NCBI GenBank assembly: GCA_007133195.1
Contig: SLNH01000234.1
Location: 1-34,571 of the forward strand
DNA from: Nannocystineae bacterium
GTDB lineage: Bacteria > Myxococcota_A > Polyangia > Haliangiales > Haliangiaceae
Length of the DNA stretch: 34,571 bases
Direction of reading: 5' to 3'
In this document: piece by piece, positions 1-34,571 of the stretch
How the letters are laid out: each line of letters opens with the position of its first letter
How positions within the stretch are numbered: position 1 is the first letter of the stretch
The notes under the pieces: model-generated
Seen by the model: only the letters and a program-made list of their open reading frames with translations
Database searches by the model: none
Told to the model about the DNA's origin: nothing
Made by a program: the position numbers and the translations under genes

Positions 1-1643
1 GCCCCAGCGGAATCCGCGGTCGCCTCCGCGCCGTCGCCGCCGTCGCCGCCTTCTGCACCGCCGGGCGAGTCGTCCCCCGCGATCGCGCTCGCGCCCTCGT
101 CCTCGCCCGCGCCGCTCGCGGTCTCGCCGTGGTCCGAGTCGGTACCGTCACCGGCACCATCACCATCACCGTCACCGGCACCATCACCGTCTTGGACCTC
201 TGCCTCGCCGCCGTCGTCTTGAGCCGCCCCCAGGGCGAGGTCGCCCTGCGTCACATCGTCCTGGCCGCCTGGGTCGCCTCCCGGCCGAGCCAGGATGAGC
301 GCCGCCGCCAGCGCGCCGGCGACCGCGAAAGCGACGGCCAGCACCCCGGTGCGAAGCGTCCGGCTCGCGCCCCGGCCGGCACCTTTCGCCGGGGCTGCCG
401 GTGCGCTCGTGGCCTTCGGGGTGTCGCGCTCGGCCTGCGCGCCCAGCTCGGCGCTGGCCCCGGCGAGCGCGCCTTGCGCATCGCTCGCGCCCGACAGCGA
501 CACCGGGGCAGCCGCGGTGGCAGCGAGCGCGGTGCTGCTGGGTTGGCTCGCGGCGGGCGCCTGCGTCGCGTCGGTGCCCGCCGCCGTGTTGCTCGTGGCG
601 TCCGTGCCCGGTTGTGGGGAGCCCACGCTGCTATCGACCGTCGCCGCTTGGGCCAGGCCCGCGTCGTCGGCGGCGGGGAGGCCGCCGCGCGGGGCCGCCA
701 GCGTATCGAGGGTAGACACCTCGCCTTCGTCGGAGCCGCCGCTCGCAGCGCCCAGCGGGCGCTGTACGCTCGAGGTGAGCGAGGAGCCCGTGAGCGCGGT
801 GATAAACGCCCCCACATCTTGAAAGCGCTCGTTTTGGTCCTTGGCGAGCGCCTTGTGAACCGCGTCGGCGGCCGGCGCCGGCAAACCAGGTACAGCCTCT
901 GTGAGCGCGGGCGGATCTTCGTAAACGACCCGAAACACGACCTCCGGGATCGTCTGTCCCGTGAACGCGGGCCGGCCCACGAGCATCTCGTAGACCATCG
1001 CGCCGAGCGCGAAGACGTCGGTGCGCGCATCCACCTCGGCGTTCTTTCCGGTGGCCTGTTCCGGCGCCATGTACTGGGGCGTCCCGAGCATGGTCGAGTC
1101 CTGGGTCTCGACGGTGTTCGACCCCCGGATTTTGGAGATACCAAAGTCCAAAACCTTGGCTACCTCCGCCTCGTCTCCTATCCGCGCGAGAAACACGTTT
1201 TGGGGTTTGAGGTCGCGATGGACGATGCCCTCGCGATGGGCCGCGCGCAGCGCGGAGCCGATCTGCCGCACGATGACCGATGCGCGATCGATCGGCATGG
1301 GGCCGCGGGCGAGCCGATCGCACAGGCTCTCGCCGGCGAGGAGCTCGAGGACGAGGTACGGCGCCCCCGATTCGAGGGTGTTGAAGTCGTGCACCTCGAC
1401 GATGTTCGGGTGCCCGAGGCGCGATGCGATCTCCGCCTCGCGCTTGAAGCGCACCACCGACTCCTCGTTGGCCGCCACCCCGGTGTGCAAGACCTTGATG
1501 GCGACTTCCTTGCCCGGGAGCCGCACGTGCTTGGCCCTCCACACCGAGCCCATGCCGCCTCGGCCGAGGAGCGCCGTCACCTCGTAGGTGTTTCCCACGA
1601 CGGTGCCGACCTGGATATGGGGTGTTTCGGGCGCCTCGCTCAT
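1..1643 (-). CDS. Ser/Thr protein kinase with one membrane span (C-terminus cut by window edge)
   Basis: Eukaryotic-like (Hanks-type) kinase that would phosphorylate Ser/Thr on unknown substrates at the inner membrane. The frame is open from ATG at 1643 to the window edge. Visible motifs are a Gly-rich loop (GRGGMGSVW), the ATP-binding lysine in VAIKVL, the catalytic loop HRDLKPQN, DFGISK and GTPQYMAPEQ. The kinase domain covers roughly residues 20-285. A low-complexity Ala/Ser/Thr/Pro linker follows, then one hydrophobic span at about residues 430-451 (GVLAVAFAVAGALAALILA). The visible rest is a Gly/Asp/Glu/Ala-rich acidic segment, presumably periplasmic. The gene is divergent from the lipoprotein at 1800. 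All catalytic residues I can check are present, so it is probably active. The signal sensed cannot be read. Confidence 0.93.
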   Translation of the reverse strand, partial: MSEAPETPHIQVGTVVGNTYEVTALLGRGGMGSVWRAKHVRLPGKEVAIKVLHTGVAANEESVVRFKREAEIASRLGHPNIVEVHDFNTLESGAPYLVLELLAGESLCDRLARGPMPIDRASVIVRQIGSALRAAHREGIVHRDLKPQNVFLARIGDEAEVAKVLDFGISKIRGSNTVETQDSTMLGTPQYMAPEQATGKNAEVDARTDVFALGAMVYEMLVGRPAFTGQTIPEVVFRVVYEDPPALTEAVPGLPAPAADAVHKALAKDQNERFQDVGAFITALTGSSLTSSVQRPLGAASGGSDEGEVSTLDTLAAPRGGLPAADDAGLAQAATVDSSVGSPQPGTDATSNTAAGTDATQAPAASQPSSTALAATAAAPVSLSGASDAQGALAGASAELGAQAERDTPKATSAPAAPAKGAGRGASRTLRTGVLAVAFAVAGALAAALILARPGGDPGGQDDVTQGDLALGAAQDDGGEAEVQDGDGAGDGDGDGAGDGTDSDHGETASGAGEDEGASAIAGDDSPGGAEGGDGGDGAEATADSAG

Positions 1644-1707
1644 CGCCAGACTGGCTCGTTCGCCGGGTAGAAAGCGCTTCCCCTATTGTGGCCCGCCGGT
1701 CTGGCGG

Positions 1708-1737
1708 TTGCCAACGGTGGGGTCAGACGCATAAGAT
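1708..1737 (+). promoter_or_regulatory. candidate sigma-70-type promoter for the lipoprotein at 1800
   Basis: TTGCCA at 1708-1713 (5 of 6 to TTGACA) and TAAGAT at 1732-1737 (4 of 6 to TATAAT) are separated by 18 bases. Transcription would start near 1744. It is the only AT-leaning stretch in the divergent gap. Read by eye. Confidence 0.35.
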
Positions 1738-1752
1738 AACGCATCATCGAGC

Positions 1753-1780
1753 GGCCCGCCCCGTTACTGTGGGTCGGGCC
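1753..1780 (+). promoter_or_regulatory. 5'-leader hairpin ahead of the lipoprotein gene
   Basis: The arms 1753-1762 and 1771-1780 pair over ten positions with one mismatch, around the 8-base loop GTTACTGT. The hairpin lies between the candidate promoter and the AGGA ribosome-binding site (1791-1794). There is no T-run after it, so a simple terminator is unlikely. It could affect message stability or translation. Confidence 0.3.
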
Positions 1781-1799
1781 CTTTCAAAAGAGGAAATCG

Positions 1800-3326
1800 A
1801 TGCGGCCTATCGTCGTTTTCTTGTTCGCGCTGTGTGTGAGCTGCGCGTCTTCCCCGGGGCCTAGTGAGACCGATCCCGCCGCATCCGAGGCGGCGGCAGG
1901 CGCCGCCGAGCTCGATATCGAGGTCGGCGATGAGGCGCGGGTCTATCGCAGCGGCGGGGGCCTACAAGTCACGGTCGTGCCGATAGAATCCGGTGATCCC
2001 CCCGAGGCCCTCATCGAGGTCACCGGCGGCGGAGACGACATCGAGGGCCTGGTACTCCACTACGAGCGCCTCCCGCAGGGCGCAGACCGGTTTTCGTACC
2101 GGACCACCCTGCGCGGGCGCGAGTTTCACACGGTGTGGGGCAGGCAACGCCACGCGCTCGAGGAGCTGGACGTGTTCATCCCAGGCAGCGCGGGCCGGGG
2201 CGGTCATCCGGTCTCGTTCGACGAAGAGCGCTCCGAAAAGGTCGATCCCCAGGCCTTCGCTGAGCGGCACGCGGCCATCGTGAGCGACGGCACCGTCGCC
2301 GAGCTCCAGGCCCTCGATCGAGAGGCGCGCGAGGCCAGGCACGATGAAGAGCTCCCCGGCAATCTCGAGCGGGGGCTTGCCGCCTGCGAGACCGACGCGC
2401 CTGTCGAGATCGACTGGTCGTCGATCACCGACGAGCACATCCTGAGCTACAGCATGTCGAGCTACTGCGGCCAGCTCCGGCGCGGTCTCGAGCGCGTGTG
2501 TGCACACCGGCAGGGCCGCGAAGTGTTCCAGGAGCGCGTCGAGGACATCCGCTGCGAGTTCGGCGACGAAGTGGCCCTCGATGTGGCCGACGGGACGCTC
2601 ACGCTTACCGTCGACCCGGAGGGCGCAAACCTTCACGAGGTCGCCTACGACCTCCTGAGGGAAAACTTCGGGCGAGATCGCATCGTGGTCGACTTCGACG
2701 GAGCGTACGTCAGCCTCGATCCGGGCGATGGCGACGTGCCGCTGCACATAAGCGAAAACGGGGAGGCGTTCCACGAGCAGCGCGAGACCGTCCGAGCCGC
2801 CGGAGGGACGAGGCGGCAGCTGTTCGCGGGTGCGCAGCATTCGGAGGTGCTCTTCGAGGACGACAGCTGGACGCTCACCTGTGGTGATCACGAGGTTCAA
2901 GGACAGGAGCTCCCCATGGCGGAGGCGCGGGCGATCATGGAGAGCGCCGAATTTTCGGACCAGGCGTGGAAGCGCGAGCCGTTCGCGCTCGCGCGCGACG
3001 ATCGCGGGCGCTACTTCTACGTCGATCGGATGATCGAGGACTACGGCGGCAAGGGCTTTCGCGTGTTCAGCGGCCCGCGGGGTAGCGTCGAGCTCACGAC
3101 GCTGAGCGATGTCGTCGATGACAGCGAAGGCACGATCTTCGCCACCGCGGACGGCGAGCTCCGCCTCATTCTCGAAGCGGGCCGCAGCTCGGGCGCAACT
3201 TGGATCAGCGACGGCGAGGAGCGCGAGCTGACCGTGCTCCCGCTCCACGACAATGCGGAGCTCATCTACCGCGATCTCGGCATGTACCGCGGCAAGGACC
3301 TCGGAAGCCTCTGCGAGCTGATCTGA
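1800..3326 (+). CDS. lipoprotein of unknown function, 508 residues
   Basis: Not recognised as a named family. The N-terminus is a short lipoprotein signal: Met-Arg, a hydrophobic stretch (IVVFLFAL), then VSC with Cys15 as the likely lipidated residue, followed by a Ser/Pro/Glu/Ala linker. The mature protein is acidic and soluble-looking with no further membrane segment. The middle part (about residues 200-300) has three cysteines in an EIDWSS...YCGQL...VCAH...IRCEFGD context. The C-terminal part reads as beta-rich ([24 protein letters not shown]). The start is supported by AGGA six bases upstream. It converges on recN with about 40 bases between the stops. An envelope location is inferred from the signal only. 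Confidence 0.85.
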
Positions 3327-3336
3327 CGCCGCAGAC

Positions 3337-3408
3337 GCGGCGCTCGCCGCCTCTTGCCAAAGCTCGTCACGTTCGCGCGGCGCTCTCCGCCTCTTGCAAG
3401 AGCTCGTC
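3337..3408. repeat. imperfect 32-bp direct repeat at the 3' end of recN
   Basis: Copies at 3337-3368 and 3377-3408 match at 29 of 32 positions with a 40-base period. The second copy encodes the RecN C-terminus ([11 protein letters not shown]); the first lies essentially beyond its stop codon. In recN orientation the downstream copy would still read [11 protein letters not shown]. It looks like a short tandem duplication of the gene end. Confidence 0.6.
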
Positions 3409-5049
3409 GGCGTGGGCGCGGGCGCTGTCCGTGACCCGCACGCCGCCCAGCATCCTGGCGATCTCCTCGCGCCGCGCCTCGGGGGACAGCGCCGAGGCGA
3501 ACGTCTCGGTGCGGCCGTCCTGCTCGAGCTTCGAGACGTGAAGATGCGCGTCGGCCAAAACCGCGATCTGCGGGAGGTGCGTGACGCAAAGGACCTGCCG
3601 GCCCTCGGCGACCCCCCGGATCTGCCGGCCCACGACCTCGGCCGCGGCCCCGCCGATGCCCGCGTCGACTTCGTCGAACACGTAGGTGCCGACCGTGTCG
3701 GCGCGGCGCAGCACGAGCTTGAGCGCGAGCATGATGCGCGATAGCTCGCCGCCCGAGGCGATCTTCGCGAGCGGTTTGGCGCGCTCTCCCCGGTTGGCGG
3801 CCAGGAGGAACTCGACCCTGTCGGCGCCGTCGTGGGACAGCTCGCGCGGCTCGATGACCACCGAAAGCCGCGCGGCCTCCATCCCGAGCTCGCCGAGCCG
3901 CGGGTGCGCCGCGGTGGCCAGCTCCTCGGCCGCACGCTCGCGCGCGGAAGACAGCTCGGCGGCCTTCGCCTCGGCCTCGCCTCGGGCGCGCTCGACCTCG
4001 CGCTCGAGCTCCGCGAGGCGCTCGTCTCGATTCTCGAGCGCGTCGAGCTCTTCGCGGATCTGGTCCTGGCGCGCGAGCACGTCTGAGACGGTGGCTCCGT
4101 GCTTGCGCTGGAGGCGGTGGATGAGCGCCAAGCGATCCTCGATCTCGGAAAGCCGCGCGGGGTCGCCCGCGCTCGCCTCCGCGTAGCGGCGCAGGGCCGC
4201 TGCGGCGTCCTCGGCGAGGGCGCGCGCCTCTTCGAGCGGGGACGCGATGTCCTCGAGCGAGGGATCGAGGTTCGCGAGCTTCGCGAGCTCGCGCGCCGCC
4301 GCGCCGAGCGTATCCACGGCCGCCCCGTCGCCAGCGTAGAGCTTGTCTTCGCACAGCCTGGCGCCGCTTTGCAGTCGCTCGGCATACTGCAGGCGGCGCT
4401 TTTCCGCCTCGAGGTCTTCATCTTCGCCGGGCGAGAGCTTCGCGGCTTCGATCTCCCCGAGCTGAAAACGGAGATAGTCGATGCGCTCGGCGCGCTCGCG
4501 CTCATCGCCCACCAGGCGCGTGCGCGCTTCACTCGCGCGCTTGAGATCCTGATAGGCGCGCTCCATGTCGGCCAACAGCGTCTCGTTACCCGCGAACGCG
4601 TCGAGGATCGCGCGGTGTCCTTTGGGGTCGACGAGGCCTTGATGCTGGTGCTGGCCGCTGAGATCGACCAGAAAGCCGCCGATTTCGGCCAAGCGCGAGG
4701 CGGTGGTGAGGGCGCCGTTTACGTAGGTTCGGCTGCGCCCGCCGCGGCGGATCACGCGGCGGACCACGACCTCACCGTCGCCGCCGGGCAGGCCCGCGTC
4801 GGCCAGGATCGCTTCGATCGCGCGGAGGATCTCGTCGGGGGGCTCGAAAATCGCCTCGACGACCGCTTGCTCGGCGCCTTCGCGCGGAATGTCGGCGCTC
4901 GCGCGGCCGCCGCGGAGCAGGTTGACCGCCTCCACGATGAGTGACTTGCCGGCCCCGGTCTCGCCGGTGAGCGCGGTGAGACCTTCGCCGAACTCGAGCG
5001 CGACGTCGGACAGAATGGCGAAGTTCGTGACGCGGAGATGGCGCAGCAT
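3367..5049 (-). CDS. recN: DNA repair ATPase RecN
   Basis: SMC-like ATPase acting in the cytoplasm on double-strand breaks in RecA-dependent repair. At 560 residues it is normal length for the family. The N-terminal half-ATPase starts [16 protein letters not shown], with Walker A GETGAGKS at residues 29-36. The QHQHQGLVD motif typical of RecN follows at about residue 135. Two long Glu/Arg/Ala-rich coiled-coil arms occupy the middle. The C-terminal half carries the ABC signature ([14 protein letters not shown]) and Walker B ([12 protein letters not shown]). The start abuts the family's conserved first residues. It lies 15 bases after nadK on the same strand, a pairing known from many bacteria, so the two are probably co-transcribed. 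The 3' end carries a small duplication (3337-3408). Confidence 0.97.
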
Positions 5050-5064
5050 GATCGGTCGCCGCAG

Positions 5065-5937
5065 TCACCCCACGGTGTGAGCGCCCCAGTGGAGCTTCTC
5101 GCGGAGGATGTCGAAGTAGCCTTTCGCCGATTGAAAGACGAGGAGCGGCTGGGCGCTTGTCGTGACCTCGAGCTCGTCGCCGGGCAAAAACGAGCGCGCC
5201 CACTGGCCGTCTACGGTCAAGACGACGCCCCGGGAGTCGCCGCCCAGGGCGATGCGCAGGCGTCCGTGCTCGGGGACGACGAGGGAGCGGTGGGTGAGCC
5301 CGTGTGCGCAGATCGGGGTGAGCGTCATCGCCTTTTGCCCTGGGATGAGAATCGGGCCTCCGGCCGCCAAATTGTAGGCGGTGGAGCCCGTCGGCGTGGC
5401 GATGATGAGCCCGTCGGCGCGGTAGCTCGTGATGAACGCCGAGCCGAGCCTCGCCTCGAGCTCGATGAGCCGCGCCATGGCGCCCTGGTGCAGGACCACG
5501 TCGTTCATCGCGGGCCGGGTGATTGGCTCGCCGCCGGCGGGATCGTAGGTGACGGCGAGGCGCATGCGCGGGCTCGTTTCGAGCTCTCCGGCGAGCGCGG
5601 CGGAGATCGCGCCTTCCGCTTCGCTCGGGTCGAACGGCGTGAGGAAGCCGAGTCGGCCGAGGTTGATCCCAAGGACCGGCACCCCGACGTCGGCGACCCG
5701 GGCGCTCGCCCGGAGCATGGTGCCGTCGCCACCGAGCACGACGGCGATGTCGAGCGGGGGCTCGCGAGATTCGCCGAACTGATCCTCGGGGACGATCAGG
5801 GCGCCCTCGGGGGCCACGCGGTCCTCGTCGATCACCACGGGCTGGTGACCCTGGTCGATGAGCCAAGGCACAAGGTTGCGGAGGATCTGGGCGGCCTCCG
5901 GCTTGTCTGGCTTTAGTATGAACCCGACGTGTTTCAA
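5065..5937 (-). CDS. nadK: NAD kinase (ATP-dependent, makes NADP)
   Basis: Cytoplasmic enzyme that phosphorylates NAD to NADP and so sets the NADPH pool. It carries the family signature GGDGTMLRA at about residues 69-76, GINLGRLGFL just after it, and the second signature TPTGSTAYNLAAGG. I chose TTG at 5937, giving MKHVGFILKPDK and 290 residues, close to the usual length. GGAG lies six bases upstream of it, and conserved sequence begins there. The same frame stays open to 6216 (93 further residues), but that stretch is low in recognisable content and would run into the divergent promoter region. GTG at 5958 is a second option. First gene of the nadK-recN pair. Confidence 0.95.
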   Translation of the reverse strand: MKHVGFILKPDKPEAAQILRNLVPWLIDQGHQPVVIDEDRVAPEGALIVPEDQFGESREPPLDIAVVLGGDGTMLRASARVADVGVPVLGINLGRLGFLTPFDPSEAEGAISAALAGELETSPRMRLAVTYDPAGGEPITRPAMNDVVLHQGAMARLIELEARLGSAFITSYRADGLIIATPTGSTAYNLAAGGPILIPGQKAMTLTPICAHGLTHRSLVVPEHGRLRIALGGDSRGVVLTVDGQWARSFLPGDELEVTTSAQPLLVFQSAKGYFDILREKLHWGAHTVG

Positions 5938-6107
5938 GATCGGCTCCGGGCCGATCACTACCACGCGGCGCCGACACCGGGGGGGGACGCACGCCGTGGT
6001 CGAGCTTCGATGGCCGTCCAGGCCAGCCCGACGATGAATGCTTGCCGGACCGCCAAACGGCGCGGGGTGGGGGCGGGTGACGCGGTGGGAGACGAGTCCC
6101 GGTGAAT

Positions 6108-6127
6108 CTGCAGGGGCCAGCCTGCAG
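6108..6127. promoter_or_regulatory. perfect inverted repeat in the nadK/lipoprotein intergenic region
   Basis: Seven-base arms CTGCAGG (6108-6114) and CCTGCAG (6121-6127) flank a 6-base spacer. The centre is about 108 bases upstream of the start predicted from the sigma-54-like element at 6200-6215, a typical activator-site distance. The pentamers GCAGG and CCTGC recur, in the opposite order, in the repeats at 22661-22723. The rest of the 5938-6249 gap shows only the promoter candidate and the ribosome-binding site. Confidence 0.35.
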
Positions 6128-6199
6128 CGGCGGCCCAGAGGCGTCGAGTCGCTCGGGATAACCGGCCTGAATTTAAGGATTTGACTGTCCTTCGTGAGG

Positions 6200-6215
6200 C
6201 GGCATCCGGCTTGCA
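6200..6215 (+). promoter_or_regulatory. candidate sigma-54 promoter for the poly-Asp lipoprotein
   Basis: CGGCATCCGGCTTGCA has GG (6201-6202) and GC (6213-6214) separated by exactly ten bases. The full TTGCA -12 block is present, and GGCA matches the -24 block (consensus TGGCACG-N4-TTGCW). The predicted start is near 6226, giving a leader of about 24 bases that contains the GGAGGA ribosome-binding site (6235-6240). Pattern match by eye only. Confidence 0.45.
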
Positions 6216-6249
6216 CTGTGTCGGGGCAACGCCTGGAGGAAATACCGTC

Positions 6250-7503
<1,254 letters not shown>

Positions 7504-7524
7504 CTGAAGCCCACCCGCACCTCG

Positions 7525-7558
7525 GTAAAACGGCCCGCCGCTCGGCGGGCCGTTTTAC
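7525..7558. terminator. bidirectional intrinsic terminator
   Basis: A perfect 16-bp stem (7525-7540 paired with 7543-7558) runs GTAAAACGGCCCGCCG and its complement. The GC-rich core is flanked by A and T runs, so it ends with TTTTA on either strand. It lies between the converging lipoprotein and sigma-54 activator genes and should terminate both. Confidence 0.92.
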
Positions 7559-7594
7559 GTTCAGGAAGCTAAGCCGGAGGGACGGGTCGTCCAC

Positions 7595-8926
7595 TCAGCG
7601 CGACCGCGGTTTCGGTTTGGGTTCGATCCCGTGCCGGCGCAACAGGTCGCGCAGGTGGTTTCTGTCCATGCCGGCGGTCCGAGCGGCCCGCGACAGGTTT
7701 CCGTCGTGCTTGGTCATGGTATCCGACAAATAGGCGCGCTCCCACGCCGCCATCGCCCGCGCCTTGGCTTCGCGGAACGTCTCGCCCGCGCGCGCCTCGG
7801 CGCTCACGCTCGCGTCGTCAGCAAAGGAGCCCTCGCCGAGCAACACCGCGCGTTCGACCGCGCTCTTGAGCTCTCGCACGTTTCCGGGCAGGCGCTGGTT
7901 TGCGAGGCGCGTGACGAGCTCTACCGGCGGCGCCTCGTCGTGCCCAAACTGGCGGAAAAAGTGCGCGACGAGCAGCGGGATGTCTTCAGGGCGGTCTCGC
8001 AGGGGCGGGAGCCGCAGCTTGATAGTGTTCAGCCGGTAGTACAGATCGGGGCGAAAGGTCTTGCGGTTGACCTCGCCGCGCAAGTCTCGGTTGGTCGCCG
8101 CGATGATGCGGACGTCGAGGCTCAAGGGGCGGCTCGAGCCGACCGGCGTGACCGAGCGCTGCTCCAAAACGCGCAAGAGCTTCGGTTGGGTGTCCGCGGG
8201 CAGCTCACCCACCTCGTCGAGGAACACCGTGCCGCCTCGCGCCGCGGCGAACGCTCCTTCGCGGTCGCTGTCCGCGCCGGTAAACGCGCCGCGCACGTGG
8301 CCAAACAGCTCGCTCTCGATGAGCGACGGCGAGATCGCCCCGCAATCGACCACGACGAACGGGCCATGATTTCGGCTGCCGAGCCCGTGGATGGCCTCGG
8401 CGACGAGGCCTTTGCCGGTGCCCGTTTCCCCCTCGAGGAGCACGGTGGCGTCAGAACCTGCGACCTTGGGCAAAACCGCGAACAGGCGTCGCATGGCGGC
8501 GCTCTCGCCGAGCACGGGGCCGTAGCGATCCTCGGCGGACAGCGGCTCTGCGAGCTCCTCGCCGAGGCCTTCGAGGAGGAGCTCGGTGCTGCCGAGCGAG
8601 ATCCGCGCCCCCGCCCGGGGCATGGCCTCCTTGACGCGGTGGCCGCCGAGCTTCGTGCCGTTGGTGCTGCCCAGATCCCGGAGCGAAAACCCCGCGTCCG
8701 AGACCGCGATCGCCAAGTGATGGCGGGACACGGTGGCGTCGCTCAGCACGAGGTCGTTGCCGCGCGCCGTGCCCACCGACAGCTCCGCGCTCGACGATGT
8801 GGCCCGCGCGCCCTCGTCTGGGCCCTTGATGACGCGGACCTGAAAGCGGGCGAGCTTCCGCTCGCGCTCGGACGAGATCGTTCGCGTGGCTGCGGGGCGC
8901 GTGTGCGGCGTTCGCGGACGGGGCAC
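7595..8926 (-). CDS. FHA-domain sigma-54-dependent transcriptional activator
   Basis: Enhancer-binding protein that would open sigma-54 promoters using ATP. Domain order in 443 residues: FHA phosphothreonine-binding domain at about 28-120 (SVGTARGND, SDATVSRHH, GSTNGT); AAA+ domain at about 135-370 with Walker A GETGTGKG at 166-173, GAFTGA at 213-218 (contact with sigma-54) and Walker B TVFLDEVGEL; C-terminal Fis-type helix-turn-helix (GNLSRAARTAGMDRNHLRDLLRRH). An FHA in place of a receiver implies activation by Ser/Thr phosphorylation. The start is GTG 8926 with AGGTGG six bases upstream; the longer frame to 9049 overlaps the kinase. It begins 10 bases after the kinase stop, which makes that kinase the obvious partner. 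Confidence 0.95.
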   Translation of the reverse strand: MPRPRTPHTRPAATRTISSERERKLARFQVRVIKGPDEGARATSSSAELSVGTARGNDLVLSDATVSRHHLAIAVSDAGFSLRDLGSTNGTKLGGHRVKEAMPRAGARISLGSTELLLEGLGEELAEPLSAEDRYGPVLGESAAMRRLFAVLPKVAGSDATVLLEGETGTGKGLVAEAIHGLGSRNHGPFVVVDCGAISPSLIESELFGHVRGAFTGADSDREGAFAAARGGTVFLDEVGELPADTQPKLLRVLEQRSVTPVGSSRPLSLDVRIIAATNRDLRGEVNRKTFRPDLYYRLNTIKLRLPPLRDRPEDIPLLVAHFFRQFGHDEAPPVELVTRLANQRLPGNVRELKSAVERAVLLGEGSFADDASVSAEARAGETFREAKARAMAAWERAYLSDTMTKHDGNLSRAARTAGMDRNHLRDLLRRHGIEPKPKPRSR

Positions 8927-8936
8927 CGCGGACCAC

Positions 8937-10355
8937 CTAGGAGCGGGCGCGCGCCCGCGCGGACGGGCCCTCGGGGATCGTGACGCCCTCGGTGGGCGCG
9001 CCGCCTTTGGCCGGCAGGTTGCACACCGGGCCCCCGACGACCTTGCCATCGCGGATGTGCGCGTCGCCGGCGTGCACTTCGTCTTGGATGTGGATGGACT
9101 CCGGCGCGCACGCGCGGAGCGCTGCGGCCAGTGTTTGGGCTTCGCGTACAGGATCCCCGCCGCCGGTCACGGGCTTCGCGTACGCGAGGGTGCGGCTGGC
9201 ACAAAGTAGCGGGTGAAACCCTTCCGCGCGGAGGCGCTGTTCGGTCCGGTCCAGAACACGCTCGAGCTCGGTCAAGACCACCGCCGGCGCCGCGCCGCGC
9301 GTCGCGGGGCACGCGTCGATGACGAGCGCGACCGCCCGACCGCGCGATTCCACCGGCCGATCGCGCGCGGCGCCAGCGCTTGATTCGAGCCCGCGCAGCG
9401 CTTCCATGAAGCGACGCGCGCCGGCAGGGCGGGCCGCCGGGTCCACCGCCATGGCGGCGACCACGGCGCGGTCGATCGCCTCGGGGACATCGACCTTCGC
9501 AGACGGCCGCGGCCGGCGCGCGTTTCGGTGTAGGTGCTGGAGCATCACCGGCGACTCGTTCGCAAACGGCCTTGTTCCGGTGAGCATGTGGTACCCGAGC
9601 ACGCCCAGCGCATAGACGTCGGTTCGCTGATCCACGGGCTCGCCGGCCAGCTGCTCGGGCGCCATACAGGCGGGCGTTCCGACGATCTGTCGCGATCGCG
9701 TAAGCCCGGGCCCTTCGTCGCCCAATAGCTTCGCGACGCCGAAGTCCAGTAGGACGACCCGCTCGCCGTCACCGGCCAAAAAGACGTTCGACGCCTTGAT
9801 GTCGCGGTGGACGATGCCCCGCTCGTGGGCCGCGGCGAGCGCGTCGCAAACCCGATCGAGCGTGGCGATCGCCTCGGTCGCGGGCATGGCGCCGCGCAGC
9901 GCGATGCGATCGGCGAGGCTTAGCCCGTGTAAGAGCTCCATGGCGAAAAACGGCCGGGCTCGATCCAGACGGCCGCGGCCCAGCACGCGGATGACGCTCG
10001 CGTGCTGGACGCGGGCCACGGCATCGACCTCGCGCTCGAACCGGGCGATGCTGTCCGTCGTGGTGGCGAGTTCCTCTCGGAGGACCTTGATCGCGACCGG
10101 TTCGCCTCTCGGATCGCGAGCGCGATAAACGTCCCCGAAGCCGCCCCGCGCCAAGAACGCCTCGATCTCGTAGGGCCCTGCGCGGTCGCCGGGGGCCAGA
10201 TCTCCGCCGCCCGTATGCCCGTCGTCGCGTAGGGCACCCGCGGGCGCGTGATCCGCCGCCGTCGTGTCGGACAGGGGGATGGTGTGAACGCCGCTGCCCG
10301 GCTCGTGGGAGCTTCCGCGAGCGGGGTCGAGGCGCGACCTGCTCGGCGAGCTCAT
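8937..10355 (-). CDS. Ser/Thr protein kinase with degenerate cyclase-like C-terminal domain
   Basis: 472 residues, no obvious membrane span. Kinase domain at about 60-320: GRG-type loop ARGGFGDVY, VAIKVL lysine, HRDIKASNV catalytic loop, LDFGVAK, GTPACMAPEQ. All key residues are present. The last 140 or so residues read as a worn class III nucleotide-cyclase fold: VALVIDACPAT, LERVLDRTEQRLRAEGF, and near the end IHIQDEVHAGDAHIRDGKVVGGPVCNLPAKG, which matches the usual helix-and-hairpin ending. The second metal-binding motif is not visible, so I expect no cyclase activity. It overlaps the upstream lipoprotein by ATGA and lies 10 bases from the FHA activator downstream. The likely role is phosphorylating the activator or its partner. 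Confidence 0.9.
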   Translation of the reverse strand: MSSPSRSRLDPARGSSHEPGSGVHTIPLSDTTAADHAPAGALRDDGHTGGGDLAPGDRAGPYEIEAFLARGGFGDVYRARDPRGEPVAIKVLREELATTTDSIARFEREVDAVARVQHASVIRVLGRGRLDRARPFFAMELLHGLSLADRIALRGAMPATEAIATLDRVCDALAAAHERGIVHRDIKASNVFLAGDGERVVLLDFGVAKLLGDEGPGLTRSRQIVGTPACMAPEQLAGEPVDQRTDVYALGVLGYHMLTGTRPFANESPVMLQHLHRNARRPRPSAKVDVPEAIDRAVVAAMAVDPAARPAGARRFMEALRGLESSAGAARDRPVESRGRAVALVIDACPATRGAAPAVVLTELERVLDRTEQRLRAEGFHPLLCASRTLAYAKPVTGGGDPVREAQTLAAALRACAPESIHIQDEVHAGDAHIRDGKVVGGPVCNLPAKGGAPTEGVTIPEGPSARARARS

Positions 10356-11191
10356 AGGCCCCCATCAGGTCTCAGGTACACGGTGATGACCTCGTCGAAG
10401 GTTTCACCGGCCCGATCCCTGGCCTGGGTGCCGCAGCCGGCGTAGGCGCTGCCGTCGTCGCTGCGGTTGCAGGTCGCCGAATCGGTGATGCCGTCTCCCG
10501 TGATGCTGTGGCACGTGCCCGTCGTCTCGACGTCACATCCCGCGCCGGTGAGGCCGCACACGCGACCTTGCAGGTAGCTCGACTGGCCAGCCCAAGAGCC
10601 ATCGAACAGGCCGCGGCCGATGCAGGCGTACTTTTCGGGCTGCGCCGCGAACAGGTTGCCGTAAAACGCCGCTTCTTCGACCTCGAACTCGTCTTCGAGC
10701 GCAGGCGTCCACGCGAGCTCGGGGTGCTCGCCGCGCAGCGACATCGCGACGGGCTCGCCCTGCCCATTGGCGTGAGCGAGCAGGCACGCAGACACCCATC
10801 GCTGGCACTCGCCGTCACACGGAGACCCCGACCAGTCCGGCGCGAGCCCAATGAGGCCGGGCATCTCGTGGGTTGCTTCGCCGTCGGGATCCTCCACGAC
10901 GAGGGTTTCATGCTCGGCGAGCGCGCAGTAAGACACGTAGCGCAATAGCTCGCGCCCCTCTTCCGTGGAAGCCAGGGTTTCGGCGGTTTCGGCAGCCAGC
11001 AGGGTGGATTCGCCGGTGCGAGCCGCCGCGAGGGGCGCGGTGTCGAGCGAGGCGATGGCGTCAGCGTCGAACGGGAGGCCGTTTGTCGAGATCTTGCCGT
11101 ATGGCTCGTCCGGGTCGTCGCCGCCCGAGGCGTCGCAGGCCGAGACCGCGAGGCTCGCCGCTATTGCAATCAGCTTGGTACGCCGACCCAT
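10352..11191 (-). CDS. Cys-rich lipoprotein, first gene of the kinase/activator operon
   Basis: From ATG 11191 it gives 279 residues beginning MGRRTKLIAIAASLAVSAC, a lipoprotein signal with lipobox VSAC. GTG at 11221 would add ten residues before this signal. The mature part has many cysteines (YCALAEH, PCDGECQRWVSACLLAH, YACIGRG, RVCGLTGAGCDV, CHSITGDG, ATCNRS, YAGCGTQ), suggesting a disulfide-stabilised exported domain. The motif FYGNLFAAQPEKYACIG is striking, but I cannot attach a function. Its stop overlaps the kinase start by four bases, so the pair is translationally coupled. It could be the sensor or the cargo of the kinase system. An AT-rich block with TAAAAT (reverse strand, 11236-11241) lies upstream and may be a -10 box. 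Confidence 0.85.
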   Translation of the reverse strand: MGRRTKLIAIAASLAVSACDASGGDDPDEPYGKISTNGLPFDADAIASLDTAPLAAARTGESTLLAAETAETLASTEEGRELLRYVSYCALAEHETLVVEDPDGEATHEMPGLIGLAPDWSGSPCDGECQRWVSACLLAHANGQGEPVAMSLRGEHPELAWTPALEDEFEVEEAAFYGNLFAAQPEKYACIGRGLFDGSWAGQSSYLQGRVCGLTGAGCDVETTGTCHSITGDGITDSATCNRSDDGSAYAGCGTQARDRAGETFDEVITVYLRPDGGL

Positions 11192-11381
11192 GCGAGGTCT
11201 CGATGCACGTTGTGTACCCACAGATAGTCGCAGTCATTTTATTGCTTTATGCAGGCCGAGGTGGGGCGCGGGGCCCCAGAGTGCTGGCTGGCCCCATCAC
11301 CTCTCGGGCGCGCCGGCCCCACCGCCGGGTAGGGCGGGCCCGGTGGCGCCCGGGGCGAGGCCACCACCGCGTTGCCGTGAC

Positions 11382-14300
11382 TCATCGGGGGTGCAGGTCT
11401 GTTTCGTCGCCGGCGGTGGCCTCGAGAGCGGAGATGCGCCGCGCCCAAATGGGGGCGGCGGCGAGCCGGGCGCGGGCGCGAGCGCACGCGTCATCTGCCT
11501 CCGCAGCGCGGCCCGCGGCGCGGGCGGCGAGGATGCGGATGTAGAGGATCTCCAGCTGTTCGTCGGCTGACAGCGCCGCCTCTGCGCGCCCTTCGAGGTC
11601 ATCCCACGCGGGCGCGCGACCGCGCCGTAGCAAGAGCTCGACACCGCGCATGAGGATCGTGACCGCTGGCGACCGCTCGGCGGGTGGGACCTCGCTTTGG
11701 ATCCAGTCGAGCTCGGCGCGAGCGCGCTCGGCGTCGCCTCGCACGGCGGCGATGCGGGCCACGAGCAGGGCGTCTTCGGCGACGGGTTTCGGCCATAGCC
11801 TGCGCGCGATGGCGCGGGCGCGCTCGGCGAGGTCGAGCGCTTCGTCGTCCTCGCCGGCCCAAAACAGATCTTCGGCCAAGTTGAACGTGGGCGCCCGCTC
11901 GGGGCCGGGGTGGCCGAGCTCGCGGGCGATCGCGCGAGCTCGTCTGAGATCCGCGCGACTATTTTCGGGCGGAGCGCCCTTGGCCGACCACAGGATCGTC
12001 CGGTTTCCATAGGCCGCCGCGAGGTGAAGCTTGTCGCCGGCGCGCGCGCACAGGTCGATCACCTCGTCGAGCCGAGCCGAGGCCCGGTCGAGATCGCCGG
12101 AGGTCGCCAGGGCGAGGGGAAGGAGCAAGAGCGCGATGACGCGGCTGTCGTAGTCCCCGGCGGCGGCTGCTGCGTCTGCCGCATGAGCCAGAATATCGGC
12201 TGCCTCGGCGGCGCGCCCGCGCCGCCACGCGGTGCGACCGCGGGCGGCCAGGAGCTTGGACTCGAGCGCCGGATCGCTCAGGTCGTCGGCGAGCGCCTCG
12301 GCCTCCTCGCAGCGCCGCGCCGACGCGGCCCAATCGCTGGCCCAGTCGAGCGCCGTCGCCTCCTCGAGGAGCGCCTCGGCCTCCGCCCGCGCGTCGCCGA
12401 GCTCTCGGGCCAAGTTTTTGGCTTGCTCGAGGTCCTGCAGGGCGTCCGCCGCGCGGTCGATCAGGTAGCGGATCCGGCCGCGTCCCAGATAGGCGACGAG
12501 GCCGAGCTCGCCCGCATCCGCGTGGTCAAGCGAGGCGCTGAAATGGCGGTCGGCGTCTAGGTAGCGAAACGCCGACGCCTGCTCCTTTGCGAGCGTGAGC
12601 AGCGCGCGCGCGGCGGTCTCGTGCTCTTCGGCGGCGCCGGCGTGGCGAGCGAGCGCCTCGAGGCCCCGGTGCGAAAGCGGCCCGGTCTCTGCGCGCGCGC
12701 GCCACATCTCGAGCGCGGCGCGGCACACGCGATCCCGCTCGCCGGTATCGAGGAGCGCTTCGAGGCCGGCCCTGAGCGGCGCGGTGCTCACGTCGTAGAG
12801 GCCGCCCTGAAATACGAACAGCCCGCGCTCGACGAGGCTGGCGAGCCCCGCGGCGGCGTCGGCGACGGGCTGTGCGCGGGACGCGAAGGCGCGCTGAACG
12901 GCATCGACCTCGTCGGGCGTCACCGGCGCGAGGGTGGCTGCGCGCCGCGCGAGCGCGGCGAGCTCGGGAGACAGCGCGCGAAGCGCCCGGGTCGCGAGCC
13001 ACGGTGCGCTCGGCACGCTCGTGTGCTCGGCGAGTCGATCCGTATCGAGGCGGAAGCTTTCGCCGCGGGCTCGCCGGCGCACGACGCCCTCGCGCTTGAG
13101 GGCGCGCGCGATCTCCTCGAGCGCGCCTGGGAGGCCGCCCGCCCACGCCGCGATCTCGCGGAGCGCGGCGGCGGGGACGTACTCCGCGGGCTTCAAAAAC
13201 TCGGCGGCGAGCGCGGCGGCCTCGTCGGGGGCGAGGGGCTCGAGGTAGACCCGATCGCACCGGCGCGCGGTCGTCCCGAAAACGGGCCTGCGGGCCGAGG
13301 TCTCTTTGGACAGCGCGCCGGCGATCCAAAGGCGCGCCCCGCGCCGATCGAGCGCTGCTCGGGACAGCGCGTCCAGGGCGCCGGCGCTCGCGGCGTCCAG
13401 ATCGTCGGCCAGAAGCACGACCGGCTCGCGCTGCGCCCGATCGAGGGCCTGGGCGGCGCTCGCCTCGGGCGACGAGGCGGAAAACCGCACCACGCGGAGG
13501 TCGGGGCGCTCGGCGGAGGCGAGCGCGACCGCTTCGTCGAGAAGCCGGCTCCGCCCCGCGCCGGGCGCGCCCTCGGCCAACAGAAGCGCGGGGCTAAACG
13601 CCTCGATGCAGTCTCGAAAGCTGGCCAATGCCGCGCCTAGCGCGCCGGCTCGTCCGACGAGCGCCGGCGGGGACGGCTCGGCCGCCGCCCGCAAGGTGAA
13701 TAGCCCGGGGTGAGCCGACGGGGACAGATCGGCCGCGGGCTGGGTTCGCGCGAACGCGTCGGTGACGAGGAGCTCGGACCAGCGGCCCGTCGGGAGCCAG
13801 GATTCCGGCTCATCGACGGCCTCCCCGACCACCAGGGGCGGACGGCCTTGGCGCTCGCGCGCGTAGAGCGGGGCGAGGTGGAGGGCCACCGCCCCGGGGA
13901 GCTCCTCGAGCGCGCGCGCCAGCGCGACCCCGGCGCGGCCCGGGCGGCGCTCGTCTTCGGACAGAAGGCCACACACGTACACGCCGCGCGTGTGCCGCAA
14001 AACGACCCCGCGCGCCCGCTTTGCCGCCGCGGCGACCTCGGGGGCCGGGGCCTCGGTGACCACGGCGGCCAAAACGGCGTAGGCGATGTCAGCGCCGCCG
14101 TCCGAGTCGTCGTGTCTGGGCGCGGGCGGGGCGGCGGGCCGTTGGAACCCCCCGGCGGGCTGTCGGCACGCGGCGGCGAGCTCACGTCCGATCGCGTCCG
14201 GATCGGCGGGGCGGGAGGACGGCGACTTGGCTAGGCACTGGGCCAGAATTTCGTCCGCGCGGAAAGGGGCGGGCGAAAGCTCCGACGGCGAGGGGGGCGC

Positions 14301-15056
14301 GAGGGTAAGGTGTGCGTGCGCCAACGCGGCGGCGTCGCCGACGAAGGGGGGGCGAAGGCAGAGGATCTCGAACAGGATCGCGCCGAGCGCATAGATGTCG
14401 GACGCCGGCGACGGAGAGCCCCCGCGCAGGATCTCGGGCGCCGTGTATTCGGGTGTGCCGGCGCCGCGCGGGGGGGCGGGCGCGCCCGGCGCGCCGTGCG
14501 CGGCGCCGAAATCGATGAGCCAGGCGCGCGGCACTTTTCCGTCGCCGGCGATGAGGACGTTTTCCGGGGACAGATCACCGTGGGCGATGCCGCGGCGGTG
14601 AACCGACGAAACCGCTTTGGCGATGGCCGAAGCCCAAGCCGCCGCCTCGCCGGCGGGAGGGGGCGCGGACCGGTCTTCCAGGTGCGTGGCGAGGGTCGCG
14701 CCGCCGACGCGCTCCAGCGCGAGGTAGGGCCTGCCGTCTTCCGTGTCGCCTTCGCCGAGGACGGCCGGCGCGCCCTCGCCGGCCAGGGCTTCGAGCGCGG
14801 CGCGCTCGCGCGAAAGCCGGGCGGCGGCGGCCCGGGACGGCGAGTGCGCGACCTTGATCGCCGCTCCGCGGCCTCCCGGCAGGCGAGCTAGATAGGCGGC
14901 CGCGTAGCCGCCCACCCCGAGGAGGCCATCGATCGTGACGCCGGCGATCCGCGGGGTGTTTGGCGTGCGCTGCGGCGCCGCCATTGCGCGCGAGCCGTCC
15001 GCCGGGCACGCCGCCTCCCGGGACAGCCTGCGATGACACGTGGGGCAACGAGGCAC
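11382..15056 (-). CDS. large kinase / AAA-type ATPase / TPR signalling protein
   Basis: 1224 residues from GTG 15056. The N-terminus has a small zinc-ribbon-like CPTC...C (Cys4, Cys7, Cys17). The kinase domain is at about 35-300: GVGGYAAAYLA loop, AAIKVA lysine, HGDLSPENV (Gly for the usual Arg of HRD), LIDFGAAHG and GTPEYTAPEIL. A predicted P-loop ATPase follows from about residue 460: LVGRAGAL, Walker A GAPGAGRS and Walker B VVLLADDLD. The C-terminal 400 or so residues are helical TPR-like repeats. The layout resembles the kinase-ATPase-TPR signalling proteins common in myxobacteria. HGD in place of HRD usually marks kinases not controlled by activation-loop phosphorylation. It is followed, 190 bases on, by the lipoprotein-kinase-activator operon on the same strand. 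No clear ribosome-binding site precedes the start. Confidence 0.9.
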   Translation of the reverse strand: MPRCPTCHRRLSREAACPADGSRAMAAPQRTPNTPRIAGVTIDGLLGVGGYAAAYLARLPGGRGAAIKVAHSPSRAAAARLSRERAALEALAGEGAPAVLGEGDTEDGRPYLALERVGGATLATHLEDRSAPPPAGEAAAWASAIAKAVSSVHRRGIAHGDLSPENVLIAGDGKVPRAWLIDFGAAHGAPGAPAPPRGAGTPEYTAPEILRGGSPSPASDIYALGAILFEILCLRPPFVGDAAALAHAHLTLAPPSPSELSPAPFRADEILAQCLAKSPSSRPADPDAIGRELAAACRQPAGGFQRPAAPPAPRHDDSDGGADIAYAVLAAVVTEAPAPEVAAAAKRARGVVLRHTRGVYVCGLLSEDERRPGRAGVALARALEELPGAVALHLAPLYARERQGRPPLVVGEAVDEPESWLPTGRWSELLVTDAFARTQPAADLSPSAHPGLFTLRAAAEPSPPALVGRAGALGAALASFRDCIEAFSPALLLAEGAPGAGRSRLLDEAVALASAERPDLRVVRFSASSPEASAAQALDRAQREPVVLLADDLDAASAGALDALSRAALDRRGARLWIAGALSKETSARRPVFGTTARRCDRVYLEPLAPDEAAALAAEFLKPAEYVPAAALREIAAWAGGLPGALEEIARALKREGVVRRRARGESFRLDTDRLAEHTSVPSAPWLATRALRALSPELAALARRAATLAPVTPDEVDAVQRAFASRAQPVADAAAGLASLVERGLFVFQGGLYDVSTAPLRAGLEALLDTGERDRVCRAALEMWRARAETGPLSHRGLEALARHAGAAEEHETAARALLTLAKEQASAFRYLDADRHFSASLDHADAGELGLVAYLGRGRIRYLIDRAADALQDLEQAKNLARELGDARAEAEALLEEATALDWASDWAASARRCEEAEALADDLSDPALESKLLAARGRTAWRRGRAAEAADILAHAADAAAAAGDYDSRVIALLLLPLALATSGDLDRASARLDEVIDLCARAGDKLHLAAAYGNRTILWSAKGAPPENSRADLRRARAIARELGHPGPERAPTFNLAEDLFWAGEDDEALDLAERARAIARRLWPKPVAEDALLVARIAAVRGDAERARAELDWIQSEVPPAERSPAVTILMRGVELLLRRGRAPAWDDLEGRAEAALSADEQLEILYIRILAARAAGRAAEADDACARARARLAAAPIWARRISALEATAGDETDLHPR

Positions 15057-15259
15057 GACAACCCATCCATCGTCGAGATTCGCCTACCGCGCCCGGCGCG
15101 GCACCGACCCGCTCGCGGTGATCCTACGCGAGGCCACACCCCGCGCGAAACGCTCACCTCGGGGCCAATCCGGCCTCGGCGTCAGCATCGCTCATGTTCG
15201 GATAGAGACGGCGCGGTTTTCAATGTCGTATCCGGCTCCGACAGGTCACCATGTGAAGG

Positions 15260-15769
15260 GTGCAGCGCCCATCGGCTCCGCCTGTGGCCATTTCGGCCAT
15301 CGCGGCGATCGCGGTGATCGCCGCGATCGCGGCCGTGGCGATCGTGCTCCCGGCCTGCGGCGCCGCTCCAGCGGCGGCCGAGGGCGCGGCGCCACCTCCC
15401 GAGCAGGATGAGGCGGCACCGCGCCAGGGCGGCGCCGGGAAAACCGCGACAGCGTCGCCGGAAGGTAGCGAGGTGTCGGTCGCCCCGGTGGCGAGCGGCG
15501 AGGTCCGCGGCAAAGTGAGCGCCGCGGGAAGCCTCGGAGAAAACAGAGCCGATGGTCTCGTCGTCGTGCTCCGCGCGCGCGCCGACATGCCGGACTTGAG
15601 CTCGGAGGTCGATGACGACGGTGGATTTTTTTTCGGCCCGATTCCCCCGGGCCGCTACGAGCTGTCCGTCGTGCGGGAGTATGAGTCGCTTGCGGACGAG
15701 CGGGTGGTCGACGTCCAAAACGAAGAGACTGCCGAGGTCGTGGTCGATATCTCGCGCGCTCGCGAGTAA
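15260..15769 (+). CDS. small lipoprotein with a carboxypeptidase-regulatory-like beta domain
   Basis: 169 residues from GTG 15260, with GTG 15284 as an alternative; neither has a good ribosome-binding site. The N-terminus is an unusually long Ala/Ile/Val stretch (ISAIAAIAVIAAIAAVAIV) ending in LPAC, a lipobox. An Ala/Pro/Glu/Gly linker follows. The C-terminal 80 residues (GEVRGKVSAAGSL...VVVLRARADM...DDDGGFFFGPIPPGRYELSVVREYE) match the look of a CarboxypepD_reg/prealbumin-like fold, usually a stalk or adhesion module. It is divergent from the large kinase at 15056. The signal-peptide DNA is built of repeated GCGATCGC-like units. Confidence 0.75.
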   Translation: MQRPSAPPVAISAIAAIAVIAAIAAVAIVLPACGAAPAAAEGAAPPPEQDEAAPRQGGAGKTATASPEGSEVSVAPVASGEVRGKVSAAGSLGENRADGLVVVLRARADMPDLSSEVDDDGGFFFGPIPPGRYELSVVREYESLADERVVDVQNEETAEVVVDISRARE

Positions 15770-15879
15770 CGCGCCCGCGGTTCTCTGTACGTGCCTGTGG
15801 GGATGGTGCGCCTGCACCGAGTGTCGAAGCCGCACCGGCGGGAATGCCGAGGCGCCCAAGGTTGTCTTACGCGATAGCG

Positions 15880-15918
15880 CTCGGCCCGCGGGGCTCCGGA
15901 CTCGGGCGCCGGGCCGAG
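15880..15918. terminator. hairpin downstream of the small lipoprotein gene
   Basis: Nine-base perfect arms CTCGGCCCG (15880-15888) and CGGGCCGAG (15910-15918) enclose a 21-base GC-rich loop. There is no T-tract, so intrinsic termination is uncertain. It is placed where the upstream message should end. Confidence 0.35.
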
Positions 15919-15971
15919 GGCTCGATTCGAAGCCCCTGCCCCGACAGCGACCTTTCGCTTGATCGAACGAA

Positions 15972-15990
15972 TGTTTAGCGCTAGTAAACA
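15972..15990. promoter_or_regulatory. likely TetR-family operator
   Basis: Perfect six-base arms TGTTTA (15972-15977) and TAAACA (15985-15990) flank a 7-base spacer, in the only AT-rich patch of this gap. The right arm overlaps the AAGGA ribosome-binding site (15990-15994) of the tetR start at 15999. Bound repressor would block the operon, as expected for an autoregulated efflux repressor. Confidence 0.6.
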
Positions 15991-15998
15991 AGGATTCA

Positions 15999-16631
15999 AT
16001 GGTCGCGAAGGCTGGACGCATAGGGGACAAGCGCCGCGGGCCCCCGCGCTCGCAGGAAGATGTGCTGAGTGCTGCCGCGCGCGCGTTTTCCAGGCGGGGC
16101 TACTTGGCCACGACGATGCGCGACGTCGCGAGCGAGCTCGGCGTAACCCCGGGCGCGCTGTACTCGTATTTCGACTCGAAAGAGAGTCTTTTCGGCGCGG
16201 TGGCCGAGCGCATGCGAAACCGCCTGCTCGATGCGATCGAGGCCCCGATGCCCGCGGGGTTGAGTCTCGAGCACGAGGTGGAGCTTTTGCTCCTCAGGCT
16301 GTTCGAGCTCACCGAGCGCTACCGCGGTGAGCTCGCCGCCTTCATCGACGCACCGGCCCTCGGCGTGGCCGATCGTCCGGGCGCGCGGATGCGCGGTTTC
16401 GAGCTCGTCCGGGGGCGGATCACCGAGTGGTTCTGTCAGCCCAAGCGGCGCGCCGCGCTCACCTGTGATCCCGCCATCGCCGCGACGACGTTTACGGGCA
16501 TGGCGATCGCCGTGATGCGTGTCCGGGTCATGCACGACGACAGCGATCCGCTCGTTCCACTGGCGCCGGTCGTGCGCGCTTTGTTCGTCCGCGGCGCGAC
16601 CGGCGACGCAGACGGCGGAGGTGATTTATGA
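15999..16631 (+). CDS. TetR-family repressor of the efflux operon
   Basis: 210 residues. The N-terminal TetR helix-turn-helix spans about residues 18-65 (VLSAAARAFSRRGYLATTMRDVASELGVTPGALYSYFDSKESLF), essentially a textbook match. The C-terminal ligand and dimer domain is variable, as normal. It probably represses its own operon from the TGTTTA/TAAACA repeat at 15972-15990 and is released by a substrate of the pump. The stop overlaps the adaptor start by four bases (ATGA), so the three genes form one translationally coupled unit. Start ATG 15999 with AAGGA just upstream. Confidence 0.95.
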   Translation: MVAKAGRIGDKRRGPPRSQEDVLSAAARAFSRRGYLATTMRDVASELGVTPGALYSYFDSKESLFGAVAERMRNRLLDAIEAPMPAGLSLEHEVELLLLRLFELTERYRGELAAFIDAPALGVADRPGARMRGFELVRGRITEWFCQPKRRAALTCDPAIAATTFTGMAIAVMRVRVMHDDSDPLVPLAPVVRALFVRGATGDADGGGDL

Positions 16632-18064
16632 GCCAGCCGGGCGCTGGCGGACCAGACCCCGAGGCCGGCGACATGGGGCCGGCCGAACGCGCGGACGCCG
16701 CCGGTGCGCGCCCCGTGGGGCCTGAGCCGAGCGAAGCCGAAAATCTAGCCGGCGGAGCCGCGGAGTCGGCCCGCGGGCCCGCCGCGCCCCGGCCGGGGCG
16801 CCTGAGGTGGGCGGTGCTCGCCGGGCTCGCGGCCGCCGTGATTCTGCTCTTCGTATGGAGCCCAGGTGGCGACGGCGGCGGGCCGGACGACCGCGGCGAC
16901 GGAGAGCGCGCCTCCACGGTCTCCGCCGGGGTCGTCGAGCGGGACGCGTTCGCCGAGCGCTCCACCTACCCGGGCGAGCTCACGGCGGACCGCGCGGATC
17001 TCGCGAGCAAGATCGGCGGTCGCGTCACGGAGGTGGCGGTGCGGACCGGCGACGAGGTCGAGCGCGGCGAGGTGGTCGCGCGCCTCGACGCCCGCCAACT
17101 CCGCGCTCAGCGCGAGGAGGCGAGCGCCCAGGTGGAGGCGGCCTCGTCCGCCGAGCGGCGCACGCGGGTGCAGCTCGAGGCGGCAGAGCGGGATCTCGAG
17201 CGGAACGAGCGGCTCGCCGAGCGAGACGTGATAAGCCAGCAAGACGTGGACGACGTGCGAGATCGCGTCGCCTCGCTCCGCGAGGACCTGCAGGGCGCGG
17301 CCGCCGAGCGGGCGCAGGCGCGCGCCCGCGTGAACTCGCTCGCCGCGGAGATCAGCGAATCGGCGATCGAGGCGCCGTTTTCGGGAACGGTGAGCGAGCG
17401 CTACGTGGATCCCGGTGACTTCGTGCAGTCGGGGGCGCGCGTGGTTCGGCTCGTGTCGGGCAGCCCGCTGCGCGTGGTGTTCGAAGTGCCCGAGCGCGAC
17501 GTCGGCGCTTTCGGCAAGGACGCCCCGTTCGATGTGCGGGCGCCGCCGACGCGAGGGGAGACGTTCCGCGGCCGCGTAACCGGCGCCGCGCGAGAGATCG
17601 TGCGCGAAAAGCGGATCGCGCGGGTCGAAGGGGCGATCGACGAAGCGCCAGATTCTTGGCTCCCGGGCATGTACGCCGAAGTGATCACGCCCAAGCGCGC
17701 GATGGACGACGCCCTCGTCATCCCGGACACCGCGCTGCTCTCGCGCCTGCGGCCCGACGGGGAGCTCCGGCACGGGGTGTTTCGGCCGGTGGACGGCGAG
17801 GCACAGTGGGTACCGGTGACTGTGCTTGGCGAGCAGGACGATCGCGTGGCCGTGGACGCAGACTTGGAGGCCGGCGATCGCGTGCTGGTAAGCGGCCACC
17901 GCGAGCTCGGGGACGGCCAGTCGATCTCGCTCGTTGGCGAAGACGACGACGATCCGGAGGCCTCCAGCGGCGCGGGGCAGGCCGGCGCCCCGGGGGAGGG
18001 GCCGGTGGCGGGCGAGGAAGAGCGGCACGGCGACGATGGCGCCGACGGCGAGGGAGGCGCATGA
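16628..18064 (+). CDS. RND efflux periplasmic adaptor (membrane fusion protein)
   Basis: 478 residues, linking an inner-membrane RND pump to an outer-membrane channel. A Pro/Ala/Glu-rich cytoplasmic leader (residues 1-58) precedes one membrane anchor (WAVLAGLAAAVILLFVW, about 59-77). Then come the lipoyl half (KIGGRVTEVAVRTGDEVERGEVVARLD), a coiled-coil hairpin rich in Glu/Arg/Ala (about 150-240), the second lipoyl half (IEAPFSGTVSERYVDPGDFVQSGARVVRLV) and beta-barrel and membrane-proximal domains (LPGMYAEV, ALVIPDTALL). The anchor is a signal-anchor, not a lipobox, and the leader is longer than usual. The C-terminus is an acidic Gly/Glu/Asp tail. It overlaps both neighbours by four bases. 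No outer-membrane channel gene is in the operon. Confidence 0.95.
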   Translation: MSQPGAGGPDPEAGDMGPAERADAAGARPVGPEPSEAENLAGGAAESARGPAAPRPGRLRWAVLAGLAAAVILLFVWSPGGDGGGPDDRGDGERASTVSAGVVERDAFAERSTYPGELTADRADLASKIGGRVTEVAVRTGDEVERGEVVARLDARQLRAQREEASAQVEAASSAERRTRVQLEAAERDLERNERLAERDVISQQDVDDVRDRVASLREDLQGAAAERAQARARVNSLAAEISESAIEAPFSGTVSERYVDPGDFVQSGARVVRLVSGSPLRVVFEVPERDVGAFGKDAPFDVRAPPTRGETFRGRVTGAAREIVREKRIARVEGAIDEAPDSWLPGMYAEVITPKRAMDDALVIPDTALLSRLRPDGELRHGVFRPVDGEAQWVPVTVLGEQDDRVAVDADLEAGDRVLVSGHRELGDGQSISLVGEDDDDPEASSGAGQAGAPGEGPVAGEEERHGDDGADGEGGA

Positions 18065-21000
18065 GACTCACCGAGACCGCGGTGCGCCGGCCCGTGGGGA
18101 CGGGCATCTTCTTCGCCGCTGCCATCTTGCTCGGGCTGGTGTCGGTCAACCGGTTGGCCGTAGACCTTTTGCCCGAGATCGACTTTCCTCGGATCTCGAT
18201 CACGACGCAGTACGACGGCGTCGGCCCCGAGGAGATGGAGACGCTCGTCACCCGTCCCATCGAGCAGACCGTGTCGACGGTCGATGGGCTGGAGGAGATC
18301 AATGCCGTCTCGTCCGAGGGACTGAGCCGCGTCAGCCTCCGGTTCGCGTGGGGGACGAACCTCGACACGGCCGTCAACGACGTCCGCTCCTACCTCGATC
18401 GCGTCGCGAACAACCTCCCCGACGACGCCGACAACCCGGTCATCTACAAGTTCGACCTCGCGGCGATGCCCGTGGCCACGGTTGGCCTGAGCGGGCCGGG
18501 CGATCCCCGTCAGCTGCGCCACATGGCGGACGAGACCGTGAGCGAGCGCCTCGAGCGCGTGCCGGGCGTCGCCAGCGCCGGCGTGCGCGGCGGACGAGAG
18601 CGCGAAATCCGCGTCGAGCTCGACGTCTCACAGCTCACCTCGCTCGGCGTGACCTCGGGGCAGGTGAGCGAGGCGCTGTCTCGGGACAACCGCAACGTGT
18701 CCGCGGGCGAGATGATGGGCAGCGGGCGCGAGGTGCTCGTGAGAACCGTGGGCGAGTGGGAGTCCCCCGCCGAGATCGAGAATGTCCTCGTCACGGTCAA
18801 AGACGGGCGGCCCGTGTACGTGCGCGATGTGGGCGAGGTGCTCGATACCTTCAGCCGGGTCAGGAGCGAAACCTGGGTAAACGGTGAGCCGGGGGTCACG
18901 CTGCGGGTGTCGAAGCAGAACGAGGCGAACACGATCGAGGTCGTCGAGGGCGTGAAGGCGGAGGTGGAGCGCTTAAACCGCGACTACGAGGGGCAGCTCC
19001 GCGCAGACATCCTGTTCGACTCGTCCGGCTTCATCGAAGACTCGGTGACGAACGTGCAGGCCTCGGCCGTCTACGGCGCCGGTCTCGCCATCATCGTGCT
19101 CTTCCTGTTCCTCCGCAATCTTCGGGCCACGGCGATCATCGCGCTCGCCATCCCGCTCAGCGTGGTTTCCACGTTCGCGCTCATGTACTTCGCCGGCTAC
19201 ACGCTGAACGTCATCTCGTTCGGCGGCCTGGCGCTGGGCATCGGGATGCTCGTGGATAACGCGATCGTCATCCTCGAGAGCATCTACACCAAGCGCGAGC
19301 AGGGGAAAAAGCGAGCCGCCGCCGCGATCGAGGGAACCCGCGAGGTCGGCACCGCCGTGGTCGCGGGCACCGTCACCACCATCGCGGTGTTCGCGCCGGT
19401 GCTGTTCGTCGGCGACTTCGCCGGGGTGTTTTTCGGGGAGATGGCGGCGGTGGTGGCGTTCGCGCTGCTCTGCTCGCTCGTCGTCGCCCTCACGCTGATC
19501 CCCTCGCTCGCGGCGCGCTTCATCGCGATCCGCCGGGATGGGGGGCTCGGCCAGCGGGGCGTCGTCGCGGGCCTGCGGAGCGCGGGGGCTGCGCTCGGCC
19601 GAGGCGCGGCGGTGGTGGAGCGGGGCTATCGGCGCGTGATCGAGGGAGCGCTCCGCACGCCGTGGTTCGTCGTCGGATGCGCCATCCTCCTTCTCGTCGC
19701 GAGCCTGCGCCTTCTTCCCGCGGTGGGCTTCGAGCTCATGCCGGAGACCGACGAGGGTCGCATCAACATCGACGTCGAGATGCCCGTGGGCACGCCGCTT
19801 CCGGAGACGACCGAGGTCGTCAAACAGTACGAGGCGCTCGTCCACGAAGTCGCGGACGAAGGCGAGATCGAAAACATCCTCAGCTCGGCCGGGCCCCGTA
19901 ACTGGTGGCGGCCCGGCGGGACCCACGAGGGGAGCCTCCGGGTGAACTTCGTGCCGGTAGACGAGCGCGATCGGGGGCTCGACCAGTTTATGAGCGACCT
20001 TCGCGAGGTGAAGCCCGACATCCCGGGCGCCTCGATCCGCATGCGCAAGAGCTCGTCGAACATGCTCATGCGCATGATGCGCGGCGGCTCTCAAGACGGG
20101 GAGCGGCTCGCGGTGGAGATCCGCGGGCACGATCTCGACACCGCCGCCGCCCTGTCGGCGCAGGTCGAGGAGTCGATGGAGGACATGGAAGGGGTGACCG
20201 GGATCCGCGTAGACCGGGAGGAGGGGCTCGAGGAGCGAGCGGTCCGCGTGTCGGCGGAGCGCGCGGCCGACCTGGGGCTGAGCCGGTCCGAGGTCGCGGA
20301 TACGGTGGAGAGCTATGTTCTTGGCCGCGTGGCGACCAGGCTCCGCGAGCGCGGCGACGAGTACGACGTGCGCGTGCAGCTCCGCGAGGAAGATCGTTTG
20401 GACATTCGGCAGCTGGGCGCGCTGCCCATCATGACGAGCGACGGTCGCGCCGTTCCGTTGTCCTCGGTGGCGGAGTTTCGCGGGAGAGAAGGGCCCACGT
20501 CGATCTCGCGCGAGGCGCAGCAGCGGGTGGTGCGGGTTTACGGGGGGCTCACCGACCGCGCGCTCAGTGAGGCGGTCTCGGAGCTGCGCACCGCGCTCGA
20601 TGGGATCGAGAGGCCCGAGGGCTTCACCCTCGCGATCGCGGGAGAATACGAGGAGCAGCAGGAGACCTTCGGCGGCCTGATCGTGGGCATCATCCTGGCG
20701 ATCCTCCTCGTGTACGCGGTGATGGCCGTGCAGTTCGAATCGCTGCGCCACCCGCTCGTGATCATGGTCGCCATCCCCTTCGGTTTCATCGGCGTGGTGC
20801 TGTCGCTCGTGGTCACCGGCACCACGTTCAACATGAACTCCTTCCTGGGCGCGATCGTGCTCGTAGGCATCGCGGTCAACAACGCGATCGTCCTCGTGCA
20901 CTACACGAACGTGCTCCGGCGCGAGCACGGGCTCGAGCTCAAACACGCGGTGGTCACGGCAGCGAACCGCCGGCTTCGGCCGATCCTCATGACGACGCTC

Positions 21001-21195
21001 ACGACGGCGCTCGCGATGTTGCCGCTGGCGCTCGGCCTCGGGGCGGGCAGTGAGATCCAGGCGCCGCTCGCGCGGGTGGTGGTGGGCGGCCTTTTGGCCT
21101 CCACGCTGGTCACCCTGGTCCTCGTGCCCACGCTGTACTACTTGATGGAGCGGGGCCGGCCCGACATCCGGCTCGAGGACGAAGATCGCGACTAG
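18061..21195 (+). CDS. RND efflux transporter, AcrB-like (HAE-type)
   Basis: 1044 residues from ATG 18061, which overlaps the adaptor stop (ATGA); the frame is open further upstream but that overlaps the adaptor. Proton-driven inner-membrane exporter. It starts with the typical MRLTETAVRRPVGTGIFF first span. The first porter loops include DFPRISITTQYDGVGPEEMETLVTRPIE. In TM4 the motif GMLVDNAIVILE has Asp399 followed by Asn400, where AcrB has two Asp (407/408). The second half repeats the fold (PWFVVGCAILLLVASLRLLPAVGFELMP; FNMNSFLGAIVLVGIAVNNAIVLVHYTN). The DN form occurs in a recognised subset of RND pumps, so it should work. Substrate unknown; TetR control suggests export of hydrophobic or toxic compounds. 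Nine bases separate its stop from the converging gene. Confidence 0.96.
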   Translation: MRLTETAVRRPVGTGIFFAAAILLGLVSVNRLAVDLLPEIDFPRISITTQYDGVGPEEMETLVTRPIEQTVSTVDGLEEINAVSSEGLSRVSLRFAWGTNLDTAVNDVRSYLDRVANNLPDDADNPVIYKFDLAAMPVATVGLSGPGDPRQLRHMADETVSERLERVPGVASAGVRGGREREIRVELDVSQLTSLGVTSGQVSEALSRDNRNVSAGEMMGSGREVLVRTVGEWESPAEIENVLVTVKDGRPVYVRDVGEVLDTFSRVRSETWVNGEPGVTLRVSKQNEANTIEVVEGVKAEVERLNRDYEGQLRADILFDSSGFIEDSVTNVQASAVYGAGLAIIVLFLFLRNLRATAIIALAIPLSVVSTFALMYFAGYTLNVISFGGLALGIGMLVDNAIVILESIYTKREQGKKRAAAAIEGTREVGTAVVAGTVTTIAVFAPVLFVGDFAGVFFGEMAAVVAFALLCSLVVALTLIPSLAARFIAIRRDGGLGQRGVVAGLRSAGAALGRGAAVVERGYRRVIEGALRTPWFVVGCAILLLVASLRLLPAVGFELMPETDEGRINIDVEMPVGTPLPETTEVVKQYEALVHEVADEGEIENILSSAGPRNWWRPGGTHEGSLRVNFVPVDERDRGLDQFMSDLREVKPDIPGASIRMRKSSSNMLMRMMRGGSQDGERLAVEIRGHDLDTAAALSAQVEESMEDMEGVTGIRVDREEGLEERAVRVSAERAADLGLSRSEVADTVESYVLGRVATRLRERGDEYDVRVQLREEDRLDIRQLGALPIMTSDGRAVPLSSVAEFRGREGPTSISREAQQRVVRVYGGLTDRALSEAVSELRTALDGIERPEGFTLAIAGEYEEQQETFGGLIVGIILAILLVYAVMAVQFESLRHPLVIMVAIPFGFIGVVLSLVVTGTTFNMNSFLGAIVLVGIAVNNAIVLVHYTNVLRREHGLELKHAVVTAANRRLRPILMTTLTTALAMLPLALGLGAGSEIQAPLARVVVGGLLASTLVTLVLVPTLYYLMERGRPDIRLEDEDRD

Positions 21196-21204
21196 TTAGT
21201 TTTT

Positions 21205-21948
21205 CTACTCGTCGCGCTCGCTGCCGAGGATTGGCGTGCGCTCGCCGGCCTTGTTGTGCTGCCAGCCGTAAACGAGACCCGCCACGCCGCTGATTCCCAT
21301 GGCGAAGGGGAGGATCGGAAGCAGCAGGAACGTCGGGATGAGGGCGAGGATCACGAGGTAGGCCGCGGACGCGGGGATGGCCTCGCGCCACGCTCCGGCG
21401 TAGAGCCAACCGAGCGGGCCGAGGAACAGCGAAAGCCCCGTGGACAGAAGGAGCGACTTGTCGCCCGGGGGCCGCTTTCCCTCGAGCTCGCGGCGGGCCG
21501 CCCCGGCGACCTGTAGCGCGTTTTGTCGGCCGAACGTATCTTGGAGGCGGGCGAGCGCCTGCTGCTTGTGCTTTTCGAAGTCACTGCCCGCAGAGGTGTT
21601 GGACTCGGCCTCTTTCGATCGGCGAGCGCGCCCCCCCTCGCGCTTGGCGCCCCGCCGGGAGGTTTTGTCTGCGCCGCGAGTTTCGGCCGTGAGCGCCGAG
21701 AGCTTGTGCGCCTCGGCGAACGTCGCCGGGGCGCCGGGTGGTCGCTCGGCGCCAGGTACCGTGTAGACGAGCTCGCCGTCGGCGTTGCTGTCGAGCTCGA
21801 CGACACCGTCGGCGACGAGCTCGTCGAGCCAGCGGCTGAGCTTTCGCCGCGGCGCGCCGCTGTGGTACTGAAGCGCCGCCCGCGTCATGGGGATGCGCGT
21901 CGTCATCCACAGGTCGAGCACGCGCTTCTCGAATTCGTGCTGCTTCAC
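21205..21948 (-). CDS. winged-helix/TM2-like membrane protein of unknown function
   Basis: From GTG 21948 (VKQHEFEKRVLDLWM) it gives 247 residues; the frame extends to 22047 but that part is Arg/Pro-rich with no structure. Residues 1-65 look like a winged helix (FEKRVLDLWMTTRIPMTRAALQYHSGAPRRKLSRWLDELVADGVVELD, then a beta wing LVYTV). A charged low-complexity linker follows (about 75-135). The C-terminus has two or three membrane spans (SLLLSTGLSLFLGPLGWLYAG; YLVILALIPTFLLLPILPFAMGISGVAGLVYGW) resembling TM2-type proteins. A membrane-tethered DNA-binding-like domain is unusual. It converges on the RND pump and is not part of that operon. Function unknown. Confidence 0.8.
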   Translation of the reverse strand: MKQHEFEKRVLDLWMTTRIPMTRAALQYHSGAPRRKLSRWLDELVADGVVELDSNADGELVYTVPGAERPPGAPATFAEAHKLSALTAETRGADKTSRRGAKREGGRARRSKEAESNTSAGSDFEKHKQQALARLQDTFGRQNALQVAGAARRELEGKRPPGDKSLLLSTGLSLFLGPLGWLYAGAWREAIPASAAYLVILALIPTFLLLPILPFAMGISGVAGLVYGWQHNKAGERTPILGSERDE

Positions 21949-22142
21949 GGTGCCGGGAGTATGGCACGAGGTGGCGGGCCGGGGAATCGGGAACGCCGCG
22001 TCGCCGGGCGAGGGTCGTCGGCGCGCGCGCCGGCCGGGCTGCCGCATAAACTCGTCGACTGGCGGGGCGGGCGAGCGATTGGCGCGTTTTACTCACCCAT
22101 GCCGCCCCGCCGGTTCCATCGCCGAGTGCGCCTAGGTGCGAA

Positions 22143-22625
22143 TCACGCGGCGGAGGGGTGGTGCGGCCCGCGGCCGGGGCCGCCTCGGGGCTGGCCGATC
22201 GCCGACAGGGAGCGCACGACCTCGCGCGCGTCCACGCCGTCCGTGCGACCGGTCGCCGCGCCCCGCGTGATGTCGTTCATCGACAAAAATCCGATCGGGC
22301 GGTTTTGGTCATCGACGATCGGGATTCGCCGAACCTGTCTCTCGGCCATCATGCGATCGGCCGTGTCCACGGTGTCGCTCGGCCGGCAGGTGACGACCCC
22401 TTTCGTCATGATGTCGCTTACGGGAATCTCCTGCGGGGCCTTGCCCTGGGTATAGGCGGCCATCGCGATGTCGCGATCCGTGACCACGCCTGCGACGCGC
22501 CCCTCGTCGTCGGTGACGGGCAGACAGCCGATATCCTGTTCCCACATCTGTCTCGCCGCGGCGTGCGACATCTCGTGCATGCTGCAGCTGATCACGGAGT
22601 CGGTCATGAGCTCTGCGATGCGCAT
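22143..22625 (-). CDS. tandem CBS-domain protein
   Basis: 160 residues made of two CBS motifs, a fold that usually binds adenine nucleotides (ATP, AMP or similar) and senses energy or redox state. The first is VSDIMT-like at the start (IAELMTDSVISCSMHEMSHAAARQMWEQDIGCLPVTDDEGRVAGVVTDRDIA); the second begins VSDIMTKGVVTCRPSDTVDTADRMM and ends IPIVDDQNRPIGFLSMNDITRG. A Gly/Pro/His tail follows. AGGAGAG sits just upstream of ATG 22625. It is divergent from the DUF4142 gene, so the repeats at 22661-22723 lie in its upstream region too. The partner is unknown; stand-alone CBS pairs of this kind are common in stress regulons. Confidence 0.95.
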   Translation of the reverse strand: MRIAELMTDSVISCSMHEMSHAAARQMWEQDIGCLPVTDDEGRVAGVVTDRDIAMAAYTQGKAPQEIPVSDIMTKGVVTCRPSDTVDTADRMMAERQVRRIPIVDDQNRPIGFLSMNDITRGAATGRTDGVDAREVVRSLSAIGQPRGGPGRGPHHPSAA

Positions 22626-22660
22626 GTGTCTCTCCTGGCTAGCGTGAGTAAATCCCCTGT

Positions 22661-22723
22661 GGGATGCGGGCGCCTGCTAGGCAGGTTCAGCAGGGATGCG
22701 GGCGCCTGCTAGGCAGGTTCAGC
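22661..22723. repeat. two tandem copies of a 32-bp repeat with central inverted repeats
   Basis: Unit copies start at 22661 and 22693, with 31 consecutive identical bases in each. Each copy holds the inverted repeat CCTGC-TAG-GCAGG, centred at 22679 and 22711. The 32-base period is about three helical turns. The repeats lie between divergent genes and upstream of the sigma-54-like promoter at 22765, at about -112 and -80. This fits a double activator site. There are only two abutting copies with no spacer, so it is not CRISPR. Confidence 0.85.
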
Positions 22724-22737
22724 GAGGGCCGGCCCTC
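22724..22737. promoter_or_regulatory. 14-bp perfect palindrome
   Basis: GAGGGCCGGCCCTC directly abuts the second 32-bp repeat and precedes the promoter candidate by 27 bases. It may be a regulator site or a hairpin; no family match is recognised. Confidence 0.4.
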
Positions 22738-22764
22738 TCGGCCGGGGGCGCAGCCCGATCGACA

Positions 22765-22780
22765 TGGCTTGCCGGTTGCT
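22765..22780 (+). promoter_or_regulatory. candidate sigma-54 promoter for the DUF4142 gene
   Basis: TGGCTTGCCGGTTGCT matches TGGCACG-N4-TTGCW at 10 of 12 defined positions, with the obligatory GG (22766-22767) and GC (22778-22779) exactly ten bases apart. The predicted start is near 22791, 55 bases before ATG 22846. The tandem repeats upstream sit at typical enhancer distance. Confidence 0.6.
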
Positions 22781-22845
22781 TCGCGGACAGCTAGCGGCGG
22801 AGCGACGGCTTGTGCGCTCGGCCCGACTCGAAAGGAAGGTTCATT

Positions 22846-23475
22846 ATGTGGCAAAGCAGGCTCATCGCATGGCTAGCGCCGATTGCCGCGCTCGTATTCG
22901 TATTCGCGCCGCGCGCCGAAGCCCAGGAGATGCCGCCGGAGCACGACATGCCGCCGGAGCACGAGATGCCGCCGGAGCAGGACATGCCACCGGAGGAGGC
23001 TCCCCCGATGGACCCGGAGATGCCGGAGATCGAGGATCCCCACCCGCTCGTGGTCATGCACGCGATCAACCAGATTCAGTCTCAGCTCGGGCTGATGGGC
23101 ATCAACGAGGCCTCGGACGACGACGTTCGCTCGTTTGCCGAGGAGCTCACCGAACAGCACGATGAGCTCGATCGCGAGCTCCTGGGCACCGCGAACGACC
23201 TCGACATCGAGGTCGCCGGCACTGGCGCGGTGCGCATCGCGATGGAAATGCAGCTTCAAGAGTACGAGCCGCAGCTTCAGACGCTGATGCAGGCCCCAGG
23301 CGAGGAGTTCGACGACGCATTCCTCGACATGGTCAACCAAAGCCAAGCTGACGCGATCGAGGCCGTGGAGGCGCTGCGCGACGAGGTGGAAGAAGATGAA
23401 GTCGAAGCGCTGCTGGAGCAGTCGCTCGAGCGATACCAGGCGCACCAACAGCGGGCCCAAGAGCTCGCTGAATAA
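22846..23475 (+). CDS. exported DUF4142-like protein
   Basis: 209 residues from ATG 22846, with AAGGAAGG six bases upstream. The signal peptide is MWQSRLIAWLAPIAALVFVFAPRAEA, cut before Gln-Glu, so the protein is predicted to be periplasmic or outer-membrane. Four six-residue repeats follow (MPPEHD, MPPEHE, MPPEQD, MPPEEA) and then an acidic helical domain. The domain has the DUF4142 look: VRSFAEELTEQHDELDREL and FDDAFLDMVNQSQADAIEAVEALRDE, with few conserved metal-type residues. DUF4142 proteins are ferritin-like helical bundles of unknown role often linked to stress. It has its own sigma-54-like promoter and is followed 110 bases later by mtfA on the same strand. Confidence 0.85.
   Translation: MWQSRLIAWLAPIAALVFVFAPRAEAQEMPPEHDMPPEHEMPPEQDMPPEEAPPMDPEMPEIEDPHPLVVMHAINQIQSQLGLMGINEASDDDVRSFAEELTEQHDELDRELLGTANDLDIEVAGTGAVRIAMEMQLQEYEPQLQTLMQAPGEEFDDAFLDMVNQSQADAIEAVEALRDEVEEDEVEALLEQSLERYQAHQQRAQELAE
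22930..23001 (+). repeat. four 18-bp in-frame repeats (MPPE.. hexapeptide)
   Basis: Four 18-base units, the first three nearly identical, encode MPPEHD/MPPEHE/MPPEQD/MPPEEA right after the signal peptide. Likely a flexible Pro/Glu stalk; copy number may vary. Confidence 0.9.
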
Positions 23476-23585
23476 TAGGAGATCCTGTGGCGGTTGGTGG
23501 CGTCCGATGGCGGCGTCGCTGCGGTGCGCGCGGCCTCCGCGAAAAGCGCTGGCGATGGGCTGAAATGCGAGCTATGGGGAATCGC

Positions 23586-24431
23586 ATGTTGGGTTGGAAG
23601 CGGAGGCGCCGTCGCCGCCTTCGCGCGAGGCCGCTCCCCGACGCGTGGGGCGACATTCTGAGCCGCCGCGTCGCGTGCTGGGACACGCTGGACGAGGCGG
23701 ACCGCCGCGAGCTCGCGGGGCACATGCAAGTGTTCTTGCACGAAAAGCGCTTCGAAGGATGCGGCGGGTTGAGGATCACGGACGAGATACGAGTGACGAT
23801 CGCCGCCCAGGCCTGTTTGCTCCTCCTTCACCGGGCGACGGACTACTTTCCGGGTGTGGTGGCGATCGTGGTTTACCCGAGCGTGTATTGGGCGCCCCGC
23901 GCTCAGCCCGCCTCCGTCGGCGTCGTGGATCAGCGGCAAGAGGTGCGAGAAGGCGAGTCGTGGGCGCGGGGCGCCGTGGTTTTGGCTTGGGATCGCGTTC
24001 GGCGTGACGCGGAAGACGCGCACGGGGGCCATAACGTCGCCCTCCACGAGTTCGCGCATCAGCTCGACCTCGAGTCGGGAGCGGCCGACGGCGCGCCGGT
24101 GCTCGCGGGGCGGGGCCACAGGCAGGCGTGGGCCCGCGCGTTTTCCCGCGCCTATGCCGACGACAGGGAGGCGCTCGCTGCGGGGCGGCACACGTTCTTG
24201 GGCGCCTACGCCGCCACGAGCCCGGCGGAATTTTTTGCCGTGGCCACCGAGGCGTTCTTCGAGCAGCCACGCGTGCTTTGCGCGCACCATCCGGCCCTGT
24301 ACGGCCAGCTCGCCGCCTACTTTCTACAGGAGCCGTCTCACCGAGAATCCCTCGAAGTTCGCGAGCCGACGGGCGAGCGGGATTTCTGGACGATCTCGGT
24401 GGAGCCTTACGGCGCCTACCCGATCGTGTGA
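23586..24431 (+). CDS. mtfA: MtfA-type zinc peptidase
   Basis: Cytosolic gluzincin-like peptidase; in E. coli MtfA binds the glucose repressor Mlc and cleaves peptides. The zinc motif HEFAHQLD (His154, Glu155, His158) and the downstream metal-ligand helix SPAEFFAVATEAFFE are intact. The N-terminal EKRFEGCGGLRITDEIRVTIAAQACLLLL is the family hallmark. I prefer ATG 23586 (MLGWKRRRRRR, 281 residues) with GGGGA five bases upstream. ATG 23574 and GTG 23487 are alternatives; GTG 23487 also has a good AGGAG and would add an Arg-rich leader. An Mlc homologue is not in view, so its target here is open. It converges on the phosphodiesterase with 8 bases between. Confidence 0.93.
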   Translation: MLGWKRRRRRRLRARPLPDAWGDILSRRVACWDTLDEADRRELAGHMQVFLHEKRFEGCGGLRITDEIRVTIAAQACLLLLHRATDYFPGVVAIVVYPSVYWAPRAQPASVGVVDQRQEVREGESWARGAVVLAWDRVRRDAEDAHGGHNVALHEFAHQLDLESGAADGAPVLAGRGHRQAWARAFSRAYADDREALAAGRHTFLGAYAATSPAEFFAVATEAFFEQPRVLCAHHPALYGQLAAYFLQEPSHRESLEVREPTGERDFWTISVEPYGAYPIV

Positions 24432-24439
24432 CGGGCGCT

Positions 24440-25357
24440 CTAGTGGTTCGGCGGCGCGGCGAGCGCACGGGTGCGCGCCTCGATGGCGCGCTCAGGGGTG
24501 TTGGTCATGACGCCGTCGGCCCCGAGGGCGAACAGGCGTTCGATCTCATCCGGGTCGTCGACCGTCCAATAATGCACCGCGAGCCCGTGGCGCCGGGCGA
24601 ATGTGAGAAAGCGACGCGACGTCAGATCGAGCGTCATGGGGCCCTTGCCCGCGGACGGCGGGATCTGAAGCGCCTCGAAGTCGGGGCGGCAGGGCATGCG
24701 CACGACGAAGCAAGCGTAAAATCGGACGGCCTCACCGGTGGCCGCGCTCGTGGCGACGCGCCCGCCCGCGGCGTCGCGGAACGCGCGCAACGCGCTGCCG
24801 TGAAAGCTGGCCACGAGCACGCGATCGTGCGCTTCGAACCGGTCGATGAGCGCGGCCACGGATTCGGCCAACGCGTCGTCGTCGTCCTTGAGCTCGGCGT
24901 TCAGGCGCGCGCCGTCGTAGCGCCGGAGGGCGTCTTCGAAGGTGAGAAGGAGCGCTCCCGGGTCGCGGTCGATGTCAGTTCTCGACAGCGCTTCGCGGAG
25001 CTCGGCGAGCGTGTTGTCGGCGATGGTGAGCGGCACCCCGAGCGCGCGGTCGAGATCGGCGTCGTGGGCCACGACCGGCACGCCGTCGCCGGTGAGCCGG
25101 AGATCGAGCTCGAGCACGTCGGCTCCGACCCGCAGGGCTTCATCGAAGGCCGACTGCGTATTTTCGAGCTCGCGCGCGGACGCGCCGCGGTGTGCGAAGA
25201 TCATGGGCTCGGGCGCGTCGAAAAAGGGCCGCTCGGGCACTCGCTCGTAGTCGCGCAGGCTCCGAACGACGAGAACGGCGACCGTAAACGCGGCCGCTAC
25301 AGCGAGCAGGTACCAAAGTCCCCGCCGCCATCGCTTGGCGGGTCGGCGCCGCGACAT
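24440..25357 (-). CDS. membrane-anchored glycerophosphodiester phosphodiesterase
   Basis: Hydrolyses glycerophosphodiesters to glycerol-3-phosphate and an alcohol. It is 305 residues from ATG 25357, with an Arg-rich start (MSRRRPAKRWRRG) and one membrane span (LWYLLAVAAAFTVAVLVV), so the catalytic domain probably faces the periplasm. GDPD-family motifs are HRGASARELENTQSAF, VLELDLRLTGDGVPVVAHD, LNAELK and the end motif VHYWTVDDPDEIERLFALGADGVMTNTPE. The His-Arg-Gly and Glu-Asp metal ligands are present. The frame continues upstream to 25480, but the sequence there is not typical; no strong ribosome-binding site marks either start. No sn-glycerol-phosphate transporter is nearby. Confidence 0.92.
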   Translation of the reverse strand: MSRRRPAKRWRRGLWYLLAVAAAFTVAVLVVRSLRDYERVPERPFFDAPEPMIFAHRGASARELENTQSAFDEALRVGADVLELDLRLTGDGVPVVAHDADLDRALGVPLTIADNTLAELREALSRTDIDRDPGALLLTFEDALRRYDGARLNAELKDDDDALAESVAALIDRFEAHDRVLVASFHGSALRAFRDAAGGRVATSAATGEAVRFYACFVVRMPCRPDFEALQIPPSAGKGPMTLDLTSRRFLTFARRHGLAVHYWTVDDPDEIERLFALGADGVMTNTPERAIEARTRALAAPPNH

Positions 25358-25599
25358 GAGGCTTTTTAACCCGGAATCTAGGTTTACGACTAGATGGTCG
25401 AGGAGCGTTGGGCCGACGCCGAACCGCGTCCATGAAACGGGCGCTCGTAGCCTGCGCGCTCGCGCGGGGCCGGGCGGCACCTGGCCTGCGGCGATGCTCC
25501 GTCACCACTTGCGCCCTCGCCGTGGGCGTGGCGCCGCGCGATTCCGTCACGCCGCGTGACCCTCGATCGCCCCCTCGCGCGGTCGCACCGGGGCGGCGG

Positions 25600-26409
25600 C
25601 TACACGCGGAGGGCGGCGCGCAGGATCAGGATGCGGCGAGCGAAGCCGCCGTCACGACCGAACAGATCGTCTAGCCTGAATTCTCCGCCGAGGTCGAGGC
25701 GGTGGTTGAGCGCGAAGGTGGCGCCGACACCGAGCGGAATTTCATAGCTGTCGCCGAAGTCGCGGAGGCTCTCGCGAAGGCCGCTCGTCGCGAAGATGTT
25801 GGTCTGCGGCTGCGCTTGAAATTGCAAGGACACCGGTACGCGGAGGACTTCGCGCGTCGGTACGGTGAGATCCTCGGTATCGTTCGAGCGACCGAGCAGT
25901 CCGAGGTATAGGTTGGGTTCGAGGACGAACGCGATCTTGCCGCCGCGGATCCGGGTGACGGATCCCGCGTGCACGCCTGCGGTAAACGGGCTGAAGCGCG
26001 GCGCGTCGATGCCGCCCGAAAACGCCATTTGCACGTTGCCCCCGCGCATGAAGCTATAGACGACCTCCGCCCCCGCGTCGTGATAGGCGGTGGGGCACCC
26101 GCTCTCCTCTCCGGGGGTGAGGCAGACGCCGACTCGATGGGTAAAGCCCACCGTGAGGTGGCGATCGATGCCTACGTAGACGTCGGGCGCGAGCGAGATG
26201 GGCTCGCCGACGGCGTCTTCTGAGAGGCTCGCGCGAAACGTGTCGCCGCGCAGTTCGAGCATGCCCGACGCGAGGGTGAGGGGACGCTCGTTGACCGGCA
26301 GGGGCCAGGTGTCGGCCGTAGGGGGGAGTAGGGTGGTGTCGGCGCGGGACACCGGCGCCGTCATCGCGACGGCGACGAGGCTGAGTACGAATAAGCGAAG
26401 CGTGCCCAT
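25600..26409 (-). CDS. predicted outer-membrane beta-barrel-type protein
   Basis: 269 residues with a signal peptide (MGTLRLFVLSLVAVAMTAPVSRAD). The mature part alternates short beta strands and turns: YVGIDRHLTVGFTHRVGVC, AEVVYSFMRGGNVQMAFSGG, KIAFVLEPNLYLGLLG, VPVSLQFQAQPQTNIFATSG, IPLGVGATFALNHRLDLGGEFRLDDLFG. It ends RILILRAALRV, a plausible beta-barrel end strand though without the terminal aromatic. Two cysteines lie in VCLTPGEESGCPT. AAGGAG lies 7 bases before ATG 26409. Function unknown. The 25358-25599 stretch on its far side shows no gene I can support. Confidence 0.75.
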   Translation of the reverse strand: MGTLRLFVLSLVAVAMTAPVSRADTTLLPPTADTWPLPVNERPLTLASGMLELRGDTFRASLSEDAVGEPISLAPDVYVGIDRHLTVGFTHRVGVCLTPGEESGCPTAYHDAGAEVVYSFMRGGNVQMAFSGGIDAPRFSPFTAGVHAGSVTRIRGGKIAFVLEPNLYLGLLGRSNDTEDLTVPTREVLRVPVSLQFQAQPQTNIFATSGLRESLRDFGDSYEIPLGVGATFALNHRLDLGGEFRLDDLFGRDGGFARRILILRAALRV

Positions 26410-26687
26410 GGTAGCTCCTTTTTTCCCGCACGTTCGGTGGCCCGCGATCTCGCCTCGGTGGGGTCGGCGGGGTCGGCGGGGCGACTTTCACGATGTCCAC
26501 ACGACTTCGGTTCAAGGTATCACGGCCGCACCCGCCGCGGGCCAGAAGCTCGGCGGCCCTTCGCCGCGCCTCGGCGACGCGCCGGCGCGCCGTGGCGGCG
26601 CAGTGTAGGACGCGGTATGGTCATCTCGCGGTGGCACCGGAACGACGTACGCTGCGAACCAGCCCGGGATCGGGGGCCGTACAGCCG

Positions 26688-28202
26688 GTGAGAGAGTTCG
26701 GCGCGGCCCGAAGCGACCAGATCTACCGGGCGATGTTCGAAACGAACACCGCCATCAAGCTGCTCATCGAGCCGCAGAGCGGGCGCATCGTCGACGCCAA
26801 CACGGCGGCCGTAGAGTTTTATGGCTGGCCGCGCGATGTGCTGCGCAGCATGCGCATCACCGACATCAACACGCTGAGCCAGGCCGAGGTCGAGGCCGAG
26901 CTGCAAAACGCCCGGACCGGGCGACGGAAATACTTCCGCTTCCGCCACCGGACGGCCGGCGGCGAGATCCGCCACGTCGAGGTCCACAGCGGACCGATCG
27001 AGGTGGGAGCGCAGGAGTTTCTGTTTTCGATCGTCCACGACGTGACGGAGCGCGATCGGCTGGAAGAGCAGCTTCAGCAGTCGCAGCGCCTCGAGGGCAT
27101 CGGCCGGCTCGCCGGCGGCGTCGCCCACGACTTCAACAACCTGCTCACGGTGATGCTCACGACGGCCGGCGCCATGGCTCGGTACGTGGGCGACGATCCC
27201 GACCTACGCGGCTACGTGGAGGACCTGATGAGCGCTGCGCAGCGGGCGGCGGCGCTTACGCGAGAGCTTTTGGCGTTCAGTCGTCGCCAGGTGATGCAGC
27301 CGCGCTCGGTGCAGCTAAACGAGGTCATCTCCGAAATGGAGGGCCTCTTGCGGCGCACGCTCGGGCATCCGATCGACCTGCGGGTCGAGCCCGCGCGCGG
27401 GCTTCCCCTCGTTTATGCCGATCCGAGTCGCATCGACCAGGTCATCATGAACCTGGTGTTGAATGCGCGCGACGCGATGCCCTCCGGTGGTCGGTTGACA
27501 CTCCGCACGGCCGCCGTCGATCTGGACGAGGACAATGTCGCGCTGCTCTCCGCAGGGAAGTGGGTGACGCTGTCGGTCTCGGACACCGGTTCCGGTATGG
27601 ACGAGACGACCCGAGCGAAGCTCTTCGAGCCGTTTTTCAGCGGAAAGCCGGGCGGCCAGGGAACCGGCCTGGGGCTCTCCACCGCCTACGGGATCGTCAA
27701 GCAGTCGGGCGGGAACATCACCGTGACGACCGAACCGGGCGATGGCAGCGAGTTCGTGGTCTACCTACCGCCCACCACTGACGCCCCGGCGGTCCCGGCC
27801 GACGCTGGCGCCGAAACGCGAGCTGCTGCGACGGGCGACGGCACGGTGCTCGTCGCGGAGGACATGGACGAGGTGCGGGCGGCGCTCGCGGGCGTGCTTC
27901 GCCGGGCAGGCTTCCAGGTGTTGGAGGCGGCCTCTGCGGCCGAGGCGCTGGACTTGTCGGACTCGGAGATCGCTTCGCTCGACGCGGTGGTGACCGACGT
28001 CGTGATGTCGGGCAGCTCGGGGATCGATTTGGCGGCGACCTTGCTGGAGGAGAGGCCGGGGCTGCCGGTCCTCCTGATCACCGGCGATGTCCGAAACCAC
28101 GACCTGGAGCGGCGTCCCCCGGGCGCCCGCCTCCTTCAAAAGCCGTTCGAAGGCGACGAACTGGTCCGCGTCGTGCTCGAACTCCTCGACGCGAAGAGGT
28201 GA
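26688..28202 (+). CDS. PAS-domain hybrid histidine kinase with receiver
   Basis: Two-component sensor kinase, soluble (no membrane span). Domains from GTG 26688: PAS at about 10-120 (YRAMFETNTAIKLLIEPQSGRIVDANTAAVEFYG); HisKA with the phospho-acceptor His147 in GGVAHDFNNLLTV; HATPase with N box NLVLNARDAM, G1 DTGSGMD, FEPFFSGK and G2 GTGLGLS; then a receiver at about 390-500 with VLVAEDMD, phospho-acceptor Asp437 (VVTDVVM), LITGD and QKPF. The total is 504 residues. The frame is open to 26493, but the extra 65 residues are Arg-rich and unlike the family. No separate response regulator is adjacent, so phosphate may stay within the protein or go to a distant one. Confidence 0.93.
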   Translation: MREFGAARSDQIYRAMFETNTAIKLLIEPQSGRIVDANTAAVEFYGWPRDVLRSMRITDINTLSQAEVEAELQNARTGRRKYFRFRHRTAGGEIRHVEVHSGPIEVGAQEFLFSIVHDVTERDRLEEQLQQSQRLEGIGRLAGGVAHDFNNLLTVMLTTAGAMARYVGDDPDLRGYVEDLMSAAQRAAALTRELLAFSRRQVMQPRSVQLNEVISEMEGLLRRTLGHPIDLRVEPARGLPLVYADPSRIDQVIMNLVLNARDAMPSGGRLTLRTAAVDLDEDNVALLSAGKWVTLSVSDTGSGMDETTRAKLFEPFFSGKPGGQGTGLGLSTAYGIVKQSGGNITVTTEPGDGSEFVVYLPPTTDAPAVPADAGAETRAAATGDGTVLVAEDMDEVRAALAGVLRRAGFQVLEAASAAEALDLSDSEIASLDAVVTDVVMSGSSGIDLAATLLEERPGLPVLLITGDVRNHDLERRPPGARLLQKPFEGDELVRVVLELLDAKR

Positions 28203-28248
28203 GCGGGCGCCGAGCGGCGTCACTCGGCCGGGCGTGTGGCCCCGCGCG

Positions 28249-28280
28249 GCGCTCCGCCAAATCCGCGCGGCGCGGAGCGC
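28249..28280. terminator. hairpin between converging genes
   Basis: Nine-base perfect arms GCGCTCCGC (28249-28257) and GCGGAGCGC (28272-28280) enclose a 14-base loop. No T-run follows on either strand. It is placed to shield the kinase and TPR genes from each other's transcription. Confidence 0.4.
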
Positions 28281-28302
28281 GATCGTCGCCCACCAGGGCG
28301 GC

Positions 28303-29526
28303 TCACTGATCCGATGACGAGTCTTCGCTCTTGTCCTTGAGCTTGGACATCAGCACGTCGCCGAGTCGGATGCGACCGTCAGTTTGAAAATCTGGCTGCG
28401 GCTTGTCCCGGCCGCTGCGGCCGCGTCCCCGGCGCCGCCCCTGGCCTTGCTGCTTCGGCGCCCCCTGACCCTGCTTTTGCCCCTGTTGTTTTTGTCCCGG
28501 GTGGGGCTTTCGCTGCTTGCTCTCCTGGGCGCCGTCGGGTTTTGGGCCGTCGGCTCTCTGACCGCCTGGCCCGCGCCCGGCTCGGTTGTCGGCCCCGCCG
28601 CGCCGCCCGCGAGCGCCGCCCTCGCGCCCACGATCTTTGTTCTGCTTCGCCTGCGGCCGCGGCAACGAGCGCCTCAGGCCGTGCAGGCGATCGCGCGTGG
28701 CGTGGATGTGGCGGCGGACTTTCGGCGCGTCTTCACGGAGGGCCGCGCGGAGGAGCTCTTCCGCCTCGCCTAGGAGCTTGTGCGCAGCAGCGTGATCGTC
28801 GTCCTTGCGGGTCTCTGCGCGGTCTACGAGGAGCTGGGCGACGTTGTGCAAAAGCAGTGCGCTCTGCGGCACCGCCTCGAGTCCGCGCCTGTAGGTCGCC
28901 TCCGCCTTCGCCGAGTCGCGCTCTGCCTCTTTGTACCAAGTGCCGCGCGCGTTCCAGGTAAACTCGGTGTCGTCGATCTCCGCAGCGCGCTCCCACTCGG
29001 CCTCGCTGCGCTCGCGGTCGTCGAACCAGTAGGCCTGCGCGAGCAAAGAGCGGTAGAACGGATCGCGGCCTAGGCGGCCCTCGAGCTGCGGTAGGAGCTC
29101 GGCGAGCCGCGACGAGAACGCGGGGGCCCCGCGGATGTCTTTGAGGTCGAACATCAGCACCGCGAACCCGAGGCGCACCAAATGGAGAAGCCGGCTCGGC
29201 TCCTCGGCGCCGATGGTGTCATCGGAGGCGGCCGCGAACGCCTCCAAGGCTTCGGTGGTGGCGCTGAGCGCTTCGTCAGTGTTGCCGCTCCGCCGGGCCG
29301 CGTGGGCTCGAACGAAGTAAAACTCGACCCCGGGCCGCTCGCCGTCGAGACCGAGGCGAACCACCTGCTCGCCGATGTCACCGCAGCCTACTTTGTAGGC
29401 GAGCTCGGCCACCGGCGGTCCGATCTCCGGATACTGGGTGCAAAGCTCCACGAGCTTGCGAAGCTCGGGGCGCGGATCGCCACGCGTCGCCTCCATGTCC
29501 AGGGCCTCCGAGTTACCGTGATGCAC
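28303..29526 (-). CDS. TPR protein with basic Arg/Gly/Gln-rich tail
   Basis: 407 residues from GTG 29526, which has GGAGG at seven bases spacing; GTG 29532 is one base from that site and is disfavoured, and ATG 29496 is a later option. The first 265 or so residues are helical, with TPR-like pairs (PGVEFYFVRAHAARRSGNTDEALSATTEALEAF; FTWNARGTWYKEAERDSAKAEATYRRGLEAVPQSALLLHNVAQLL). A 100-residue strongly basic Arg/Gly/Gln/Lys tail follows (RGREGGARGRRGG, QKQQGQKQGQG, GRRRGRGRSG). It ends in a conserved-looking cap, DGRIRLGDVLMSKLKDK. The tail resembles RNA-binding RGG-type segments. Function unknown; a protein-RNA scaffold is my inference. Confidence 0.85.
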   Translation of the reverse strand: MHHGNSEALDMEATRGDPRPELRKLVELCTQYPEIGPPVAELAYKVGCGDIGEQVVRLGLDGERPGVEFYFVRAHAARRSGNTDEALSATTEALEAFAAASDDTIGAEEPSRLLHLVRLGFAVLMFDLKDIRGAPAFSSRLAELLPQLEGRLGRDPFYRSLLAQAYWFDDRERSEAEWERAAEIDDTEFTWNARGTWYKEAERDSAKAEATYRRGLEAVPQSALLLHNVAQLLVDRAETRKDDDHAAAHKLLGEAEELLRAALREDAPKVRRHIHATRDRLHGLRRSLPRPQAKQNKDRGREGGARGRRGGADNRAGRGPGGQRADGPKPDGAQESKQRKPHPGQKQQGQKQGQGAPKQQGQGRRRGRGRSGRDKPQPDFQTDGRIRLGDVLMSKLKDKSEDSSSDQ

Positions 29527-29662
29527 AGACACGCCTCCGTTCTAGCGTCTACGGAGGACTTTGGCGAGGCCCCTTGGCCAGAGCTGCGGTCGGGTTTGGG
29601 TTTTTCTCGAGTACTGGGCGCGAGCGCGTCCGAGCCGGCGGCGGGGTGACCGGACGGAGTCC

Positions 29663-29678
29663 GAATGAATGTTCATTC
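29663..29678. promoter_or_regulatory. TetR-type palindrome with no adjacent regulator gene
   Basis: GAATGAA-TG-TTCATTC is perfect over two 7-base arms, an AT-rich island in GC-rich DNA, and looks like a TetR-family operator. It sits 3 bases before ATG 29682. It differs in sequence from the operator at 15972, so it probably answers to a different regulator. Confidence 0.55.
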
Positions 29679-29681
29679 ACG

Positions 29682-29951
29682 ATGAGCAAGATTGCGAAAT
29701 CACCCGGACCGGCGCGCGCGCTCATCCCGGCACGAATCCGGTTGCTCGAGTTGCTCGAGATCCGAGGCAACGCTCTTCCACGGCGGTTCGGACGACACGC
29801 GTGGGACTGGGTGTCCTGCGCGAAACGGGTGTCGGGCGGGCGAGGTCGCCGAGCGGGCGGGGTCGCGTCGGGGGCCCGGAGCCTCCCACCGGCCGCCGCC
29901 ACCGCTCGACGCCCGCCGCCGCCGGCAATCTCGATGAGGCTTATTTGTTAG
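29682..29951 (+). other. orphan reading frame in a 476-base gap, possible TetR remnant
   Basis: The 29527-30002 gap holds the palindrome at 29663 and this frame (89 residues, MSKIAKSPGPARALIPARIRLLELLEIRG). The opening loosely resembles the first helix of a TetR regulator, but the rest turns into Arg/Gly/Pro-rich sequence with no helix-turn-helix, and no ribosome-binding site is visible. Either a decayed regulator or chance. Nothing else is seen in the gap apart from the AAGGGAG site before 30003. Confidence 0.15.
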
Positions 29952-30002
29952 CATGGGCCGGCGCGAGGTCCGCGCAGGCAATCGCACGCGAAGGGAGCGC
30001 AT

Positions 30003-30416
30003 ATGGCCAAGCAGGACGGAAAGCACGTGGTCGAAAACAAACCGCCCAGCGGCAACGAGGTGGGTGGCAGCATCGAGATGTCCACTGATGTCGTCGCGAC
30101 GGTGGCGGCCCTGGCGGCTCGGGACGTTCCCGGCATTCACGCGCTGGGCAAGTCGCGGCTCATCGCGCTCCGCGGCGACCAAAAGCGCGGGGTCGCTGCC
30201 GAGGTGGGCAAAGAAGAGGCAGCCATCGACGTGGAGGTCATCATCGAGCACGGCGTGGACATTCGCGAAGTGGGCGGCCAGCTTCGGCGACGCATCGCCG
30301 AGGAGGTGGACAAGATGACCGGGCGCAAAGTCGTGGAGGTGAACATCGACATCGTGGATGTCCACCTGCCCGGTGAGGACAAGGGCGCCGAGGTCGACAC
30401 GGCGCGCGTCAGGTAA
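30003..30416 (+). CDS. Asp23/Gls24 family envelope-stress protein
   Basis: 137 residues from ATG 30003 with AAGGGAG upstream. The family core is clear: GGSIEMSTDVVATVAALAARDVPGIHAL, then EEAAIDVEVIIEHGVDIREVGGQLRRRIAEEVDKMTGRKVVEVNIDIVDVHLP. The family is known from Gram-positive bacteria as alkaline-shock, envelope-associated proteins. No membrane span is present here, so a membrane partner would be needed. A Lys/Glu/Asn/Pro leader and an acidic tail flank the core. It converges on the glycosyltransferase gene. I infer a stress role from family and from the nearby Hsp20/UspA pair. Confidence 0.92.
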   Translation: MAKQDGKHVVENKPPSGNEVGGSIEMSTDVVATVAALAARDVPGIHALGKSRLIALRGDQKRGVAAEVGKEEAAIDVEVIIEHGVDIREVGGQLRRRIAEEVDKMTGRKVVEVNIDIVDVHLPGEDKGAEVDTARVR

Positions 30417-30426
30417 TATGCCGGGC

Positions 30427-30476
30427 CGGCGCCCGCGACCGCGGCGTCCGCGCGAGGTGCCGCCCGGCGGGCGCCG
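30427..30476. terminator. GC-rich hairpin between converging genes
   Basis: Ten-base perfect arms CGGCGCCCGC (30427-30436) and GCGGGCGCCG (30467-30476) enclose a 30-base loop that contains a smaller CGCGG/CCGCG stem. No T-run; possible Rho-type or stability element. Confidence 0.35.
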
Positions 30477-30480
30477 CCCG

Positions 30481-31566
30481 TTACGACGCCGCCTCGCGCG
30501 CCGGCGGATCGCCCAGGCGGGCGAGGTGATCGTCCAGGGCTCCGAGCAGTTCGCGGTTTCCGTCTTGCTGGTAGCGCGAAAGTCGCTCGTCACAGCCCGG
30601 GATCGCGTCTAGGAACGCGCTCAGCGCGGGGCCGTCGATCGAGCTCGCCGCGTGCCCGTAGCCCTCGCGCTCGAGGTAGCGGGCGTTCAAGATCTGCTCG
30701 AACTGGCCGCGGATGGGGACAGATAGCATCGGCTTGCGCAGGTAGACGGCTTCGCTCATCAGGGTGAAGCCGCCCTGTCCGACGACGCCGCGCGCCGAGG
30801 CCAAATCCTCGATGAATTGGGCTTCGTCGAACGGGCGGAACCGCAGGTTTCGATCGATCTGTTCGCGCTCTACCTTGCGCAGGCCGTAGATCCGGCACTC
30901 CACGCCGCTCGCCCGTAAGGTCTCGGCCAGGCGCTCGAAGCCGGCGATGTTTTGGTACACGAGCAGGTGGTCGCCTCGCGTCGGCGAGGCGCGCAGAATT
31001 TCGGGGCGAAGGATCGGGGGCACCAGGGTGGTGCGCGGTTTCAAAGACAGCGGCCGGAAGAAGGTCGTGACGAAGTAGTGGTCGCAGAACGGCAGCTTCG
31101 CCTTGATCAAGGCCCGCGCCAGCTCGAAGGGCACGCGCTCGCCCTGGATCACCTCCGGCGGGTGGGTCCCCCGGTTGATGATCTGCATGTTGTCCACCGA
31201 GAGCACGGGGAGCCGGTGTGTCTTGGCGTAGTAGTAGGTCCAAGACTCGAAGTCGCTGATCACCACCTCGGGCTCGAAGTCGTCGATGAGCCGGAAGTAG
31301 GCCGCCACGTTGCGGGGCACGCCGAGCGCGCCCTTGAGGGCGTTCGACCACAGCGTCTTGCCGCGGCGCATGCGGTTTTCCTCGGTGACGATGTGAAAGC
31401 CGTGGATGCGGTTGATGCCGGCGAAACGGCGCCGGAGGTAGTCGACCGCGCGTCCGGAGGCCATCACCTCGACCTCGTGCCCTCGCTCCACGAGGTGATC
31501 GAGCACCACGCGCGATCGCATGGCGTGCCCCATCCCCTCGCCGACCACACCGTAGAGAATTCGCAT
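30481..31566 (-). CDS. MJ1255/VC2487-type glycosyltransferase
   Basis: 361 residues, GT-B fold related to MurG. It starts MRILYGVVGEGMGHAMRSRVVLDHL, the nucleotide-sugar family's Gly-rich N-terminal loop. VVISDFESW, a central linker, and the C-terminal donor site (GVVGQGGFTLMSEAVYLRKPMLSVPIRGQFEQILNARYLER) are intact, with Gly-Gly-Phe and the Glu of SEA in the usual place. It would transfer a sugar onto a lipid or cell-surface acceptor; donor and acceptor are unknown. The start is fixed by the family's first residues though no ribosome-binding site is clear. It is divergent from the gene at 31608 with only 41 bases between, so the two may share control. Confidence 0.9.
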   Translation of the reverse strand: MRILYGVVGEGMGHAMRSRVVLDHLVERGHEVEVMASGRAVDYLRRRFAGINRIHGFHIVTEENRMRRGKTLWSNALKGALGVPRNVAAYFRLIDDFEPEVVISDFESWTYYYAKTHRLPVLSVDNMQIINRGTHPPEVIQGERVPFELARALIKAKLPFCDHYFVTTFFRPLSLKPRTTLVPPILRPEILRASPTRGDHLLVYQNIAGFERLAETLRASGVECRIYGLRKVEREQIDRNLRFRPFDEAQFIEDLASARGVVGQGGFTLMSEAVYLRKPMLSVPIRGQFEQILNARYLEREGYGHAASSIDGPALSAFLDAIPGCDERLSRYQQDGNRELLGALDDHLARLGDPPAREAAS

Positions 31567-31607
31567 GGCGGGGAGTGTGACCCACGAGGCGCGCGCGCGA
31601 AAACCCG

Positions 31608-32663
31608 GTGGGTGAGCTTTCCCCGCGCGGGCACTTCGGCGACGCTTTCCCCGTGAGACGTTCGGCCGGCGCCCCGCGGGCCACCACGCCCTGGCGACGC
31701 TATCTGTGGAGCGAGTTCGTCCCGCTGCCCGAGCTCGCGAGCCCCGCTCTTTTATCCACGCTCGCCGCGCGCGGGATCGGGCTGCGTGCCGCCGTCTACC
31801 CGGACGACCTGGGAAAGGTCGCCTCGGTTCGGCGCGCGTTCGACCGCGCGGGCGTGGAGCTCGGTCTTTGGCCGCTTTTGCGCGACCGAGACGGCCGCTG
31901 GGGGAGCTGCGATAACGCCGAGGCGTTCTCGGCGCACGCGCTGGACGCCGCGCGCGCGGCGGGGGAGCCGGCCCCGGCCATGGTGCTGGACCTCGAACCT
32001 CCCATCGGCCGCGTCCGCGCAGCCCTTCGGGGTCGCCTCGCCGGGCCGCGGGGATCGGGCGCCCGCTGGCCCCACGGCACCCGGGAGCTCGCCGCGCTCG
32101 CGAAAGCGCTCCGCAGGCGCGCCGCGCGCGTCGGGCTCGCCGCGATCCCGGCCGTGGTCGCCGACGCCAAGACCGCGGGATGGCAGCGCGCGCTCGGCAC
32201 CCCGGTTCATTTCCTGCACAGCGACCACGTGAGCGTGATGGCCTACAGCACGCTCCTGGAGGGGTATAGCCGCGGCGCGCTGCGGCGGGTAGACGCCGAA
32301 CGGCTCCTTTTCTGGCTTTCGGTCTCGGCGCTGCGGCGCTACGGCGCTCGCGCCGGCGTCTCGCTCGGCGTGGTGGGGAGCGGAGCGCTGGGTGACGAAG
32401 CCAGTTACCGCCATCCCTCCGAGCTCGCCGAGGACGTGGCCGTGGCGCAGGCGGGGGGCGCCCGCGCGCTCGGGCTCTACGGGCTGGACGGAATCCTGGC
32501 CCGCCCCCCTGTCGAGGCGTGGCTCGCGGTCTTTGCCGGCTCAGGCGCCGCCTGCGAACGCGCGCCCCCCGCGCTCACGTGGCGCGCGCGCGCAGTGGCG
32601 GCGGCGCTCACCGCCGGCTCGCCGCTTCTGTCGGCGCTGTTTCGCGCCGCGACCCGCGGTTAG
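31608..32663 (+). CDS. unrecognised alpha/beta-barrel-like protein
   Basis: 351 residues from GTG 31608; GTG 31653 is equally possible, and neither has a ribosome-binding site. The body alternates helices and strands in a pattern suggesting a TIM barrel: LWSEFVPLPELASPALLSTLAARGIGLRAAVYPDD; VELGLWPLLRD; AMVLDLEPPIG (acidic strand end); VGLAAIPAVV; VSVMAYSTLL; GVSLGVVGSG; GARALGLYGLDGI. Acidic residues after strands (DLEPP) would suit a glycoside-hydrolase-like site, but I do not recognise a family. No signal peptide. Divergent from the glycosyltransferase, which supports a polysaccharide-related role as inference. Confidence 0.75.
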   Translation: MGELSPRGHFGDAFPVRRSAGAPRATTPWRRYLWSEFVPLPELASPALLSTLAARGIGLRAAVYPDDLGKVASVRRAFDRAGVELGLWPLLRDRDGRWGSCDNAEAFSAHALDAARAAGEPAPAMVLDLEPPIGRVRAALRGRLAGPRGSGARWPHGTRELAALAKALRRRAARVGLAAIPAVVADAKTAGWQRALGTPVHFLHSDHVSVMAYSTLLEGYSRGALRRVDAERLLFWLSVSALRRYGARAGVSLGVVGSGALGDEASYRHPSELAEDVAVAQAGGARALGLYGLDGILARPPVEAWLAVFAGSGAACERAPPALTWRARAVAAALTAGSPLLSALFRAATRG

Positions 32664-32678
32664 GCCGCGCGTCGCCAG

Positions 32679-32694
32679 CCGCGCGAGCGCGCGG
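32679..32694. terminator. short GC hairpin between converging genes
   Basis: CCGCGCG-AG-CGCGCGG, a perfect 7-bp stem between the stops of the barrel-like gene and hsp20. No T-run follows, so termination is uncertain. Confidence 0.25.
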
Positions 32695-32724
32695 GCGTGC
32701 TGCATCTCAGCCGGCGAGCTCGCC

Positions 32725-33186
32725 CTACGACGAGGCGCCCTTCGAGAGCGAGATCTTGCGCGCCTTGGCGCTCTCGCGCTTCGGCATCGTCACGGTGAGT
32801 ACGCCGTCTTCGAGCTTCGCCGAGGCGTTATCCACATCGGCCGTGTCCGGAAGGGCGAACGAGCGGGTGAACGAGCCGTAGGAGCGCTCGTAGCGAAAGT
32901 ACCGCTCGCCTTCCTTGTGCTCCTCCTCCTCGCGCTTTCCGGTCACCGTGCAGGCCTGTCCGGCGCACGAGATCTCGATGTCCTCTTCGCGCACGCCCGG
33001 CAGATCCCCCCTGATCACGAAGGCGTCGTCGGTCTCCTTCATCTCGAACTCGGGGATGAAGTCCCCGCCGATTTGTTCGAGATCTCCGTCGGAATCGAAG
33101 CGCATGAGGTCGCGCATCATGCGAAACGGATCGAAGGCCGTCGGCGACGGCGGCGTCATGCGCGAACGTCTCGTCAGCATAGCCAT
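32725..33186 (-). CDS. small heat-shock protein Hsp20
   Basis: ATP-independent chaperone that holds unfolding proteins. 153 residues from ATG 33186, chosen because AAAGGAGG lies five bases upstream; the frame to 33225 lacks such a site. The alpha-crystallin domain is at about 45-145: DDAFVIRGDLPGVREEDIEISCAGQACTVTGKREEE and the classic LEDGVLTVTMPK ending. A short N-terminal arm (PFRMMRDLMRFD) and a basic C-terminal tail (KARKISLSKG) are present. No CIRCE-type or other recognised heat-shock element is seen upstream, so control is probably through the upstream UspA gene, 58 bases away on the same strand. Confidence 0.95.
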   Translation of the reverse strand: MAMLTRRSRMTPPSPTAFDPFRMMRDLMRFDSDGDLEQIGGDFIPEFEMKETDDAFVIRGDLPGVREEDIEISCAGQACTVTGKREEEEHKEGERYFRYERSYGSFTRSFALPDTADVDNASAKLEDGVLTVTMPKRESAKARKISLSKGASS

Positions 33187-33244
33187 GGTTGCCTCCTTTG
33201 GGATCGTGGGTCCGAATGCGCTCATACGGTGGACGGCGCGTCAC

Positions 33245-34024
33245 TCAGGCGTCGCCGAGCAGCGCCTCGGGGATGAGGAGCACCGGAACGGGCGCCTGAC
33301 GAAGAACGGCACCGGTGACGGTTCCGAGCGCCCGCTCGCGTTCGGTGATGCGGGAGTGTGCTCCGAGGACGCAAAGATCGTTTTGCCCGCGCGCGATGTG
33401 CTCGAGAAGCTGATGCGCCGGGTCGCCCATCTCGACGTGACACTCGACCGCGACGCTCGGACTGTCGACGCGGTCGGCGAACGCGAACAGGCGCTGGAGC
33501 TCGCGAAAACGCGCCTCTTCGGTAGCGGGACTCGCCGCGGGGCGCTCGAGACCCGGGCTCATGCTCTCGCCAGGGAGCTCGCGCGAGAACACATGCAACA
33601 GGTCGACGGCGCCGTCGGGCTCAGTGAGGGCGATCGCCGCTCGCGCCGCCAGTGGGGAAAACGCAGCGTGATCCACACCGACCACCGGGCGCCGAAATCC
33701 GAGCCCCCGGGGAGCGAAGCGGTCGTGCCCCGCCCGCGTGACCAAAACGGGGCAGGGTGACGAAATTCCCACGCGCATCGGGAGGCGCGATGGCGCGCTC
33801 GCGGTCGCGTCTTCGGACTCGGGCTCGGGCGCCGCGAGCACGAGGAGCTCGGCGCCCCACGCCCGCGCCGCCTCCGCGATCTCGCCCTCCTCGTCCTCTG
33901 GGTCCTCTGGGGCGATCCGGCGCAGTGCGCTCCCCGGACGACGGCTCAGCCGCGCTGCCATGCGGGAGGCGCTCCGGCCGTGCGGGTTGCTGCCCGCGGC
34001 GACGAGGATGCGGCGAACCTCCAT
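33245..34024 (-). CDS. universal stress protein, one full plus one degenerate domain
   Basis: 259 residues. The second half is a complete UspA domain: RRPVVGVDHAAFSPLAARAAIAL, then CHVEMGDPAHQLLEHIARGQNDLCVLGAHSRITERERALGTVTGAVLRQAPVPVLLIPE, with the nucleotide-binding Gly pattern (LGAHS, LGTV). The first 100 residues begin like a UspA domain (RRILVAAGSNPHGRSASRMAARL) but are too short and lose the ATP loop, so this domain is degenerate. No ribosome-binding site is seen before ATG 34024; translation may be leaderless. It is followed by hsp20, suggesting a stress operon. Confidence 0.92.
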   Translation of the reverse strand: MEVRRILVAAGSNPHGRSASRMAARLSRRPGSALRRIAPEDPEDEEGEIAEAARAWGAELLVLAAPEPESEDATASAPSRLPMRVGISSPCPVLVTRAGHDRFAPRGLGFRRPVVGVDHAAFSPLAARAAIALTEPDGAVDLLHVFSRELPGESMSPGLERPAASPATEEARFRELQRLFAFADRVDSPSVAVECHVEMGDPAHQLLEHIARGQNDLCVLGAHSRITERERALGTVTGAVLRQAPVPVLLIPEALLGDA

Positions 34025-34205
34025 GCCGCGGGACGGTGCACTACATGGGCCAAAATCTGGGCGGCTGTAGGTCCCCTCGCTACGTGGCGATTAACGTATT
34101 CGTTGAGTTAGATTACTGATTTGGCTTCGAGCGCGTTGGTATCCTGCGGGATCGGAGGATCTTTGCGACCTAAGCCGCGCCCGAGCGGGCGCATCTGGAG
34201 ATGCT

Positions 34206-34571
34206 ATGCGTGCATTGCGCGATGCTGCGGTGTTAACCGGGTTCGCCGGGGCGTTGTCCCTGGCTTGCGGTAGTGCTGGCGGTTCCGAGCCGCCTGACGC
34301 CGGAGGCCCCATCGGAGACGCCGACGAGGTCGACGGCCTCGTTTCGATCGTGGTCGAGCCCCAGGATGAGACGTTCGTCATCGAAGGCGACGACCCAGCC
34401 CGCGCCGACTATCAGGCCATAGGCCAGCTCGAAGACGGGGGCGAGGTCGACCTAACCGATCAGGCTCAGTTTTCATTGGACAACCAGGGCGTGGGGAGCT
34501 TCGAGGGGGCGAGCTTCACGTCCTCGATCGCGCGGGGCGGTCGGAGCGGGGTGTCGGCGACGGTGGGGAGC
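34206..34571 (+). CDS. lipoprotein (C-terminus cut by window edge)
   Basis: Open from ATG 34206 to the window end (122 residues visible). GGAG lies five bases upstream. MRALRDAAVLTGFAGALSLAC is a lipoprotein signal with lipobox LSLAC, followed by a Gly/Ser/Pro/Asp linker. The visible mature part (VSIVVEPQDETFVIEGDDPARADYQAIGQLEDGGEVDLTDQAQFSLDNQGVGSFEG) reads as a bacterial Ig-like domain of the kind found at the front of large exported proteins. Divergent from the UspA gene. Function unknown. Confidence 0.85.
   Translation, partial: MRALRDAAVLTGFAGALSLACGSAGGSEPPDAGGPIGDADEVDGLVSIVVEPQDETFVIEGDDPARADYQAIGQLEDGGEVDLTDQAQFSLDNQGVGSFEGASFTSSIARGGRSGVSATVGS

Follow-up and report, generated by a model that had tools for sequence, protein, structure and literature searches.

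A candidate sigma-54 promoter with a tandem upstream repeat before a DUF4142 gene in a Nannocystineae bacterium

NmpR, a sigma-54 activator of Myxococcus xanthus, switches on genes for a CBS protein and a universal stress protein together with a P-type ATPase/cbb3 oxidase operon; the NmpR-controlled CBS gene is raised by hypoxia, and the 15-bp NmpR sites, GCGCA-N5-TGCGC, form pairs that are mostly 14-15 bp apart (PMC11841059). The Nla28 regulon of the same organism has the half-site CT(C/G)CG(C/G)AG and a sigma-54 consensus of TGGCACG-N4-TTGC(T/A) (PMC9765219). The locus described here lies in a 34,571-nucleotide stretch of DNA from a Nannocystineae bacterium (the window) and comprises a -24/-12 element, two tandem repeats upstream of it and a DUF4142 gene downstream. 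Clustered repeat sites upstream of sigma-54 promoters are a feature that it shares with the Nla28 regulon (PMC9765219). Nla28 half-sites with two mismatches numbered 7 in the window as compared to 5.6 expected from shuffles, and no clustering of such half-sites above chance was found. A search of 22501-22764 for NmpR sites, allowing at most two mismatches, found none, and the window promoter does not carry paired GCGCA-N5-TGCGC sites with an intact GCA-N5-TGC core. Sites for NtrC, NifA, NmpR and Nla28 were all considered for the control region and were absent or at chance level.

The gene behind the promoter (22846..23475, + strand) encodes a 209-aa protein whose translation matched DUF4142 (Pfam PF13628, E=3.7e-18), the family to which a previous sequence-only reading had assigned it. 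The start of the protein is signal peptide-like. An 18-bp coding repeat at 22927-22995 encodes the MPPE(H/Q)(D/E) repeats seen in the translation, and the stretch after the signal peptide is rich in Met, His and acidic residues; an RND efflux system is encoded at 16628-21195. The Met/His/acid-rich stretch could be a metal binder.

The element TGGCTTGCCGGTTGCT is located at 22765..22780 (+ strand), 65 bp before the start of the DUF4142 gene. It agrees with TGGCACG-N4-TTGCW at 10 of the 12 specified bases, having GG at -24 and GC at -12 with the fixed spacing, and was the top-scoring sigma-54 site of the whole window in a PWM scan (15.1 bits when this element was left out of the matrix). The sequence-only reading had called it near-consensus, which these values bear out. 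When the C of TTGC (22779) is counted as -12, transcription is predicted to start at 22791 (+ strand), and a ribosome-binding site, AGGAAGG, is found at 22833..22839 (+ strand). A sigma-54 promoter with 22765-22780 as its -24/-12 element would give a leader of about 55 nt ahead of the DUF4142 gene, which would stay off as long as the closed complex has not been remodelled by an AAA+ enhancer-binding protein. The sigma-54 reading is well supported, and we have very little doubt that the element is a real sigma-54 promoter; that the promoter is in use is what we infer.

Both rpoN and AAA+ activators are present in the genome (5.64 Mb, 496 contigs), the former as a single copy and the latter as about 30 sigma-54 activator domains. 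A very improbable alternative is that the -24/-12 match arose by chance and that another promoter reads the DUF4142 gene. The genome total is what speaks for it, since TGGCN7TTGCW occurs 68 times, not above the 73 occurrences of the reversed control pattern. The matches, unlike the controls, cluster directly before genes. Among the first 30 TGGCN7TTGCW sites, 22 were without coding signal and 17 of these stood within 80 bp before a frame-opening ATG, while only two of the first 30 reversed-pattern sites were without coding signal and none stood within that distance of such an ATG, the coding/non-coding split being approximate because the coding score came from a home-made codon model. A position in non-coding DNA directly ahead of a gene was more frequent for the element than for the control (17/30 vs 0/30). 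Codon bias acts differently on the two patterns, and the excess of TGGCN7TTGCW before starts is too large for codon bias alone. All site scans consisted of pattern searches and the inspection of individual stretches of the genome.

The recurrence of such elements ahead of DUF4142 genes also stands against a chance match. The second DUF4142 gene of the genome (C204) has TGGCGCGAGGATTGCT 45 bp ahead of its ATG together with an AGGAGG ribosome site, and no sigma-54 element was found for the third, which is of a different subtype. Among relatives, 7 of 30 DUF4142 genes had, 8-90 bp from the start, a site with a score of 9 or more (0.57 expected from shuffles), and many were without a good element. 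The gene divergent from the DUF4142 gene (22143..22625, - strand) encodes a 160-aa CBS-domain protein (Pfam PF00571, E=4.9e-28). It has no sigma-54 element of its own, the best upstream PWM score being 2.2 bits. Eight of the 29 homologues of this gene had an element with a score of at least 10 as compared to 0.2 expected, the start codons of the relatives in these counts being automatic assignments that may be wrong in individual cases. These elements are present, their placement is non-random and they recur in the lineage.

In this genome, elements of this kind precede, among others, genes for a universal stress protein, a P-type cation ATPase, a nitroreductase, a flavodoxin, a DUF378 protein, a Zn-dependent dehydrogenase, a DksA-type zinc finger protein, a SnoaL protein and a Crp-type regulator, a list that resembles dormancy or low-oxygen gene sets. 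In this lineage, the DUF4142 gene is probably a member of a sigma-54 gene set of the stress or low-oxygen type, and the signal inducing its promoter would presumably be of that kind. With a sigma-54 promoter, the gene has a type of switch that is already common in the group. The sequence-only reading had described the DUF4142 protein as having no known regulator. That description has to be qualified: sigma-54 elements recur before the DUF4142 and CBS genes of the lineage, and a related set of CBS, USP and P-type ATPase genes is controlled by NmpR in Myxococcus xanthus (PMC11841059). For DUF4142, a widespread family whose function is not known, a concrete form of control by sigma-54 can be proposed.

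The distance between element and start codon showed a further pattern. At the 51 sigma-54-like sites of this genome that were without strong coding signal, an ATG followed the element after 12-14 nt in 19 cases, 11 of them at 13 nt, the mean being 0.83 per offset. Examples in this genome are L020, L028, L030, L046, L047, L100, L101, L109 and L114, and offsets of 12-14 nt were also seen in relatives (L186, L190, L191, L193, L006, L167 and L178). Many of the genes in this class are lipoprotein-like. Elements placed 12-14 nt before the ATG have predicted leaders of about 0-4 nt and therefore imply nearly leaderless sigma-54 mRNAs, which raises the question of how ribosomes translate sigma-54 transcripts that have next to no leader. 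The DUF4142 promoter, with its offset of 65 and its ribosome site, falls outside this class.

Upstream of the promoter, GGGATGCGGGCGCCTGCTAGGCAGGTTCAGC occurs twice on the + strand, at 22661..22691 and at 22693..22723. The first copy contains the dyad CCTGC-TAG-GCAGG at 22673-22685 (centre 22679, -112) and the second contains it at 22705-22717 (centre 22711, -80). The copies are identical at 31/31 positions and are 32 bp apart from start to start; TRF reported a tandem repeat at 22661-22728 with a period of 32 and a score of 129. A 14-bp palindrome, GAGGGCCGGCCCTC, follows at 22724..22737 with its centre at about -60. The sequence-only reading had recognised the two tandem 32-bp repeats centred on this dyad, a 14-bp palindrome, the repeat centres at about -112 and -80 from the predicted start and a spacing of three helical turns. 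All of these descriptions were confirmed, the centres falling at -112 and -80 with the C at 22779 as -12, and 32/10.5 being 3.05 turns. When the 125-bp region was shuffled with a Markov model, at least one dyad with 5-bp arms and a 3-bp centre appeared with P=0.22, and inverted repeats with arms of at least 7 appeared in 14.5% (P about 0.15 for the 14-bp palindrome). The dyad core alone and the palindrome are, thus, at chance level, and the 31-bp duplication is beyond chance. Since the spacing of a tandem duplication is its unit length, the same-face spacing adds little, and the second dyad and the 32-bp spacing come free of charge because both arrive with the duplication.

Based on the position of the repeats, it is hypothesised that the two 32-bp units, located about 65-130 bp ahead of the start, most likely carry the paired binding sites of an activator, one dimer of which would occupy each dyad on the same face of the DNA, and that DNA looping would carry the activator to the promoter. 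Binding of an activator is predicted from the DNA sequence, the enhancer reading is plausible, and on balance we take the repeats to be activator sites. The claim of the sequence-only reading that this is an enhancer-binding-protein control region held in part: the geometry fits, but the site does not recur in the genome or in relatives, shares no motif with other promoters and matches neither NmpR nor Nla28 sites. Two dyads on one face of the DNA are present upstream, a picture that duplication alone would also give, and a site recurring at co-regulated promoters or conserved in relatives was not found. As a genome-wide regulon site the repeat was rejected, only the two window copies being found when as many as 3 of 23 bases were allowed to differ. 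The dyad pair matched in 8 of 290 genomes of the class (its own included), none of the matches resembled the window unit, and the reversed dyad-pair pattern gave a similar number. No close DUF4142 orthologues suitable for footprinting the repeat were found. A LexA-like reading of GTTCAGC was set aside on account of a spacing that we take to be unlike that of the Myxococcus LexA box.

These observations leave appreciable room for another account, less probable than activator sites, in which the sigma-54 promoter is genuine, the 32-bp repeat arose recently as a neutral tandem duplication and the activator acts from elsewhere, e.g. at the 14-bp palindrome or a degenerate site. The identity of the two copies extends over dyad and spacer alike and speaks for recent duplication as much as for selected sites. 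The repeat occurs nowhere else in the genome, its dyad is at chance level, this promoter is the only one with such a repeat among the non-coding sites examined, and other complex tandem duplications of similar size are present in the approximately 0.4 Mb examined (L112, L130). Such duplications do not in themselves prove a function. Nevertheless, the unit lies at the usual distance of an enhancer and the dyads are three helical turns apart, which favours paired activator sites.

The repeats also occupy the interval between two divergent genes, at a distance of 36-98 bp from the start of the CBS gene, and might be an operator of that gene or a shared control of both genes whose regulator is not a sigma-54 activator. 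The lack of an own -24/-12 element before the CBS gene fits such an operator, but its homologues in relatives tend to carry their own sigma-54 element and the upstream DNA of these homologues does not contain this dyad. We regard this explanation as unlikely. Taken as a whole, the best explanation is a sigma-54 promoter with the repeats as paired activator sites, in a stress or low-oxygen gene set, to which we assign a probability of roughly 60%.

Whether other sigma-54 promoters of the genome share upstream sites was addressed by an EM motif search in two promoter classes, in which no convincing common upstream motif was found; the likelihoods were inside the shuffle range, save small excesses in two runs. 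At one other locus (L042), tandem copies of GTCACCGCTGG and a GTCACC-GCT-GGTGAC dyad lie shortly upstream of TGGCGCGCCCCTTGCA and form a further candidate activator site, whose sequence differs. In a broader and tentative reading, the lineage would use sigma-54 with several activators, one of them with the CCTGC-N3-GCAGG pair, for a broad dormancy/low-oxygen set in which many promoters are nearly leaderless. It is conceivable that this set comprises DUF4142, CBS, USP, nitroreductase, P-type ATPase and flavodoxin genes. The CCTGC-N3-GCAGG pair could, on the same tentative footing, be an activator site so far undescribed.

The window encodes an FHA activator (7595-9049, - strand, from sequence analysis) about 14 kb from the DUF4142 promoter. 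As the binder of the repeats it gained no support from its gene neighbourhood: its best relatives, which come from Polyangium and other myxobacteria, adjoin genes for protein kinases, and neither a sigma-54 promoter nor a DUF4142, CBS or USP gene was detected in their flanks. Nothing solid ties the FHA activator to the DUF4142 promoter. A Ser/Thr protein kinase gene adjoins the FHA activator gene in the window (7595-10355) and at L212, L213, L215, L240 and L249, an arrangement shared by several myxobacteria that suggests control of the activator by a kinase. Beside the FHA activator gene, a candidate sigma-54 element, CGGCATCCGGCTTGCA, lies at 6200-6215 before a lipoprotein-like gene (6250-7503), and upstream of this element is an inverted repeat, CTGCAGG-GGCCAG-CCTGCAG (6108-6127), which has the half-sites GCAGG and CCTGC in common with the window repeat, in the opposite order and a different arrangement. 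Such a half-site pair appeared in 0.6% of shuffled 220-bp regions, a figure for a case noticed post hoc, and related loci contained 7 half-site pairs in 190 kb. The inverted repeat showed no conservation in relatives. It is a weak lead to the FHA activator.

Compared with a generic NtrC-type enhancer, the locus has the same -24/-12 element and paired dyads about 80-112 bp upstream on the same helical face, and differs in its dyad arms of only 5 bp with a 3-bp centre and in that its activator, and the binding and activation by it, are putative. The NmpR regulon differs in its site, GCGCA-N5-TGCGC as compared to CCTGC-N3-GCAGG in the window repeat, and DUF4142 is absent from the text of the NmpR paper (PMC11841059). 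In a genome of the same family (L190), three NmpR-type sites, one of them perfect, lie upstream of the element TGGCGCACGCCTTGCT of a CBS gene; the NmpR oxygen circuit may, going by these sites, reach this family, well beyond Myxococcus. The DUF4142 promoter resembles the NmpR regulon in its two upstream dyads about 30 bp apart from centre to centre at a sigma-54 promoter, in the position of the repeats between divergent genes, as for the sites of mxan_4236, and in the CBS-domain, universal stress and P-type ATPase genes among the targets (PMC11841059). These likenesses set DUF4142 beside CBS and universal stress genes, whose oxygen-linked control by sigma-54 is shown in Myxococcus xanthus.
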